Assembly (NCBI RefSeq): GCF_003797185.1
Contig: NZ_RKMH01000006.1
Coordinates: 1 to 64,000, forward strand
Source: Gordonia oryzae
GTDB lineage: Bacteria; Actinomycetota; Actinomycetes; Mycobacteriales; Mycobacteriaceae
Direction of reading: 5' to 3'
DNA length: 64,000 nt
Within the stretch, counting starts at the first letter, position 1, and each line of letters opens with the position of its first letter. A program made the translations under genes and the position numbers. A model generated the notes under the pieces. The model saw nothing but the letters and a program-made list of their open reading frames with translations, was not told where the DNA came from and did no database searches. Positions 1 through 64,000 of the stretch are shown piece after piece.

Positions 1-191
1 GCACCCTCGACCGAGTCTATCGGGGCGTCCTTGTCGATCCAGTTGCGCAGCGTTGCGGGGTTGATATCCAGCAACTCCCCGACGTGCTTGCGGGCACTCA
101 GTTTCGACTCGCCCGCCTCCTTCAGACGATCGTGATACATCCGAACCGCCCGCTCACGGGTCTCCTGATCGAACTTGCGTGGTGCTCCCAT
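1..191 (-). CDS. IS3-family transposase OrfA (partial, 3' end outside window)
   Basis: OrfA is the DNA-binding subunit of IS3-family transposases and usually makes the full enzyme by programmed frameshifting into orfB. The start ATG at 191 gives a product beginning MGAPRKFDQETRERAVRM, the typical N-terminus of the HTH_Tnp_1 helix-turn-helix family. A later stretch reads LLDINPATLRNWID, the recognition-helix region, at about residues 42-55. A purine-rich AGGAGAATG precedes the start. Only about 63 codons are visible. The reading frame looks intact as far as it can be followed, so the element may still be active. Confidence 0.8.
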   Translation of the reverse strand, partial: MGAPRKFDQETRERAVRMYHDRLKEAGESKLSARKHVGELLDINPATLRNWIDKDAPIDSVEG

Positions 192-210
192 ACCGACATT
201 CTCCTGGTGA

Positions 211-243
211 GATCACGGTCTCCACCAGACCCAGGACGGTTCA
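211..243 (-). repeat. IS3 terminal inverted repeat (left end)
   Basis: Read on the minus strand from 243, the segment starts TGAACCGTCCTGG and continues through a GGAGACC block, similar to the ends of IS6110-group IS3 elements. Its first three bases supply the TGA that ends the interrupted transposase frame. The matching right repeat is not in the window. Confidence 0.6.
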
Positions 244-1035
244 GTGTGCGGCCAGCACCGTGGTCAGGCCGAATCCGACCGAATACGAGAGCCGTCGTCG
301 GGTGAGGTAGTCGAGGAAGTCGTGGGTGCCACCAGCAGAATCAGTGCGGATCAACACGTTCTTCCCGACCCGGTACTAAGAAACGTCGAGGATTTGCGCC
401 AACGCTTGCTCCACGATGGTGATGCGATCGGTCGCGGTGTTCGACCCGGCACTGCCGGTGCGTAACTTGATCGCTACGGGTTCGCCGGTACTGGCGGCCT
501 GGTGATCGACGAACGCGCACAGTGGGTGGAACCCGAAACCCTTATTCGAGGTCGGGGTGGCGTGTTCCCTATCTGAATGTGCGGTGATCAGGGTGGCATC
601 CACGTCCATGATCACCGGATTCCGGTGATCACGATCGTGGCCGGGGCCGCCTGCCCGGCGGCGCGGGCCGTTGCACGAGCACTGTCGACCGCTGCCAACG
701 CGGTGCTGGCATCGGCGGCCAGGAGTGTGATCAGCCGCGACACAGTCGGAACCGAGGGCCACCGAACCGAACACGTGCGGGTAGGCACGAACTTGGTTGA
801 TGTCGGCCAGACAGTCCCCACCCATAGCGATCGCCACCGCGAGGGCGGTGATGATCTTGCCCGGATCATGCGTGGCCAACGCTTTCCGCCACGGCGACAG
901 TGCCGCCGAAAGACCCCTGACCAGACCCGTTGCGATGGCGGTCTGCAGCAGCACCGTCGCACCGCCGTGTGACACAATCCCGATTCCCGACCCACCCGCG
1001 GACAACACAGGGTAGGGCGAGGTAGACATCCTCAC
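244..1035 (-). pseudogene. IS1380-family transposase, truncated and frameshifted
   Basis: Transposases of IS1380 elements are DDE enzymes of about 450 residues. From 1035 the minus strand gives an IS1380-like N-terminus with SPWRKALATHDPGKI and GGDCLADI. It then shifts frame (around 740-780) into a segment reading DPTVSRLITLLAADA, and shifts back to IMDVDATLITAHS and KGFGFHPLCAFVDH. An in-frame TAG at 376-378 follows, after which the same frame continues with GKNVLIRTDSAGGTHDFLDY and ends at TGA 241-243, which belongs to the inserted IS3 element. At least two frameshifts, one nonsense codon and loss of the C-terminal third show it is dead. Confidence 0.85.
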
Positions 1036-1176
1036 CTGAATGGTGCACCTCGACTCGGTCCGATTAATACCTTCGCAAGTTCACTCATCCCAGTTCAGGG
1101 CACTATTCTTCGATTACGACACGGAATTACCATGAAAGCCCGAGGCTAGGTCGTGACCAAGTTGTATCCCTCCCCA

Positions 1177-1209
1177 GATTGCGACAGGAGTGACTGATGT
1201 AGTTCAGTG
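1177..1209 (+). promoter_or_regulatory. 33-bp conserved upstream box shared with the paralogue at 9.7 kb
   Basis: This block lies just upstream of the SGNH gene starting at 1218. It matches, without gaps and with four mismatches, the 33 bases at 9715-9683 on the other strand, which lie in front of the SGNH paralogue there. The most conserved stretch is ATGTAGTTCAGTG, preceded by TTGCG-CAG and AGTGACT. It could be a promoter, an operator or a leader RNA; the sequence does not decide which. Similarity drops after the box and resumes at the GTG start codons. Confidence 0.5.
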
Positions 1210-1217
1210 GGGTAATT

Positions 1218-2108
1218 GTGACTAGATTCTTGGGTACCCGCTCATCCGTCGGACGCCATCCACGCCGGCGGGCACATCGTCGTCTCGGTGTCGCCCTTCT
1301 CGGCGTGTCGGCCGCCGCGGCCTTCCTGGGTGCGGGCACGGCCGCCGCCGATCCCGTCGACGATGTCGCCAACGCGCTCACCGCACAACTGCCCAACTCG
1401 TCCGCGGACATCGGCGGCTTGCAGGATCTGCTGCCCAACATTCCGGGCTTGGGTTCGCTGCTGCGGCCCAACGGGGCACCCGGAACCACCCGATGCACCT
1501 CGGTCATCCAGATCGGTGACTCCACCTCGGTGGGCGTTGACGACGCCTCCCGCGTCCCCGCCGCCACCGACACGCTCTCGGCGCAATACAAGCGGGTCGG
1601 TGCCACGACCGTCGATCTCGACGCCGACGGCGGACGATCGATCGTCGAGAAGCTCAACGGCAAGCCCAACGCCGACGACGCGGTCGCTGCCCACCTCGCC
1701 CGCGGCGAGCGCGGATGCTGGGTGATCGCGATGGGTGTCAACGACGCGGCCAACATCGCCGTCGGCAGCTCCGTCGACGCCGACGCCCGCATCGACCGCA
1801 TCATGAGCCAGTTGCAGGGCCAACCCGTGCTCTGGCCGACGGTCACCACAGCCAACCCCGGCAACCCGGCCTACAACGCCGCGGCGATGAACTCGTTCAA
1901 CAATGCGCTGCGCCGCGCGTCGGTGCGTTACGCCAACCTCGCCGTCTACGACTGGGCCGCCGTAGCGCAGCCGAGCATGTTCGTCGACGGCATCCACTAC
2001 ACCGCGGCCGGTTCCGCCGAACGCAACCGCCGATTCGCCGACGCACTGGCCACGGCCTTCCCTCCCGGCACGGGAGCCACACCGACACTCAAGTGGGTCG
2101 CAGGCTGA
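1218..2108 (+). CDS. secreted SGNH/GDSL-type hydrolase
   Basis: This is a predicted exported esterase or acyl-transfer enzyme of the SGNH fold acting in the cell envelope. A basic N-terminus and hydrophobic stretch end in TAAADP, suggesting signal-peptidase cleavage near residue 44. Catalytic blocks are visible: GDST with Ser102, the MGVND block with Asn175, and DGIHY with Asp257 and His260. The GTG start at 1218 is chosen because its paralogue at 8808-9683 aligns there. The same domain forms the C-terminus of the next gene, and the two shared motifs are nearly identical (IGDSTS, GCWV.AMG.ND). Substrate is unknown; an O-acyl group on an envelope glycan or glycolipid is inferred from the neighbouring acyltransferases. 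Confidence 0.8.
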   Translation: MTRFLGTRSSVGRHPRRRAHRRLGVALLGVSAAAAFLGAGTAAADPVDDVANALTAQLPNSSADIGGLQDLLPNIPGLGSLLRPNGAPGTTRCTSVIQIGDSTSVGVDDASRVPAATDTLSAQYKRVGATTVDLDADGGRSIVEKLNGKPNADDAVAAHLARGERGCWVIAMGVNDAANIAVGSSVDADARIDRIMSQLQGQPVLWPTVTTANPGNPAYNAAAMNSFNNALRRASVRYANLAVYDWAAVAQPSMFVDGIHYTAAGSAERNRRFADALATAFPPGTGATPTLKWVAG

Positions 2109-2335
2109 GTCCGAAGACCCTTGCGGATGCAAAGGTCTTGCGTCGAAAACCTTTGTGACACATCTCAATCTCGCGAACCGGGCACACGTTCCCCTATCTG
2201 GTGGACAGCGCCGCAGCGACTGTGGATTTGTCGGCCCACATCGCTACACTGATCGGCTGGTGCACCTCACGGGGTGCTCCTCAACATTGATTTCACGCCC
2301 CAGCCGCCACCAGAACGAAGCCGCAGTCTGCCCGT

Positions 2336-5300
2336 ATGCCACGTCCCACCCACAAGGGGTCCACGTACCTCCCCTCGCTTGATGGTCTCCGCGCCCTCGC
2401 GGTCGGCTTCGTCGTGCTCTATCACCTGCACATTCCGGGCTTTTCCAGCGGACTCCTGGGCGTCGGCGTGTTCTTCACCCTCAGTGGGTTCCTGATCACG
2501 TCGCTGTTGTTGAACACCCGGGCACGCACCGGCGGTTTCCAGCTCAAACGCTTCTGGCTCGCCCGCGCCCGCCGCCTGCTCCCGGCGGTACTGCTGGTCC
2601 TGGGCACGTCGCTGATCGCGGCGGCGATCACCATGCCCGACAAGCTGGCGAAATACTCGTGGCAGGCTCTCTCGGCACTGTTCTACGTCAACAACTGGTA
2701 CAACATCGGCTCCTCGGAGTCGTACTTCGACAGGTTCAGCGGGCCTGGACCGTTCGATCACCTATGGTCGCTGTCGATCGAGGAACAGTTCTACCTGCTG
2801 TGGCCGCTGTTGCTAGGTCTACTGCTCTTGGTTTTCAAGAAGCGAATCTGGGTGACCCTCGTCATTCTGGCACTGGCTGCGGTTTCGTTCATGCTGCTCA
2901 ACGGTGTCGCCCACGCCGGATTCGACAACACCCGCGCCTACGAGGGCACCGACAGCCGCGCGGGCGGACTCCTCCTTGGCGCGGCGTTGGCATTCTGGTG
3001 GCCGGCCCGAGCACGCACGGTCAGCCACAACCAACGCTGCACCATCGACGTCTTCGCGCTCGCCGGACTCGGCCTGATGGTCTACCTCATCGCGACCACA
3101 CCCGACGGCTCGCTGTCGCTGTACCAGAACGTCATCGCGATGCTGACGATCGCCACCATCGCAGTGCTCATCGCGACCGTCGTCCCCGAGTCACTGGTGG
3201 CCACCGTGCTCGCCATCGGCCCACTGCGATGGATCGGTGAACGCTCCTACGGCATCTACCTGTGGCATATGCCGATCATCGCGTTCATGCCCGCGACGTT
3301 CCGGTCGGAGAAACCCGTCGCCACCGGAACCATCGTCATCGTCGCCACGCTGATCATCTCCTCGCTGTCCTGGCGATACGTCGAGGACCCAATCCGACGA
3401 CTCGGGTTCCGCAAGGCCTTCACCACTGCCCGCGATCCAGAAGACACCCTCGTGAACCACTTCCTCGCCTGGCTAATCGCCCTGTCCACACGCTTCACCG
3501 GATGGCTCGGCACCATCGAGCAGCGTCTCGCCGAACGTACGGATTCGGCCCCCGCAGCCGACCCCGCGCCGCAGTCTCCACCTGCCACGCCCGACCCGCA
3601 GACCCCACCGATCCCAGGGCCGCCCACCCCGGCCCCGGCCGCTCCCGGCGTCCCGGCGTCGGCATCGACCTGGCAGCTCGGCCGACCCGACATCGCTCAC
3701 GAGCCGGGTGCTGCGACCGCGACTCATCCCGAAATCCCCGAAGCCACCGCGGCGGAAACCCTCGCGGCCACGGACATGCCCATCGACGTCGAGGCCGCAC
3801 TCGAGGAGAACTCGACGTCGGATGTGATTCCTGTCAACGAGTCGCCGACCGTGGTGCTGGCCGTCGCCGCCGACGCGCTTCGGCCCTCTCAGCCGCCGCA
3901 GGACGAGAACACCCCGAGCGACACCCAGGACTCGGGTGCAGCAGACCAGATCACCGACGAACCCGGCGGAGTCGACGAACCCGGCGGAGTCGACGAGGCC
4001 ACCGCGGAGATCCCAGTGACCGCCGAACAGTCGGCGACGGCGCAAACCCTTGACGATGCCGCAACCGTGGAACTGCCGGTCACCCGGGTCGCCAACGTCA
4101 CCGATCCCGACGTCAACGATCCTGATGAGGACGCACCCGACGAGGACGCTCCGCACACCATGGATACTGCCGAAACGGACGAGCCCGTGGATGCCGAGTC
4201 CGGCGAGGCCACCGAGTCCGGCGACCCCAACGAGTCCGGCGACCCCAACGAGTCCGGCGACACTGTGCCCGCGAACGAGGACACCAATTCAGACGACACC
4301 AATTCAGACGAAGCCGATTCAGACGAAGCCGATCCAGACGACGAGGAAGCCTCGGCCGCCGCCGATCAACCCGACGCCACGGAAACGGCCCCGAGCAGCG
4401 CAGATGCGGATGCCGTCCCGACCGATGCCGCCGCCAACTCGGCTGAGTCGGATTCGGACACCTCGACACCTGTTGCCGCTGGGGACATCGACTCTGCCGA
4501 GGACATCGAACCTGCCGAGGCCGAGTCGACGATCGAGCAGCTCGGGGTTCCCGCAGACGGATCGTCCCCAGACGAGTCATCTCAGGACAAGACATCCGCG
4601 CCCGAGGCCGCGCCCCGGCAGCGGCCGGGCCTCACGCAATCGGCCGACACCGTCCGCGGTACCTCGGCACCGTCGGAGGCCGACACCGTCCAGATCCCGG
4701 TCGCGATCGATGTCGAGGCCGCACTCTATGCCACCGATCAGGTACCGCACCCGGGTGCCGAATCCGCTGCCGCCCCGACGCGGCCCCCCCACCCCGCGGG
4801 CGCCGAGACCGCGCGCATGCCGGTAGCGCCGCCCGCTCGCCCCGGTCAGCCGCCACGCCCCCCGCACGCTCCGGCGTCGTCGACGTCGAATCTGCGTCGG
4901 CGTCGCAAGCAGTGGCATCTGATCAGTTCGATCGTCGTGGTCGCGGCGTTGGCCATCGGTGGTCTGGTCGCGCTCGGCGCGTTGCACGCCGACACCGAAG
5001 ACACCCTGGACACCGCGAGCCTGACCGAAGACCTTCCGTCCACACCCACCACACGCCCGGCCGGGCCGACGTTGCCCGTCGACCAGCGTCGTACCAGCTG
5101 CACCACGGTGATCCATATCGGCGACTCGACGTCGATCGGAATGAATGACCCCGACAACCTGCCCAACCCGGCCGACCGGATCGTCGGCCGCTACCGCGCG
5201 GTGGGTGCTCGCACCGTCATCACCGACATCCAAGGCGCCCGATCCAGCCTGGAACTGGTCAACGGTGAACCCAATGCGGTCACCGCCATCGAGGGGCACC

Positions 5301-5800
5301 TGGCCCGTGGTGAACGCGGCTGCTGGGTGATGGCGATGGGAATCAACGACACCGCCAACGTGGAGGTCGGCGGACCCGGCCCGGTCGACATGCGGATCGA
5401 CCGACTCCTCGGCCCCCTGCGCGACGAGCAGGTGCTGTGGCCGACAGTCATCACCAGCCCGCTCAACCAGAACCCGGCCTACAACAACGCCGCCATGCAG
5501 CGGTTCAACAAGGCGTTGCTGCGGGCGTGTCAGCGCTACCCCAATCTGCGGATCTACAACTGGGCGGGCGAGGCCCGACCGGACTGGTTCAGCGACGGCA
5601 TCCACTACACGCCCGCCGGCTACATCCAGCGGGCCTATCGCTTCTCGATCGCGTTGGCGTCGGTGTTTCCCGCCTCCGACGCCCCGCCGCAGGGATGTCT
5701 GCTCGCGTCGTCCGGGGTGCAGACGATCCCGCCATCGCCGACACCACGACCGGCACCGACGACCTCCGGGCAACCCGCATCACCACCTCGTCAGGGGTGA
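2336..5800 (+). CDS. OafA-type acyltransferase-3 fused to an SGNH domain through a long acidic linker
   Basis: This 1,154-residue membrane protein is predicted to move acyl groups (typically acetyl) across the membrane onto an extracellular acceptor. Residues 1-380 are an acyltransferase-3 domain with about ten membrane segments, DGLRALA with His30 downstream, an arginine-rich RxRR motif near 82 and SIEEQFYLLWP near 146. Residues 385-855 form a proline-, acid- and threonine-rich linker with repeats such as NESGDP and DDTNS. A single membrane segment at about 862-885 is followed by an SGNH domain: GDST near 929, MGIND near 1003 and DGIHY near 1087. The family is usually 380-680 residues, so the linker makes it exceptionally long. 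The likely acceptor is an envelope polysaccharide or mycolate glycolipid; this is inference. Confidence 0.85.
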   Translation: MPRPTHKGSTYLPSLDGLRALAVGFVVLYHLHIPGFSSGLLGVGVFFTLSGFLITSLLLNTRARTGGFQLKRFWLARARRLLPAVLLVLGTSLIAAAITMPDKLAKYSWQALSALFYVNNWYNIGSSESYFDRFSGPGPFDHLWSLSIEEQFYLLWPLLLGLLLLVFKKRIWVTLVILALAAVSFMLLNGVAHAGFDNTRAYEGTDSRAGGLLLGAALAFWWPARARTVSHNQRCTIDVFALAGLGLMVYLIATTPDGSLSLYQNVIAMLTIATIAVLIATVVPESLVATVLAIGPLRWIGERSYGIYLWHMPIIAFMPATFRSEKPVATGTIVIVATLIISSLSWRYVEDPIRRLGFRKAFTTARDPEDTLVNHFLAWLIALSTRFTGWLGTIEQRLAERTDSAPAADPAPQSPPATPDPQTPPIPGPPTPAPAAPGVPASASTWQLGRPDIAHEPGAATATHPEIPEATAAETLAATDMPIDVEAALEENSTSDVIPVNESPTVVLAVAADALRPSQPPQDENTPSDTQDSGAADQITDEPGGVDEPGGVDEATAEIPVTAEQSATAQTLDDAATVELPVTRVANVTDPDVNDPDEDAPDEDAPHTMDTAETDEPVDAESGEATESGDPNESGDPNESGDTVPANEDTNSDDTNSDEADSDEADPDDEEASAAADQPDATETAPSSADADAVPTDAAANSAESDSDTSTPVAAGDIDSAEDIEPAEAESTIEQLGVPADGSSPDESSQDKTSAPEAAPRQRPGLTQSADTVRGTSAPSEADTVQIPVAIDVEAALYATDQVPHPGAESAAAPTRPPHPAGAETARMPVAPPARPGQPPRPPHAPASSTSNLRRRRKQWHLISSIVVVAALAIGGLVALGALHADTEDTLDTASLTEDLPSTPTTRPAGPTLPVDQRRTSCTTVIHIGDSTSIGMNDPDNLPNPADRIVGRYRAVGARTVITDIQGARSSLELVNGEPNAVTAIEGHLARGERGCWVMAMGINDTANVEVGGPGPVDMRIDRLLGPLRDEQVLWPTVITSPLNQNPAYNNAAMQRFNKALLRACQRYPNLRIYNWAGEARPDWFSDGIHYTPAGYIQRAYRFSIALASVFPASDAPPQGCLLASSGVQTIPPSPTPRPAPTTSGQPASPPRQG

Positions 5801-5877
5801 CCCGACCAACAGTTTCGCGGTGTCCGCCGAACAGCGGATATGCCTGTCCCCCGTCCAGGTGACAGGCACCGTGCCCA

Positions 5878-8724
5878 ATGAGGCTGCTACGGTCGCGGCG
5901 CTCTACACTTGGCCGGCCGCTGCCTCGAACCCGTACCGTCGATGTGTCCCAGGGGGCCACACCCATCAACGATTTCCTTCTGCATCTGATCGCACTGGTC
6001 AACCGCCTCGTGGGCTGGTTGACCCGAGTGCAGGCGCGTCATCTCGCCGCACGCGCTGGCCACCCCGAACCCGCCTTGACACTGGTCGCCGCGGAAGGCG
6101 TCGCCGTTGACGAAACGACTGCCACCGGTTGGCAGATCCCCGACAGCCACACCACACCGCCGCCCACCGAGGACTCCGCGGACGTCGCCGAGGTTCCGCA
6201 ACCCACAGACGATGCCGGACACACCGTCGACCGTGTGATCGGCGATGAACCCGATGTTGTGACCACCGACGTCGATCGTCGGGAGCCGCCCGCCGATCCG
6301 GAAGATCCGCCGGTGTCCGGCGACGCACCAGCGACTGTCGGCGGTCGGCCGCTCACGGTGGCCGAGATACCCATCGCCCCACGCCCCGACGACCTCGACA
6401 CCCCCGACAGCTCCGACGCCGACACCTCTGACGACATCGACGACGCGGTTCCGGCCGATCCGACCCATGACGAGCCTGCGACGAACGACGAGCCGGCAAT
6501 GGGCAGCGGTGTGCCAGAGCAAACAACCCCAGAACCGAACGACGACACCTCCGTCGACGCGACTCCGGATGAGACGGTTCTCGCACCGAATGTCGTGGCG
6601 TCAGACGAGGACCCCGATCACCCCACCCCGATCGTGATCCCGGTGATGCGGCACCGTCGACGTGAAGCGGCGGGACTACGAGCACGACTCGCCGACACCG
6701 ACACCGACGACACCGCGGTACCGTCGCTCGACGACGTCACCAATCGGCCCACCCCCCTGGCAGGGCCCGCTGCGGCGGTCACCGTCACCGAACCAGCGGC
6801 CACCGAACCAGCGGCCACCGAACCAGCGGCCACCGCCGCCACGCCACCCGCGGTGGCGCCGGGCCGGATTCGGCACGCGCTGGGCCTTGACGGTCTGCGC
6901 GGAATCGCGGTCGTGGCGGTCGCGGTCTATCACTTCTACGCACCGGCGATGCCGGGCGGCTACCTCGGTGTCGACATCTTCTTCGTCCTGTCCGGGTTCC
7001 TCATCACCTCGCTGCTGGTGCGTGAACGCGGCGTCACCCGAACCACCTCACTGCCACGCTTCTGGCAACGCCGGGTGCGGCGCATCCTGCCCGCCGCTGT
7101 CACCGTGTTGGTGGTGTGCACGGCGATCGCCGGGCTGATCGGCGGTGACGTCGCGGTGGCGTTGGTCGAGCAGTTCCTCGGGTCGCTGTTCTTCGTCAAC
7201 AACTGGGTGCAGATCGCCCAGTCGCACAGCTACTTCGCCGACACCACACCGCAGATCTTCATGCACTACTGGTCGTTGGCGATCGAGGAACAGTTCTACC
7301 TGGTGTGGCCGCTGTTGTTCATCGCGACACTGTGGGTGCTGCGCCGCCTGCGACTGCGGACCCAACTGCGGGTACTCGCCGGTGTCGCCGCACTGCTGGC
7401 GTCGGCGTCGGTGGCCGCGATGGTCCTGTTGTTCGACCCCAACACCGACCCGAGTCGCGTCTACTTCGGTAGCGATACCCACTCGTTCGGGCTGCTCATC
7501 GGGGTGGTGTTGGCGTTGCTGGTCACCGCACCCGATGCCGACGCCCGCGACTCTTGGCCGCGGTGGGTCGGGGCGCGCGCGGCCACCATCGTCGCGTGGA
7601 CGCTGGCGCCTGCGGCGTTCATCGCACTCGTCGTGCTGTTGTTCACCCTCCCCGACACCGCACCCATCACCTACCGCGGTGGGCTGGTCTCGGCAAGCCT
7701 GCTGACCGCATGTGTCGTTCACAACGCGATCCGCGACACCGGCCCGGTGGCGGCGCTGCTGCGGGTGCCGGTGCTGCGCTGGCTGGGACAGCGTTCGTTC
7801 AGCCTGTACCTGTGGCACTGGCCGGTGGTGGTGTTCTTACGTCAGTGGCTCGACACCGGCAACGCGCGGTCCCCCGCGACGCTGCCCGACTGGGCGATCG
7901 GTCTGCTCGCCGGCGTGATCACCCTGGTGCTCTCCGACCTGTCCTACCGCTGGATCGAGACCCCGTTCCGTCGTCGCGGATTCCGCGGGGTGCTGCGCGG
8001 TCTGAGCGATTCACCGCGGTTCCCGGCACCGGCAGCGGTGATGGCCGCGTGCCTGGCGGCGGTGTTGTTCGCCGGGGTGTCGCTGGGTACCAGCCCCGAC
8101 AAGTCGTCGTTGGAAATCCAGCTCGAGCAGCTCGCCCAACTGCAACAGCAGGCGAATCTGGTGGCACGTCACCTTCCGCCACCGCAACCCGCACCGGCAA
8201 CACCCACGCTGCCCTCGGGCCGCGACATCACCGGGATCGGCGACTCGGTGATGCTGGCATCCTCACAGGCGTTGACCGCCCGGTTCCCCGGCATGTACAT
8301 CGACGCGCAGGTGTCACGGCACTACTCCGGCGGCGAGGGTGTCATCGAGAGCCTCGCGGCCAGTCGCATGCTGCGCAAATATGTGGTGTTGGGTTTCGGC
8401 ACCAACGGTCAGGCCTTCGACGGTCAGCTCGACCGCATCCTGCGCGAGATCGGCCCCGGCCACAAGATCGTGTTGCTTGTGCCCTATGGGCCCGTCGACG
8501 GAATCCCGCAGGCCGCACGTCAGGTGCTGCAGTACGCGCCACGTCACGCCAACGTCTACCTGGCGCCGTGGTGTCAGGCCGCCGCCGCGCATCCGGAGAA
8601 CCTCGGACCCGACGATGTACACCCTTTCGGCCCCGGCACCGTGATGTACGCCGACGCCGTCACCGTCGGGCTCCGGCAGGCCGTCACCGGACGCCGCGAC
8701 ACCTCCATCACCTGCCCGATCTGA
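5878..8724 (+). CDS. acyltransferase-3/SGNH protein with N-terminal acidic region (OatA-like)
   Basis: A second large envelope acyltransferase of 948 residues. Its order differs from the preceding gene: an N-terminal amphipathic helix (DFLLHLIALVNRLVGWL) and an acidic disordered region up to about 325 come first. The acyltransferase-3 domain follows (LDGLRGIAVVAVAVYH near 337, SLAIEEQFYLVWP near 466, about ten membrane segments). A C-terminal SGNH domain has IGDSV near 787, FGTNGQ near 841 and DDVHP near 912. That SGNH domain is of the OatA/OafA type and differs from the GDST group of its neighbours. A GTG at 5944 is an alternative start. The 77-bp gap and same strand suggest co-transcription with 2336-5800. 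Peptidoglycan or glycolipid O-acetylation is the likely role. Confidence 0.82.
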   Translation: MRLLRSRRSTLGRPLPRTRTVDVSQGATPINDFLLHLIALVNRLVGWLTRVQARHLAARAGHPEPALTLVAAEGVAVDETTATGWQIPDSHTTPPPTEDSADVAEVPQPTDDAGHTVDRVIGDEPDVVTTDVDRREPPADPEDPPVSGDAPATVGGRPLTVAEIPIAPRPDDLDTPDSSDADTSDDIDDAVPADPTHDEPATNDEPAMGSGVPEQTTPEPNDDTSVDATPDETVLAPNVVASDEDPDHPTPIVIPVMRHRRREAAGLRARLADTDTDDTAVPSLDDVTNRPTPLAGPAAAVTVTEPAATEPAATEPAATAATPPAVAPGRIRHALGLDGLRGIAVVAVAVYHFYAPAMPGGYLGVDIFFVLSGFLITSLLVRERGVTRTTSLPRFWQRRVRRILPAAVTVLVVCTAIAGLIGGDVAVALVEQFLGSLFFVNNWVQIAQSHSYFADTTPQIFMHYWSLAIEEQFYLVWPLLFIATLWVLRRLRLRTQLRVLAGVAALLASASVAAMVLLFDPNTDPSRVYFGSDTHSFGLLIGVVLALLVTAPDADARDSWPRWVGARAATIVAWTLAPAAFIALVVLLFTLPDTAPITYRGGLVSASLLTACVVHNAIRDTGPVAALLRVPVLRWLGQRSFSLYLWHWPVVVFLRQWLDTGNARSPATLPDWAIGLLAGVITLVLSDLSYRWIETPFRRRGFRGVLRGLSDSPRFPAPAAVMAACLAAVLFAGVSLGTSPDKSSLEIQLEQLAQLQQQANLVARHLPPPQPAPATPTLPSGRDITGIGDSVMLASSQALTARFPGMYIDAQVSRHYSGGEGVIESLAASRMLRKYVVLGFGTNGQAFDGQLDRILREIGPGHKIVLLVPYGPVDGIPQAARQVLQYAPRHANVYLAPWCQAAAAHPENLGPDDVHPFGPGTVMYADAVTVGLRQAVTGRRDTSITCPI

Positions 8725-8807
8725 CAATTCGCGTGGTCGCCCGGTACCACAGCCGGGATAAGATGCGGCCCAACGAGTTCCACCGACGACTGACGTGGCG
8801 GTACCGC

Positions 8808-9683
8808 TCAGCCGGTGACCCACCGCGTGGCCGGTACGAAGCCCGTTCCGGGCGGGTAGGCAGCCGCCAATGCGTCGGCGAATTTCCGGTTGCGGTCGGC
8901 GGTACCGGCCGCCGTGTAATGAATTCCGTCGCCGGCGAATTCGTCGGCGCGCGCCGCCCCTGCCCAGTCATAGACTGCGAGGTTGGCATAGCGTGCGGTC
9001 GCGTCCCGGAGCGCAGTGTTAACGGCGGCCATCGACGCCGCGCCGAATGCCGGGTTACCCGGCGACGACGAGGTGACCGTCGGCCACAGCACCGGCTGTC
9101 CTTGGAGTTGACGCATGATGCGGTCGATGCGTTCGGCGGCGCCGACTCCGCCGCCGGCGATGGCACCGGCATCGTTGACGCCCATCGCGATCACCCAGCA
9201 TCCGCGAGCCCCGGCCGCCAACCGTGACGCGACCGCATGTTCGGCGTCGAGGGCGGGACCGCCGACGACGGCACGCCCGCTCACCGCATCGACGGTGACC
9301 GTGGTGGCACCGACTCGGCGGTACTGCGAGGTCGCGGTGTCGGCGGCGGACGGGAGGGCCGCGGCATTGTCGGCGGCCACAGAGGTCGAATCACCGATCT
9401 GGATGACCGAGGTACATCGCGACGTCCCGGAGCCGGGCTGCGCGGTCCCGAGTAGGCCGTTGAGGGCTCCTGAAAAGTCGTCGAGTCCCGGTAGCTCACC
9501 GTGCGACGATCCGCCGGGCAACTGCGCAACAACCCCGGACAGGCCGTCGAGCGGTCCAGCATGTGCGACGCCGGCGCCGACGGCGCTCAGCGCCAGACCT
9601 GCGCCGATCAGGCCCACGGCAGACCGTGACATCGCCGCGCGGCAAGAGAAGTGGAAGCGCAATCGTTTAATCACAACAGTCAC
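8808..9683 (-). CDS. secreted SGNH/GDSL-type hydrolase, paralogue of 1218-2108
   Basis: This 291-residue protein closely resembles the product of 1218-2108: signal sequence ending VAHAGP, GDSTS catalytic serine block, GCWVIAMGVND, RIDRIM, GQPVLWPTVT and DGIHYTAAG. It is therefore an exported hydrolase or acyl-transfer enzyme. The gene is convergent with the two acyltransferases, so the four genes form a cluster bounded by two related hydrolases. Two GTG codons, at 9683 and 9674, are possible starts. Alignment of the upstream region with the paralogue places the start at 9674. No enzyme partner is proven. Confidence 0.8.
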   Translation of the reverse strand: MTVVIKRLRFHFSCRAAMSRSAVGLIGAGLALSAVGAGVAHAGPLDGLSGVVAQLPGGSSHGELPGLDDFSGALNGLLGTAQPGSGTSRCTSVIQIGDSTSVAADNAAALPSAADTATSQYRRVGATTVTVDAVSGRAVVGGPALDAEHAVASRLAAGARGCWVIAMGVNDAGAIAGGGVGAAERIDRIMRQLQGQPVLWPTVTSSSPGNPAFGAASMAAVNTALRDATARYANLAVYDWAGAARADEFAGDGIHYTAAGTADRNRKFADALAAAYPPGTGFVPATRWVTG

Positions 9684-9715
9684 ACTGAACTACATGAGTC
9701 ACTTCTGCCGCAACC
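9683..9715 (-). promoter_or_regulatory. 33-bp conserved upstream box (second copy)
   Basis: Second copy of the block found at 1177-1209, in front of the paralogous SGNH gene and in the same orientation relative to it. Four of 33 positions differ. Its last base is the first base of the more upstream GTG, so if the box is a promoter the true start is more likely the GTG at 9674. Confidence 0.5.
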
Positions 9716-9735
9716 GTAGACATGCTACGAGTTGA

Positions 9736-10242
9736 TCAAGACTCGGTCGCGATATCCCCGACGGATCCGCCGAGCGCCTTGTCCCACAGCTCCTCGGTGC
9801 GTGCCTCGCCGGGCCCGACCACATCGGCGAACACGATTCGACCATCGGCACCGATCAGGAAGGTGCCACGGTCGGCGTACCCGCGGTCGGGGTTGAACAC
9901 CCCGTAATCACTCGCGATGGCGCCATGTGGCCAAAAGTCCGACAAGATCGGGAACAGGAAGCCCTGCGCCGCTGACCACACCTTATGGGTGGGTGGCGGC
10001 CCGACCGACACTGCGACCGTGGTCACCTCGTCATTGGCGAAGCGCGGCAGGTTGTCTCTGATGAACCCGAGTTCGCCCTGGCAGGTGCCGGTGAAAGCGA
10101 GCGGGAAGAACACGATGAGAACCTTGCGACCCTCGGAACGCAACCGCGACAGCGAGACTCGTTGGTTGTTCTGGTCGCGTAGCTCGAAGTCCGGCGCGGT
10201 GGCGCCGATCCCCAGCGGGACCGACATCTGCGTAACCCTCAT
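9736..10242 (-). CDS. ahpE: one-cysteine peroxiredoxin AhpE
   Basis: AhpE reduces peroxides and peroxynitrite in the cytosol with a single peroxidatic cysteine, recycled by mycothiol or mycoredoxin in actinobacteria. The sequence has the thioredoxin-fold start GATAPDFELRDQN, the signature PLAFTGTCQGEL with the active cysteine near residue 50, and WPHGAIASDYGV, typical of AhpE rather than AhpC or Bcp. No resolving cysteine is seen. Its start overlaps the stop of the DUF3052 gene by four bases, indicating translational coupling. The order ahpE-DUF3052-(lipoprotein)-aceE matches Rv2238c-Rv2241 of M. tuberculosis. Confidence 0.9.
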   Translation of the reverse strand: MRVTQMSVPLGIGATAPDFELRDQNNQRVSLSRLRSEGRKVLIVFFPLAFTGTCQGELGFIRDNLPRFANDEVTTVAVSVGPPPTHKVWSAAQGFLFPILSDFWPHGAIASDYGVFNPDRGYADRGTFLIGADGRIVFADVVGPGEARTEELWDKALGGSVGDIATES

Positions 10243-10676
10243 GGGCGTTTGCCGGAACGCGACTTCGGTTGCACCAGACGCGAACCCGACCAGTCTCCGA
10301 GACTGACTACCGAGGTCTGGGTCAACCCGGCAGTGGGCGCCGCCTCGGCGATCTCACTCGGGTCGACGTAGCCGGGACTGCCCGTCTTCGGCGAGAAGAC
10401 CCAGACGTATCCATCGTCGGCGAGCGGACCGATCGCGTCCATCAGACGGTCGACGAGATCACCGTCGTCGTCGCGCCACCAGAGCACCACCGCGTCGATG
10501 ACGTCGTCGGCGTCCTCGTCGAGCATCTCCGCGTCGATCGTGTCCTCGATGTCGGCACGCAGGTCGTCGTCTGTGTCCTCGTCCCAGCCGAGTTCCTGGA
10601 CCACCATGCCGGGGGCAAACCCCAGTTTCTGTGCACTGCTGCCATCGGAGCCATTGCTCCCTGAGGCGGCTACCAC
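10239..10676 (-). CDS. DUF3052 family protein (Rv2239c-like)
   Basis: A small acidic protein of 145 residues conserved across actinobacteria, of unknown function. It contains LGFAPGMVVQELGWDED near residue 18, an acidic helix with DADDVIDAVVLWWRDDDGDL, and PKTGSPGYVDPSEIAEAAPTAGL, all characteristic of the DUF3052 family. It is the promoter-proximal gene of a two-gene unit with ahpE (ATGA overlap). No catalytic motif is evident. Confidence 0.85.
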   Translation of the reverse strand: MVAASGSNGSDGSSAQKLGFAPGMVVQELGWDEDTDDDLRADIEDTIDAEMLDEDADDVIDAVVLWWRDDDGDLVDRLMDAIGPLADDGYVWVFSPKTGSPGYVDPSEIAEAAPTAGLTQTSVVSLGDWSGSRLVQPKSRSGKRP

Positions 10677-10818
10677 CGCGCGAGACCTCCCAAGTCAACA
10701 TTTTTCGCCGTGTTGGCAATTCGATCGCAGCCGACCCCCATCAGTCGACTATTGGGACAGCGTAATGCACTCGACGATCGTGCACCGACACGAATTCATG
10801 AACTCGCGCGCCACAGGG

Positions 10819-11499
10819 CTATCGGGGTGGGCGCTCACCGGTCGTGGTCGGGGCCAGTCCGGGCGGGGGCGGCAAGTAGGTCGCGCAGGCGGTCAGCACG
10901 GACTGCTTGTCGCGGGTCCAGGTGTCGGCGATCGGATTCAGGCCGGCGAGCTCGCGACGCCCGATGGCGTCACCGAGCCGCCCCGAGCTGGTGACAAAGG
11001 CGTTCACCGGGCCGGTGACGTCAGCGGCGACCGCGTCGGTGACCTTCGCCCGGATCTGGTCCACACCTGCGATCAGGGTCGCCCGGGCGCGGTCATCGAG
11101 GTCGCCGACACGGTCGTAGGACTGGACCGCGTTGAGACGATCGACAAAGGTGTTGTAGCCGCGCACCATCACGACCATCGACGACATGGCCTGCCGACAC
11201 AGCGTCACCGTGAGCTCTCGGCGTGCCGCCGAGGTCGAGGCCGACTGTTCGGACCGGTACATCGACACCTGTGCGGAGTCGACAGTTGGCGCGCCAGGCA
11301 CCGACGTCGTACATCCGGCGACAACCAGCACCACGGCCGTCACGACCACGGCCGCACCCCCGGCGGTTCTCCGGCCGCGCAACACCCCGGAGCGCCCCAA
11401 GTCGGCGTCCGTCCGATGGCGTTCAGCTGTCTCGCTGTGGCACCCCACGACGTTGCGCAGCTCCGCCAGGTAAGCCAGGCGGGCCGATGTAGGCCTCAC
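10819..11499 (-). CDS. putative lipoprotein, Rv2240c-like
   Basis: A predicted membrane-anchored envelope protein of unknown function in the position of Rv2240c, divergent from aceE. A hydrophobic segment (about residues 49-62) ends in VVAGC, a plausible lipobox with the modified cysteine near 63. The long charged N-terminus before it is unusual for a lipoprotein, so either translation starts further downstream or the segment is a membrane anchor. The rest is helical with few cysteines and ends in a proline-rich tail. The 142 bases between it and the DUF3052 gene show no gene. Confidence 0.6.
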   Translation of the reverse strand: MRPTSARLAYLAELRNVVGCHSETAERHRTDADLGRSGVLRGRRTAGGAAVVVTAVVLVVAGCTTSVPGAPTVDSAQVSMYRSEQSASTSAARRELTVTLCRQAMSSMVVMVRGYNTFVDRLNAVQSYDRVGDLDDRARATLIAGVDQIRAKVTDAVAADVTGPVNAFVTSSGRLGDAIGRRELAGLNPIADTWTRDKQSVLTACATYLPPPPGLAPTTTGERPPR

Positions 11500-11715
11500 T
11501 GCACGCTCCTTACTCCGCGGTAATCACAAACCGAACGCTACCGCAGGTCAAGTACTACGCACCTAATCCGAACACCCCCGATGCCAAGCGAGGCGACATG
11601 GGGCACGATGTGGAGTGAGTCCGTGAGCGAGCACACCATCGTCGTCAACGGACTCTCGTGTCATCGCATGCTGGGCATCACCCCCGCCCGGCCCGATCGA
11701 GGAGTAGGCATCACC

Positions 11716-14514
11716 GTGACCGACCAGGCAGAGAAGGACGTCAGCGCGACCTCCGGCGGCACCACCGATAGATCGGGTCCGCGCGTGCGCGTCATCCGGG
11801 AAGGCGTCGCATCCTATCTGCCCGACATCGACCCCGACGAGACCGGCGAGTGGCTGGAAAGCTTCGACAACCTCGTCACACATGCCGGACCGGCCCGAGC
11901 CCGCTATCTGATGCTCCGGCTGCTCGAGCGCGCAGGCGAGAAACATGTCGCCATCCCCTCACTGACGTCCACCGACTACGTCAACACCATTCCCACCGAC
12001 CTCGAGCCGTGGTTCCCCGGCGACGAGGGCGTCGAGCGCACCTTCCGTCAGTTCATCCGCTGGAACGCCGCCATCATGGTCCACCGCGCCCAGCGTCCCG
12101 GTGTCGGGGTCGGCGGACACATCTCGACCTATGCGTCGTCGGCGTCACTGTACGAGGTCGGCTTCAACCATTTCTTCCGCGGGCACGAGCACCCCGGTGG
12201 CGGCGACCAAATCTTCATCCAGGGCCATGCGTCGCCGGGTATCTACGCCCGCGCCTTCCTTGAGGGCCGGATCAGCGGCGAGCGGATGGACGGGTTCCGG
12301 CAGGAGCACAGCCACGCGGGTGAGGGCGGCGGTCTGCCCTCCTACCCGCACCCGCGACTCATGCCCGAGTTTTGGCAGTTCCCGACGGTGTCGATGGGTC
12401 TCGGTCCCATGAACGCGATCTATCAGGCGCGGTTCAACCACTATCTGCACGATCGCGGTATCAAGGACACCTCCGACCAGCACGTCTGGGCCTTCCTCGG
12501 CGATGGCGAGATGGACGAGACGGAGTCACGCGGGTTCGCCAGTTTCGCCGCAACCGAGGGCCTGGACAACCTCACGTTCGTCATCAACTGCAATCTGCAG
12601 CGACTCGACGGACCGGTCCGTGGCAACGGCAAGATCATCCAGGAACTCGAGTCGTTCTTCCGTGGCGCGGGCTGGAACGTCATCAAGGTGGTGTGGGGCC
12701 GCGAGTGGGATGCACTGTTGCACGCCGACCGCGACGGCGCCCTGGTGAATCTGATGAACACCACACCCGACGGCGACTTCCAGACCTACAAGGCCAACGA
12801 CGGCGCCTTCGTGCGGGAGCACTTCTTCAACCGCGATCCGCGCACCAAAGAACTCGTCAAGAACATGTCTGACGCCGAGATCTGGAATCTCAAGCGCGGC
12901 GGACACGACTACCGCAAGATTTATGCCGCCTACGCCTCGGCGATGGCGCACAAGGGTCAGCCGACGGTCATCCTGGCACACACGATCAAGGGCTACACCC
13001 TGGGCAAGCACTTCGAGGGCCGCAATGCCACCCACCAGATGAAGAAGCTGACCCTCGATGACCTCAAGGACTTCCGCGACGAGACGCGAATCCCGATCAG
13101 CGACGCCCAACTCGAGGAGAATCCGTACCTGCCGCCGTACTACCACCCCGGCATGGACGCCCCGGAGATCCAGTACATGCTCGACCGCCGCAAGAACCTC
13201 GGCGGCTTCCTGCCCGCGCGCCGAACCAAAGCCAAGGCGTTGTACCCCGAGGTGAGCAAGGCACTCGCCACCACCGCCAAGGGCTCGGGTAAACAGCAGG
13301 TGGCGACCACCATGGCGCTGGTACGCGTGTTCAAGGATCTCTTGCGCGACAAGGAGATCGGCCATCGGATCGTGCCGATCATCCCGGATGAGGCGCGGAC
13401 CTTCGGGATGGACTCGTGGTTCCCGACGCTCAAGATCTATAACCGCAACGGACAGCTCTACACCTCGGTCGACGCCGAGTTGATGCTGGCCTACAAGGAG
13501 AGCACCGAGGGCCAGATCCTGCACGAGGGCATCAACGAGGCCGGCTCGGCCGCCTCGTTCACCGCCGTCGGCACCTCGTATGCCACGCACGACGAGCCGA
13601 TGATCCCGCTCTACATCTTCTATTCGATGTTCGGCTTCCAACGCACCGGCGACAGCTTCTGGGCGGCTGCCGACCAGATGGCGCGCGGCTTCGTCATCGG
13701 CGCCACCGCGGGACGCACCACGCTGACCGGCGAGGGCCTGCAACACGCTGACGGTCAGTCACCATTGCTGGCGGCGACCAACCCGGCGGTAGTGGCCTAT
13801 GACCCGGCCTTTGCCTACGAGCTCGGTCACATCGTCGCCGACGGTCTACGTCGGATGTACGGCGAGGATCCGGAGAACGTCTTCTACTACCTCACCGTCT
13901 ACAACGAGCCGATCAGTCAGCCGGCCAAGCCCGACGACCTCGACGTCGAAGGTGTACTGAAAGGCATCTACCGGTTCAGCCCGCCCCCGCAGGACAAGCA
14001 GTATCCGGCCAACATCCTGGTCTCCGGGGTGACCATGCCCGACGCCCTGCGCGCCCAGGAGCTGCTGGCCGCGGAGTGGAACGTCGGAGCCGCGGTGTAC
14101 TCGGTGACGTCGTGGAGCGAACTCGCCCGCGACGGCATCGCGATCGACCGTGCCGCGGTGCGGACCCCGTCACAGGATGCGGGTCAGCCCTACGTCACCA
14201 AGGTCCTCTCCGACACCAGCGGACCGTTCGTGGCGGTCAGCGACTACATGCGTGGCGTACAGGAGCAGATCCGCGCCTACGTGCCGGGGACCTACCTGAC
14301 ACTCGGTGCTGACGGCTTCGGATTCTCCGATACCCGCCCGGCCGCTCGTAGGGTCTTCAACGTCGACGCCGAGTCCATCGTTGTCGGGGTGCTGGTGGCC
14401 CTGGCCCGCGACGGGCACATCGATGCCGCGGTCGCGGCACAGGCCGCCGGCAAGTACCAGCTCACCGACGTCAGCGCCGCTGAGGTGTCCTACGCCGACA
14501 CCGGCAGCGCCTAA
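11716..14514 (+). CDS. aceE: pyruvate dehydrogenase E1 component, homodimeric type
   Basis: AceE decarboxylates pyruvate with thiamine diphosphate and passes the acetyl group to the lipoyl E2 of the pyruvate dehydrogenase complex. The 932-residue product has the family landmarks [11 protein letters not shown] near 132, [13 protein letters not shown]... region near 170, and GDGEMDE near 262, which starts the ThDP/Mg binding motif. The C-terminal transketolase-like domain includes [15 protein letters not shown] at 11716 is preferred over an upstream ATG at 11581 because GGAG lies 11 bases ahead and the product then begins like known homologues (MTDQAEKDV). A strong hairpin at 14531-14572 follows the stop. 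Confidence 0.93.
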
Positions 14515-14530
14515 CGTTCGACCGGTCCGT

Positions 14531-14572
14531 CGACTGCGGCGGTCGCCCCTTCGCGGGCGACCGCCGCAGTCG
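14531..14572 (+). terminator. strong hairpin after aceE
   Basis: An 18-bp perfect stem (CGACTGCGGCGGTCGCCC and its complement) with a six-base loop CTTCGC lies 16 bases after the aceE stop codon. There is no clear T-run, as is common for actinobacterial terminators. It would separate aceE from mabR transcription. Confidence 0.75.
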
Positions 14573-14622
14573 TTGACGGCACATTCGTCTGCCCCGTGAG
14601 CCCGGACGCCTACTGTGAACAC

Positions 14623-15894
14623 ATGTCGGAGCATCGGGTGAATCAGGCGCCGCCGCCCAGCGACGTGTTCGGGGAACGTGGCGCGCATGTCCCCGCCCCG
14701 GCCACCGTGCACGACGCACTGCCCGATACGCTGCTGCGTCGCGTCAAGCAGTACAGCGGTCGCCTGGCCACCGAGGCCGTCCACTCGATGCAGGACCAAC
14801 TCCCCTACTTTGCCGACCTCGACGCTGCTCAGCGTGCCAGCGTGCAGCTGGTCGTGCAGACCGCGGTGGTGAACTTCGTCGAATGGATTCAGGACCCCGA
14901 GGGCAACGTCAAGTTCACCGTTCAGGCCTTCCAGGTCGTCCCGCAGGATCTCGCGCGCCGCATCACGCTGCTGCAGACCGTGGAGATGGTGCGCGTGGCG
15001 ATGGAGTTCTTCGAGAAGTGGTTGCCGCTGCTGGCCCGCAATGACGCCCAACTGCGAGCGTTGACCGAGTCGGTGCTGCGCTACGGTCGCGAGATCGGGT
15101 TCGCCGCGGCGGCTATCTACGCGTCGGCGGCAGAGTCGCGAGGGGCGTGGGACTCACGCCTCGAGGCGCTCGTTGTCGACGCCGTCGTCCGCGGCGACAC
15201 CGGCCCGCAGTTGTTGTCGCGGGCGGCGGCGTTGAACTGGGATTCCGACGCCCCGGCCACCGTCATCGTCGGCGCGCCTCCTCCTGAACAGAACGTCTCG
15301 GTACCGCTGGCGATTCACAACACCGCCAAACGCTATGACCGGGCCGCACTTTCGGTGGTGCAGGGCACCTTGCTGGTGACCATCGTCAGCGGGCCGATCA
15401 CGATGACCGACCCGTTCAGCAATGCATTGCTCGACCACTTCGCCGACGGTCCGGTGGTCATCGGGCCGACCATGCCCAATCTCGGAGCTGCACATACCAG
15501 CGCCACCGAGGCGATGGCCGGGATCTCCGCGGTTGTCGGCTGGCCCGGCGCGCCGCGGCCGGTGCACAGTCTCGAACTGTTACCTGAGCGGGCACTCGAC
15601 GGTGATGCATCGGCAACGACGACACTTATCGAGACGCTGGTGCGTCCACTGTCCACCGGCGGTTCGATCCTCAACAGCACCCTCGAGTCCTATCTGGACT
15701 GTGGCGGCTCAGTGGAGGCATGTGCCCGAGAACTGTATATCCATCCAAATACAGTCCGGTACAGACTGAAGAAAATTGCAGAAGTGACAGGACGTGATCC
15801 AACTAACCCTCGCGACAGCTACGTCCTACGCATCGCGGCAACGGTCGGGCGATTGACACATCCGAGGAACGAATCGCCACACTCAGCCACATGA
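14623..15894 (+). CDS. mabR: PucR/CdaR-type regulator of mycolate synthesis, MabR-like
   Basis: In M. tuberculosis the orthologous gene (Rv2242) encodes MabR, a regulator binding upstream of the FAS-II operon that lies directly downstream. Here too it sits between aceE and fabD. The 423-residue product has a variable N-terminal sensory region and a C-terminal PucR helix-turn-helix at about 360-390, with CARELYIHPNTVRYRLKKI as the DNA-binding core. ATG at 14623 is preferred; a GTG at 14596 is possible. The two palindromes in the 195-bp gap to fabD are candidate binding sites. The ligand, thought to be an acyl-CoA in the mycobacterial protein, cannot be read from sequence. Confidence 0.88.
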   Translation: MSEHRVNQAPPPSDVFGERGAHVPAPATVHDALPDTLLRRVKQYSGRLATEAVHSMQDQLPYFADLDAAQRASVQLVVQTAVVNFVEWIQDPEGNVKFTVQAFQVVPQDLARRITLLQTVEMVRVAMEFFEKWLPLLARNDAQLRALTESVLRYGREIGFAAAAIYASAAESRGAWDSRLEALVVDAVVRGDTGPQLLSRAAALNWDSDAPATVIVGAPPPEQNVSVPLAIHNTAKRYDRAALSVVQGTLLVTIVSGPITMTDPFSNALLDHFADGPVVIGPTMPNLGAAHTSATEAMAGISAVVGWPGAPRPVHSLELLPERALDGDASATTTLIETLVRPLSTGGSILNSTLESYLDCGGSVEACARELYIHPNTVRYRLKKIAEVTGRDPTNPRDSYVLRIAATVGRLTHPRNESPHSAT

Positions 15895-16004
15895 GGAACA
15901 TCAGCCACACCCCTGTTTCCACATTTCCGCTGGCAGATGCGTTATGGACACATTTATGTAACGAATCTCGAAGTGATGACGATGCGGAACCAGCCAGAGG
16001 CATC

Positions 16005-16023
16005 TTTGTGGGAACCCTACAAA
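16005..16023. promoter_or_regulatory. candidate MabR operator, palindrome 1 upstream of fabD
   Basis: TTTGTGGGAACCCTACAAA forms an inverted repeat with eight-base arms, one mismatch and a three-base centre, 67 bases before the fabD start. Its position between mabR and the operon it is expected to control makes it a candidate operator. Binding is inferred only. Confidence 0.45.
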
Positions 16024-16033
16024 TCCTTGCGAT

Positions 16034-16049
16034 GAGGTCTAGTGACCTC
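16034..16049. promoter_or_regulatory. candidate operator or promoter element, palindrome 2 upstream of fabD
   Basis: GAGGTCTAGTGACCTC is a perfect inverted repeat (six-base arms, four-base spacer) 40 bases before the fabD start and 10 bases after the first palindrome. TCTAGT within it could also be a -10 element, so the site may overlap the promoter. Confidence 0.4.
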
Positions 16050-16089
16050 GACACCCACATAGGCCACCAAAACAGTGTTCTCTGGTCAC

Positions 16090-16998
16090 GTGCTTTCGAT
16101 GCTTGCGCCCGGTCAGGGCTCTCAGACACCCGGCATGCTGACTCCGTGGCTGGAACTCCCCGGTGTCCGCGATCAGCTGGCGACGTGGTCGAAGCTGATT
16201 CAACTCGACCTAGAACGGCTCGGCACCACCGCCACCGCCGAAGAGATCACCGACACGGCGGTCACCCAGCCGCTCGTCGTCGCCGCGGCCCTGTTGGCCT
16301 TCGATGAGTACCTCAAGCGCGGCGAGCTGCCCGACGACGCCGTGATCGCGGGCCACTCGGTCGGTGAACTCGCCGCCGCGGCCATCACCGGCGTCATCAG
16401 CTCCGACGACGCCGTCAAACTGGCCGCGATCCGCGGATCCGAGATGGCCAAGGCATGCGCCCGCCAAGCCACCACCATGGCCGCGGTGCTCGGCGGCGAC
16501 GAGGACGAGGTCCTCGCCCGTCTCGACGAGCTCGCGCTCGTGCCCGCCAACCGCAACGCCGCAGGCCAGATCGTCGCTGCCGGCCCGGTGGAGGCCATCG
16601 ACGAGCTGATCGCAAGTCCGCCGGAAAAGGCCCGCACCCGCAAACTCGCCGTCGCCGGCGCCTTCCACACCGACTACATGGCACCTGCGCGCGACGCCGT
16701 CGCCGCTGCCGCGTCGCAGATCACCCCCTCCGACCCGGCCCGCATCCTGCTGTCAAACTCCGACGGCCGGCCGGTCGCCGACGGCGCCGAGGCACTGAGC
16801 AAGCTCGTCACGCAGGTCACCAGCCCGGTCCGCTGGGATCTGTGCTCGGCCTACATGCGCGAGGTCGGCGTCACCTCTCTGGTGGAACTCCCACCCGCCG
16901 GAGCTCTCGCCGGCATCGCCAAGCGCGAGATGAAGGGCACCCCCACCGTGGCGTGGAAGACCCCCGACGACATCGAGAAGGTCATCGAACTTGGATAG
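16090..16998 (+). CDS. fabD: malonyl-CoA:ACP transacylase
   Basis: FabD loads malonate onto AcpM to feed the FAS-II elongation cycle that makes meromycolate chains. The product has LAPGQGSQTPGML at the start, the nucleophile motif GHSVGE (Ser near 90), an active-site GAFHTDYM (His near 193) and about 302 residues, the usual length. The start is uncertain: GTG at 16090 gives MLSMLAPGQGS, close to homologues, while GTG at 16075 adds five residues; neither has a strong ribosome site. It is the first gene of fabD-acpM-kasA-accD6. Confidence 0.92.
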   Translation: MLSMLAPGQGSQTPGMLTPWLELPGVRDQLATWSKLIQLDLERLGTTATAEEITDTAVTQPLVVAAALLAFDEYLKRGELPDDAVIAGHSVGELAAAAITGVISSDDAVKLAAIRGSEMAKACARQATTMAAVLGGDEDEVLARLDELALVPANRNAAGQIVAAGPVEAIDELIASPPEKARTRKLAVAGAFHTDYMAPARDAVAAAASQITPSDPARILLSNSDGRPVADGAEALSKLVTQVTSPVRWDLCSAYMREVGVTSLVELPPAGALAGIAKREMKGTPTVAWKTPDDIEKVIELG

Positions 16999-17130
16999 TG
17001 GTCGCGACCACGCGACCTCACCGGAAATCCGGTTGTCACCGGATATCCAAGCACCCGAGATGCTTTCATGCCTCGGGTAGCTCCGGACAATCACCACCCA
17101 CAGCGAAATCACGAGAAGGGAACCACCCAC

Positions 17131-17436
17131 GTGGCTGCCACCCAGGAACAACTCATTGCCGGTATCGCCGAGATCATCGAGGAAGTCACCGGCATCGAGC
17201 CGTCCGAGGTGACGATGGACAAGTCGTTCGTCGACGACCTCGACATCGACTCCCTGTCGATGGTCGAGATCGCCGTTCAGACCGAGGACAAGTACGGCGT
17301 GAAGATCCCGGACGAGGATCTCGCCGGCCTGCGCACCGTCGGTGACGCGGTCACCTACATCCAGAAGCTTGAGGCGGAGAACCCCGAGGCCGCTGCCGCC
17401 ATCCAGGCCCAGATCGAGGCAGACCAGAACTCGTGA
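17131..17436 (+). CDS. acpM: meromycolate extension acyl carrier protein
   Basis: AcpM carries growing meromycolate chains as thioesters on 4'-phosphopantetheine during FAS-II elongation. The attachment motif is DIDSLSMVE with Ser41. The C-terminus is extended beyond ordinary ACPs ([18 protein letters not shown]), as in mycobacterial AcpM, for 101 residues in all. GTG at 17131 is supported by GAGAAGGG ten bases upstream. The 132-base gap from fabD holds no gene but contains a CCCGAG/CTCGGG hairpin near 17053-17077. The stop overlaps the kasA start by four bases. Confidence 0.93.
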
Positions 17437-18704
17437 GCTCGCCTTCCCTCCGCGAGTACTCCACGCTGGGCGGGAACTTCCCGAATGTGGTGGTCACCTC
17501 CATGGTGGCCACCACCTCCCTCGGCGTCGACCTCGACTCCACGTGGCAGCGCCTACTCGACGGCCAGACCGGCATCCGCGAGCTGACCGACGACTTCGTC
17601 ACCAAGTACGGTGAACTGCCGTGCCGTGTCGGCGGTCGCCTGCTGTCCGACCCTGCCGACGAAGTGACCCGCGTCGAGGCACGACGCATGGCCTACGTCG
17701 AGCGCATCGCGCACGTTATGAGCAAGCGCCTCTGGGCGCAGGCCGGTGAACCCGAGGTCGATCCCGAGCGCCTGGCAGTTGTGCTCGGCACCGGACAGGG
17801 CGGCGGCGACGCGATGGTCGACGCGGTCAAGGCGATCGAGACCTCCGGGAACTACCGCAAGGTCTCCCCGCTGGCGGTGTCGATGGCAATGCCCAACGGC
17901 CCGGCCGCCGTCGTCGGCCTCAACGTCGGCGCACGCGCCGGTGTGATCACCCCGGTCTCGGCGTGCTCGTCGGGTGCCGAGGCGATCGCGCACGCCTGGC
18001 GGCACATCGTCATGGGCGACGCCGACATGGTCGTCACCGGCGGCGTCGAAGGACACATCGATGCGATCCCGATCGCCGCGTTCTCCATGATGCGCGCGAT
18101 GAGCACCCGTAACGACGATCCGGCGGCGGCGTCGCGACCATTCGACAAGGATCGCGACGGATTCGTCTTCGGCGAGGCCGCTGCGATGCTGATCCTCGAG
18201 CGTGAGGAGCACGCCAAAGCCCGTGGGGCACATATCCACGCGCGCGTACTCGGTGCCGGTATCACCTCTGACGGTTTTCACCTCGTCGCTCCGGACCCCA
18301 GCGGTCAGGGCAACGCGCGAGCGATGACACGGGCCATCCAGACGGCGGGGCTGACCAAGAACGACATCACCCACGTCAATGCGCACGCCACCTCGACCCC
18401 CATCGGCGACACCGCCGAAGCGGTCGGGATCAAGGCAGCCATCGGCGATCACGCTGCGGTGTATGCCCCCAAGTCGGCCCTGGGTCACTCCATCGGCGCG
18501 GTCGGCGCACTCGAATCGGTGCTCACGATCAAGAGCGTCGAGGAAGGCGTGATACCGCCGACGCTGAACCTGGAGAATCAGGATCCCGAGTGCGACATCG
18601 AAGTGGTACACGGTCAACCCCGGCATGGTCGGATTGATTACGCGCTGAACAACTCGTTCGGCTTCGGTGGGCACAACGTGGCGCTCGCCTTCGGTCGCTA
18701 CTGA
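17433..18704 (+). CDS. kasA: beta-ketoacyl-ACP synthase KasA (FAS-II)
   Basis: KasA condenses malonyl-AcpM with acyl-AcpM in meromycolate elongation and is the target of thiolactomycin in mycobacteria. The Cys-His-His triad is visible: Cys178 in SACSSG, His318 in NAHATST and His352 in LGHSIG, with the conserved Lys347. Length is 423 residues. GTG at 17433 overlaps the acpM stop, so translation is coupled. Only one kas gene is present before accD6, whereas M. tuberculosis has kasA and kasB here; KasA versus KasB cannot be assigned beyond position. Confidence 0.92.
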
Positions 18705-18732
18705 CCATTCGCGACACCCCGAGGAGACAGCG

Positions 18733-20184
18733 ATGACCACATTGGCTCCCGTCACCGGCCATGAGGACTCAGTCGATCCGCGAGATCCGCTGCTGCGGTT
18801 GACCAACTTCTTCGACGAAGGCTCCCTGTCGCTGCTGCACCCCCGAGACAAATCGGGAGTGCAGGCGGCGATCGGAAAGGTCAACGGCGTTCGCACCGTC
18901 TCCTACTGCACCGATGGCACCGTGATGGGCGGTGCCATGGGTGTCGTGGGATGCGCCCACATCGTCAACGCCATCGACACCGCCATCACCGAACAGGCTC
19001 CGGTCGTGGGCATCTGGCACTCCGGTGGGGCACGTCTGGCCGAAGGCGTCGAAGCCCTCCATGCCGTCGGCGGAGTCTTCGAAGCTATGGTGCGGGCCTC
19101 CGGCTACGTCCCGCAGATCTCGGTGGTCGTCGGTTTCGCCGCAGGCGGCGCCGCCTACGGACCCGCACTCACCGACGTGGTGATCATGGCACCCGCCGGA
19201 CGTGTCTTCGTCACCGGTCCCGACGTCGTCAAGAGCGTCACCGGTGAGGACGTCGACATGGAATCACTCGGCGGCCCGCTCACCCACGGAAAGAAGTCCG
19301 GCGTCAGCCACATCACCGCCGATTCCGAGACCGACGCCTACTGGCGGGCCCGCCGGCTGGTCTCTACCTTCTCCCGCCCCGGCCGATTCGACACCGCGCA
19401 CGCCGAGGCCGGCGACACCGACCTCAAGGCACTCCTGCCCGAATCCAACCGCCGGGCCTACGACGTGCACCCGGTGGTCACCGCCCTCCTCGACACCCAG
19501 CTCGCCGCCGACGGCGACACGGAGATTTCGAGTTTTGAAGAGCTGCAAGCGAAATGGGCTCCGAACATCGTTACCGGATTCGGCCGCCTCGCCGGACACA
19601 GCGTCGGCGTCATCGCCAACAACCCACTGCGCATGGGTGGTTGCCTCAACTCCGAAAGTGCCGAGAAAGCCGCCCGCTTCGTCCGGCTCTGCGATGCCTT
19701 CGGCATCCCGCTCGTCGTCATCACCGACGTCCCCGGCTACCTACCGGGAGTCGGACAAGAATGGAACGGCGTCGTCCGACGCGGCGCAAAACTGTTGCAC
19801 GCCTTCGCTGAATGCACAGTCCCCCGCGTCACACTGGTCACCCGCAAGATCTACGGCGGGGCCTACATCGCCATGAACTCCCGCGCCCTGGGCGCCACCG
19901 CCGTCTACGCCTGGCCCGGCTCCGAGGTCGCCGTCATGGGCGCCAAAGCCGCCGTGGGCATCCTGCACAAAAAGGCTCTCGCGGCGGCTCCCGACCACGA
20001 ACGCGAAGCTCTCCACGACCGCCTGGCCACCGAACACGAAGCCATCGCCGGCGGCGTCGGACGCGCCCAATCCATCGGCGTCGTCGACGAAGTCATCGAC
20101 CCGGCCAAAACCCGCAGCATGATCACCGCCGCACTCGCTGCAGCACCGGCACGCCGCGGGCGGCATAAGAACATACCCCTGTGA
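18733..20184 (+). CDS. accD6: acyl-CoA carboxylase beta subunit (carboxyltransferase) AccD6
   Basis: AccD6 transfers carboxyl from biotin to acetyl- or propionyl-CoA, supplying malonyl-CoA to FAS-II with the alpha subunit AccA3 encoded elsewhere. The 483-residue product has the two crotonase-like carboxyltransferase halves with GGARLAEGVEAL, GFAAGGAAYGPAL and, in the second half, DVPGYLPGVGQEW and KIYGGAYIAMNS. ATG at 18733 follows a GAGGAGA site. It is the last gene of the operon, 28 bases after kasA. The gene order is that of Rv2243-Rv2247. Confidence 0.92.
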   Translation: MTTLAPVTGHEDSVDPRDPLLRLTNFFDEGSLSLLHPRDKSGVQAAIGKVNGVRTVSYCTDGTVMGGAMGVVGCAHIVNAIDTAITEQAPVVGIWHSGGARLAEGVEALHAVGGVFEAMVRASGYVPQISVVVGFAAGGAAYGPALTDVVIMAPAGRVFVTGPDVVKSVTGEDVDMESLGGPLTHGKKSGVSHITADSETDAYWRARRLVSTFSRPGRFDTAHAEAGDTDLKALLPESNRRAYDVHPVVTALLDTQLAADGDTEISSFEELQAKWAPNIVTGFGRLAGHSVGVIANNPLRMGGCLNSESAEKAARFVRLCDAFGIPLVVITDVPGYLPGVGQEWNGVVRRGAKLLHAFAECTVPRVTLVTRKIYGGAYIAMNSRALGATAVYAWPGSEVAVMGAKAAVGILHKKALAAAPDHEREALHDRLATEHEAIAGGVGRAQSIGVVDEVIDPAKTRSMITAALAAAPARRGRHKNIPL

Positions 20185-20316
20185 TTGGCGCCGGCTCCGC
20201 CGTCGCGGTGCCGCCGCGCTATCACCCGCGTCTTCCCTCCTCATCGCATTGTCGCTGCGCTCCTCGCTCTTCGTCAGTCCAGACGCGGGCGCGCGGCGGC
20301 GTGGTGAGTGGGTTTG

Positions 20317-20484
20317 CGCCGACAGCGCTCGTCTCGACGCCGACAGCGCTCGTCCCAACGCCGACAGCGCTCGTCTCAACGCCGACAGCGCTCGTCTCAA
20401 CGCCGACAGCGCTCGTCTCAACGCCGACAGCGCTCGTCTCAACGCCGACAGCGCTCGTCTCAACGCCGACGGCGCTTGTCGTCT
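20317..20484. repeat. 21-bp tandem repeat array, eight copies
   Basis: The intergenic region between accD6 and the DUF3145 gene contains eight head-to-tail copies of a 21-bp unit (consensus CGCCGACAGCGCTCGTCTCA plus A). Copies 1 and 2 each differ by one base, copies 3-7 are identical and copy 8 is degenerate. Each unit has the palindrome AGCGCT. Because 21 is a multiple of three, several frames stay open through the array, but none has a credible start or family. It is a minisatellite of the VNTR type. The rest of 20185-20522 shows no gene. Confidence 0.9.
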
Positions 20485-20522
20485 CGATGGCGTGGCGCGG
20501 TAGGCGGCGCCCGTGCACGCAC

Positions 20523-20550
20523 TTCGGCCCCGGCAAAGGCCGGGGCCGAA
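20523..20550. terminator. hairpin terminator downstream of the DUF3145 gene
   Basis: A perfect 12-bp stem (TTCGGCCCCGGC and complement) with loop AAAG lies 20 bases beyond the stop of the minus-strand gene 20571-21089. It could also stop plus-strand transcription from accD6 after the repeat array. Confidence 0.7.
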
Positions 20551-20570
20551 CGAAGAGAGGTTCTCGGGAG

Positions 20571-21089
20571 CTATCCGACGCGCTGCTGCAGCCAGGTGAC
20601 CTCGGCGCCATAACCACCCATGCGGTAGGCCTCGAGTGCGTGATCCCACGCCGTGCCGAGCACCGATTCGATCTCGCCGGCCAAACCGGCACTGTCGGGC
20701 TGCGACTCGATCATCGCGCGCAGCTGGGTCTCCCCGACGATCACGTCGCCGTTGGCACTCATCGAACCGCGCCACAAACCCAATCCCGGGACGTAGCAGA
20801 AACGTTCGCCGTCGACGCCCTCACTGGCGTTCTCGGTCACCTCGAAGCGCAACGCCGACCACTCGCGCAGCGCGGTCACCAAACGGGCGCCCGTGCCCAC
20901 CGGCCCTGCCCAATCGACCGTCGCACGCTGCATCCCCGGCTCGGCATCCTGTGCCGACCATTTCAGGTTCGCGCGCGCATTCAGGGTCGACGACAGAGCC
21001 CACTCCACATGCGGGCACAGCGCCACCGGCGCCGAGTGGATGTACACCACTCCTGTAGTCACGTCCGCAAACTGATTCAGGTTGCGCAC
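20571..21089 (-). CDS. DUF3145 family protein
   Basis: An actinobacterial protein of unknown function, 172 residues. TTGVVYIHSAPVALCPHVEWAL near residue 11-32 and a later ALREWSALRFEVTE are typical of DUF3145. GTG at 21089 is chosen because GGAGG lies eight bases upstream; an upstream codon at 21155 would add 22 residues not typical of the family. It is the last of three minus-strand genes (alcohol dehydrogenase, serine hydrolase, DUF3145), and the terminator at 20523-20550 follows. Confidence 0.8.
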   Translation of the reverse strand: MRNLNQFADVTTGVVYIHSAPVALCPHVEWALSSTLNARANLKWSAQDAEPGMQRATVDWAGPVGTGARLVTALREWSALRFEVTENASEGVDGERFCYVPGLGLWRGSMSANGDVIVGETQLRAMIESQPDSAGLAGEIESVLGTAWDHALEAYRMGGYGAEVTWLQQRVG

Positions 21090-21213
21090 CTTGGTCACCT
21101 CCGGTTGTCGACGAGGAACGTCTTCCCCAACACACCTCGCAACACCGAATAGCACACTCGTGACACCGATTGTGCCCTATGAGGTACGTGTTGCGCCAGT
21201 TTCTGATGCGCTT

Positions 21214-22059
21214 TTATGAATCTTGTGTGGTTGGAGTGGACAACCGCCAGTCGCCCAGTGCCTCGCACACACTGTCGTTGAATTCGCTCCACAACGGCTT
21301 GGCCCACGCACCGAACGGCCGGTCGGTGAGTACCACGCACGCCCGGCCGAAGCGTGGGTCGACCCACAGGAAGGTCCCCGACTGCCCGAAGTGACCGAAG
21401 GTCTCCGGTGAGTTGTTCGCACCGGTCCAGTGCGGATGCTTGTGCCCCCGGATCTCGAATCCCAGACCCCAGTCGTTGGGCTTGTGTTTGCCATAACCGG
21501 GCACGAATCCGTCGAGACCCGGGAAGGCGACGCGAGTCGCTCGGTCCAGCATCTCCGACGACAGCACCGTCGGCACCAACAGATCAGCTGCGAAGCGCGC
21601 CAGGTCGGCGACCGACGAGCGTGCGCCGTGCCCGGCCGGACCATCGAGGACGGTATCGGTCATCCCCAGTGGCTCACACACCGATTGCCGCAGATACTCG
21701 GCGAAATCGATGCCCGTCGCGGCATCGACGGTCTCGGCGAGCACCTCGAATCCGGCACTGGAGTAGATCCGCTGGGTGGCCGGTGGGGCCATCACCGTTC
21801 GGCTGTCGAAGACCAGTCCGGAGGCATGCGCCAGCAGGTGGGCCACCGTTGCCCCGGGCGGTCCCGCCTCGTCGTCGAGTTCGAGCGCACCCTCTTCCAC
21901 CGCGACCAGGACGGCCTCGGCGACCAGAAGCTTGGTCACCGAGGCGAGTTCGTACACCCGGTCGATGTCGCCATGGCTCGAGACAATGCCCGAGCCGCCG
22001 ATCACCGCGGCCGCGACATTGTCCACCGGCCACTCAGCTAATGCATCCAGTACCGCCAC
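21214..22059 (-). CDS. serine beta-lactamase/penicillin-binding-protein-like hydrolase
   Basis: A 281-residue member of the beta-lactamase-related serine hydrolases (class C/esterase type), acting as esterase, peptidase or lipase. The SxxK motif is S40-V-T-K43, a tyrosine motif YSSAG is near 133, and HFGQSGTFLWVDP near the C-terminus fits the third active-site block (HxG). No signal peptide is seen, so it is probably cytosolic. It begins 27 bases after the alcohol dehydrogenase stop and is probably co-transcribed with it. Confidence 0.75.
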   Translation of the reverse strand: MAVLDALAEWPVDNVAAAVIGGSGIVSSHGDIDRVYELASVTKLLVAEAVLVAVEEGALELDDEAGPPGATVAHLLAHASGLVFDSRTVMAPPATQRIYSSAGFEVLAETVDAATGIDFAEYLRQSVCEPLGMTDTVLDGPAGHGARSSVADLARFAADLLVPTVLSSEMLDRATRVAFPGLDGFVPGYGKHKPNDWGLGFEIRGHKHPHWTGANNSPETFGHFGQSGTFLWVDPRFGRACVVLTDRPFGAWAKPLWSEFNDSVCEALGDWRLSTPTTQDS

Positions 22060-22086
22060 ATCAGCAGAGGTTACGCGGCGTCGCGC

Positions 22087-23217
22087 TCAGTGGTCCTCGT
22101 CGGTGTAGCGGATGACGCCGCGGATGTTCTTGCCGTCCAGCATGTCCTGGTAGCCCTGGTTGATCTGGTCGAGACGGTACTGCCGGGTGATCATGTCGTC
22201 GATGTTCAGCTTGCCCATCCGATACATCGACAGCAGCTGCGGGATGTCGAGTTTGGGGTTGGCACCACCGAAGATGGTGCCCTGCAAGTTCTTCTGCAGC
22301 AGGGTGAGCATCGCCAGGTTCAGGGTCACGTCGGATTCGAGCATGTTACCCATGCCCGTCAAGACGCATGTACCGCCCTTGGCGGTGATCCCCATCCAGC
22401 TGTCGACGTCCTTGCCGTGGACCTCCCCGACAGTGACGATCACCTTGTGGCACATGTGCCCGAAGGTGATCTCAGCGATGGCCGGTGCCGCCTCCTCGAT
22501 CGAGGCGAAGGTCTTGGTGGCCCCGAATTTCATGGCCTGCTCGCGCTTCCACTCGACCGGGTCGATCGCGAAGACATTGCGCGCACCGGAGATCACTGCG
22601 CCCTGCAGTGCCGCAGTACCCACACCGCCGACGCCGACGATCGCCACGTCCTCGCCCGGGCGGACGTCGCCGCTGCGGGTAGAGGAACCATAGCCGGTGG
22701 GAATCCCGCATCCGACGAGCGCGGCCACCTCGAACGGAATCGACTTGTCGATCTTCACCGCCGACGCCTCGTGTACCACCATGTATGGGGCGAACGTACC
22801 GAGCAGCGTCATCGGGTAGACGTTCTCACCTTGGGTGGTGTGAATACGGAACGTGTTGTCCGACACCGCCTCCCCTTGCAGGAGCATGGCGCCCATGTCG
22901 CAGAGGTTGGCCATGCCCGACCTGCACGACGGACACTTGCCGCAGGACGGGATGAAGGAGAGCACCACGTGATCGCCGACCTCGAAGTCGGTGACGCCCT
23001 CGCCGATCTCCTCGACCACGCCGGACCCCTCATGACCGCCGAGAATCGGGAATCCGGCCATCGGGATGCCACCGGTCATCAGATGATGATCGGAGTGGCA
23101 CATCCCGGCCGCTTCCATCCTGATCTTGATCTCGTGCGCCTTGGGATCACCGATCTCGATCTCTTCGATCTGCCACGGCTTGTTCAGTTCCCGCAGCAGC
23201 GCACCCTTGGTCTTCAC
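22087..23217 (-). CDS. zinc-dependent, NDMA-type alcohol dehydrogenase
   Basis: This medium-chain dehydrogenase oxidises alcohols with tightly bound nicotinamide cofactor; relatives (AdhD-like, Rv3086) are called NDMA-dependent. The 376-residue product shows catalytic zinc ligands in GMCHSD and GGHEGSG, the structural zinc cluster CGKCPSC...NLC near 90-110, and a Rossmann motif VGVGGVGTAALQG near 190. GTG at 23217 is chosen over more upstream codons because GGAGG precedes it and the product starts like homologues (MKTKGALLRE). Two KstR-like boxes lie 58-94 bases upstream, suggesting control with sterol or fatty-acid catabolism. Confidence 0.88.
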   Translation of the reverse strand: MKTKGALLRELNKPWQIEEIEIGDPKAHEIKIRMEAAGMCHSDHHLMTGGIPMAGFPILGGHEGSGVVEEIGEGVTDFEVGDHVVLSFIPSCGKCPSCRSGMANLCDMGAMLLQGEAVSDNTFRIHTTQGENVYPMTLLGTFAPYMVVHEASAVKIDKSIPFEVAALVGCGIPTGYGSSTRSGDVRPGEDVAIVGVGGVGTAALQGAVISGARNVFAIDPVEWKREQAMKFGATKTFASIEEAAPAIAEITFGHMCHKVIVTVGEVHGKDVDSWMGITAKGGTCVLTGMGNMLESDVTLNLAMLTLLQKNLQGTIFGGANPKLDIPQLLSMYRMGKLNIDDMITRQYRLDQINQGYQDMLDGKNIRGVIRYTDEDH

Positions 23218-23274
23218 CCTCGAACCTCCACTCGTGCCGGCACGGCGTGGCGCATGCCACTCCTCGGGCGGAAT

Positions 23275-23311
23275 TGTAACGTGTTCCAGTTCAAAATTGT
23301 AACGTGTTTCA
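23275..23311. promoter_or_regulatory. two KstR-like operator boxes upstream of the alcohol dehydrogenase
   Basis: TGTAACGTGTTCCA (23275-23288) and TGTAACGTGTTTCA (23298-23311) both fit TnnAACnnGTTnnA, the recognition pattern reported for the TetR-family sterol-catabolism repressor KstR of mycobacteria. They lie within two copies of a 20-bp direct repeat, spaced 23 bases start to start (about two helical turns). Other TetR-family repressors with similar half-sites could bind instead. Confidence 0.55.
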
Positions 23312-23471
23312 TTTCTTGAACCTGAGGGTCTCCGCCCGTGTCCCCCTGGACCACCGTCGGGCCAGCGACCGCACCAACGACCCGGCCGCCGATCACGAAG
23401 AAGGCCCCGGCCGACGACGCAGTGCGCGTGCCAACCACCTCCGGGGTCCACACCGCGTTCACAAGGGGCGG

Positions 23472-25076
23472 TCAGTTCGCCAGACCGGCGTCCTTGCTGC
23501 CGTAGGTCGATCGCAGCGTCGGCTTGACGACCTTGCCGCCGGCGTTACGCGGCAATTCGTCGACGATCACGAGGTCCTTGGGATGCTTGAAGCGTGCCAG
23601 ATTCTCGTTGAGGTAAGGCTCGAGGTCGTCGAGGGTCAGATCGTCAACGCCCTCGGCGAGCACGACGACGGCCACCGGCACCTCGCCCCACTTCTCGTGC
23701 GCGCGACCGATAATCGCCGCCTCGGCGATCTTCTCGTGCCCGAACAGCACATTCTCGACCTCGGCGCAGTAGATGTTCTCTCCGCCCGAGATGATCATGT
23801 CCTTGGCACGGTCCACAACGTAGAGGAAGCCCTCGTCGTCCTGGCGGACGAGGTCGCCGGAATGGAACCAGCCACCGTGGAAGGCATCGGCGGTGCCCTG
23901 CGGGTTCTGCCAGTAGCCGATCATCATGTTGGGACCGCGATAGATGATCTCACCGACCTCGCCAGGGGCCACATCGTTCATCTCCGGGTCGACGACACGG
24001 GCCGTGACGGCCGGCACCACCTTGCCGATCGAGCCGATCTTACGCAGGGCATCCTTGCCCTCGAGCACACAGGTGATCGGCGACATCTCGGTCTGGCCGA
24101 ACACCGCGACGTTCAACGCGTCCGGGAAGGTCTCGTTCATCGCGCGTAAGACCGTATCCGCCGCTGGGGCCGCACCCCAGCTGATGACCCGCAGCTTGAG
24201 ATCGCGTGGCCGGGCCTGCTGTGCGGCGCACACCGCCTGCCATTGCGCGGGGACCAGGAAGATCGAGGTAATGCCCTCCCGTTCAAGGGTATCGAGCATG
24301 TCATCGGGATCGAAGGCCCCGAGCGGGTGGATCACCGACAGCGCACCAATGTAGATCAGCGGCGCCATCGCGCCGAGTCCGGCGATGTGGAACATCGGTG
24401 CCACACACGATCCCACGTCGTCGGGGCGGGTACTCAGGGCCTGCAGACAGGTGACGGCCTGGGCCTGCAGGTTCTGGTGGGTAAGCATGGCGCCCTTGGG
24501 CTTTCCGGTCGTCCCCGAGGTGTACATGATCAGTGCGACCGATTCCTCCGGCACGTCGATCTCGGGGAGATCCGACGAATCCTCGGCGACGAGCTCCTCG
24601 AACTTCAAGTGTGCGGGATTCTCGGTATCACCGACGACGATCGTGGTGTCGATCGCCCCAGTCGAGGCACTCACCGCGTCGGCCAGCGGAGCGAGAAGAG
24701 ACTCGGTGACGATAACCTTGGCGCCAGAATCGCTGACCAGGAACGCGATCTCCGCCGGACTCATCCGGACGTTGACCGGCACCGGGATGGCCCCGATCAG
24801 GTTGGCGCCCATCACGGCCTCGATGTACTCGGAGCGGTTGAGCAACACCAGCAGGATGCGATCGCCGTAGCCCACGCCGCGTCGGCTCAGTGCGGCAGCG
24901 AACCCGCGCGTGCGTTCGTCGAGTTGTTTCCACGTGGTCAGGGTGCCCAAGAACTTCAGGGCGGGCCCGTCGGGATTCATGAACGCATGTCGGCGGACCT
25001 GGTTGTTCCAATGGTTACGACGAGACCGGAGTGGTTCGGTGGTGAGGTCGATGGTGTTGTCGATCGTCGCGGTCAT
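23472..25076 (-). CDS. fatty-acid/steroid acyl-CoA ligase, FadD5-like
   Basis: A 534-residue adenylate-forming ligase that activates a carboxylic acid to its CoA thioester. Visible are the P-loop YTSGTTGKPKG near 185, GQTEMSP near 335, and the hinge and C-terminal motifs GDLVRQDDEGFLYVVDR and SGGENIYCAEVE. The sequence resembles FadD5, the ligase encoded beside the mce1 operon in M. tuberculosis. ATG at 25076 follows AAGGAGAG with good spacing; an upstream codon at 25157 overlaps the hydratase gene. It lies 89 bases downstream of the hydratase, same strand. The true substrate (fatty acid or sterol side chain) is not evident. Confidence 0.88.
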   Translation of the reverse strand: MTATIDNTIDLTTEPLRSRRNHWNNQVRRHAFMNPDGPALKFLGTLTTWKQLDERTRGFAAALSRRGVGYGDRILLVLLNRSEYIEAVMGANLIGAIPVPVNVRMSPAEIAFLVSDSGAKVIVTESLLAPLADAVSASTGAIDTTIVVGDTENPAHLKFEELVAEDSSDLPEIDVPEESVALIMYTSGTTGKPKGAMLTHQNLQAQAVTCLQALSTRPDDVGSCVAPMFHIAGLGAMAPLIYIGALSVIHPLGAFDPDDMLDTLEREGITSIFLVPAQWQAVCAAQQARPRDLKLRVISWGAAPAADTVLRAMNETFPDALNVAVFGQTEMSPITCVLEGKDALRKIGSIGKVVPAVTARVVDPEMNDVAPGEVGEIIYRGPNMMIGYWQNPQGTADAFHGGWFHSGDLVRQDDEGFLYVVDRAKDMIISGGENIYCAEVENVLFGHEKIAEAAIIGRAHEKWGEVPVAVVVLAEGVDDLTLDDLEPYLNENLARFKHPKDLVIVDELPRNAGGKVVKPTLRSTYGSKDAGLAN

Positions 25077-25165
25077 CGTGGCGTTCTCTCCTTGGTGTGC
25101 TTCGCGGATACTTTTGTGCGGCAATGATGTACGTGCAGAGTCCGCGCTCGGCGGCACTTCGAGGA

Positions 25166-26035
25166 TCAGCTTCGTCGCCCGGTGAAGGCGGCGAGCGCCG
25201 CGCGGAACTCCGGCGACTGGAGCAACTCGGTCTGCCCCTCGAGCTCCCGCTCGAGTGCGGACGCGAATCCCGACATCGTGTGCGCGTCGAGAGCCGACTT
25301 GGTCAGACGCACCGCTGAGGGCGACAAGCCCGCGAGTTTGTCGACCGCTGCGGCAACCTTCGCGTCGAGTGCCGCACGGTCCTCGAGTACCTCGGTGACC
25401 AGTCCGGCGTCGTATGCCGCAGGCGCCCAGAGCTTCTCGCCGAGGAGCGCCATCGCATTGGCGCGCGCCCGACCGACCGCGGCGGCCACCAGCATCGATG
25501 CCCCACCGTCGGGCATCAGACCGATGTTGATGAACGCGAGCAGGAAGTAGGACCGGGCGGTGGCATAGATCAGGTCTGCTCCCAGGGCTAGCGAGGCACC
25601 GATTCCCGCCGCGGCCCCATCGACCGAAGCAATGACCGGCACCGGTACGGCACGCAATGCGCGGGCCAGATTCGAGCCGGAGGAGATGATCCCGTGCGCC
25701 TGCTCACGCCCGAGTCCGTCGAGGCCACCGCCGTGAGCGATGGAGGTGATGTCGGCGCCAGTGCTGAAACTGCCTCCCGCCCCATCGATGACCACCAGGC
25801 GAACCGACTCGTCGGCAGTCCAGCTCGTCAAAGCCTCGACGATGCGCCGATTGACATCGGTGTCGAGGGCGTTCATCCGCTCGGGCCGCGAGATCGTCAG
25901 CCGCGCCACGCCGCTGTCGTCGAGTGACTCGATCACGCCGGGAACCTCCCGTGCCCCGCCGACCGCGTCGTCGATCGTCGTGTTCTCGCTCACCGCTCCC
26001 CTGACTCTCACCGCTGTCCGCATCTGCGGGCACAT
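25166..26035 (-). CDS. enoyl-CoA hydratase/isomerase family protein
   Basis: A crotonase-fold enzyme of fatty-acid or steroid beta-oxidation. Visible motifs are MNALDTDV near 54, FSTGADITS near 90 and DGAAAGIGASLALGADLIYA near 140, which build the oxyanion hole. The two glutamates of classical hydratases are absent from their usual places (Ala in GIGAS; no PE motif). IGLMPDGG supplies an aspartate instead, as in PaaG-type isomerases, so hydratase activity is not assured. GTG at 25993 (MSENTT) is a likely alternative start. The ligase gene follows; the TetR regulator is divergent. Confidence 0.85.
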   Translation of the reverse strand: MCPQMRTAVRVRGAVSENTTIDDAVGGAREVPGVIESLDDSGVARLTISRPERMNALDTDVNRRIVEALTSWTADESVRLVVIDGAGGSFSTGADITSIAHGGGLDGLGREQAHGIISSGSNLARALRAVPVPVIASVDGAAAGIGASLALGADLIYATARSYFLLAFINIGLMPDGGASMLVAAAVGRARANAMALLGEKLWAPAAYDAGLVTEVLEDRAALDAKVAAAVDKLAGLSPSAVRLTKSALDAHTMSGFASALERELEGQTELLQSPEFRAALAAFTGRRS

Positions 26036-26176
26036 GCCACACGGTACACCACGAAGAGACCTGAATCACGAGAATGTCGATTAACATATATATGATCAAT
26101 AGGCATTTCACCAGTACTTTTCTCGAAATATCTCTGGTTCAGCTCTGCGAATAAACTATCCGACTACGATGTCGAC
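26036..26176. promoter_or_regulatory. divergent AT-rich promoter region between echA and the tandem TetR gene
   Basis: This region is markedly AT-richer than its surroundings and contains the palindrome CATATATATG (26085-26094). It must hold the promoters for the hydratase-ligase pair (minus) and the TetR regulator (plus), and TATATATGAT could be a -10. No KstR-like box is seen here. The palindrome is a candidate operator for the adjacent regulator. Confidence 0.4.
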
Positions 26177-27346
26177 GTGACCACCCGGAGTACGCCCCGG
26201 CGGCGCCCGGTCGATCGCCGCACACACCTCATCGAGGTGGCCGCGCGCGCCTTCAGTGATGGCGGCTATCACGCGGTCCGCCTCAACGACATCGCCGAGG
26301 CCGCGGACATGTCGGCGCCAGCGCTGTATCGCCACTTCCCCAACAAATACGCCCTGTTCGCCGAGGCCACCAGGGTCTTGGCGGACCGTCTCGCCGCCGC
26401 CACCTCCAACGTCCCGACCGAGACCGATCCGCGTCAGGAGTTGTACGCACTGCTGGCGGCCATCGCGACGGCCTCGATCGAGAACCGGCGCACCGGCGGT
26501 CTCTATCGCTGGGAATCGCGGTATCTGAGCGGGACCGGCGCCGCTCATGTGCGCGCGGTCGTGATCGCGCAGCATCGCCGTATTCGGTCGGCGATCCTGC
26601 GCTCGCGCACCGACCTCGACCGCCACGACGCCAACACCCTCGCCGCAGCGATGACCAGTGTGGTGGCCAGCCCCGCCACTCATCGGGCCACGCTGCCGGC
26701 ACCCGAGGTGCAACACCTGCTCTGCGACGCGGCGATGAGCCTGCTCGACATCGATCTCCTCGAAACCGCCGGGTCGGTTCCCGTTACCGGACCCGGACTC
26801 TCTCCGACGGGCAGACGCGAGATCATCCTGTCCGAGTCGATCGCCCTGTTCGCGGTTCGCGGCTTCCACGACGTGACGATCGAGGAGATCGGGCAGGCGG
26901 CAGGCATCCCAGCCTCCGGGGTCTACCGGCATTTCACCAGCAAGGTGGCGATATTGGAGGCAGCGTTCTGGCGAGCCTCCGACCGCACCACCGCCAGCAT
27001 CGCCGACGCCCTCGCCGCGTCGCGGACCCCCGCCGACGCCGTTGCGCACATGGTGCGGCGCTACATCGACCTATGTTGTGCCGCACCGGAACTGATGACC
27101 GTTTACCTCTCCGAAGCGGGCCATCTCCAAGCCCACACCCGGACCGCGCTGCGCACCCAGCAACGCCGCAACGTCGAGGAGTGGGCCGCCTGGGTGTGCC
27201 GGGCGCACCCAGAGGTCGACGCGAGCCGAGCGCGCTTTTTGGTCCATGCCGAACTGGCGGTCGTCACCGATCTGGTCCACGGGCCCCAACCGCCCGCGCC
27301 GGCTCGCATCGACGCAATCTGTCGACGAATTCTCTTGAACCGGTGA
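26177..27346 (+). CDS. TetR-family regulator with two tandem DNA-binding domains
   Basis: The 389-residue protein contains two complete TetR units. The first helix-turn-helix is at about 28-58 (FSDGGYHAVRLNDIAEAA, ALYRHFPNKYALF) and the second at about 225-257 (FAVRGFHDVTIEEIGQAA, GVYRHFTSKVAIL), each followed by a helical ligand-binding part. TetR proteins normally have one such domain and bind as dimers, so this may act as an intramolecular pseudo-dimer. GTG at 26177 is the only plausible start. It is divergent from the hydratase-ligase genes, its likely targets. Its stop is one base from the stop of the convergent next gene. Confidence 0.85.
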   Translation: MTTRSTPRRRPVDRRTHLIEVAARAFSDGGYHAVRLNDIAEAADMSAPALYRHFPNKYALFAEATRVLADRLAAATSNVPTETDPRQELYALLAAIATASIENRRTGGLYRWESRYLSGTGAAHVRAVVIAQHRRIRSAILRSRTDLDRHDANTLAAAMTSVVASPATHRATLPAPEVQHLLCDAAMSLLDIDLLETAGSVPVTGPGLSPTGRREIILSESIALFAVRGFHDVTIEEIGQAAGIPASGVYRHFTSKVAILEAAFWRASDRTTASIADALAASRTPADAVAHMVRRYIDLCCAAPELMTVYLSEAGHLQAHTRTALRTQQRRNVEEWAAWVCRAHPEVDASRARFLVHAELAVVTDLVHGPQPPAPARIDAICRRILLNR

Positions 27347-27347
27347 A

Positions 27348-28244
27348 TTATTCGACGACCGTGAACCCCGCCAGCATCCAGCGTCTGTCCTGTTTGGTGA
27401 GCGTCACCAATACCCTGGACTGATACGGGATGCCTTGGGGCACCTCGCTCGTCAGCTCCGGTGAGGTAATGGCCTGATCCAGGCTGACGAGCACGACGGC
27501 GTTGTCGGCACTCATCGACTCGATGCCCCCATGTGCGGCAGTGGCCTTGGAGACGCCCTTGACGTTGGCATTTCCCGCTCGGGCGTCCTGGGAGGACGCG
27601 ATGAACGTCTTGGCAAAGTCGGGGGTGGAGATCTGGCGGATACGCGCGTCGAGATCGCCGTAGTTCGACGAGTCGTAGGTGGTCAGCGTCGCGGCGTAGC
27701 TCTTTGCGGTGTCGATGACGGCCTTCCGGTCGGCATCGGACGGCCCGGCGGCGGCCGCACTGTCGGCGCTGTGCAGGCGGTAGGCCAGCATACCGGTGGA
27801 GATCCCAAGCCCGACCACGAGCACCACGAGCACCGCAACCGCCGCGAACAGGGCACGGCTCCCGCCCATCGTCAGGCGCCGGCGCCCAACGGGCCCCGAC
27901 GTCGCCGCCGATACCTCACCGAGTTTGCGCGGCACCCGATCCGGATCCGACGCGCGGACCGCCTTGCGTTCGGCGTCGGCGCGCAACCGCTCACGCGCGC
28001 GGCGATTGGCCTCGAGGAAGCCGAGCCCGTCGAGCGGCGTGGGTTCGGATGTCCCCGATCCGGCGCGCTCACCTGCCCAGTCCAAGTCATCGCCCGCGTC
28101 TGCGGTGTCGACGTCTCCCCTGGTCGCACCCTCATCGCCATCGACGGCAAGCGCGCTCTCGTCCACCGGAGAACTCTGCGTGGATCGGCGTGCTGACTTG
28201 GGCATGGCCACCAATGTAGCGGCAGTATCTGTGGCGGCGGTCAC
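27348..28244 (-). CDS. Mce-associated membrane protein-like
   Basis: A single-pass membrane protein with a charged cytosolic N-terminus (about 125 residues), one hydrophobic segment near 130-155 and an extracytoplasmic domain of about 140 residues. This matches Mce-associated proteins, which accompany Mce lipid importers and have a VirB8-like fold. The C-terminal part has RILVT-like strands ending WMLAGFTVVE. ATG at 28205 (MPKSARRS) is an alternative start. No mce or yrbE genes lie nearby. Function assignment rests on domain layout and weak recall of the family. Confidence 0.6.
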   Translation of the reverse strand: MTAATDTAATLVAMPKSARRSTQSSPVDESALAVDGDEGATRGDVDTADAGDDLDWAGERAGSGTSEPTPLDGLGFLEANRRARERLRADAERKAVRASDPDRVPRKLGEVSAATSGPVGRRRLTMGGSRALFAAVAVLVVLVVGLGISTGMLAYRLHSADSAAAAGPSDADRKAVIDTAKSYAATLTTYDSSNYGDLDARIRQISTPDFAKTFIASSQDARAGNANVKGVSKATAAHGGIESMSADNAVVLVSLDQAITSPELTSEVPQGIPYQSRVLVTLTKQDRRWMLAGFTVVE

Positions 28245-28367
28245 GGGTAGAGGTATCAGACATATGATTCAGAGGCGGCCGTGACGATCCACGGGCGACG
28301 CACGTACCCGAATTCGAGCCGGCGCCGGATGCGTGGCGCACTCAACTCGACGGTCTACGGGGGGCCA

Positions 28368-29120
28368 ATGAAATCCAGCGTGACATCAACAGCACGACAT
28401 TCGGCGTCCGAGCGTCGGGAGGGTCGGGCGGGCGGCGCCGACGACCATGCGCGCTTGCGTCGCCGGCCGCAGCTCTCCGAGGAGGTCGCCGCGCACCTGC
28501 GGCATCTGATCATGACCGCGGACTTCCGGCCGGGCGAGTACATCCGTCTCGACGAAACCGCCGAGCGGCTCGGGGTAAGCGTAACCCCGGTGCGCGAGGC
28601 CCTGCTCACGCTGCGCGGGGAGGGAATGGTCAGCCTCGAGCCTCACCGCGGCTATCGGGTTTCCGATCTCGACCGCATCGACGTCGACGACCTCTTCTGG
28701 CTGCAAGGTGAGATCGCGGTGAAGCTCGCTCTGCGCACAGCCGAGGTGATTACCTCCGAGGACATCGCCGATCTTGAGTGGTGCAACCAGAAATTTCGCT
28801 CGACCGTGGCATCCGGCGACACGGCGGCCATCATCGACGCGGAATTCGAGTTCCACCGGCGCCACAACGTGATCGCGGCCGGCAAAAAACTCGCCTGGTT
28901 CCTCTTCTCGGCAGCGCGCTACACCCCCACCCAGCTCTACGCCTCCGACCCGGAATGGGGCGAGGTCGCCCTGGACAGTCACGATCGGCTGATCGCGGCC
29001 TACCGCGCCGGCGATCGCGACGGTGTGATCGCACAGACCCGCCGCCAATTCGACGACGGCGCCGAGCGGCTGATGAAACACCTTGATCAGACCGGCATCT
29101 GGGATAACCCCGACAGTTGA
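28368..29120 (+). CDS. GntR-family (FCD subfamily) regulator, Mce1R-like
   Basis: A FadR-type regulator: N-terminal winged helix (about 25-90, with QLSEEVAAHLRHLIM, IRLDETAERLGVSVTPVREALL and EGMVSLEPHRGYRV) and a C-terminal all-helical FCD ligand domain that usually binds metal and a small carboxylate. It resembles Mce1R, which represses the mce1 lipid-import operon near fadD5 in M. tuberculosis. Finding it close to a fadD5-like ligase and a Mce-associated protein supports a lipid-catabolism role. ATG at 28368 follows GGGGGG at good spacing; an upstream ATG at 28281 would add 29 residues. Confidence 0.78.
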   Translation: MKSSVTSTARHSASERREGRAGGADDHARLRRRPQLSEEVAAHLRHLIMTADFRPGEYIRLDETAERLGVSVTPVREALLTLRGEGMVSLEPHRGYRVSDLDRIDVDDLFWLQGEIAVKLALRTAEVITSEDIADLEWCNQKFRSTVASGDTAAIIDAEFEFHRRHNVIAAGKKLAWFLFSAARYTPTQLYASDPEWGEVALDSHDRLIAAYRAGDRDGVIAQTRRQFDDGAERLMKHLDQTGIWDNPDS

Positions 29121-29305
29121 CTCGCGTTGGACGAAAGGGTCAGACGCCGCCCAGGTCCGCCGAGACCCACTGATCTGTCCGGACGGTCACGCGGGTCTGG
29201 CTACCGTGCTCGCCGGCGGCGAACTCGACATAGCCGTCAGGCTGGACATGGCTTCGCGGCCAGCGGTTGTTATTGCCGTTCGAAGCTCGATCTGTCGGTG
29301 GTCGG

Positions 29306-29323
29306 GTGCATCATGTGGTGCAC
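29306..29323. promoter_or_regulatory. imperfect palindrome upstream of the Panacea module
   Basis: GTGCATCATGTGGTGCAC is an imperfect dyad (14 of 18 positions symmetric) about 100 bases before the antitoxin-like gene. TTATATT near 29379-29385 could be the -10 of that operon. Toxin-antitoxin operons are usually autoregulated at such sites, so this is a weak candidate. Otherwise 29121-29418 shows no gene. Confidence 0.3.
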
Positions 29324-29418
29324 AGTGACACACCGCACCCAGTTCCTGAAACGGGAAACACTCCGCGTAGTCTCCGGGTTATATTCCACAGATTGTCCAC
29401 AAGCGAAGGGAGATAGCT

Positions 29419-29880
29419 ATGTCGGACCACACCTACCGTGCTATCGACATCGCCAAGTGGTTTGTGGCCTGGGCAGACCCCGAGGACGCACTCACGAACA
29501 TGAAGCTCCAGAAGCTCTTGTACTACGCGCAGGGCCATCACCTGGGGAGCAACGGCAAACCGCTATTTTCAGACTCGCTGCAGGCCTGGTCGCACGGTCC
29601 CGTCGTGCCTGCGGTCTACCACGAGTTCAAGAGGTTCGGCGCGGCACCGATCGAGCTGGATGACAGCGATGACTTCACATGGGATCGGATCGACGACGAC
29701 ACGTCCTTCTACCTGGGCCAGGTCTGGAACACATACGGCGGGTTTACAGCTGCCCGCTTACGGAATATGACCCATGAAGAGGCGCCCTGGCTCAATGCTT
29801 GGGGTGAAGGCGATTTGCGCGGCTCGACCATAGCAGTCGATGACATGCGGTCGTTTTTCGCGCCCGCGGCTCAACGGTGA
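29419..29880 (+). CDS. Panacea (DUF4065/SocA-like) domain protein, putative antitoxin
   Basis: Panacea-domain proteins are antitoxins that neutralise many unrelated toxins, and are common on prophages and mobile islands. The 153-residue product carries the family's landmarks: AIDIAKWFVAW at the start, MKLQKLLYYAQGHHL near 34-48, LQAWSHGPVVPAVYHEF near 62-78 and THEEAPW near 124. GAAGGGAGATAG precedes ATG 29419. The next gene starts five bases after its stop, as expected for a two-gene toxin-antitoxin operon. Codon use is less GC-rich than in core genes, consistent with acquisition. Confidence 0.85.
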   Translation: MSDHTYRAIDIAKWFVAWADPEDALTNMKLQKLLYYAQGHHLGSNGKPLFSDSLQAWSHGPVVPAVYHEFKRFGAAPIELDDSDDFTWDRIDDDTSFYLGQVWNTYGGFTAARLRNMTHEEAPWLNAWGEGDLRGSTIAVDDMRSFFAPAAQR

Positions 29881-29884
29881 GGCG

Positions 29885-30313
29885 GTGGGCGCGAAGAGCG
29901 GCAAGCGCGGAAAGCGTCCAGCGGCACCCGCAGATGGTGTCGGAGTGCCTACGGAGCCGCGCAATCACAATGCGGAGAGTCCAAAGTTCTGTTTGAAGCA
30001 CCTGGTCAATGATTTTGATGTCAAGGCGCTTGACCAAGAGCGCGTAAAGGCATTCGCCGAGACGCTGCAGCGGCTATGCGCTCTGACCTGGAACGATCTG
30101 GGTCAGGCTCCGCGCAAAGGACTCGGGTACGAGCAGATTCCCAAGCATTCGATCAAACCGTCGATTCCGCAGGCTTTCGAGGATTCGGACAAGTTCATGG
30201 TCTTCCGCTACTGCGGGCAACTGCCGATGGCGGGCGTGAGAGTGCGGGATGTGTTCCACGTTGTGTGGATCGAGCCAGAGTTCAACAAGCTGTACGACCA
30301 CGGCTCAAGCTAA
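29885..30313 (+). CDS. putative toxin partner of the Panacea antitoxin
   Basis: An unrecognised protein of about 142 residues. After a basic N-terminus it reads FCLKHLVNDFDV near 40, LQRLCALTWNDL near 70, and ends in beta-strand-like segments MVFRYCGQLPMAGVRV and FHVVWIEPEFNKLYDHG, a compact fold like many small RNase-type toxins. GTG at 29885 is chosen since it follows the antitoxin stop (29878-29880) closely with GGTGAGG ahead; an ATG at 29840 would overlap the antitoxin. The toxin call comes from pairing with a Panacea protein and size, not from a recognised catalytic motif. Confidence 0.6.
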   Translation: MGAKSGKRGKRPAAPADGVGVPTEPRNHNAESPKFCLKHLVNDFDVKALDQERVKAFAETLQRLCALTWNDLGQAPRKGLGYEQIPKHSIKPSIPQAFEDSDKFMVFRYCGQLPMAGVRVRDVFHVVWIEPEFNKLYDHGSS

Positions 30314-30351
30314 GCCAGTACCGCGTCGGTTACGCCCGATATCATCCAGTG

Positions 30352-30570
30352 ATGACCAAGCACATCACCGACGCCATGATCGACGCCGAGCTGGCCCGTC
30401 AAGACCGCAATAGGGACTCTGGGGTGGTTGAGGTTGTCGGTCGTGTGGACGCCAACCTGTCGTTCTCACAGGTGGTGATCGCCGTCGTGGTCGCCAACCT
30501 CATCACAGCAGTCATCCTCGGCATTGTCGCTGGGATCGTCACGCTCGCGGTGATCGCCGGAACGACGTAA
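30352..30570 (+). CDS. small single-pass or hairpin membrane protein
   Basis: A 72-residue ORF starting at ATG 30352, 39 bases after the putative toxin gene. The first 36 residues are charged (AMIDAELARQDRNRD) and the rest is strongly hydrophobic (VVIAVVVANLITAVILGIV), long enough for one or two membrane helices. No family is recognised. Open reading and a clear amphiphilic layout support it as real; it may belong to the same accessory islet. Confidence 0.55.
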   Translation: MTKHITDAMIDAELARQDRNRDSGVVEVVGRVDANLSFSQVVIAVVVANLITAVILGIVAGIVTLAVIAGTT

Positions 30571-30639
30571 TAGTGCAGCGGCGTGGCGCCTTGAATCTAA
30601 ATAGGAGACAGCTGGCCTTATGCTGCAACAAATCTCGCC

Positions 30640-31137
30640 GTGTCACCAGATGAGGTCAGCCCGATCGGAAGCCAAATCATCGCGATCGGTGAGGTAACTG
30701 TTTTGTGGGCCGCCGACGCACGAATCGATCGAGCAATACGAGCCAGCGCTGCAGTATCAGGAGAGGGTCGATCACACAGTAGCCGGTTCGTCAGGGCGGC
30801 AGCAGTCGTGGAGCACATCGCATCGGAAGCGATAGATGCAGCGGCCGGCCAGCTAAGAAAGAAGGCTGCGGAGAACCACGCTCAAGTGGTATTCGTCGTG
30901 GCGCACGTACTCGACTACCCCACTGTTGAAGCCTTCAGCTCCCCACTGCTGGCTCATCATCTGCCCAAGCCAGACCTACCGACGAACGTCGATGCCCTTT
31001 GGATGCTGTTTGGAGAGTCAACGGCCCTCGGCTCTGCCGAGCGAACGCTCATCGGCACGGACGCACAGTCGCCGTTCCAGTTCCAACTGGAGGTCGCCGA
31101 CGACAGCGCCCCTGACTGCCGCAAAGACGACGAATAA
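30640..31137 (+). CDS. hypothetical protein, possibly 5'-truncated
   Basis: A 165-residue ORF of unknown function beside the tRNA-Met gene. It has helical stretches (VEHIASEAIDAAAGQLRKKA) and a hydrophobic VVFVVAHVLDY segment, then a tail without recognised motifs. GTG at 30640 lacks a good ribosome site, and AGGAG at 30604-30608 belongs to another frame, so the gene may be a fragment left at an island edge. Codon use is mixed. Confidence 0.4.
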   Translation: MSPDEVSPIGSQIIAIGEVTVLWAADARIDRAIRASAAVSGEGRSHSSRFVRAAAVVEHIASEAIDAAAGQLRKKAAENHAQVVFVVAHVLDYPTVEAFSSPLLAHHLPKPDLPTNVDALWMLFGESTALGSAERTLIGTDAQSPFQFQLEVADDSAPDCRKDDE

Positions 31138-31194
31138 ACGTCGGATCGGCTCGATGGACCCGGCGGCTCCACGGACGTATCCACTGTTCATCGG

Positions 31195-31268
31195 TGGGGC
31201 GGGCGGGGCTCGAACCCGCGACCTACGGATTATGAGTCCGCGGCTCTAACCGACTGAGCTACCGCCCC
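31195..31268 (-). tRNA. tRNA-Met (anticodon CAT)
   Basis: On the minus strand the sequence folds as a complete tRNA: acceptor GGGGCGG paired with CCGCCCC, D-arm AGCTCAGTCGGTTAGAGC, anticodon stem GCGGA/TCCGT (one non-Watson-Crick closing pair), loop CTCATAA and T-arm GCGGGTTCGAGCCCCGC. The anticodon CAT could serve elongator Met, or Ile if lysidine-modified; Met is preferred. CCA is not encoded. Its 3' end faces the accessory islet at 29.3-31.1 kb. Confidence 0.9.
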
Positions 31269-31466
31269 AGCGGGCACGTCGTGCCCGAGCAGCGACAATA
31301 CCGCACGGTGCGGCAGCCGCGATCATGCGTCGCCCTGGCACCTCGGGCATAACCGACCGCGGTGCACCCGGGCACTAGACTCTACGGCGTGCCTGACGCG
31401 GTAGCACCGACGACGCGTCCGGCGAGCGAACGAGAACGAGAACCAGCGAAACAGGAGTGACGGCGC

Positions 31467-32159
31467 ATGGCCGGGGTCGATGACGCAAGACCGGGGCGAG
31501 GGCTCCCCGAAAGCCTCGTCGACGTGGCCGCCCGACGCATCCGCGACGCCATCTTGTCCGGGGCATTGGCGCCGGGCGAGAAGATTGTCGAGGAGAATCT
31601 CTGCGCAAGTTTGGGTTTCAGCAGGGCACCCATTCGGGAGGCACTCCGACTCCTTGCACAGCAAGGAGTCGTCGAGCATCTGCCCCGCCGCGGCGCGAGG
31701 GTGGCCGAGTGGTCACCGCGAGACATCCTGCAGCTGTTCGAACTACGTCAGCTACTCGAGCGCTTCGCCGTCGAATCGGCATTGCCGCTGACCGATCCGG
31801 AAACCCAGTTGGCGCCGGTTCGCGCCGCGATCGAGCAACTCGAGAACGCCTCCGACGAGTTGGACAAAGACGACGCCCACCGGCGTTTTCATGCCGCCGT
31901 CGTGGGACTCGCCGGCAATCGGCAGCTCGACATCGCCCTGGCACCGATCCTGCTGAAGCTTCAGCTGCCGATGGCGGTCAATCTACGCGCGGAAGCCGCC
32001 GATCACGGTTCGCATGACGGTTTGCGTCGCCACCACGACATCCTCGCCGCGCTCGAGGCCAACGATGTCGCGGCCACCGTGGCGGCGCTGCGCGATCACG
32101 GCCACCTGCGGTACCTCGACCTGGTCGCCGCGCTCGACGACGACGCGGCATCCGCCTGA
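31467..32159 (+). CDS. GntR-family (FCD) regulator of the biuret/allophanate genes
   Basis: A 230-residue regulator with an N-terminal winged helix (about 12-75; ARRIRDAILSGALAPGEKI, LGFSRAPIREALRLL, RRGARVAEW) and a C-terminal FCD effector domain (about 85-220) with the expected histidines in HRRFHAAVV and HHDIL. GGAG lies 12 bases before the ATG. It is the first gene upstream of the AtzF-like amidase, same strand, so it probably controls the operon in response to a nitrogen compound. The effector is unknown. Confidence 0.82.
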   Translation: MAGVDDARPGRGLPESLVDVAARRIRDAILSGALAPGEKIVEENLCASLGFSRAPIREALRLLAQQGVVEHLPRRGARVAEWSPRDILQLFELRQLLERFAVESALPLTDPETQLAPVRAAIEQLENASDELDKDDAHRRFHAAVVGLAGNRQLDIALAPILLKLQLPMAVNLRAEAADHGSHDGLRRHHDILAALEANDVAATVAALRDHGHLRYLDLVAALDDDAASA

Positions 32160-32250
32160 GATCCGCCTCGCACGCGCTCCGCCACTCCTGCGCGCATGCG
32201 GCGTGTGACGCCGCCTAACACGAACGACACACAAATGTTCTACGTCCGCC

Positions 32251-33708
32251 ATGATTCTGTCGACAATCGACGATATGAACATTCGCAGCGGCTCCGGTGG
32301 ACCCCTCGGAGGTCCGACCATCGCGGAAATTCTCGACAGCCACCTCAGCGGCGGCGGATCGCCGACTCGCACCGCCCGGCGGGTGGCCGACGCCATCGCC
32401 GCCCGCGGGGAAGACGGAACCTGGATCTCGACGGTTGCCGGCGATGACCTCGTGCGCGCCGCCGCGGACCTCGAGGCGCGCCCCGGTGCCCGCGCGCTGC
32501 CGCTCTATGGGATCCCGTTCGGGGTCAAGGACAGCATCGACGTCGCCGGGGTACCAACGACGCTGTCGTGCCCCGACTACGCCTACACGCCCGACACGAC
32601 CGCGCCGGCGGTACAACGCCTGCTCGATGCCGGCGCCCTGTACGTCGGCAAGACCAACCTCGATCAGTTCGCGACCGGACTCAACGGCACACGCACCCCG
32701 TACCCGTTGCCACGCAGCGTTTTCGGCAATGAGATGATCTCGGGCGGTTCGAGTTCCGGTTCCGCCCTCGCGGTGGCGCTCGGCGAGGTTCCGTTTGCTG
32801 TGGCGACGGACACGGCGGGCAGCGGTCGGGTGCCGGCGGCGCTCAACGGGATCGTCGGCTACAAGCCCTCGCGGGGATTGATCAGCGCGGTCGGACTCGT
32901 TCCCGCGTGTAAGTCGTTGGACTGCATCACCGTGATGGCCGACGGCATCGACGACGTCGACCGCGTGATGGCGGTGATGGCAGCCCGCGACGAGGCCGAC
33001 CCGTGGTCCCGCTCGCCCGGAGCGGACCACCGCGGGGGCCTCACCGTCGGTCTGCCACCGATGTCGCAGCTGGAGTTCTTCGGCGACGACGCGCTGCGCG
33101 AGGCTCACCAGACGTTCCGGGAACGGCTCTCGCACATGCGCTTCCCGGTTCCGGTCACCATCGAGGAGATCTCTCTCGAACCGTTCCTGGCCGCAGGCGA
33201 ATTGCTCTACGCGGGTCCATGGGTCGCCGAGCGGCTCGTCGTCTTCGGGGAATTCCTCGCCGCCCATCGGGACTCGATCCATCCGGTCGTCCGCGAGATC
33301 CTCGAAGGCGCAACCAAGTACACCGCGGTCGATGCCTTCGCCGCCATGCAACGACTCGCCGAACTGCGCGCCGAGGTCGGCCGGGTCTGGGACGGGATCG
33401 ACGTCCTCGTCATACCCACGATCGGCCGCACCTTCACCGTCGCGGAGGTGCTCGCCCAACCCCTGGCGACCAACACCATGCTCGGCCACTACACCCACTT
33501 CGGCAATCTCCTCGACCTCACCGGGGTCGCTGTCCCACAAGGACTCACCGCCGACGGCCGACCGCACAGTGTCATGGTGCTCGGCAACGCCCTGCACGAC
33601 GACGCGGTGCTGCAGATGGCGGCGAATCTTCTCGACGAACCGCGCCATCACCCTGGGCATCAGCACCCCGCCGACACCGACTCTGAGGCAACCACTCGCG
33701 CGTCGTAG
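32251..33708 (+). CDS. atzF: amidase-signature enzyme, AtzF-like allophanate hydrolase
   Basis: Allophanate hydrolase converts allophanate to ammonia and carbon dioxide, the last step of biuret, cyanurate and some urea pathways. The amidase-signature catalytic elements are present: Lys in GIPFGVKDSID (near 93), the cis-serine/serine pair in SGGSSSGSALA (near 166) and DTAGSGRVPAA. DQFATGLNGTRTPYP is characteristic of AtzF. At 485 residues it holds only the amidase part; the C-terminal domain of the roughly 600-residue Pseudomonas AtzF is missing. ATG at 32275 is another possible start. The biuret-hydrolase-like gene follows after 56 bases. Confidence 0.82.
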   Translation: MILSTIDDMNIRSGSGGPLGGPTIAEILDSHLSGGGSPTRTARRVADAIAARGEDGTWISTVAGDDLVRAAADLEARPGARALPLYGIPFGVKDSIDVAGVPTTLSCPDYAYTPDTTAPAVQRLLDAGALYVGKTNLDQFATGLNGTRTPYPLPRSVFGNEMISGGSSSGSALAVALGEVPFAVATDTAGSGRVPAALNGIVGYKPSRGLISAVGLVPACKSLDCITVMADGIDDVDRVMAVMAARDEADPWSRSPGADHRGGLTVGLPPMSQLEFFGDDALREAHQTFRERLSHMRFPVPVTIEEISLEPFLAAGELLYAGPWVAERLVVFGEFLAAHRDSIHPVVREILEGATKYTAVDAFAAMQRLAELRAEVGRVWDGIDVLVIPTIGRTFTVAEVLAQPLATNTMLGHYTHFGNLLDLTGVAVPQGLTADGRPHSVMVLGNALHDDAVLQMAANLLDEPRHHPGHQHPADTDSEATTRAS

Positions 33709-33764
33709 ACAACCGCCGTCGACAACCGCCGCCACCCCCTTCGCTCGCACCCACCGGAGACACC

Positions 33765-34457
33765 ATGGCCGTGACCATCCCTGCCACACCCGCCCCGATC
33801 GACCTCGATCTCGATCACACCGCGCTGCTGATCATCGACATGCAGCGCGATTTCCTGCTTCCCGGCGGTTTCGGGGAGTCCCTCGGCAACGACGTCACCT
33901 TACTGCAGAAGGTGATTCCGCCGCTGGTTGACCTTCTCGCCGCCGCACGTCGAGTGGGCTTACCCGTCATCCACACCCGCGAAGGACACGAACCGGACCT
34001 CTCCGATTGCCCGCCGGCCAAGCTCCGACGTGGCACGCCCAGCAAACGCATCGGTGACACCGGGACGTTCGGCCGGATTCTGATCAGGGGCGAGTACGGG
34101 CACGACATCATCGACGAACTCGCACCCGCCGCGGGCGAAGTGGTGATCGACAAACCGGGCAAGGGCGCCTTCTACGCCACCGGGCTCGCAGAGGTCCTCC
34201 AGAGCCGCGGCATCACCTCACTGCTCGTCACCGGGGTCACCACTGAGGTCTGCGTCCACACCACCACACGCGAGGCCAACGACCGCGGCTACGAGTGCGT
34301 CGTCATGTCCGACTGTGTCGGTTCGTATTTCCCCGAATTCCAGCGTGTCGGCCTGGAGATGGTCGTCGCCCAAGGCGGCATCTTCGGGTGGACCGCCCAC
34401 AGCGCCGACGTCATCGCCGCACTGGACGGTTCCAACACCGACGACGCCGCTTCCTGA
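33765..34457 (+). CDS. biuH: isochorismatase-family cysteine hydrolase, probable biuret hydrolase
   Basis: Biuret hydrolase splits biuret into allophanate and ammonia. The 230-residue product has the isochorismatase-fold triad in IIDMQRDF (Asp), KPGKGAF (Lys) and TGVTTEVCVHTT (nucleophilic Cys near 167). Close relatives include RutB (ureidoacrylate amidohydrolase) and triuret hydrolase. Assignment to biuret rests mainly on the neighbouring allophanate hydrolase, which uses the product. It lies between that gene and a permease, all on the plus strand. Confidence 0.75.
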   Translation: MAVTIPATPAPIDLDLDHTALLIIDMQRDFLLPGGFGESLGNDVTLLQKVIPPLVDLLAAARRVGLPVIHTREGHEPDLSDCPPAKLRRGTPSKRIGDTGTFGRILIRGEYGHDIIDELAPAAGEVVIDKPGKGAFYATGLAEVLQSRGITSLLVTGVTTEVCVHTTTREANDRGYECVVMSDCVGSYFPEFQRVGLEMVVAQGGIFGWTAHSADVIAALDGSNTDDAAS

Positions 34458-34560
34458 TCCGCCCCGCCACGGACACCGACGTCCCCCAGTCCCGACCACC
34501 CCAGTCCCCCGACTCCCGACTCCCGACACAGCATCCGCCCGAGCACCTCAAGGAATCGCG

Positions 34561-36159
34561 ATGAGCGCCACCGCCGAAACCACCTCTCCCGCAGCAAATC
34601 CGTCCCCCACACCGAACCCACGGATCCCCTGGTGGACTCGTGGCGACACCAACGCGTTCTTCGGCCTTGGTTTCAACATCCTGGTCAACGTGTTAACCCT
34701 GACCGGCCTCATGATCGGTGTGGTCAAGATCCCCGCCGACGATGTCTTGGGGACAGTGCTCCCGGCTCTCGGCGTCGCGTTGATCCTCGGCAACGTCTAC
34801 TACACGTTCCTGGCCCGGCGCCTGGCCCGTCGTGAAGGCCGCACCGACGTGACCGCGCTGCCGTACGGCCCGAGCGTGCCCCACATGTTCATCGTCGTCT
34901 TCGTCGTGATGCTGCCCGTCTATCTCACGACCAAGGACGCGATGCAGGCCTGGGAGGCCGGTCTCGCGTGGGCGTTCATGATCGGCGTCATCGTTATGAT
35001 CGGCGCGTTCGTTGGGCCCTACGTCCGAAGACTGACCCCGCGCGCAGCAATGCTCGGCACCCTGGCGGGCATTTCGCTCACTTTCATTGCGATGCGCCCG
35101 GCCGGACAAATGTGGGACGCCGCCTGGATCGGGCTGCCGGTGCTGGGCATCATACTGATCGGCTTCTTCACCGATGTGCGGCTACCCGGCAACATCCCCG
35201 TCGGCCTGGCCGCTCTGCTGGTCGGTACGGCGATCGGCTGGATCGGTGGCTTCATGTCGGTACCCGACCTCACCGCAGCGGTCTCCGACATCGCGGTGGG
35301 CATCCCCGACCAGCGCTTCGACATGCTGTTCTCCGGACTGGGACATCTCGCCCCGCTGCTCGGGACGGCGATCCCGTTGGGCGTCTACAACTTCACCGAG
35401 GCGATGAGCAATGTGGAGAGTGCCGCGGCGGCCGGCGACAGCTACAACCTGCGCAGCGTGCTGCTCGCCGACGGCGCCGGTGCGTGCATCGGTGCGGCGT
35501 TCGGGTCACCGTTCCCGCCCGCGGTCTATATCGGTCATCCCGGCTGGAAGGATGCGGGCGGTCGCGCCGGGTACTCCCTGGCGAGCGGGGTCGCGATCGG
35601 TGTGCTGTGTTTCGCCGGACTCTTCGGGGTGCTCGAGGCGTTGCTGCCGGTTCCGGCGATCGTCCCGATCTTGCTCTACATCGGCCTGCTCATCGGCGCC
35701 CAGGCGTTCCAGGCGGTGCCACGTCTGCACGCGGTCGCGGTGGTTGCCGCGATCCTGCCCAACCTCGCCCAGTGGGGCAGCGGGCTGATCGACAACGCCC
35801 TGTCCGCGGCGGGGACGACCGCCGACAAGGTCGGCGACGCTGCTCTCGGCAATGCCGGCCTGGTCTACAGCGGCCTGACTACACTCGGCCAGGGCGCGGT
35901 GCTGGTAGGACTGATCCTGGGCACCATCGTGACCTTCATCCTCGACAAGAAGTTTCACTACGCGGCGATCGCATGCGGCGTCGGCGCCGTGCTGTCGTTC
36001 ATCGGGCTCATCCACGCACCGGAGGTGGCGTGGGCGGCCAATCCGGCTGTGGCCCTGGGTTACCTCTTCTTCGGCCTGATCTGCCTGGCGTACTGGTTCC
36101 TTCCGGGAGCCCGCATCCCGGTGGTCGTCGACGAGGCCGACGTCGTCGCCGGTCACTGA
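34561..36159 (+). CDS. NCS2/AzgA-like nucleobase permease, likely biuret or related amide uptake
   Basis: A polytopic membrane protein of 532 residues with about 12-14 hydrophobic segments. It has the xanthine/uracil-permease signature region (LPYGPSVPHMFIV near 100, IPLGVYNFTEAMSN near 277, GSPFPPAVYIGHPGWK near 318). ATG at 34561 follows AAGGAATCGCG and begins MSATAETT; more upstream codons overlap the hydrolase. The gene is the last of the operon. Context suggests it imports the nitrogen substrate, such as biuret or a ring precursor; the substrate cannot be read directly. Confidence 0.8.
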   Translation: MSATAETTSPAANPSPTPNPRIPWWTRGDTNAFFGLGFNILVNVLTLTGLMIGVVKIPADDVLGTVLPALGVALILGNVYYTFLARRLARREGRTDVTALPYGPSVPHMFIVVFVVMLPVYLTTKDAMQAWEAGLAWAFMIGVIVMIGAFVGPYVRRLTPRAAMLGTLAGISLTFIAMRPAGQMWDAAWIGLPVLGIILIGFFTDVRLPGNIPVGLAALLVGTAIGWIGGFMSVPDLTAAVSDIAVGIPDQRFDMLFSGLGHLAPLLGTAIPLGVYNFTEAMSNVESAAAAGDSYNLRSVLLADGAGACIGAAFGSPFPPAVYIGHPGWKDAGGRAGYSLASGVAIGVLCFAGLFGVLEALLPVPAIVPILLYIGLLIGAQAFQAVPRLHAVAVVAAILPNLAQWGSGLIDNALSAAGTTADKVGDAALGNAGLVYSGLTTLGQGAVLVGLILGTIVTFILDKKFHYAAIACGVGAVLSFIGLIHAPEVAWAANPAVALGYLFFGLICLAYWFLPGARIPVVVDEADVVAGH

Positions 36160-36282
36160 GAGCCCGAGGGACTGCTCGGGTGGCGCGAACTGGCGTTTTG
36201 TTCTTTGCCCGACCCATGCGCTAAAGTCAGCGTTCGGTTCTGATGCCGCCCCGACGGGGTGACACCGGCACCACCCGAGCAG

Positions 36283-36355
36283 TCCCCCATAGCTCAATTG
36301 GCAGAGCATTCGACTGTTAATCGAACGGTTACTGGTTCGAGTCCAGTTGGGGGAG
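36283..36355 (+). tRNA. tRNA-Asn (anticodon GTT)
   Basis: A complete cloverleaf: acceptor TCCCCCA paired with TGGGGGA, D-arm AGCTCAATTGGCAGAGC, anticodon loop CTGTTAA, and T-arm CTGGTTCGAGTCCAG. CCA is not encoded. A Rho-independent terminator follows directly. Confidence 0.95.
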
Positions 36356-36360
36356 CAACA

Positions 36361-36393
36361 AAACCGCCTGGTCACAGGCGGTTTTTTGTTTTT
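36361..36393 (+). terminator. Rho-independent terminator of tRNA-Asn
   Basis: A 10-bp stem AAACCGCCTG/CAGGCGGTTT with a GTCA loop is followed by TTTGTTTTT, a textbook intrinsic terminator six bases after the tRNA. It also lies at the 3' end of the convergent WS/DGAT gene and may stop that transcript. Confidence 0.92.
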
Positions 36394-36397
36394 CGAC

Positions 36398-37822
36398 TCA
36401 CACCACGTGGGTCATCGTTGCCGGCGAGTCAGCCCCGGACAGGGCCAGCACCTCATCGAACCCGGCGACGACGCTGTCGGCGAAGATCTCCGGTTCGGTG
36501 ATCGACGCCGCATCGAAATTGATTCCCAGACACGCAATGCCGTTGTGGGTGATCATCGTCGCCATCACCGCGCAGCCGGGCAGCGGGCCGAAGGGATACA
36601 TCCGTTCCACCTTGGCGCCGGCGACGAAGGTCTCCCATGGGATTCCCGGAACGTTGCTCGCCTGCAGGTCGTTACCGCTGGTGGCCCCGCTGAAACGTCC
36701 CAGCAGCCATCCCGGTATCCAGGCCAGTACTGGTCCCATGGTGTTGAACACGTCGACGGCGGGTTCGGTGCGCGCCGCCCGCACCTGCTCGCGGATCGTC
36801 AGCACCCGCTCGAAGGGGTCGGCGATGCCGACCGGACCGGCCATGCGGCCCACCGCAATCCGATTGCCTCCTTCGGGGTCCTCGGGTCGGCGTACCGAGA
36901 TGGGAATCGCCACCGGAATCGCCTCCACCGGCCGGCCGAGGCGCTCGTGATAGATGCGGAATCCGCCGATCAGGCCACCCAGGTACACGTCGTTGACCGA
37001 AGCACGCACCGCCGACCCGGCGGCACGCAGATCGGCGAAGGGTACCTCGAACGCCGCGAACCGCCACGACAGGCTGCGATGGGCCAGCAGTGGTGACCCG
37101 GGTGGGCTTACCAGACCGGCCACCCGTGGCACCGAACGTCCGTAGCGCAGTGCCTTGCTCAACGCCCGTTTCGGGTCGACGAGTGCACGGGCACCGCTCA
37201 CCACGACGTCGACGCGATGCGGTACCCGCGCCACCTCGTCGCCGATCTGACGACGCAACACCTCCAGTGCCGAGACGTCGACCGGGGCGGGCACAGGCGG
37301 CTGCGGCTTGTCGGGTTTCGGCTCGCGGGTGGTCGAATGCAGTTGCGCCAGTGCGATGATCGCGCCGAGACCGTCGGTCAGCGCATGGTGACCCTTGAGG
37401 AAGTACGCAGCCTTGCCGCCGGGCAGCCCCTCGATGAGATAGCCCTCCCACGGCGGCCGCGCCGGATCGAGCGCCGTCATCGCCAATTGCTCACAGGTGG
37501 AGAGCAATTCACGCATCGAGCCGTCCCCGGCCAACCGTAGCCGGCGGACGTGATAGTGCAGGTCGAACTCGGGGTCGATCGCCCAGCTCGGGGTGCCGGT
37601 ACCGAACGGCGAGTCGATCACCCGCTGCCGAAAGCGCGGCGCCATTCGGCTACCCCACTCGTGGGCGGCGATCAGCCGATCCCATTCCGGCACAATGTCA
37701 TAGATCTCCAGCATGCAGATCGTTCCGCGGAGCCGGCGATCACTGTCGCCCCGCCACATCACGGTGTCGACCGGGCTCATATGCGGTTCGGTGCCCCAGT
37801 CGAGTGGACGGTCCTCGCTCAT
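36398..37822 (-). CDS. wax ester synthase/diacylglycerol acyltransferase (WS/DGAT)
   Basis: These enzymes make triacylglycerol or wax esters for storage lipid from acyl-CoA. The 474-residue product has the catalytic HHALTDG (HHxxxDG) near 140, PPWEGYLIEG just before it, and a C-terminal ASNVPGIP-like motif typical of the family. ATG at 37822 is chosen because it overlaps the plsC stop by four bases (ATGA) and the product begins MSEDRPLDW. The gene is last in plsB2-plsC-WS/DGAT, the order of Rv2482c-Rv2484c. Confidence 0.9.
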   Translation of the reverse strand: MSEDRPLDWGTEPHMSPVDTVMWRGDSDRRLRGTICMLEIYDIVPEWDRLIAAHEWGSRMAPRFRQRVIDSPFGTGTPSWAIDPEFDLHYHVRRLRLAGDGSMRELLSTCEQLAMTALDPARPPWEGYLIEGLPGGKAAYFLKGHHALTDGLGAIIALAQLHSTTREPKPDKPQPPVPAPVDVSALEVLRRQIGDEVARVPHRVDVVVSGARALVDPKRALSKALRYGRSVPRVAGLVSPPGSPLLAHRSLSWRFAAFEVPFADLRAAGSAVRASVNDVYLGGLIGGFRIYHERLGRPVEAIPVAIPISVRRPEDPEGGNRIAVGRMAGPVGIADPFERVLTIREQVRAARTEPAVDVFNTMGPVLAWIPGWLLGRFSGATSGNDLQASNVPGIPWETFVAGAKVERMYPFGPLPGCAVMATMITHNGIACLGINFDAASITEPEIFADSVVAGFDEVLALSGADSPATMTHVV

Positions 37823-39306
37823 CCGATCACCTCCTGGTCCGCGGCCGACCGACCGTTCTCGAAAAGGTCGACCGGCCAGTCGGCCAGTGTCGAGATGAAT
37901 TGTTGCCGAATCTCTTCGGCGCGGTGCCCGATGTCTTCGGCGCTCCAGGACGAGGTGTCCACCGGCTCGAGCACCTTGACCTGCACCACGCCGGGCTTGA
38001 TCAGCTGCGCCCCGCGCCACATCAGCTCACCCGTGTTGCGCAACACCACCGGCACCACCGGCACCCCGGCCTGCATCGCAATGTGAAAGGGACCTTTCTT
38101 GAACAGTCCAACTCGTGGTGTCGCCGAGCGGGTTCCCTCGGGTGCGACGACCAACGAGGCGCCCTCGTCGCGGAGTTTGGCCACCGCGGGCGCGAGCTGC
38201 TCGATGGCTTTCCCGGCGTCGGCCCGATCGATGAACACCACCCCGGCGGCGTCGAGGACCTGGCCGAAGACCGGTAGCCGGCCGATCTCCTTCTTCGCAA
38301 CGCCCGTCGCATCGGAGCGCACCAGGTGGATCATCACCGGCAGATCGAGTTTCGACTGATGATTGAAGACGAAGACGCACGGGCGAGCCGACGTCAGATA
38401 CTCTGCGCCACTGATGACCTCGACACGCACCCCGGCCAGCGCGAGCCCGACATCCATACCCCCGGACACCGCGGACTGCATCATCTCCGCCGACCGGTCC
38501 CGCCGCACCAGCCCACCGAGCACCCCAACCGCGGCCGAGGTGAGAAAGGTGCCGTAGAAGGCGCCGGTGCGCACCGCCATCTCGAGTCGATTGTGGGTTG
38601 GGTTGCGCAGATCCAGGATCGGCCATCCGCGGGCGAGCGCCTCGGCGCGCAGGACGCGTTTGGGCGACACCGCCGCCGGATGTCCCACCGACTCCAGATA
38701 CGGAATGTCCTCGTTGCCGTCGCTGTAGGCGAACGACGCGTCGAGATCCATGTCGTGTTCGCGTGCCAGCGCACGCACCGCCGCCGCCTTTCCCGGCCCC
38801 CACAATGGCCGGCCCACCACCCGACCGGTCACCACGCCGTCAACCACTTCCACGTCGGTGGCCAGCGCGTGATCGGCGTCGATCTCACGGGCGATCGGGG
38901 CGATCTGGAACCGCGTCGCCGACGACGCGATGACGATGCGGTGGCCCATCGCCCGATGTGCGCGCAGGATCTGCCACATCTGTGGTCGCAGTTGGGCGGC
39001 CGTCTCGTGTGTGAACAGGCTCTCGCCCAGCGCGAGCAGGTCGTCATAGGTCTTGCCGGCGAATGTGGGTCGCGTCGCGTCGAGCACCTCGGCGTAGTCC
39101 TGCTCGGATTCGACGCCGCGCAGTCCGATAAGCAGGAAGTCGGCGAGTTCACGGAGTCCGAATTCCATACTGCGCACCCGCGCCCCGATGATCGCGGTCG
39201 CCGAGAAGCCCTCGATCAGAGTGCCGTCATAGTCGAAGAACGCCCCGACCTGCTTGCCGCGCTTAGCCGATCGGATCTGCGCCAATCGCTCGGCGAGCGC
39301 GCTCAC
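37819..39306 (-). CDS. plsC: HAD phosphatase fused to 1-acylglycerol-3-phosphate acyltransferase
   Basis: A bifunctional phospholipid enzyme. The N-terminal half (about 20-240) is a HAD hydrolase with nucleophile FFDYDGTLIEG and YSDGNEDIP. The C-terminal half (about 280-480) is a PlsC acyltransferase with FNHQSKLD (HX4D) and PEGTRS, which acylates lysophosphatidate. This two-domain layout matches Rv2483c. The gene overlaps both neighbours by four bases, so the three lipid genes are translationally coupled. The HAD substrate is uncertain; phosphatidate or phosphoserine-like substrates have been suggested for relatives. Confidence 0.9.
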   Translation of the reverse strand: MSALAERLAQIRSAKRGKQVGAFFDYDGTLIEGFSATAIIGARVRSMEFGLRELADFLLIGLRGVESEQDYAEVLDATRPTFAGKTYDDLLALGESLFTHETAAQLRPQMWQILRAHRAMGHRIVIASSATRFQIAPIAREIDADHALATDVEVVDGVVTGRVVGRPLWGPGKAAAVRALAREHDMDLDASFAYSDGNEDIPYLESVGHPAAVSPKRVLRAEALARGWPILDLRNPTHNRLEMAVRTGAFYGTFLTSAAVGVLGGLVRRDRSAEMMQSAVSGGMDVGLALAGVRVEVISGAEYLTSARPCVFVFNHQSKLDLPVMIHLVRSDATGVAKKEIGRLPVFGQVLDAAGVVFIDRADAGKAIEQLAPAVAKLRDEGASLVVAPEGTRSATPRVGLFKKGPFHIAMQAGVPVVPVVLRNTGELMWRGAQLIKPGVVQVKVLEPVDTSSWSAEDIGHRAEEIRQQFISTLADWPVDLFENGRSAADQEVIG

Positions 39307-41609
39307 CGGATGCCCCCGATCTGCTCGGCCTCGATCGCCGCGATCTTGGCAAGCCGTTCACGCATCTCCTCGACCTCATCGAGCCACGCCCGCCGCGCCC
39401 CGGCAAGACCGACGCCCGGCTCGGCGTCCGCCGCCCGAGCGATCAGATGTCGGTTGTCGGCAAGCCGGTACGCAGCGTCGTACAACTCGGTCGACACCGA
39501 GTCCTTGCTGCGGATCACCGCCTGCAGTTCCAGCTGGCGGCCGAGTCCAAGACAGTCGGCGAGCACCCGCTCCTTGTCGATGGGTGCGTCGCCGAGCGCG
39601 ACGAGTCGTTGCGCGACAACGAGTTGCGCGTCGAAGAACGTCTGCAGTGTGCGCCGGGCGAACAGCGCACCGGACGTGGCGAGCAGGGTCTGGTGGATCC
39701 ACTGTGGGGTCGGTGGGGTGTCGCGCCATTCGGGGGCGATGAGGTCGAGTTCGGCGCCGAGTCGGTGCAGGAACATCTCTTTGGTGGGAAAGAAGAACTC
39801 GAACTTCAGCAGATCGCGGATACGCAAGGCCTCCTGTTGGGAGGCGGCCAGCATCGCATCCACATCGGCCTCGAAATCGCCGCGATCGGCGGCCACCAAG
39901 GCCATCTCGACGATCGCCCGGTCGACGAAGTGGTGCAGGGCGCCGTTGCGGTAGTACGCGGCAACGGCATGATTGCCGGGTGCGATCGACCAGACGGTGT
40001 CGGTGCCACCGTCGAATCGGGTGAGCACCCCTGCGGCGGTGAGTTCACGCAGCGTCGAGAGCAAACCGAGGCCGCGGCACAATTGCGCGTCCGGCCCGGG
40101 CAGTCCCCGGCGGTCGATATAGTCCAGGAGCGGCTCGAGGATCTCCTCGATCTCCCCGGCCGTATAGGCACGCTCTCCCGCGCCCAGCAGTGCGAAACCT
40201 GCCAGGGACGTGGCCGAAATCGGTGTGGCGGCGTTGATCTCGTCCATCACCCGGAAGGCGATCTTGTCCAGCGCCGCCGGATCATCCCCACCTTCGACGA
40301 TGGCCTCGCGCAGCGAGAAGGGTGTCCCGAAGCGCACCCGCGCCGTACCGAGGTGGGTGCGTTGAGCTTTGGCGTACTTCAACAGCCAGGTGACGTCCTC
40401 GGGCTTCTTCGCACCACCGGCCGATTCCCGTGCCATCGCTGCGATCTCGTGGAGTTGGTCGTAGACGATCGAGGTCGGCACCACCATCATGTCGGCATCG
40501 TCGAGCTGTTCGATCGCGTCGACCACATACGACAGCAAGCCGAGTTTCGGTGGGCGGAGTTTGCCGGTTCGGCTGCGACCGCCCTCGATGTACCACTCGA
40601 GATTGAAGCGCTTGTCGACGATGAACGACAGGTAGGAGCGCATCGCGAACTTGTAGACCGGGTCGCCGCCGAACTTGCGCCGGATGAAAATCACTCCCGC
40701 GCGGCGTGCCACCGGCGCGATCGGCCAGATCGCGAGATTGTTGCCACCGAGGACCAGATTCGGTGGGAAGTCATGGCTACGAAGGACTTCCGAGAGCACC
40801 AGGGTGTCGACGTAGGAGCGGTGCGAGGGCAGGAAGATCAGACCGTGGCACTTGTTCAGCGCGCGCAGACGGCCGAGGGTGTCCAGGTCGACAGACACCG
40901 TCCACGCGCGCTCGTAGAGCGCGCGGAACGTGGAGGAGAATACGTCGTCCATGAGCCGGCTCTGGGTGGCCACGAAGGCCGACATCTTGTCGGTGGCCTC
41001 GGCCATCACCGCGGCCACCGGCCGGCCGAGATCGGCGGCAAGTGCGGCGGCATTGTCACGGAAACGTGCCGAGGAACCGATCTGTTCGGCGACCAGGCGC
41101 GGCACCTTGTAGCGGTCGCCGACGATCTGGCGTTCGGCCCGTTCGGCCGACAACGCCGCCTGTACCCCCACGAACGCGGTGAAGGCCTCTCCCTCCGCCG
41201 ACGACTGCTCATGCCTGGCGCGCAGATCGGCGACGGTGGCCGCCTCCCCGACGGCCACCCGCACCCGATCGGGTCGGCGCTTCTTGATCGCGTTCTGCCG
41301 AAAGGCCGGCGGTCGCCGCGGATTCGACAGCACGAGAACGTCGGCCACCGACACCCGCCGCTCCCCCTTGCGGACCGGGGGAAGCCACACCACGCGTGCG
41401 GGGATGAGTGCGGTCTCGGGTTCGAGGTTCTCGGCATCGATCTCGTCGAGGGTCCGCAACAATGCGTCGGGATGTGCGGTCTGAGCCCACTCCGCCACCA
41501 CCTGTCGCTCGCACGGCGTCCCGACCTCCGCGAGCACGATGTCTGTCAACGACCGCCACCTCTCCTCATTCCGACGACTCCCGGCACGAACCATTGTGAC
41601 CCACACCAC
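39303..41609 (-). CDS. plsB2: glycerol-3-phosphate acyltransferase PlsB2
   Basis: PlsB2 puts the first acyl chain on glycerol-3-phosphate at the membrane, starting phospholipid and triacylglycerol synthesis. The 768-residue product contains the acyltransferase blocks FLPSHRSYVDTL (HX4D), GVIFIRRKFGGDPVYKFA and EGGRSRTGKL. The family is normally about 770-830 residues. The start is uncertain; ATG at 41594 (MVRAGSRR) or a GTG at 41609 are both possible. It is the first gene of the lipid operon. Function is well supported by motifs and synteny with Rv2482c. Confidence 0.92.
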   Translation of the reverse strand: MVWVTMVRAGSRRNEERWRSLTDIVLAEVGTPCERQVVAEWAQTAHPDALLRTLDEIDAENLEPETALIPARVVWLPPVRKGERRVSVADVLVLSNPRRPPAFRQNAIKKRRPDRVRVAVGEAATVADLRARHEQSSAEGEAFTAFVGVQAALSAERAERQIVGDRYKVPRLVAEQIGSSARFRDNAAALAADLGRPVAAVMAEATDKMSAFVATQSRLMDDVFSSTFRALYERAWTVSVDLDTLGRLRALNKCHGLIFLPSHRSYVDTLVLSEVLRSHDFPPNLVLGGNNLAIWPIAPVARRAGVIFIRRKFGGDPVYKFAMRSYLSFIVDKRFNLEWYIEGGRSRTGKLRPPKLGLLSYVVDAIEQLDDADMMVVPTSIVYDQLHEIAAMARESAGGAKKPEDVTWLLKYAKAQRTHLGTARVRFGTPFSLREAIVEGGDDPAALDKIAFRVMDEINAATPISATSLAGFALLGAGERAYTAGEIEEILEPLLDYIDRRGLPGPDAQLCRGLGLLSTLRELTAAGVLTRFDGGTDTVWSIAPGNHAVAAYYRNGALHHFVDRAIVEMALVAADRGDFEADVDAMLAASQQEALRIRDLLKFEFFFPTKEMFLHRLGAELDLIAPEWRDTPPTPQWIHQTLLATSGALFARRTLQTFFDAQLVVAQRLVALGDAPIDKERVLADCLGLGRQLELQAVIRSKDSVSTELYDAAYRLADNRHLIARAADAEPGVGLAGARRAWLDEVEEMRERLAKIAAIEAEQIGGIR

Positions 41610-41879
41610 ACCGCGCGTTCAGCTGAACGCCGGGAATCGCCTCGTGTCGCCGCCCGACTCGGCCCGGGCAGGCGTTCCGTGCCCATGCACCCGACGCGGC
41701 GGGCCACAGTCCCGATCTCACACAAGCACCCCGTCACCGCAGGCGCCCAAGCGTGGCGTTCCCGACGTGAACGCACTGAGGGCGATGCCGGCCGTCACAC
41801 CGGTTCCTGCGTGATCAGCGGCATCGGATTCGCGATCGTGATTCTGGGCCGAAAAGACTGACCAGACCAGAACCGACTG

Positions 41880-41923
41880 ACGTTGAGCCCGGACCGGTGA
41901 TCACATCGGTTCGGGCTCAACGT
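41880..41923. terminator. long hairpin in the plsB2-dnaG intergenic region
   Basis: A 17-bp stem (ACGTTGAGCCCGGACCG against CGGTTCGGGCTCAACGT, one mismatch) with a 10-base loop GTGATCACAT, followed by GTTTG. It has no adjacent gene in 41610-42105, where I see no convincing CDS, so its transcript is unclear; it may be a terminator for an unseen small RNA. A second dyad, GTGAGG-CA-CCTCAC, lies at 41992-42005. Confidence 0.6.
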
Positions 41924-42105
41924 GTTTGCGGGCGGCCGCAGCCGCTGCACGCCTCCTTCGGTCCATCGATGCGTCAACCCGCCCGTGGAGTGTGAGGCAC
42001 CTCACCTGAACTCGTCCGGAGTGAAACACCGCGCTCACTGCCCATTCGGACAGGTATGCCCCCATACTTCTGTGCATCGTCCACGACGTACCGAGGGAGG
42101 CGACC

Positions 42106-42270
42106 ATGACTGCGACCGCCGATCACATCTGGGGGCGTCCGCGCCCCATCCCCGACCGCTGCTCGGGCATCCACACCTACGCGGGTGGGTGCGTCTACAA
42201 CGCCGACGACCCGCACCGACCGATGTATCCGGCCGAATTGCGTCCGGGCATCCGTACCGAAGCGGCCTGA
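42106..42270 (+). CDS. small protein, 54 residues, unknown
   Basis: A short ORF with a strong ribosome site: GAGGGAGG ends four bases before ATG 42106. The product starts MTATADHIWGRPRPIPD and has CSGIHTYAGGCVYN, with two cysteines eight apart, then PHRPMYPAEL. Codon third positions are G/C-rich as in real genes here. A plausible promoter (CATACT near 42063) and a dyad at 41992-42005 lie upstream. The stop lies within a 26-bp tandem duplication. No family is recognised; the aromatic, proline- and cysteine-containing sequence does not look random. Confidence 0.6.
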   Translation: MTATADHIWGRPRPIPDRCSGIHTYAGGCVYNADDPHRPMYPAELRPGIRTEAA

Positions 42271-42319
42271 GCGCACTGCTCGGCAAAGGCCTCTGAGCGC
42301 ACTGCTCGGCAAAGGCCTC
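42268..42319. repeat. perfect 26-bp tandem duplication between convergent stop codons
   Basis: Two identical 26-base units, each starting TGAGCGCACTGCTCGGCAAA, occupy 42268-42293 and 42294-42319. The first unit contains the stop codon of the 54-residue ORF; the second ends two bases before the dnaG stop. This looks like a recent slippage or duplication that left both genes intact. Confidence 0.9.
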
Positions 42320-42321
42320 GG

Positions 42322-44238
42322 TCAGCCGATGCCCTCGGTGGGGTCGACGGCCTGCTCGAGCAGACTGCGGCGATAGGCCTCGAGTGCAACCAAATCACCG
42401 AAGACGGCGTTGTACGCGTCGGGGTCCTCGCTGGGCGCCATACGCCGCAGGCGTGACTTGATGTCGGCGATCTGCGCACCGACCCACACCTCTTGCAAGC
42501 GGGCGAGCACGCTGTTGACGTAGCGCGGGATGTTGTCCTCGGTCACGCTCATCGGCTCGACGGCGAGTTCGGTCACCATCGGCGAGAGCACCGGGTCGTC
42601 GACCTCGTGGTTCACCGCGTCCACCCATTGCGCGCCACCCATGCCCGACGACGTGCCGCCGAGGTCGGCCATCGCCTGACGCAACCGCATGTAGATCGGC
42701 TCGGTGAAGCACTCGGACGGAAGCGAATCGAACACCGTCCCGGCGATCGCCGGGTACTGCAGCGCCGCCTTCAACGCCTCACGTTGCGGCCAGAGCCGCG
42801 GGTCGTCGGCGCGGGGACGCGCCGACGACGGGCCCTTCGCCGCCTCGGGTCGATCGCGTCGCATCCCCGACGCCCCGGTTGTCTGTGCGCGGCCCGTAGC
42901 GCGGTTGTGCCGGGCGGCTTCCTCGCGGACCCGGGCGAGCACCTGCGGCACCTCTTCCCACCCCACCCAGCCGGCGAGTTGGCGTGCGTACTCGTCGCGC
43001 AGTGCAACGTCTTTGATGCGGGCCACCACCGGCACCGCTTCACGCAGCGCATGCACCCTGCCCTCGGCGGTGTCGAGATCGTGCGCGGCGATCAGTGTCT
43101 TGATCGCGAACTGGAACATCGGGATTCGGCGGGCGATCAGGTCGCGTACTGCGGCCTCGCCCCGCTCCTGCCGCAGTTCACACGGATCCATCCCGTCGGG
43201 GGCGATCGCCACGAAGGTCTGCCCGGCGATCGACTGTTCTCCTTCGAAAGCCTTGAGCGCAGCCGCTTTTCCCGCGTCATCGCCGTCGAAGGTGTAGATC
43301 ACCTCGCCACGGAAGTACGAGTCGTCCATCATCAGCCTGCGCACCAGCGCCAGATGATCCTCGCCGAAAGCCGTCCCGCACGAGGCGACCGCCGTGGTCA
43401 CCCCGGACAGATGCATCGCCATCACGTCGGTGTACCCCTCGACGATGACCACCTGATGACCCTTGGCGATGTTCTTCTTCGCCAGATCCAGACCGAACAG
43501 CACCTGAGACTTCTTGTACAGCATGGTCTCCGGCGTGTTCATGTACTTGCCGAGATTGTCGTCGTCGAAGAGTTTGCGCGCTCCGAAGCCGATGATATCG
43601 CCGCCGAGATTGCGAATCGGCCAGAGCAGCCGACGATGAAACCGGTCGATCGGTCCCTTGCGGCCCTCCTTCGACAGTCCCGCCTCGCGAAGCTCGTCGA
43701 ACTCGAAGCCCTGACCGAGCAGGTGTGTGGTCAGCGTGTCCCAGCCGGCCGGGGCATACCCACAGCCGAACTGCGCCGCAGCGGCCGCGTCGAAGTGACG
43801 TTCGGTCAGATAGTCGCGTGCGATCTGCGCTTCGGGTGAGCGCAGTTGGTCGACGTAGAACTTGTGTGCCGCGGCATTCGCGGCGGCCAGGCGGGCCCGG
43901 GTGCCGCGATCACGCACGACACTCGGTCCGCCGCCCTCGTAGTGGATCTGATAGCCGATCCGGTCGGCGAGTTGCTCGACTGCCTCGACAAAACCGATGT
44001 GCTCCTGCTTCTGCAGAAAGCTGTAGACGTCGCCGCCCTCACCGCACCCGAAACAGTGGAAATGGCCGTGCACCGGGCGGACGTGGAACGACGGGGTCTT
44101 CTCGTCGTGAAAGGGACACAGGCCCTTGAGGCGATCGGAACCGGCCTGGCGCAACGCCACATACTCGCCGATGATGTCCTCGATTCGCGTCTGCTCACGG
44201 ATTGCCGTGATGTCGCGATCGGGGATTCGGCCTGCCAC
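42322..44238 (-). CDS. dnaG: DNA primase
   Basis: DnaG makes RNA primers at the replication fork with the DnaB helicase. The 638-residue product has the N-terminal zinc ribbon (CPFHDEKTPSFHV...HCFGCGEGGD, about 40-67), the RNA-polymerase core with VVIVEGYTDVMA and TFDGDDAGKAA as the Toprim motifs (about 265-325), and a C-terminal helicase-binding domain. The start ATG 44238 yields MAGRIPDRDI, standard for the family. Position beside dgt matches Rv2343c-Rv2344c. Confidence 0.95.
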   Translation of the reverse strand: MAGRIPDRDITAIREQTRIEDIIGEYVALRQAGSDRLKGLCPFHDEKTPSFHVRPVHGHFHCFGCGEGGDVYSFLQKQEHIGFVEAVEQLADRIGYQIHYEGGGPSVVRDRGTRARLAAANAAAHKFYVDQLRSPEAQIARDYLTERHFDAAAAAQFGCGYAPAGWDTLTTHLLGQGFEFDELREAGLSKEGRKGPIDRFHRRLLWPIRNLGGDIIGFGARKLFDDDNLGKYMNTPETMLYKKSQVLFGLDLAKKNIAKGHQVVIVEGYTDVMAMHLSGVTTAVASCGTAFGEDHLALVRRLMMDDSYFRGEVIYTFDGDDAGKAAALKAFEGEQSIAGQTFVAIAPDGMDPCELRQERGEAAVRDLIARRIPMFQFAIKTLIAAHDLDTAEGRVHALREAVPVVARIKDVALRDEYARQLAGWVGWEEVPQVLARVREEAARHNRATGRAQTTGASGMRRDRPEAAKGPSSARPRADDPRLWPQREALKAALQYPAIAGTVFDSLPSECFTEPIYMRLRQAMADLGGTSSGMGGAQWVDAVNHEVDDPVLSPMVTELAVEPMSVTEDNIPRYVNSVLARLQEVWVGAQIADIKSRLRRMAPSEDPDAYNAVFGDLVALEAYRRSLLEQAVDPTEGIG

Positions 44239-44664
44239 TTCGCCCAGTGTAGTGACCGCGACCGTGGTGATCGCGACCGACGTGACCGGCGAGGAGGAAC
44301 CGCACTCAATTCCCCGGATCGGCCTTCCCCGAAGGCGCCGTGGTCGACGCGCCCGATCCGGCTGAGTCGTCCTGCGCTCGATCGCTCATCGCTGCTGTTG
44401 AGGATGCCGTTGACGACGTAGTCGCCGACGGCGAGATCGCAGGTGACACGGCGGCCATGGACGACGGCTCGGCTGCGGCGGTTGCGGTTGCCCAGGGCGT
44501 GGTTGCCGCGGGTGTCGGAGTAGTCGTCGTCGCACTGGTGGACGTCGGTCTGGTGGGAAGTCACGACGATCGTTCTGCCGAGCGCCGACGGCGTCGGGGC
44601 AGGGACGAGTGCAGCGGTGGACGTGGTCGTGGGGGGGCGACCGCCGCCGCGAGCCGGGACTCAC
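44239..44664 (-). pseudogene. coding-like region with an apparent frameshift, unknown product
   Basis: The 551 bases between dnaG and dgt have a strong codon signature on the minus strand but no intact gene. A GTG at 44664 starts MSPGSRRRSPP. A run of seven C (44637-44631 on that strand) then separates it from another frame reading TTTSTAALVPAPTPSALG, TIVVTSHQTDVHQCDDDYSD and VTCDLAVGDYVVNGIL, down to about 44400. The signal then weakens or shifts again (ATG at about 44385 opens MSDRAQDDSAG to a TGA near dnaG). It could be a decayed gene or a sequencing error in the homopolymer. No family is recognised. Confidence 0.35.
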
Positions 44665-44789
44665 CGGTGCCCTGACCGATGGCGCTCACACCGGATCACC
44701 ACCCCGACAGATGCCGGGGCCATCCTGAATCGGCAAACACCGCGCGATGAACCTGGCGCCCGAGGATCTTCGGCACCGCGCCCGAATAT

Positions 44790-46109
44790 TCACCCCAGAT
44801 GTGCCTGCGCGCCCGAGTTCTGCTTGTCCATCCGTTCGAGTCTGCCCTCGGTCATCGACGCGATCTGGTCGACGATGACCCTGGTGCGGGCGGTGTCGTC
44901 GGCGGCATGTTCCCAACTGGGAACGAAGACCGGGTCGAGCCCCCCGGGAGCCGCGGCGCTGAGCCACTCGCCGACACGGTGGATGCGTTCGCGCTGCCGA
45001 GCCTGATGGGCCTTGTGCCGCACGTTGGAGAAGATGAACCGCAGCGCAAGGGTTTTCAGGATCGCCACCTCGGCGGCGATGAGCGGTGGCACGGACAAGT
45101 CGGCGTCGTACCGGGACAGCGACCGCCCGCCCACCACCTCACGGGTGCCGGTGATCGCCGCTGAGGCGAACCGGCCGATGAGTTCGCTGGTGAGCCGCTT
45201 GAGCCGGACCGACGCGTCCAGACTGCCGTCGAACACCCCGACAGCGCGCACGATCTCCATGCGGGAGAGACGTTGTGCGGCATCGATCAAGGGTTCGGGC
45301 TCGAGACCAGGGAACTCCTTGATCCCGATCTCGGCGAGCGTGCGTTGGTCGTCGGGATCGGCGAGGGTGCGCAGATCGATACGGTTGGCGATGACACCGT
45401 CCTCGAGGTCGTGGACCGAGTAGGCGACGTCGTCGGACCAGTCCATCACCTGCGCCTCGATGCACTGCCGATCGCCCGGCGCCTCGCGTCGGACCCAGTC
45501 CAGTGCCGCGGCGTCGTCGGCGTAGGCTCCGAACTTCACCTTCGGCGGCCGGCGGGTCCACGGGTACTTCAGCGTCGCATCGAGAGAGGCGCGCGTCAGG
45601 TTGAGCCCGGCACTGCGGCCCTGATCGTCGAGCAACTTCGGTTCGAGCCGGGTGAGGATCCGCAAGTTCTGCGCGTTGCCCTCGAATCCGCCGATTTCGG
45701 AAGCAAATTCGTTGAGCGCACGCTCGCCGTTGTGCCCGTAGGGGGGATGGCCGATGTCGTGGGCGAGGCCGGCCAATTCCACCAGGTCGGGTTCACAGCC
45801 GAGGCCGATCGCGATACCGCGGCCGATCTGCCCGACCTCGAGCGAATGGGTCAGACGGGTACGCGGCGTGTCGCCCTCGCGCGGTCCGACGACCTGAGTC
45901 TTGTCAGCGAGGCGACGCAAGGCAGCCGAGTGCAGTACGCGCGCGCGGTCGCGCGCGTACTCACTGCGGTGGTCGGTTCGGGTTCCGGGTAGGCTCGCGA
46001 CCTTGGCGCCCTCGGGCACCATCCGCTCGGTGGCCTCATCGCCGTAGAATGCCGTCGGGGGAATCCCGGATTGGGACCCGGACCGTCCCGTCGGAGTGCG
46101 GTCAGTCAA
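44790..46109 (-). CDS. dgt: deoxyguanosinetriphosphate triphosphohydrolase-like protein
   Basis: Dgt removes triphosphate from dGTP or other dNTPs, controlling nucleotide pools. The 439-residue product has [13 protein letters not shown] near 83 and the HD motif [13 protein letters not shown] near 115, with a further conserved [17 protein letters not shown] that binds metal and nucleotide. The start overlaps the stop of the cold-shock gene by eight bases, so they are probably co-transcribed. Order matches Rv2344c next to dnaG. Confidence 0.92.
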
Positions 46110-46602
46110 GCACCCAGCCCCGGGCGACGGCGAAGTCGGTGATCCGGCTGCGGATCGCGACGATCTGCGCGGCCGTCAGGGCGTCGGAGGAATCGAGCAG
46201 AAGTTCGGTCACCTCTTCGGTGAATGCGGCCGCATCCAACGATCCGCCACCGCCGGCACGCGGACGGCGCGGACGATCCCGATCGCCACCGTGTGAACGG
46301 CCATGGTCGTCGCGGCGATGATCGTCACGGCGGTGATCATCGCGTCGCGGCGGGCGTCCCCCACCGGATTCCTCGGCCGGAGCGGCCTCGGTGACCGCGA
46401 CGTTGATCGCCTTGGAACCACGGTCGGTCTCCTCGACATCGAAGGAGACCTTGGCGCCCGGCTTCAGATCGTTCTCGTCGATGTCGATGTCGTTGATGTG
46501 CAAGAACACGTCTGCCCCACCGGATTCCGGGGCCAAGAACCCGAACCCCCGGTTAACGTCGTAATGGACGACCTTGCCACTGACTGCCACGATTGCACTC
46601 AC
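46102..46602 (-). CDS. cold-shock domain protein with C-terminal extension
   Basis: An RNA/DNA-binding protein. Residues 5-70 are a cold-shock domain with [13 protein letters not shown] (RNP1) and DVFLHIND (RNP2). A basic, histidine/arginine/aspartate-rich linker with RRDDH repeats spans about 85-115, and a helical segment (about 120-165) ends the protein. Actinobacterial CspB-like proteins of this length are common. It precedes dgt in the same unit. The GTG at 46602 or the next GTG (46590) may be the start. Confidence 0.85.
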
Positions 46603-46705
46603 TCTCTACTGATCGCTGCGGCGGACCCCGTGCCCGAACCTCGCGACTCCGCTCCAAGTGTGACAGACAGCCGCAGGTCAAGCCCAATCGAAAGTTGTTC
46701 GCCGA

Positions 46706-48094
46706 TCAGGAGCCGAGGAGTCTGCCTCCCAGATACTCGGCCACCTTGTCCAGGGCAACCCGCTCCTGGCTCATGGTGTCGCGCTCGCGGATGGTGACCG
46801 CGTGATCGTCGAGGGTGTCGAAGTCCACGGTCACACAGAATGGTGTGCCGATCTCGTCCTGGCGCCGGTAACGCTTACCGATGCCCTGCGCATCGTCAAA
46901 TTCGACGTTCCAGTTCCTGCGCAACTCGCTGGCGAGATCCTTGGCCTTCGGCGAGAGTTGCTCGTTGCGTGAGAGCGGCAGCACGGCCACCTTGACCGGA
47001 GCCACACGGCGGTCGAGGCGCAGCACCGTGCGGGTGTCGGTGCCGCCCTTGGCATTCGGCACCTCCTCCTCGGTGAGTGCGTCACACAGAAACGCCATTA
47101 CCGAGCGGGTCAATCCGGCTGCCGGCTCGATGACGTAGGGCGTGTAACGCTCGCCGGAAGCCTGGTCAAAGAACGACAGGTCCTCACCAGAGGCCTTCGA
47201 ATGCGTGGAGAGGTCGAAGTCGGTGCGGTTGGCAACGCCTTCGAGTTCACCCCACGGGTTACCGGAGAAACCGAACTTGTACTCGACGTCGACGGTGCGC
47301 TTGGAATAGTGCGAGAGCTTCTCCTGCGCATGCTCGTAGAGCCGCAGGTTCTCCGGATCGATCCCGAGGTCGACGTACCAGTTGAATCGCTGATCGATCC
47401 AGTACTGGTGCCACTGCTCGTCCTCGCCGGGCTTGACGAAGAACTCCATCTCCATCTGCTCGAACTCACGGGTGCGGAAGATGAAGTTGCCGGGAGTGAT
47501 CTCGTTGCGGAAGCTCTTGCCGATCTGGGCGATCCCGAACGGGGGCTTCTTCCGGGACGTCGTCATGACGTTCTTGAAGTTGACGAAGATGCCCTGCGCG
47601 GTCTCCGGTCGGAGATAGTGCAACCCCTCCTCGTCGTCGACCGGACCGAGGTAGGTCTTCATCAAACCGCTGAATGCCTTGGGCTCGGTCCACTTTCCGG
47701 GCTGGCCGGTCTCGGGGTCGTTGATATCGGCGAGGCCGTTCTGCGGCGGGTGTCCGTGTTTGATCTCGTAGGCCTCGATGAGGTGGTCGGCCCGATACCG
47801 CTTGTGGGTATAGAGCGACTCGACGAGCGGGTCGGTGAACACCTCGACGTGACCGGAGGCCTCCCATACCTGCCGCGGCAGGATCACCGACGAGTCGAGG
47901 CCCACAACGTCGTCTCGGGAGGTGACCATGGTGCGCCACCATTGCCGCTTGATGTTCTCCTTGAGTTCCACACCGAGCGGCCCGTAGTCCCACGCCGAGC
48001 GCGTTCCACCGTAGATCTCACCACTCGGGTAGACCAGACCGCGCCGCTTGGCGAGGTTGACAACGGCTTCGACTTTGGACGGGGCGGCGGCCAC
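46706..48094 (-). CDS. glyS: glycyl-tRNA synthetase (class II, homodimeric)
   Basis: GlyRS charges tRNA-Gly. The 462-residue product opens [19 protein letters not shown] and contains [27 protein letters not shown] (motif 2 region), and a C-terminal anticodon-binding domain. Length matches the bacterial alpha2-type enzyme. GTG at 48094 is preferred since the product then begins as in relatives; GTG at 48106 adds four residues. Neighbours on the other side are smtB and zur, as in M. tuberculosis. Confidence 0.94.
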
Positions 48095-48248
48095 GATGAA
48101 TCGCACTCCACAGACGTTGGGACAAGGTCACGCCGCCGACACCTTCGATGACGGCAACCCCTACAGGGTAGCCGCCGATCACAGACGGAGAATAATCGCC
48201 GATCCGCTCGATGGTCCCAACCCGACGACCACGCCACCGCACGCCTCT

Positions 48249-48787
48249 TCACACCAGCGCGGCCCGGGCATGCCGTATCCGCGTGTCCCAGAGCACGAGC
48301 CGAAATCCCCACCGGGAGCACCTGCGCAGCCGTCGACGTTCCGCGGCGAGGTAGTCGTCGAACCAGCGCTGAGGGTCGGCGCTGAATTCCACGCGCGGTG
48401 CGTACCCAGAACGCCGGCGGCAGATCGCCGATCGTGCGCCGGCGCCTGACCGGGCCGTACCGGCGTCGCACCCATGCGCGGTACCCGACGCGGGCGATCG
48501 TCGGTAGGAAATCGCGCACCTCGTCGCTCACCGAGATCTCGGCCGGCCGCGGAATCTGGGTACTCGTCGAAGTCATCGCGGTCGGCGGCCCACCGGACCC
48601 ACACGCCGGCCGTTGACCGCACGCCGACATCGGCTGCCGGTCCTTGGCGTCGCCGAGGATGGCTGCGGCCAGAGACGACGAGGTTATGCGTGGGCCCGCC
48701 TGACCGCATGCCGATTCCGAACCGCCATACGTCCCAGACTCGCTGGTATGCCTCTCTCAATATCTCGCGGACGTCGGCAGCGCTCAT
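48249..48787 (-). pseudogene. frameshifted conserved hypothetical gene
   Basis: The region between glyS and smtB shows coding-like sequence on the minus strand broken over three frames. ATG 48787 starts MSAADVREILREAYQRVWDV and continues to WVRWAADRDDFDEYP. A second frame carries EISVSDEVRDFLPTIARVGY and GDLPPAFWVRTARG, and the third FSADPQRWFDDYLAAERRR, ending WDTRIRHARAALV at TGA 48249-48251. Joined, they give one coherent product of about 180 residues, so two frameshifts have inactivated it (or reflect sequencing errors). No family is recognised. Confidence 0.5.
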
Positions 48788-48792
48788 CCCAA

Positions 48793-48810
48793 ATGACAAC
48801 GGCTTCCCAT
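48793..48810. promoter_or_regulatory. candidate zinc-regulator operator at smtB-zur
   Basis: ATGACAACGGCTTCCCAT, directly before the smtB start, is an imperfect dyad (ATGnnAAnnnnTTnnCAT). ArsR/SmtB proteins bind such 12-2-12-like sites in their own promoters. It is weak (10 of 18 symmetric positions). Confidence 0.3.
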
Positions 48811-48813
48811 AAG

Positions 48814-49242
48814 ATGGTCGACATGGACACCCCCCGACCCTGCGACGCGCTCACCGAGCGCACCGACGCGCAGGCCCGTGAGGCCGCCAGCGATCTCCTC
48901 CGCGCGCTGGCCGCGCCAACCCGGATCGCCATTGTGTTGTCCCTACAGGAAAGCGCCAAATGCGTTCACGAGCTCGTCGGCGGACTCGGGCTGAGTCAAC
49001 CTCTCGTCAGTCAGCACCTCCGGGTCCTCAAGGACGCCGGCGTGGTGCGCGGACACCGCAATGGACGCGAGATCATGTATGAACTCATCGACGATCACCT
49101 CGCGCACATCGTGACCGATGCCCTGGTCCATGCCACCGAATCGTCGGTCGAGAGCGAGTTGGCCGGTCACCACGAATCGGTTGACGCCACCGCCGACCCG
49201 GCCGATCCGGTGGCGCAGGAGCGGACCGGAGCCTCATCGTGA
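48814..49242 (+). CDS. smtB: ArsR/SmtB-family zinc-responsive repressor
   Basis: A 142-residue winged-helix repressor that in M. tuberculosis (Rv2358) controls its own operon with the zinc uptake regulator encoded next. The DNA-binding part is LLRALAAPTRIAIVLSLQESAKCVHELVGGLGLSQPLV-type sequence at about 24-70 (key residues LSQPLVSQHLRVLKDAG at about 64-80). Metal sites of the alpha-5 type are suggested by histidines near the C-terminus (DDHLAHIV...HATES...HHE). ATG at 48814 or 48823 may start it. Its stop overlaps the zur start by four bases. Confidence 0.88.
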   Translation: MVDMDTPRPCDALTERTDAQAREAASDLLRALAAPTRIAIVLSLQESAKCVHELVGGLGLSQPLVSQHLRVLKDAGVVRGHRNGREIMYELIDDHLAHIVTDALVHATESSVESELAGHHESVDATADPADPVAQERTGASS

Positions 49243-49682
49243 GCGGCCGATCGGCCGCGGGACCGGTCACCGGCATCCGCTCTACCCGACAGCGTGCGGC
49301 CATCGCCGACGCCCTGGCCGACAGCGAGGACTTCCGGTCCGCGCAAGAACTCCACGAGCAACTCAAGGCCCGTGGCGAGTCGATCGGACTGACCACGGTC
49401 TACCGCAATCTGCAGGCCTTGTCGCAGTCCGGACAGATCGACGCCTTGTGGGACGGCACGGGTGAGACTCGTTATCGCAACTGCTCGTCCGGTCATCACC
49501 ACCATCTGGTCTGCCGGGAGTGCGGCACCACCGTCGAGGTCCAGGCCGACCCGGTCGAACGCTGGGCCGCGACGGTCGCCGAGGAAAACGGATTCACCGA
49601 CATCCACCACACCGTCGAGGTCTTCGGCAGGTGCGCGCAATGCCAGGCCGGTCGTCAGGAGACTGCGCCGCCGACCAGGTGA
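49239..49682 (+). CDS. zur: zinc uptake regulator Zur (FurB)
   Basis: A 147-residue Fur-family repressor that shuts off zinc uptake genes when zinc is plentiful. It has the winged helix (about 15-80; RQRAAIADALAD, LTTVYRNLQALSQ), the histidine cluster SSGHHHHLVC and paired cysteines CRECG and CAQCQ forming the structural zinc site. GTG 49239 overlaps the smtB stop, so both are coupled. Its last 28 bases overlap the 3' end of the convergent YbjN-like gene. Rv2359 is the M. tuberculosis equivalent. Confidence 0.92.
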   Translation: MSGRSAAGPVTGIRSTRQRAAIADALADSEDFRSAQELHEQLKARGESIGLTTVYRNLQALSQSGQIDALWDGTGETRYRNCSSGHHHHLVCRECGTTVEVQADPVERWAATVAEENGFTDIHHTVEVFGRCAQCQAGRQETAPPTR

Positions 49683-50065
49683 TCGGCGACGTCGGCGCCG
49701 GTCACCAGCACCAGATGCAGCATGGTCAACAGTGCCATGTCAGCGAGGCCCCCGATCGGAAACGTGTAGTAGAGCAACACGTCGGTGGTCACGCCTTCCG
49801 GGTCGCTGCGTCGCAGACTCCCGAAACTGAGCTTCGCGTCGTGGGTGTCCACGTCGTCGCGTAGTTGCGGGATGTTGGGCAGATTCACCGCGATCAGTTG
49901 CGTGACGCTGAGGACCTCGAGGTTCTCGGCGATGTCGACCACGCGGATCGAGGCGCGGGTTCGTCCCACCCGGACGATTACCGAATCGGCGTCACCACCC
50001 ACCACGTCACCGACCTCGGTGAGCAACCCGCGCACGCGCGCAACTGTTGCCGCGTCGTCGGTCAT
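49655..50065 (-). CDS. YbjN-like/secretion-chaperone-fold protein (Rv2360c-like)
   Basis: A 136-residue acidic protein of unknown function in the place of Rv2360c, between zur and uppS. It shows alternating beta strands ([28 protein letters not shown]) and two hydrophobic helices near the end, a layout like YbjN/type III chaperone folds. ATG 50065 overlaps the uppS stop (ATGA). It is convergent with zur and overlaps it by 28 bases. Confidence 0.65.
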
Positions 50066-50883
50066 GTGGGTCTGACCCCACCGAAGCGCCGGTCGCGTGA
50101 GGCGTATTCGACACATGCCGCCCATAGGTCGCGGCGATCGAAATCGGGAAAGAGCTTCTCCTGGTACACCATCTCGGCGTAGGCCGACTGCCAGAGCAAG
50201 AAGTTGGAGATGCGCTGCTCGCCGGAGGGACGCAAGAACAGATCGACGTCGGGCATATCCGGCTCATCGAGGAATCGCGCGAATGACGACTCAGTGATCC
50301 GTTCCGGGTCGATCTCGCCGGCCGCCGCTCGCCGCGCGATTTCCCTTGCGGCATCCGCGATCTCGGCACGTCCACCATAGTTGACGCACATGGTCAGCGT
50401 CATCACGTCGTTGTCCTTGGTCAGTTCCTCGGCGATCTCGAGTTCCTTGATGACGCTGCGCCACAACCGTGGCCGTCGTCCCGCCCAGCGCACGCGCACC
50501 CCCATCTCGTGCATCTCGTCACGCCGACGTCGGATCACATCACGATTGAACCCCATCAGGAACCGGACCTCGTCGGGACTGCGCGACCAGTTCTCGGTCG
50601 AGAACGCGTACGCCGACAACCACTTCACACCGATCTCGATACATCCGCACACGGTGTCCATCAGCACGACCTCGCCGCGCTTGTGGCCCTCCGTGCGCGG
50701 TAGGCCGCGATCGGTGGCCCACCGTCCGTTGCCGTCCATCACCAGGGCGACGTGGTTGGGGACGAACTCCGGAGGCAGATTCGGTGGGGTGGCACCGCTG
50801 GAATGGGGATTGGGCGGGCGGAGGAGTGCACGTGCCCGGTGCGTGGTCTGCTTCTTGGCGGAGCTACCCGGCCGCAACGCCAT
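50062..50883 (-). CDS. uppS: long-chain cis-isoprenyl diphosphate synthase
   Basis: This Z-prenyltransferase makes decaprenyl (or undecaprenyl) diphosphate, the lipid carrier for peptidoglycan and arabinogalactan synthesis. The 273-residue product has [12 protein letters not shown] (catalytic Asp), [16 protein letters not shown] and [16 protein letters not shown] at the C-terminal part. The order YbjN-like-uppS-recO matches Rv2360c-Rv2362c. Its start overlaps the recO stop by 20 bases. Confidence 0.93.
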
Positions 50884-51655
50884 CTTCGACTCCTCTCGCG
50901 CCTGACTCGACCACCCTATGGGGAGCGGCGCGCTCGATCAGCGGCAGGGTACGCAGCTGCCGTTCCAGATGCCATTGCAGATGCGCGGCGGTCAGTCCGC
51001 TGGCCTGGCGACGCAGCGAATCGGAAGCGTCGGTGGTGTGCTCCCACTGGCCACGGAACAGCGCATCCATCAGGTCGAGCACCCCCGGGGAGGGGGTTGC
51101 CGCGCCCGGCGGCCGGCAGTGCAGACACACCGCTCCCCCGGCAGCGACGTGAAACGCACGGTGCGGGCCGGGGGTGGCGCATCGTGCGCACAACTCCAGC
51201 GCAGGCATCCAGCCCGCACAATGCATGGCTCGCAACAGGAAGGCATCGAGGATGAGTTGACGTGGGCGACGATCCTCGGCGAGCGCCTCGAGCGCCCCGA
51301 CGGTCAGTCGCTGCAACTGAGTGGCCGGCGCACGCTCCTCGCCGGCGAGTCGTTCGGCGGTCTCGAGCACCGCGCACGCGGTGGTGTAGCGCCCGTAGTC
51401 GGCGACGATGGCGTCGGAGAAGGCGTGCAGACTGTGCACCTGCGTGACGACATCGAGGTTGCGGCCCGGATAGAGATGGATGTCGACGTGGGCGAACGGT
51501 TCGAGTCGTCCACCGAACTTGGACCTGGTGCGGCGCACTCCCTTGGCCACCGCGCGCACGAGCCCATGGTCGGCGGTCAGCAACGTGATGATCCGATCGG
51601 CCTCGCCGAGCTTGTGCTGGCGCAGCACGACAGCCTCATCACGGTAGAACCTCAC
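50864..51655 (-). CDS. recO: DNA repair protein RecO
   Basis: RecO helps RecA replace SSB during gap repair. The 263-residue product starts [22 protein letters not shown], the standard OB-fold N-terminus, and has a zinc-binding [25 protein letters not shown] near 150-175. It overlaps uppS at its 3' end. Between it and era lies a pseudogene. Confidence 0.93.
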
Positions 51656-51667
51656 CGCGTCATTGTG

Positions 51668-52125
51668 TCACCGATCAACGACAGAGCCCGGGGGTGACAC
51701 CCCGGAGAATGCGACGTTCGCCTTGGCCAGCCGGGTGCGCACGGTGTCGGTGAGTTGTTGACCCATCTAGCGTTGACCTGTTCGGAGATCCGATCGGCGA
51801 AGATCGTGGTGACCGCCGACGCGAAGGTTCCCGATCCGCAGTAGAGGTAGACGTCGATGGCGACCGGCTCCGGCCACGCCTGCAGCACGGTTGCCTTGCC
51901 CAGTGCGAGAACGGAATCGGAGAATCCGGCGCCGAGTGCCACCACACCGTAGACCTTGCTGCCGAGGAGCTCGTTGAATGCGGTGACCGGTCGGTGCGGT
52001 GCACGGCCATACCTCTCGTGGCGGCGTTGGTGATGATGTCGTCGGCGACCTGCTTGCCGCAATCGACCTGCGTGAAGATGCAATTGCCATTGTCGAAACT
52101 GCCGCCACAGTCCGCCTGCGGTGTC
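51668..52125 (-). pseudogene. truncated, frameshifted gene of unknown function between recO and era
   Basis: Starting directly after the era stop, the minus strand reads in three successive frames: DCGGSFDNGNCIFTQVDCGK with ADDIITNAATRGM, then TAFNELLGSKVYGVVALGAG with LYCGSGTFASAVTTIFADRI, then MGQQLTDTVRTRLAKANVAF ending SVVDR at TGA 51668-51670. Each part has GC-rich third positions, so together they look like one former gene of about 145 residues that has lost its 5' end and gained two frameshifts. Several cysteines (DCGG, NCIF, DCGK) suggest an exported or metal-binding protein. No family is recognised. Confidence 0.5.
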
Positions 52126-53037
52126 CTAGAAGCCCATGCGGCGCAACTGCTTTGGATCGCGCTGCCAGTCTTTGGCCACCTTCACGTGCAGGTCGAGGTA
52201 CACCTTCACACCCAGGAGTGCCTCGATCTGACGGCGCGCCGTAGTGCCCACCGCCTTGAGACGGGACCCCTTATGGCCGATGATGATGCCCTTCTGGCTG
52301 TCACGCTCGACGTAGAGGATCGCGTGAACATCGACCATCGGCGCTTGCTCCGGTGCCCGATCCTCGCGCGGGATGATCTCCTCGATGACCACCGCCAACG
52401 AGTGCGGCAACTCATCGTGCACTCCCTCGAGTGCGGCCTCACGGATGAACTCGGCCATCAGGACCTGTTCGGGCTCGTCGGTGAGTTCTCCGTCGGGATA
52501 GAATGCCGGGCCGTGCTCCATCAGCGACACCAGCACCTCGGTCAACACGTCGATCTGCTCACCCGAGGTCGCCGAGACGGGCACCACTTCCGATGTGGGT
52601 CCGAGCAATTCGGAGAGGGCGAGCAGCTGGGCGGCGACCTGCTCGGGACCGACGCGATCGATCTTGGTGACGATGCCGAGCACCGTGGTCCCCGGCGCCA
52701 TCTGCCGGACCTGCGAGACAATCCACCGGTCACCCGGACCGATCCGCTCGTCGGCCGGGATGCAGACACCGATGACGTCGACCTCGGAGTAGGTGTCGCG
52801 AACCAGATCGTTGAGTCGCTGACCGAGCAGCGTCCGCGGCCGGTGCAGCCCTGGGGTGTCGACAAGGATCAGCTGAGCGTCGGGCCGATTCACGATTCCG
52901 CGGATGGTGTGGCGGGTGGTCTGCGGCCGATTGGAGGTGATCGCGATCTTCTCGCCCACCAGCGCATTGGTCAAAGTCGACTTGCCGGTGTTCGGACGGC
53001 CGACAAAGCACACGAAACCCGAACGGAATTCGGTCAT
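52126..53037 (-). CDS. era: GTPase Era, 16S rRNA-binding
   Basis: Era binds 16S rRNA and helps mature the small ribosomal subunit. The 303-residue product has GTPase motifs GRPNTGKST (G1), DTPGLH (G3) and TKID (G4), then a KH RNA-binding domain with IIGHKGSRLKAVGTTARR near 245. It is the last gene of the phoH-ybeY-hlyC/corC-cdd-era chain and overlaps the preceding gene by four bases. Confidence 0.95.
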   Translation of the reverse strand: MTEFRSGFVCFVGRPNTGKSTLTNALVGEKIAITSNRPQTTRHTIRGIVNRPDAQLILVDTPGLHRPRTLLGQRLNDLVRDTYSEVDVIGVCIPADERIGPGDRWIVSQVRQMAPGTTVLGIVTKIDRVGPEQVAAQLLALSELLGPTSEVVPVSATSGEQIDVLTEVLVSLMEHGPAFYPDGELTDEPEQVLMAEFIREAALEGVHDELPHSLAVVIEEIIPREDRAPEQAPMVDVHAILYVERDSQKGIIIGHKGSRLKAVGTTARRQIEALLGVKVYLDLHVKVAKDWQRDPKQLRRMGF

Positions 53038-53393
53038 GAAGCCGCGTCCGCCCCGGCACCGGCCCGGATGCGGTCGAGCACGGTGCCCGCGGCATCGGCG
53101 ACCACCAGCAGTGCGTCCGGGCTGATCTCGGCGAGTGTCGCGCGGCCCGGGTCATCGGCGCCACCGCCGACGATCACCGCGGCCTCGAACGACTCGGCAC
53201 CACTCGACAGTGCGGTGACCACTGCGACCTGTAGTGCCGACAGTTCCAACGAGGCGGTACGCACGTCGGCACCGGCATAGGTTCGGCCATCTCCCTCGCG
53301 CACCGCAGCGCCCGACGGCGACTGCGCCCGGCCGCGCGCGCCGCGGGCGAGAGTCACCAGCTTGGCGTCTTCGTCACCCAATGGCTCGCTCAC
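53034..53393 (-). CDS. degenerate cytidine-deaminase-like protein (Rv2365c-like)
   Basis: A 119-residue protein in the position of Rv2365c. The order of strands and helices resembles cytidine deaminase ([35 protein letters not shown]), where TY.G..V.. is the substrate-binding start. However, the zinc ligands (H/C-A-E and PCxxC) are missing: [10 protein letters not shown] replaces the HAE-like motif, and no cysteine occurs. It is therefore unlikely to deaminate cytidine. It is held in a tightly overlapping operon, so it likely has another role, perhaps partnering Era or YbeY. Confidence 0.7.
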
Positions 53394-54811
53394 ATGGTCT
53401 CCTTCTCCTGGGCGTCCCGGCGCTCAGCGTATTCGCCGTTGCGTCGAGAGCGTTCCCCGCCCCGTGAGCCGCCACGCCGGCTCGGCGCGTCGTTGCGCTC
53501 TTCCTCTCGGGCATCGAGCGGATCCCGCTCGGACTCGGGCCCCTCGATCTGCTCGACGAGCACGGTTGTGATGCGCTGGCGACCTTGCCGATTCGGCCTG
53601 CCCTCGGCCACCAGTTGCAGGCCGTGGCTCGCGACACGAGCCCCCGGCAGCGGGACCCGGCCGAGTTCGAGGCCGACGAGACCGCCGACGGTTTCGACCT
53701 CGTCGTCGTCGATGTCGATGTCGAACAGTTCACCGAGGTCTTCCACCGGTAGTCGCGCCGAGACGCGGTAGCGACCGTCGCCGAGATCTTCCACGGGGGC
53801 GACCTCACCGGTGTCGTACTCGTCGGTGATCTCCCCTACGATCTCCTCGAGGACGTCCTCGATGGTGACGAGCCCGGCGATGCCGCCGTATTCATCGACG
53901 AGCAACGCCATGTGGTTGTGGGTACGCCGCATGTCCTCCAGAACCCGGTCCAGCGGCTTGGAGTCGGGTATGAATTCCGCCGGGCGCATCACCGCCGAAA
54001 CGCTCACCATGCGGGCGTCCTCGCCGTGCATCGAGCGCTCTACGAGATCCTTCAGATACACCACCCCGAGAATGTCGTCGGGATTCTCCCCGATCACCGG
54101 GATACGCGAATGCCCGCTGCGCACAGCCAAACTCGTTGCCTGCGCGGCGCTCTTGTCACTCTCGATCCAGATCATCTCCGGTCGCGGCACCATCACCTCG
54201 CGGGCGTTGGTGTCGCCGAGTTCGAAGACCGACTGGATCATGCGGCGCTCATCTGCGGCCACCACCCCGCTCGCCTCGGCGAGGTCGACAACCTCCCGCA
54301 ACTCGACCTCGGTGGCGAACGGCCCGTTGCGGTATCCCTTGCCCGGCGTCACCGCGTTTCCGATGAGGATGAGTAGCCGGGTCAGCGGGGTGAGGATCAC
54401 GCCCAGGATCTGCAGGGCAGCGGCCGAGGCCAGGGCGATGGTGTAGGCGTGCTGACGACCGAGCGTGCGCGGTCCGACCCCGGCAGCCACATATGACACC
54501 ACCGCCATCCCGGCGATGGCGACGGTCAGTCCCCATTCGACGCCCAGTTCGGACACGGCGATCACCGCGACCATCGCGACGGCAGCGGTCTCACACACCA
54601 CCCGCAGCAACACCGCGAGACCGACATAGGTCGCGCGAGCGGCGAGCACCCGCATGAGCCGCACCGCACCCGCGCGCTTTTCCTTGACCATGTCCTCGAC
54701 GCGGGCAATCGACACCGTCGACACCGCGGTGTCCACCGCAGCGAACACACCACTGAGGACGACGAGGACGACGGCGCACAGCACGAACCACGAATAGCCG
54801 GCCCCGGTCAC
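53390..54811 (-). CDS. HlyC/CorC-family transporter-like protein (CNNM/CBS)
   Basis: A membrane protein of the magnesium/cobalt-efflux related family. Residues 1-190 form a DUF21/CNNM transmembrane domain with three to four helices. Residues about 195-330 are two CBS domains ([44 protein letters not shown]), and 345-425 is a CorC_HlyC domain. A basic, disordered tail ends the protein. It lies between ybeY and the deaminase-like gene, each junction overlapping by four bases, as in Rv2366c. Confidence 0.88.
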
Positions 54812-55410
54812 TGCTCCGACGAGCCCGCGGGCCGCTGCTGCGCGGAGCCCTCGTCACCTCCCGGGAACTCGGGGAACGCGGAGTCGGTGAACCCGATGTT
54901 GGTCAGCAGACGGGTGTCCCGGTCGGCTTGACGTTGCTGCTGGGCCTGCCGGTGCCGCTGCGAATAGAACTCCTCGAGCAGACGGTTCTGCAGGCCGAAC
55001 ATCTCCTTCTCCTCCTCAGGTTCTGCGTGGTCGTAGCCGAGCAGATGCAGGACGCCGTGGATGGTGAGCATCGCCAGTTCGTGCTCGAGTGAGCGCCGGG
55101 CCTCGCGGGCCTGTGTGGCGGCGAATTGGGGGCAGAGAACGATATCGCCGAGGATGGCAGGGCCCGGCTCGGCGGCATCGGGTCGCCCGCCGGGCACCAA
55201 CTCGTCCATCGGGAAGCTCATCACGTCGGTGGGACCGGGTAGATCCATCCATTGCACATGCATGTCGGCCATTGTCGGCTCGTCCACACAGAGCACCGAG
55301 AGCTCGGCCCCGGGATGAACGTCCATCGCCTCGGTCGCGAATCGTGCTGCGGCGAGCACTAATTCGGCGGGGACGTCCACGCCGGACTCGTTGGCGAATT
55401 CGATGCTCAT
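54808..55410 (-). CDS. ybeY: endoribonuclease YbeY
   Basis: YbeY is a zinc metalloendonuclease needed for rRNA maturation and ribosome quality control. The 200-residue product has the zinc motif [11 protein letters not shown] (H3xH5xH type) near 119-129 and DVMSFPMDE near 64. A glutamine-rich C-terminal extension (about 150-200) is longer than in most homologues. It overlaps phoH upstream and the HlyC/CorC gene downstream by four bases each. Confidence 0.93.
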
Positions 55411-57581
55411 GAGCGTCGTCCCTGACTTGCCGAGCGCCGCGCGGCGCGATTGGGGCCACCGATACGATCCGAGTCACGCAGTCGCGGGTTGTCCCGCGCC
55501 GCCTCCTCGGCCCGCCCATAGGCGTCGACGATGTCGGCGACGAGCCGGTGCCGGACCACGTCCTGACTGGTCAGGGTGGCGAAGTGGATGTCATCGATGC
55601 CGTCGAGGATGCGGGCGGCGGCCATCAGTCCGCTCTGCGCTCCGCCGGGCAGATCGACCTGCGTGGTGTCGCCGGTGACCACCACCTTCGACCCGAATCC
55701 CAGCCGGGTCAGGAACATCTTCATCTGCTCGCCGGTGGTGTTCTGCGCCTCGTCGAGGATGATGAAGGCGTCATTGAGCGTGTTGTGGGTCAGCAGGAAG
55801 TCCTCGGTGACATAGAGCGAATCCTCCGCCGCCACACGGATGCAGACGGCTTCGTCGGTACCCACCGATTCGATGCTTTCGATGTAGCGCTTGGGCGCTG
55901 TGACCGTGGTCGCGCCAAATTTCTGCGCCTTGCCTGTCATCCGGAACGGAGCGAGCCCGTCCGGGAGACGAATGTCGAGGACGTGGGCGTCAGGTCGGGC
56001 CAATACCTCTCGACCCGGCGCTCTACCCGAGGGCATTCTCCGCGCGACGTGGGTTCGTCCGTAAACGACACCGCCCAGCGATCGCACCAGGAACATCACG
56101 TCATCGCGCAGCTGGTCCGACACTGTCACATACTGCACACGGCAGGACCGGCCGGTCTGGGTCACTGCGCCACTATCAGTGTCCAGAAGACCCTGCAGCA
56201 CTGCCAATCGGACGTCGGACGAGTTGAGAAGATACTGCTTCGGTACGAACGTCGTAGAGGACGTGGTGCCCCACAATCCGAGTTCGCGCATGGCGTGGGT
56301 GACCGCGTTCTCGATCGTGACCGGCTCGCCGGGAGTGGCGATCCGGTCGAGGACGTAGTCGACGTCGGATCGCTGTCGTGCGCGAACACCCGGCACGGCC
56401 ATGACCAGCGCATCGACCAGCGCACGGTCGGCTGTCGTCAACGATGGCGTGGTCATCCCCTCTATGCAGCCGTCACCCAGGATCAGACCGAGCGCATAGG
56501 GGTCGAGCGGATGCGGTTGACGAGGAAACTCCGCAGCGCCACTCAAGAGCGGTAACTCGAATCGGTGATAGTGAGCCGCCCGGAGATTTCCGATCATCTC
56601 CTTCGTCTCGAGCACCCTCGGGCCGGTGCCGCGACGACGGTCGTCTGGCGTGTACACCGACCACAGGTGGTCGGTGGAGCAGAGGGTGGACGCACCGTCG
56701 GCAGTGGTGACTCGCACGATGTCCTTGAACCCCTGCGGGTAGACGCCAAGGACTTCGGTCGGCGTGCCGTTCGAGGCGATGACGTGATCGCCGACCTCGA
56801 TGTCACCGATCGGACGGAAGCCCTGTGGCGTGAGGACCCTGGTCGACACCGGCTGCGCCCGGCCACGCATATACGCCAGTGGCGCCACTTCGATCACCCC
56901 GGCGGCCATGAGCTTGGGGATCGACTCGGGGTCCATCATGTCGTGCAACGCGTCGTAGAGCGGTCGCAGATACGGGTCGATCTTCTCGCTGAGTGTTCCG
57001 GGCAGAAAGCCCAGTCGCTCACCGGCTTCCACCGCGGGTCTGGTGAGAATGATGCGGTTCACGCTCTTGGATTGCAGTGCCTGCACGGCCTTGGCCATCG
57101 CCAGATAGGTCTTGCCGGTACCGGCCGGGCCCAGACCGAACACGATGGTGTTGGCGTCGATGGCATCGACGTAACGCTTCTGGTTGAGGGTCTTGGGCCG
57201 GATGGTCTTGCCGCGGCGCGAGAGGATGTCGAGGGACAGGACATCGGCGGGCGATTCGGTGGCACCCTCGGACAGCATCGACACGCCCTGGCGGACGAGA
57301 TCTGGGGTCAGCGTGGTGCCGCGACCGACGAGGTCCGCGAGTTCACCCATGACGCGCTCGGCGGCGGCGACGTCGGCGCCACGGCCACGAAGCGTGATCT
57401 GATTGCCGCGCACGTGGATATCGGCCGGGAGGAGTTGCTCAAGCGTGCGCAGATTGACATCGCTGGTGCCGAGCAGCCCGAACACCACCTCGGGAGGGAC
57501 ATCGATGATGGAGGTGACCACAGGTCCGGCCCCTGCGGCGCCGCGCGCCGGCGCACGACCGTCGGGGTTGTCGTCACTCAC
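55407..57581 (-). CDS. phoH: PhoH-like ATPase interrupted by an intein
   Basis: PhoH is a P-loop ATPase often linked to RNA metabolism and encoded with ybeY and era. The host protein is about 365 residues when the intein (residues 242-600) is removed: an N-terminal KH-like region with QITLRGRG, Walker [13 protein letters not shown] near 150, [15 protein letters not shown], and, after the intein, [11 protein letters not shown] (Walker B) and [15 protein letters not shown]. The whole 724-codon frame is intact, so splicing must restore the active site. It is the first gene of the phoH-ybeY-hlyC/corC-cdd-like-era operon. Confidence 0.93.
55782..56858 (-). other. intein in PhoH, class 3-like with LAGLIDADG endonuclease
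   Basis: A 359-residue insertion between PLAYMRGR and TLNDAF, a conserved site just before Walker B. It begins with alanine rather than cysteine or serine. Trp66 in TDHLW (block B), Cys339 in AVCIRV (block F), Thr357 before HN at the end (block G) and a Thr at position +1 match the W-C-T signature of class 3 inteins, which splice without a residue-1 nucleophile. Two LAGLIDADG blocks (LGLILGDG with Asp129; LLDTDS with Asp226 or Asp228) indicate a full homing endonuclease. Insertion into the ATPase core fits a selfish element. Confidence 0.9.
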
Positions 57582-57713
57582 GTATCAGATCACTCCTGGA
57601 GTTCGGGGGGCGCGCCATACGGCGATGTGTGGTCAAGTCTATCCCTGCCCAACGGGCAATCCGCGATCGAATATTCCGTTCTCCGCACCGTCGCGCACCT
57701 CGGACCCAGCGCT

Positions 57714-58547
57714 CTACAGTCCCAGCGCCCGGATCGTCTGCCGATTACACACGCTGCGCGGATCGACGAACGCTTCGTGCCCCTCCTCGGGCACGACGAT
57801 CAGTTCGGCTGACTGACCCCGCGCGGATACCGTGGCGACATAGCGGCGGCTGAACTCCACCGGAATGGCGGTGTCACGGTCGCCATGAATGACCACGACA
57901 TGTGCGTCGAAGGGTTCCTGCTCCATGGGAGATGCGGCCCGATAGCGCTGGGTCGCCTGTGCGTGAGGACCGCCGATCAATGCCTGCACCGACTCCCGGC
58001 CGGCCTGTCCCGCGGCCACGAGATCCAGGGCCGCCGACTGGGCGACCACGGTGGTGATGCGGGTGTTCGCGGTCTGCGCCCGCAGCTGCGCGGTGGCCCA
58101 CACCGCAAGCTGACCTCCGGCCGAATGCCCTACGACCGCAACCGAATTCCAGTCGACACGGTCGGCGACGGCTGCCGGCAGGGCGTCTCGGACCGGCCCG
58201 TCGAGCGCGTTGATCGCGGCGATGACGTCACGGCCGGTGTGCGGCCATCCTCCGCCGTTCTCCCCCACGCGCCGGTACTCGATGTTCCAGACCAACGCGC
58301 CACGTTCGCCGTACTGCCGGGCGATCGCCGACTCGATGGTCAGCGAGAACTCGGTGGTCCAGTAGCCGCCGTGGATCAGCACGACAGGCCGCATCGTGGC
58401 GGGAAGATCGGCCTCCTCGGCAGCGTGATAGATGTGCCCGAACTGCGAGTTCGCCTCACCGTAGGCGATCGCCGTCCGGTGCACCGCGCAGCGCCTCATC
58501 GGTCGCACCGATCGGGTTTCATCGGACCCACCGATCGGTGAGGACAC
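57714..58547 (-). CDS. alpha/beta hydrolase (esterase/kynurenine-formamidase-like)
   Basis: A 277-residue alpha/beta-hydrolase with an oxyanion motif HGGYW near 60, nucleophile elbow GHSAGG near 141, an acid near VIHGDRDTAIP and histidine in PEEGHEAF near 256. This pattern suits carboxylesterases and kynurenine formamidase-like enzymes. ATG at 58499 (MRRCAVHR) is an alternative start that avoids the 29-base overlap with rsmE. It follows rsmE on the same strand. Substrate unknown. The gap 57582-57713 shows no gene. Confidence 0.75.
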   Translation of the reverse strand: MSSPIGGSDETRSVRPMRRCAVHRTAIAYGEANSQFGHIYHAAEEADLPATMRPVVLIHGGYWTTEFSLTIESAIARQYGERGALVWNIEYRRVGENGGGWPHTGRDVIAAINALDGPVRDALPAAVADRVDWNSVAVVGHSAGGQLAVWATAQLRAQTANTRITTVVAQSAALDLVAAGQAGRESVQALIGGPHAQATQRYRAASPMEQEPFDAHVVVIHGDRDTAIPVEFSRRYVATVSARGQSAELIVVPEEGHEAFVDPRSVCNRQTIRALGL

Positions 58548-59268
58548 CGAGCGCGCCGAGGGCGACCGACGCGGCCGTCGAGGTCCGTAACACCTCTGGC
58601 CCCAACAGCACAGCCTGCGCGCCGAGCGCGGTGAGATCGGCGATCTCGCTGTCGTCGAGACCGCCCTCGGGCCCGACCACCAGCATGATCTCGCGTGCCC
58701 GCGCCAGTGGCAGGCTCCGCAGCGTCACCGCAGCAGCCTCATGCAGTACCGCGACCACACCTCCGGCGGCGATCACCTCGGCGGCGTAGGCGCGCACGTC
58801 GATCGTGGAGGCGAGGTCGGTGACCTCCGGAATCCACGGACGCCGACTCTGTTTGGCGGCCGCGGAGGCCGCGGCCCGCCATTTGGCGACACCCTTGTCG
58901 GCCTTGCCCGCCCAGCGGGCGACGCACCGTGCCGATTGCCACGGCACGATCCGGTCGACACCGGCCTCGGTGGCGAGGTCGACGGCCAACTCCGAGCGCT
59001 CGGATTTCGGCAACGCCTGCACCAGGGTCACCGACGGCCGCGGCCGGTCGGTGAACACGAACCGGTGGGCGAGCGCCGACAGCGCATCCTTGCCCTCGAC
59101 CGCGCTCACCTCGCAGGTGGCGACCGACCCGGCGCCGTCACCGAGCAGCAGGGTCTCCCCCGGCCGCAGCCGCGCCACGGTCACCGCGTGGCGGCCTTCC
59201 GGCCCGGAGAGCAGGGTGGTGGTGCCGGCCGGCGGGACCTCATCGACCCAGAACAGGGGCGGGCTCAC
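58519..59268 (-). CDS. rsmE: 16S rRNA (uracil-1498-N3)-methyltransferase
   Basis: RsmE methylates U1498 of 16S rRNA with S-adenosylmethionine. The 249-residue product has an N-terminal PUA-like region (about 1-70) and a SPOUT methyltransferase domain with the knot motif LVVGPEGGLDDSEIADL near 195-212 and LGPEVLRTSTA. It lies 11 bases from dnaJ2 on the same strand, as in Rv2372c-Rv2373c. Confidence 0.93.
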   Translation of the reverse strand: MSPPLFWVDEVPPAGTTTLLSGPEGRHAVTVARLRPGETLLLGDGAGSVATCEVSAVEGKDALSALAHRFVFTDRPRPSVTLVQALPKSERSELAVDLATEAGVDRIVPWQSARCVARWAGKADKGVAKWRAAASAAAKQSRRPWIPEVTDLASTIDVRAYAAEVIAAGGVVAVLHEAAAVTLRSLPLARAREIMLVVGPEGGLDDSEIADLTALGAQAVLLGPEVLRTSTAASVALGALGVLTDRWVR

Positions 59269-59279
59269 GTCCGGGCCGA

Positions 59280-60437
59280 TCAGCGTCCCGCAAAGGCGTT
59301 GCGCAGTCGCGAGAACAACCCGCCCGGCGCTGCTGCCGCCGAGGTCGTGACCAGGTCGATGGCATCGTCGGACGCCTCGCGGAAGACTTTCAGCGCCTCG
59401 GTCTGCGCGGCGTTCAGCTTGGCCGGTACCGCGACGTCGAGATGGACGTGGAGGGTGCCGCGGGCACCGGTGTTCACGTGCGGCATACCCCGACCACGCA
59501 GTGTGGCGACCTGGCCGGGCTGGGTACCGGGCTCGATGGTGACAGTCGCGAGATCCCCGAGGATCGTCGGGACCTCGAAGCTACCGCCGAGCGCCGCGTC
59601 GGCGATCGGCACCCGCAACGTGCAATGCAGGTCGTCCTTGTCGCGAATGAACACCTCGTGCGGGCGCTCGCTGACCTCGACGTAGAGATCCCCGGCCGGT
59701 CCGCCGCCCGGCCCGACCTCACCTTGACCGGCCAACCGGACCCGCATGCCGCTCTCGATTCCCGCCGGGATGCGCACGGTCATGGTGCGGCGCGAACGCA
59801 CCCTTCCCTGGCCGCCGCATTTGTGGCACGGATCGGGGATGACCTCACCGGTGCCGTGGCAGGTCGGGCATTCGCGCACCGTCATGACCTGGCCGAGCAG
59901 CGAACGCTGCACTGCCTGGATCTCGCCGGCACCCTTACAGGTGTCGCAGCTGATCGGCTTCGAATCGCGGTTGGTCCCCGACCCGTGACACACATCGCAC
60001 AGGATCGCGGTGTCCACGGTGACCTCCTTGTTCACCCCGGAAGCGCACTCCTCCAGGTCGAGCTCGACGGCGACAAGCGCGGGCTCACCGGGCTGCACGC
60101 GCGAGCGCGGCCCGCGGCTACCACCGAAAGTACTGCCGAACCCACCGCCGGAGCCGAAGAACGCCTCGAACACGTCGCCGAGACCGCCCCCGCCGAAATT
60201 TGCACCGAATCCACCTCCGCCCGGACCTGCCAACGGGTCACCGCCGGCGTCGACGATCCGCCGCTTCTCCGGGTCGCTCAGCACCTCGTAGGCAGTCGTG
60301 ACCTCCTTGAAGCGCTCCTCTTCTCCCGGGTTGACGTCGGGATGCAGTTTGCGGGCCATCTGGCGGTAGGCCCGCTTGATCTCCTGGTCGGTTGCACCCT
60401 TGGCGACGCCCAGGATTCCGTAGTAGTCAGTTGCCAC
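59280..60437 (-). CDS. dnaJ2: chaperone DnaJ2
   Basis: A type I Hsp40 co-chaperone. The 385-residue product has a J domain ([20 protein letters not shown]... with the HPD motif in KLHPDVNPG), a glycine/phenylalanine-rich region (about 70-115) and four zinc-finger repeats: [24 protein letters not shown] and CHKCGGQG. The C-terminal substrate-binding domain follows. It is downstream of hrcA (139-base gap) and is probably part of the HrcA regulon. Confidence 0.95.
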
Positions 60438-60576
60438 GGTTGTCTCGGTCCTTCGTTCTCACAGGTCACGTATGGCTCCGGGGATACCCTCACGGAGCCG
60501 GTGCATCGGATACCTCACCGAACGCGACGCCTGCCGCGCGCATTTCCTCTCGAGGCGGTTGTGCGCCGCCTCTGGT

Positions 60577-61611
60577 TCAGCGCTCGGCGAGCACCTCGCC
60601 CACGTACTTGGCAACGGCTGCCACCGACGCGATGGTTCCCGGATAGTCCATGCGGGTGGGCCCGACGACCCCGACCCCGCCGAACACGGTGCCCGAAGCA
60701 CCGTACCCCGTCGACACCACCGAGGTGCCACGCAGGTTCTCGGTCCGCGTCTCCTCCCCGATCTGCACCGTGACCCGGCCCATCCGCTGGCTCGTCGCCA
60801 ACAGCTTGAGGACGACCACCTGCTCCTCGAGAGCCTCGAGGACCGAATCCATCCCGCCGTTGACCGGGGCGAAATCGGCGGCGGCCCGCGCGAGATTCGA
60901 CGTGCCCGTCACCACCACACGGTCCTCGCCCCGTTCGACGAGGGTCTCGACCAACACGGTCGCGACATTCACCGTCGCGGTCCGCAGATCGGCTGGTGCG
61001 TTGTTGGCCAATTCGGCCACCGACGCCGAGGCCTCCTCGAGCCGCTTGCCGTGCAGCGCCGCGGAGAACATGTCCCGCAGACGGACGATCTCGTCCTCGG
61101 CGAGGTCTTGCGAAAGGGCGACCATGCGTTGCTCGACACGGCCGGTGTCGGTGATCACGATCAGCAACAACCGCGAGGGTGACACGGTGATCACCTCGAG
61201 GTGACGCACCGTCGCGGTGGACAAGACCGGATACTGGATGACCGCGACCTGGCGGGTGAGCTGGGCCAGCAGTCGCACCGACCGGCGCAGCACGTCGTCG
61301 AGATCGACTCCGGAATCGAGCACTGACAGGATCGCGCGACGCTCGGCCGCTGACAGCGGTTTGACCTCGCTGATGCGGTCGACGAACATCCGGTACCCCT
61401 TGTCGGTGGGTATCCGTCCCGAACTCGTGTGTGGTTGCGCGATGTAGCCCTCGGCCTCGAGTACCGCCATGTCATTGCGCACCGTGGCACTGGAGACGCC
61501 GAGCTGATGGCGTTCGACGAGCGCCTTCGACCCGATCGGCTCCTGCGTGGCAACGAAGTCGGTGACGATGGCACGAAGAATCTCGAACCGCCGATCATCG
61601 GTGGTCGACAC
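60577..61611 (-). CDS. hrcA: heat-inducible transcription repressor HrcA
   Basis: HrcA represses heat-shock genes by binding CIRCE elements when GroEL keeps it folded. The 344-residue product has an N-terminal winged helix (about 8-65; [34 protein letters not shown]) and a large dimerisation/GAF-like domain with [14 protein letters not shown] C-terminus ([14 protein letters not shown]). No CIRCE copy (TTAGCACTC...GAGTGCTAA) is seen upstream in 61612-61767. It is transcribed toward dnaJ2. Confidence 0.93.
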
Positions 61612-61767
61612 AGGCCAGACCTCCTCTCGAACCCGCCCTCTGCCCTACAGTGGGTGGGTTCATTCTACGAAACACCGCCACGAAGTACGGGTGCACGTGT
61701 TCGATCGGCGAGGCGCCGGCGATCTCCGGCGGCCCGGGCGAACACCGCCCACGACAGGAAGGTCGCG

Positions 61768-62229
61768 ATGATCTTCAAAGGCGTCCGGGAGGGCAAGCCA
61801 TACCCTGACCACGCGTTGACCCATCGCGGTTGGGCCAAGATCCCGCCTCGACAGTTCCGCCTCGACGAGCTGATCACGGTGACTACGGTGCTCGCCCTGG
61901 ACAAGCTGCTCAGCGAGGATTCCACGTTCTATGGGGACCTGTTCTCCCATGTGGTCCGCTACGACGGAAACCTGTTTCTCGAGGACGGTCTACACCGGGC
62001 GGTCCGATCGGCGCTGCGTAACCGCACGGTCATCCACGCACGGATGCTCGATCTCGATGCGCTCGATCTGCGACCGGGGGCGCCGCCGCTCGACGAGCAA
62101 CTAGGCACCGAGTCCGACGAACTCCCCGCAATCGGGGCCACTCCGCCATTCGGGGAGTCCCCGGCCGGCGGGGCGCACCGACGCGCGGCCCGCAGTACCG
62201 GCTGGACCCCGCCACCTCAGCGCTGGTGA
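61768..62229 (+). CDS. conserved hypothetical protein, Rv2375-like
   Basis: A 153-residue protein of unknown function, divergent from hrcA as Rv2375 is in M. tuberculosis. The first 100 residues are strongly conserved-looking: FKGVREGKPYPDHALTHRGW, ITVTTVLALDKLLSEDS and FLEDGLHRAVRSALRNR. EDGLHRAVRSA is reminiscent of the ParB/Srx fold. The C-terminal 50 residues are proline-rich and probably disordered. ATG 61768 follows GGAAGG. Confidence 0.8.
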   Translation: MIFKGVREGKPYPDHALTHRGWAKIPPRQFRLDELITVTTVLALDKLLSEDSTFYGDLFSHVVRYDGNLFLEDGLHRAVRSALRNRTVIHARMLDLDALDLRPGAPPLDEQLGTESDELPAIGATPPFGESPAGGAHRRAARSTGWTPPPQRW

Positions 62230-62253
62230 ACCCGACACCGGCCGATCGCGTCG

Positions 62254-62779
62254 TTGTTGTTCGACGGTCCGATCGGTGTCGGCACGACCAAACTGGCCCG
62301 CCGGCTCGCCACGCAGAGCGCCGGGAGACGCCGACAAACTTTCGCGGATCGACATCAACACCCCAGCCCAGGAGCACCCTGCCGCATCTCTGCCCGACGC
62401 ACCCCCTGGCCATCCGGGCGCGCAGGAACACATCACCCGCTTCGGCCCGGAACTCTTGGAGGGCAACACCTCTCGACCGGCTGTCGTCCTGTTCGACGAG
62501 GCGGAGAAGGCGCACACGACGGTGCTGCGCTCGGTGCCGCAGATCCTCGATTCGAAAAGGGCGAGCACCACACGTGGGCCGGCCGTCTCCTGACGGGCCT
62601 GACCCTATCGGCGCTCCGATCTCGTCGATCCGGCCGTCGTCCACCGAAGCGCCCGTGGCCGGTGTCGGATCGCTACCGCCCGACAGGTCGAGGCAACCGT
62701 CGAGAACAACCTCGCCGACGCACTCGGCGCACGTGGCCACGTCGGTCTGATCGAGGCGCCCGGCCGGATCTGCACCTGA
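62254..62779 (+). pseudogene. remnant of a ClpB/ClpC-type AAA+ ATPase
   Basis: Three frames together show pieces of the second AAA+ module of a Clp ATPase: FDGPIGVGTTKLARRLA near 62260 (Walker A with the lysine replaced by threonine), RIDINTPAQEHPAAS, DAPPGHPGAQE, and VVLFDEAEKAHTTVLRSVPQ (Walker B) near 62490. A further coding-like piece ending LADALGARGHVGLIEAPG stops at TGA 62777-62779. Both ends and most of the gene are lost and frames shift at least twice. The intact N-terminal part is not in the window. Confidence 0.6.
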
Positions 62780-62792
62780 TCGCCCGGCGTCG

Positions 62793-63980
62793 TCAGCCGT
62801 CCTCGCCCGCGATGAGGATCTCGCGCACCACGGCGTCGGCGAGCAGGCGACCGCGGTCGGTGAGGACCCACGCATCGCCGGTCGGACGAAGCATTTCTCG
62901 CGCGACGAGTTCCTCGGCGCACGACACCTCCGCCCCGCAGAGGGACTCACGGCGTAACCCGCTGCGACACCGCGCGGTCAGCATCACCGATTCGACGTGG
63001 CGGTCCGCGGCGGTAAGCACCTCATGGGCGGCCACCGGCAGCGAGCCGTCGGCCAGAGTGCTCGCATAGCGCGCTGGATGTTTGACGTTGGACCACCGGA
63101 CCCCGCGCACGTGCGAGTGCGCTCCGGGCCCGATTCCCCACCAGTCGTGGCTGTACCAGTAGGACAGATTGTGACGACATTCCGCGGCAGCCGAGCGCGC
63201 CCAGTTGGACACCTCGTACCACTCGAAACCGTTGTTGCCCAGGCGTTTATCGATGTGCTGGTAGCGGGAGGCGAGGACGTCGTCGTCGGGGGCGGGCAGT
63301 TCACCGCTGCGGATCCGCCGCGCCAGCGCGGTGCCGTCCTCGACGATCAGCGCGTACGCCGACACGTGATCGACGGGGGTGGCCAGTACCGCATCGAGGC
63401 TCGCGTCGAGGTCGGCGTCGGTCTCGCCGGGTGTTCCGTAGATGAGGTCGAGATTGATGTGGGCGAAACCGGCGACGGCCGCCTCGCGGGCCGCGGCGAC
63501 GGCGCGGCCGGGGGTATGCGTGCGGTCAAGGGTGCTCAGCACGTGGGGGGCCGCAGACTGCATTCCGAGCGAGATCCGCGTGAAGCCCGCCTCCAGTAGG
63601 CGCGCGAAGAACTCCGGTGAGGTCGATTCCGGATTGGATTCGGTGGTGATCTCGGCATCGTCGGCGAGATCGAATCGACTGCGCACGGCATCGAGCAGAC
63701 CAGCGAGGCCGTCACCACCGAGCAACGACGGTGTGCCGCCGCCGACGAAGATGGTCGACACCGGGCGCGCCGGGGTCATCAGCGCCGCAGCGTGGTCGAG
63801 TTCGCGGCCCACCGCCTCGAACCACGAATGCGGCGACGCCGACGACCCGAGTTCGCCCGCGGTGTAGGTGTTGAAGTCGCAGTATCCGCACCTCGACGCG
63901 CAGAACGGAACGTGCAGGTAGAGCCCCAGGCCGATCCCGGCGTCGACGGCCCCGCAGGCGTCGACGACCACGGCCGGCAC
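62793..63980 (-). CDS. hemW: radical SAM heme chaperone HemW (5' end possibly outside window)
   Basis: HemW is a radical-SAM family heme-transfer protein, formerly annotated as oxygen-independent coproporphyrinogen oxidase. It has LGLYLHVPFC with the cluster motif CASRCGYCDF near 27-36, IFVGGGTPSLL near 75, GMQSAAPHVL near 140 and DLIYGTPGETDA near 178. The cysteine pattern CxxxCxxC lacks the extra cysteine seen in true HemN. GTG at 63980 is the last visible candidate start, but the frame stays open to the window edge, so the true start may be beyond it. It matches Rv2388c in position. Confidence 0.9.
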   Translation of the reverse strand: MPAVVVDACGAVDAGIGLGLYLHVPFCASRCGYCDFNTYTAGELGSSASPHSWFEAVGRELDHAAALMTPARPVSTIFVGGGTPSLLGGDGLAGLLDAVRSRFDLADDAEITTESNPESTSPEFFARLLEAGFTRISLGMQSAAPHVLSTLDRTHTPGRAVAAAREAAVAGFAHINLDLIYGTPGETDADLDASLDAVLATPVDHVSAYALIVEDGTALARRIRSGELPAPDDDVLASRYQHIDKRLGNNGFEWYEVSNWARSAAAECRHNLSYWYSHDWWGIGPGAHSHVRGVRWSNVKHPARYASTLADGSLPVAAHEVLTAADRHVESVMLTARCRSGLRRESLCGAEVSCAEELVAREMLRPTGDAWVLTDRGRLLADAVVREILIAGEDG

Positions 63981-64000
63981 GGCGGCAGTCGAAACGGACG

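Follow-up and report, generated by a model that had tools for sequence, protein, structure and literature searches.

An intein with a class 3 signature in PhoH of Gordonia oryzae, and the loss of detectable purifying selection on its endonuclease

The phoH gene in the window, which is the whole stretch of 64,000 nucleotides of Gordonia oryzae DNA that was analysed, is interrupted by a long in-frame insert. The first-pass annotation had described this insert as a class 3-type intein with an intact homing endonuclease. The locus thus raises the question whether the insert is such an intein, and in what state its splicing domain and its endonuclease are found.

The insert in phoH and its splicing residues

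The phoH gene (55407..57581, minus strand, stop included) reads through 724 codons from a GTG start with the intein in frame, and codes for a PhoH1-type ATPase (PF02562, 3.3e-89). The Pfam match to PF02562 was split into two pieces, one on either side of the insert. The N-extein of 241 codons (56859..57581, minus strand) ends with MRGR, the intein occupies 359 stop-free codons (55782..56858, minus strand), and the C-extein of 124 codons plus stop (55407..55781, minus strand) starts with TLND and includes DEAQN, which we take to be the Walker B region. The junctions are MRGR/AQPV on the N side and LLTHN/TLND on the C side, with Thr at +1. Translation confirmed the annotated details: the 359-residue insert between MRGR and TLND, residues A1, W66, C339, T357 and N359 with the +1 Thr, and Asp129, Asp226 and Asp228 in two LAGLIDADG blocks.

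Twenty-nine congeneric phoH loci had no insert at that point. MRGR was followed directly by TLND in 27 of them, by TIND in one and by TLSD in one; at one insert-free locus (G014) a run of N stood a few codons past the junction. These uninterrupted junctions indicated that the segment is an insert and not a normal PhoH domain, which was the outcome of the presence/absence comparison proposed in the annotation.

The genes around the insert are ordinary in order: hrcA, dnaJ, rsmE (RNA methyltransferase), an alpha/beta hydrolase gene, phoH, ybeY, a corC-like gene, a frame of 119 aa and era, the usual actinobacterial arrangement from hrcA to era. A 4-base overlap joins ybeY (54808..55410, minus strand) to the phoH stop, and another of 4 bases joins it to the gene of the corC-like CNNM/CBS protein (53390..54811, minus strand); the era GTPase gene lies at 52126..53037 (minus strand). 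The 119-aa frame between the corC-like gene and era had no Pfam match at E 1e-5, no mobile-element genes were seen among the listed neighbours from hrcA to era, and a sigma-70 promoter/terminator scan of the phoH region gave no match. Elsewhere in the genome, a second PhoH-like match (G000:C22:240419-240763, 34% identity over query 132-242) is probably PhoH2.

For comparison, an alignment was first built from 33 inteins, and loci L033 to L257 were then collected. From these 225 loci, 211 inteins were extracted; the 14 dropped were 11 empty-site loci and 3 viral ones with a cut or unresolved end. The PhoH site accounted for 134 of the extracted loci, which gave 113 distinct sequences, the window excluded.

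The residues that define class 3 were found in the window intein. Residue 1 is Ala and offers no nucleophile; W66, C339 and T357 stand for Trp B:12, Cys F:4 and Thr G:5; H64 is the His of B:10, and H358 and N359 form the His-Asn end. These block numbers were assigned to the PhoH intein by us, partly by alignment. His64-Leu65-Trp66 of block B lies at 56661..56669, Cys339, the predicted first nucleophile, at 55842..55844, and Thr357-His358-Asn359, the end of block G, at 55782..55790 (all minus strand). All 113 PhoH-site inteins kept H64, W66, C339, T357, H358 and N359, supporting the annotation of a class 3-type intein in PhoH. D226 and D228 were likewise kept in all 113. Residue 1 was Ala in 104, Ser in 8 and Cys in 1. 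The window intein has cysteines at 60, 131, 239 and 339 only.

Hint models of Pfam matched the intein only below their cut-offs; the Hint domain was supported by matches to solved Hint structures. The profile of the 33 inteins matched the class 3 DnaB inteins 6rix, 6riy and 6bs8, the WCT-engineered gp41-1 intein 6riz and the endonuclease domain of PI-SceI. The W-C-T columns of the PhoH inteins lined up with those of 6riz in the profile alignment, as the annotation had asked of its own assignment. Judged from its sequence, the PhoH insert is an intein carrying the class 3 signature. According to the consulted part of PMC5222942, splicing of three class 3 mini-inteins stops when any one of Cys F:4, His B:10 and Trp B:12 is replaced, and a further experimental basis of class 3 chemistry is given in the consulted part of PMC7664689.

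Nine PhoH-site inteins combined another first residue with a full W-C-T triad: Cys1 in L137, and Ser1 in L095, L099, L105, L106, L121, L126, L130 and L257. They may be naturally occurring inteins in which either of two residues could serve as the first nucleophile.

Occupancy, mobility and phage relatives

Within Gordonia, the insert was present in 8 and absent in 29 of 37 genomes in a first survey that counted the window genome, and a genus-wide search found an intein match in 14 of 59 genomes. All 14 insert-bearing loci had MRGR, the insert and TLND, so that MRGR then TLND surrounded the site in 41 of 43 Gordonia loci, the remaining two having TIND and TLSD. The intein was 359 aa long in nine carriers, 357 aa in one and shortened in four (319, 308, 289 and 261 aa). 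At least 4 changes were needed to explain presence and absence on a 43-row tree of PhoH exteins, a count that does not separate gain from loss; the empty locus of G027 was sister to the intein-bearing G362 with support 100/96. The states seen in the genus are an empty site, a full-length intein, early decay (the window), partial deletion and a near-mini-intein. A single genus thus covers the whole intein life cycle at one class 3 site, with every stage in a genome that can be retrieved. Such a series could be used to measure the pace of endonuclease decay once the intein is fixed, and to see whether splicing is altered in parallel.

Beyond the genus, 59 of 397 genomes of the order matched the intein at E 1e-20 and 18 of 396 genomes of the phylum at E 1e-30; both counts include matches of about 30-41% identity, which probably lie in other genes. 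MRGR was found in the PhoH flanks at all 29 loci fetched from the order search. In a collection of named genomes, relatives were encoded by 490 of the 546 stretches that matched, and among the best 80 of the 490, MRGR preceded the insert in 80 of 80, followed by TLN-, TLS- or TIN-. Mycobacterium copies among these best 80 occupied the same MRGR site. By these flanks, and by their single branch in a quick tree of 73 rows, the PhoH-site inteins at MRGR share site and descent. The annotation had called the insert notable for sitting in a cellular ATPase; this was overstated, as class 3 PhoH inteins are in print and the site is occupied throughout the best 80 of the 490.

Two contigs among the PhoH loci had unexpected labels. 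L062, from a metagenome-assembled genome labelled Maritimibacter sp. NAT7, had PhoH and intein at zero protein distance from L096 of Gordonia tangerina and is most likely a misbinned contig. L136, filed under Candidatus Omnitrophota, had a PhoH intein with actinobacterial-like flanks and reflects either a real transfer or misbinning.

Synonymous divergence between the window genome (G000) and its near kin G028 was 0.15 in the extein, 0.14 in the Hint part and 0.13 in the endonuclease. The similar divergence of extein and intein indicated that the window intein was inherited with its gene since that split. A different history was seen elsewhere in the family. The intein of G445 clustered with those of G444 and G447 (100/99), and its PhoH clustered with that of G036 and G031 (81/89 in a 14-row tree, 96/88 in a 43-row tree). 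The intein data rejected the extein grouping (AU p 9.5e-10 with G025, 7.1e-6 without), whereas rejection of the intein grouping by the extein data was marginal (p 0.036). The groups tested were named post hoc, after the trees had been seen. By this one conflicting tree placement, the intein has moved elsewhere in the family, and the G445 copy is read as a transfer. No co-converted flank tract was found around the transferred copy, where only scattered sites were seen.

Intein and extein distances correlated with r 0.72 over 77 named loci, namely the 79 of 80 that could be extracted minus 2 shortened copies. Among the 15 most deviating pairs listed, two pairs that were not near copies had the intein closer than the extein: Actinoallomurus L121 and Streptomyces L127 (extein distance 0.237, intein 0.152) and Rhodococcus L064 and L066 (0.143 and 0.128). 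The discrepancy of L121 and L127 may be read as a between-family transfer.

Tori and Perler reportedly treated class 3 inteins and phage origin in 2011, and a phage link was also drawn in the annotation. Matches were found in 779 phage records, all below 60% identity and with a top of 38% among the best 30 of the 779. An alignment-based scan found 79 viral contigs with relatives of up to 42% identity; the same scan with the single intein sequence as query found zero. The insert was preceded by GK in 63 of these 79 relatives, with T after it in 57 of the 63, and by RGR in none; a PhoH DEAQN downstream of the insert was found in none of the 79. As to the phage link, the best-ranked relatives in phage and viral contigs are about 38-42% identical, and by the flanks read none of the 79 viral-contig relatives lies in PhoH. 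In a quick tree of 73 rows, a single branch (SH-aLRT 100) set the 20 PhoH inteins apart, and they stood among viral class 3-type inteins. This fits an old acquisition of the PhoH inteins from phage-type inteins, which is unproven.

The sole PhoH label among the best 30 of the 779 records belonged to phage GX15bay, whose annotated PhoH gene (L238 1029-3851, MK557849.1) carries a class 3-type intein. Pfam found no PhoH domain in it at E 1e-5, so the label probably derives from the intein, and the phage was rejected as a donor. Phage-host kinship has been reported for DnaB-b and TerL inteins in the portion of PMC5050341 consulted, and the word PhoH is absent from that text.

Constraint on the endonuclease and the Hint domain

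The LAGLIDADG endonuclease domain covers residues about 112-316 (55911..56525, minus strand; PF14528, profile match to PI-SceI). Both motifs, with catalytic Asp D129 and D228, aligned to the motifs of PI-SceI: motif 1 is LGLILGDG with Asp129 (56469..56492, minus strand), and motif 2 is LQGLLDTDS with Asp226 and Asp228 kept and the last Gly replaced by Ser229 (56172..56198, minus strand). The frame is open, with no stop, no deletion and both catalytic Asp retained.

The substitutions on the window branch told a different story from this open frame. This rate comparison concerns a single branch with 41 changes: of those in the endonuclease (residues 112-316), 28 were nonsynonymous and 13 synonymous, against a neutral expectation of 70% nonsynonymous from a simple simulation (binomial p 0.74). 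On the same branch the extein had 6 nonsynonymous and 21 synonymous changes (Fisher p 4e-4 vs the endonuclease), and Hint had 7 and 11 (p 0.046 vs the endonuclease). The sister side of the endonuclease had 2 nonsynonymous and 8 synonymous changes. With stricter polarisation, 20 amino-acid changes were counted over 205 endonuclease residues vs 4 over 145 Hint residues, and the former were spread over both halves of the domain (9 and 11).

The same was seen with a custom-written codon model for nine full-length taxa, with the topology, extein included, fixed from the intein tree. Endonuclease omega was 0.66 on the window branch vs a background of 0.054 (likelihood ratio 47.8, p 4.7e-12) and was indistinguishable from 1 (p 0.48), simple counts giving 0.9. 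The Hint omega on the window branch, 0.089, did not differ from its background of 0.039 (p 0.15) and lay below 1 (p 9e-4). The extein had 0.038 vs 0.023 (p 0.33), again below 1 (p 0.003). As a control, G445 and G031 were added and each of the nine other full-length branches was given its own omega, which was 0.001 to 0.18 in eight of nine. The very short G447 branch reached a boundary omega of 20 (p 0.0055), so the contrast with the window is not perfectly clean. Omega was raised in G444 (0.18, p 0.02) and below background in G362 (0.025, p 0.037). The window genome had 0.63 (p 1e-11) in this run, and G031, whose endonuclease is visibly damaged, had 0.39 (p 2.4e-8).

Near-invariant columns, conserved in at least 95% of copies, numbered 65 in the endonuclease and 61 in Hint. 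The window departed from the endonuclease columns at 8, vs 0-4 in 106 other full-length copies; the shortened copies departed at 10 (G031), 10 (G024), 8 (G432) and 2 (G002). In Hint the window departed at 2 (G28A and Q53A), inside the family range of 0-5, residue 28 being Gly in all 113 other PhoH-site inteins. Gly229 at the end of motif 2 is Ser in the window; the only copies among the 113 with a replacement there were L088 (347 aa), G432 (308 aa) and G024 (261 aa).

D129 was retained in 105 of the 113, and five of the eight exceptions were full-length. At residue 129, L034, L035, L079, L107 and L123 have H, G, E, H and N. These five copies indicated that point decay without deletion occurs also outside Gordonia.

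We concluded that the window endonuclease lost detectable purifying selection on its own lineage, with Hint still constrained. Two features expected of an active endonuclease, purifying selection on the domain and the motif Gly, were not seen in the window copy: omega did not differ from 1, and G229S is present. The term "intact" in the annotation was too strong for a domain that retains its full length and its catalytic Asp, with purifying selection undetectable and the motif Gly lost. Acidic residues as a sign of a working endonuclease proved insufficient alone beside an omega of 0.66 and 8 departures at 65 columns. This corrects a common shortcut, in which an open frame with catalytic Asp is taken for an active homing endonuclease. 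The window endonuclease was apparently freed of selection recently and is probably weak or dead; residual cutting is possible, with both Asp kept and no stop or deletion.

The open frame and both catalytic Asp would also suit an active endonuclease that is adapting to a changed target, its fast amino-acid change being selected and not a sign of decay. Shifting DNA specificity can likewise bring omega near 1, and an omega of about 0.66 (0.9 by simple counts) alone is not enough to tell decay from a mixture of positive and purifying selection. The target, however, lies in a conserved part of PhoH, with MRGR then TLND at those 41 of 43 Gordonia loci, and the conserved positions were changed across both halves of the domain, the last Gly of motif 2 included. 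We regard such adaptation as unlikely.

Proposed explanation and comparison with known systems

We consider it very probable that the window holds the Gordonia copy of an actinobacterial class 3 PhoH intein allele, with the endonuclease decaying and the splicing domain kept. The observations behind this are the anatomy, the residue invariance, the empty sites, the constraint pattern and the one conflicting tree placement. By analogy with known class 3 inteins, Cys339 would attack the N-junction, an Arg-Ala bond; the N-extein would then be passed on to Thr+1, and Asn359 would cyclise, aided by His358. The product would be an uninterrupted PhoH of 365 residues. With the insert lying a short way ahead of the Walker B region, PhoH would presumably be inactive until spliced. 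The pattern suggests a mobile family, in which the LAGLIDADG homing endonuclease would cut empty phoH alleles, and a window lineage in which the endonuclease was recently released from selection, with loss of homing. We propose that the splicing domain was kept because PhoH depends on it.

A constrained Hint next to an unconstrained endonuclease might also be expected if the intein were kept as a conditional switch of PhoH, for example as a redox trap between Cys60, four residues ahead of His64, and Cys339. Cys48-Cys118 of M. smegmatis DnaBi1 is a precedent, as described in the part of PMC6195587 at hand. However, Cys60 is poorly conserved (48 Cys, 63 Ala and 2 Ser of 113), the constraint on Hint is expected anyway if PhoH is useful, and the intein is patchily present, in those 14 of 59 genomes of the genus. 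A switch therefore appears improbable. It would be equally surprising if the intein were domesticated, its mobility discarded and its splicing turned into a post-translational PhoH gate, maybe redox-controlled via Cys60 and Cys339, with the nine Ser1/Cys1 inteins running class 1 and class 3 first steps as a companion case. If that were true, these nine, with both first steps, would be natural bridging forms.

A class 1 or class 2 mechanism of splicing, with W-C-T incidental, might be suspected from Ser or Cys at residue 1 in 9 of the 113 relatives. Ala1 of the window, however, excludes class 1, and none of the 113 departs from Cys339, Trp66 or His64; corresponding replacements abolish splicing in three mini-inteins (PMC5222942, part consulted). 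The chance of such a mechanism is slight. The reading as a normal PhoH domain or an accident of annotation, for which nothing was found, is ruled out by the 29 insert-free congeneric loci, with the Hint and LAGLIDADG similarity also against it, and its probability is close to nil.

The explanation we prefer, a class 3 intein with a decaying endonuclease, can be set against several known systems. PI-SceI, the yeast VMA intein, which we take to be a class 1 intein, has an endonuclease domain that could be aligned to profile positions 120-279, both Asp motifs included. The aligned motif 2 of PI-SceI is GLIDSDG, the last Gly of which is Ser in the window copy. Class 3-type inteins of mycobacteriophages and other phages, in helicase and terminase, are likewise full-length with an endonuclease and reach 38% over the whole length (among the best 30 of 779), but, by the flanks of the 79 viral-contig relatives, occupy insertion sites other than MRGR of PhoH.

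The mycobacterial DnaB class 3 mini-inteins (M. smegmatis DnaBi1, 6bs8; 6rix and 6riy) share W-C-T, the block B His and the His-Asn end with the window intein. Unlike it, they are inserted in DnaB and have no endonuclease, and the profile similarity (E 2.4e-7 to 1e-6) was confined to the N-terminal Hint part. Their class 3 mechanism is experimentally established according to the consulted parts of PMC5222942 and PMC6195587. DnaB of the window's own genome carries a second class 3-type intein of 276 aa (L002 703-3003; G000:C25, about 178861) with the motifs GVGK/ALSL ... HEW ... VRCV ... PTHN/S. Pfam found no LAGLIDADG match in it at E 1e-5, and like mycobacterial DnaBi1 it is shorter and without such a match.

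The closest systems are the mycobacterial PhoH inteins. Titles and abstract openings of the literature on inteins and Gordonia named no Gordonia PhoH intein. Kelley et al. reported in 2018 that PhoH carries a class 3 intein in M. fortuitum (OBK00716) and in M. xenopi (EID13626) (PMC6195587, as far as seen), and the consulted part of PMC7360933 mentions an intein in PhoH of M. smegmatis. The window intein is a further case of these PhoH class 3 inteins, already in print at least in the passages seen of PMC6195587 and PMC7360933. It shares with them the host protein family and, according to the consulted text of the 2018 authors, class 3 membership by W-C-T (PMC6195587). It differs in genus, the identity of the insertion site in the published copies being our reading, and the relaxed endonuclease belongs to the window copy.
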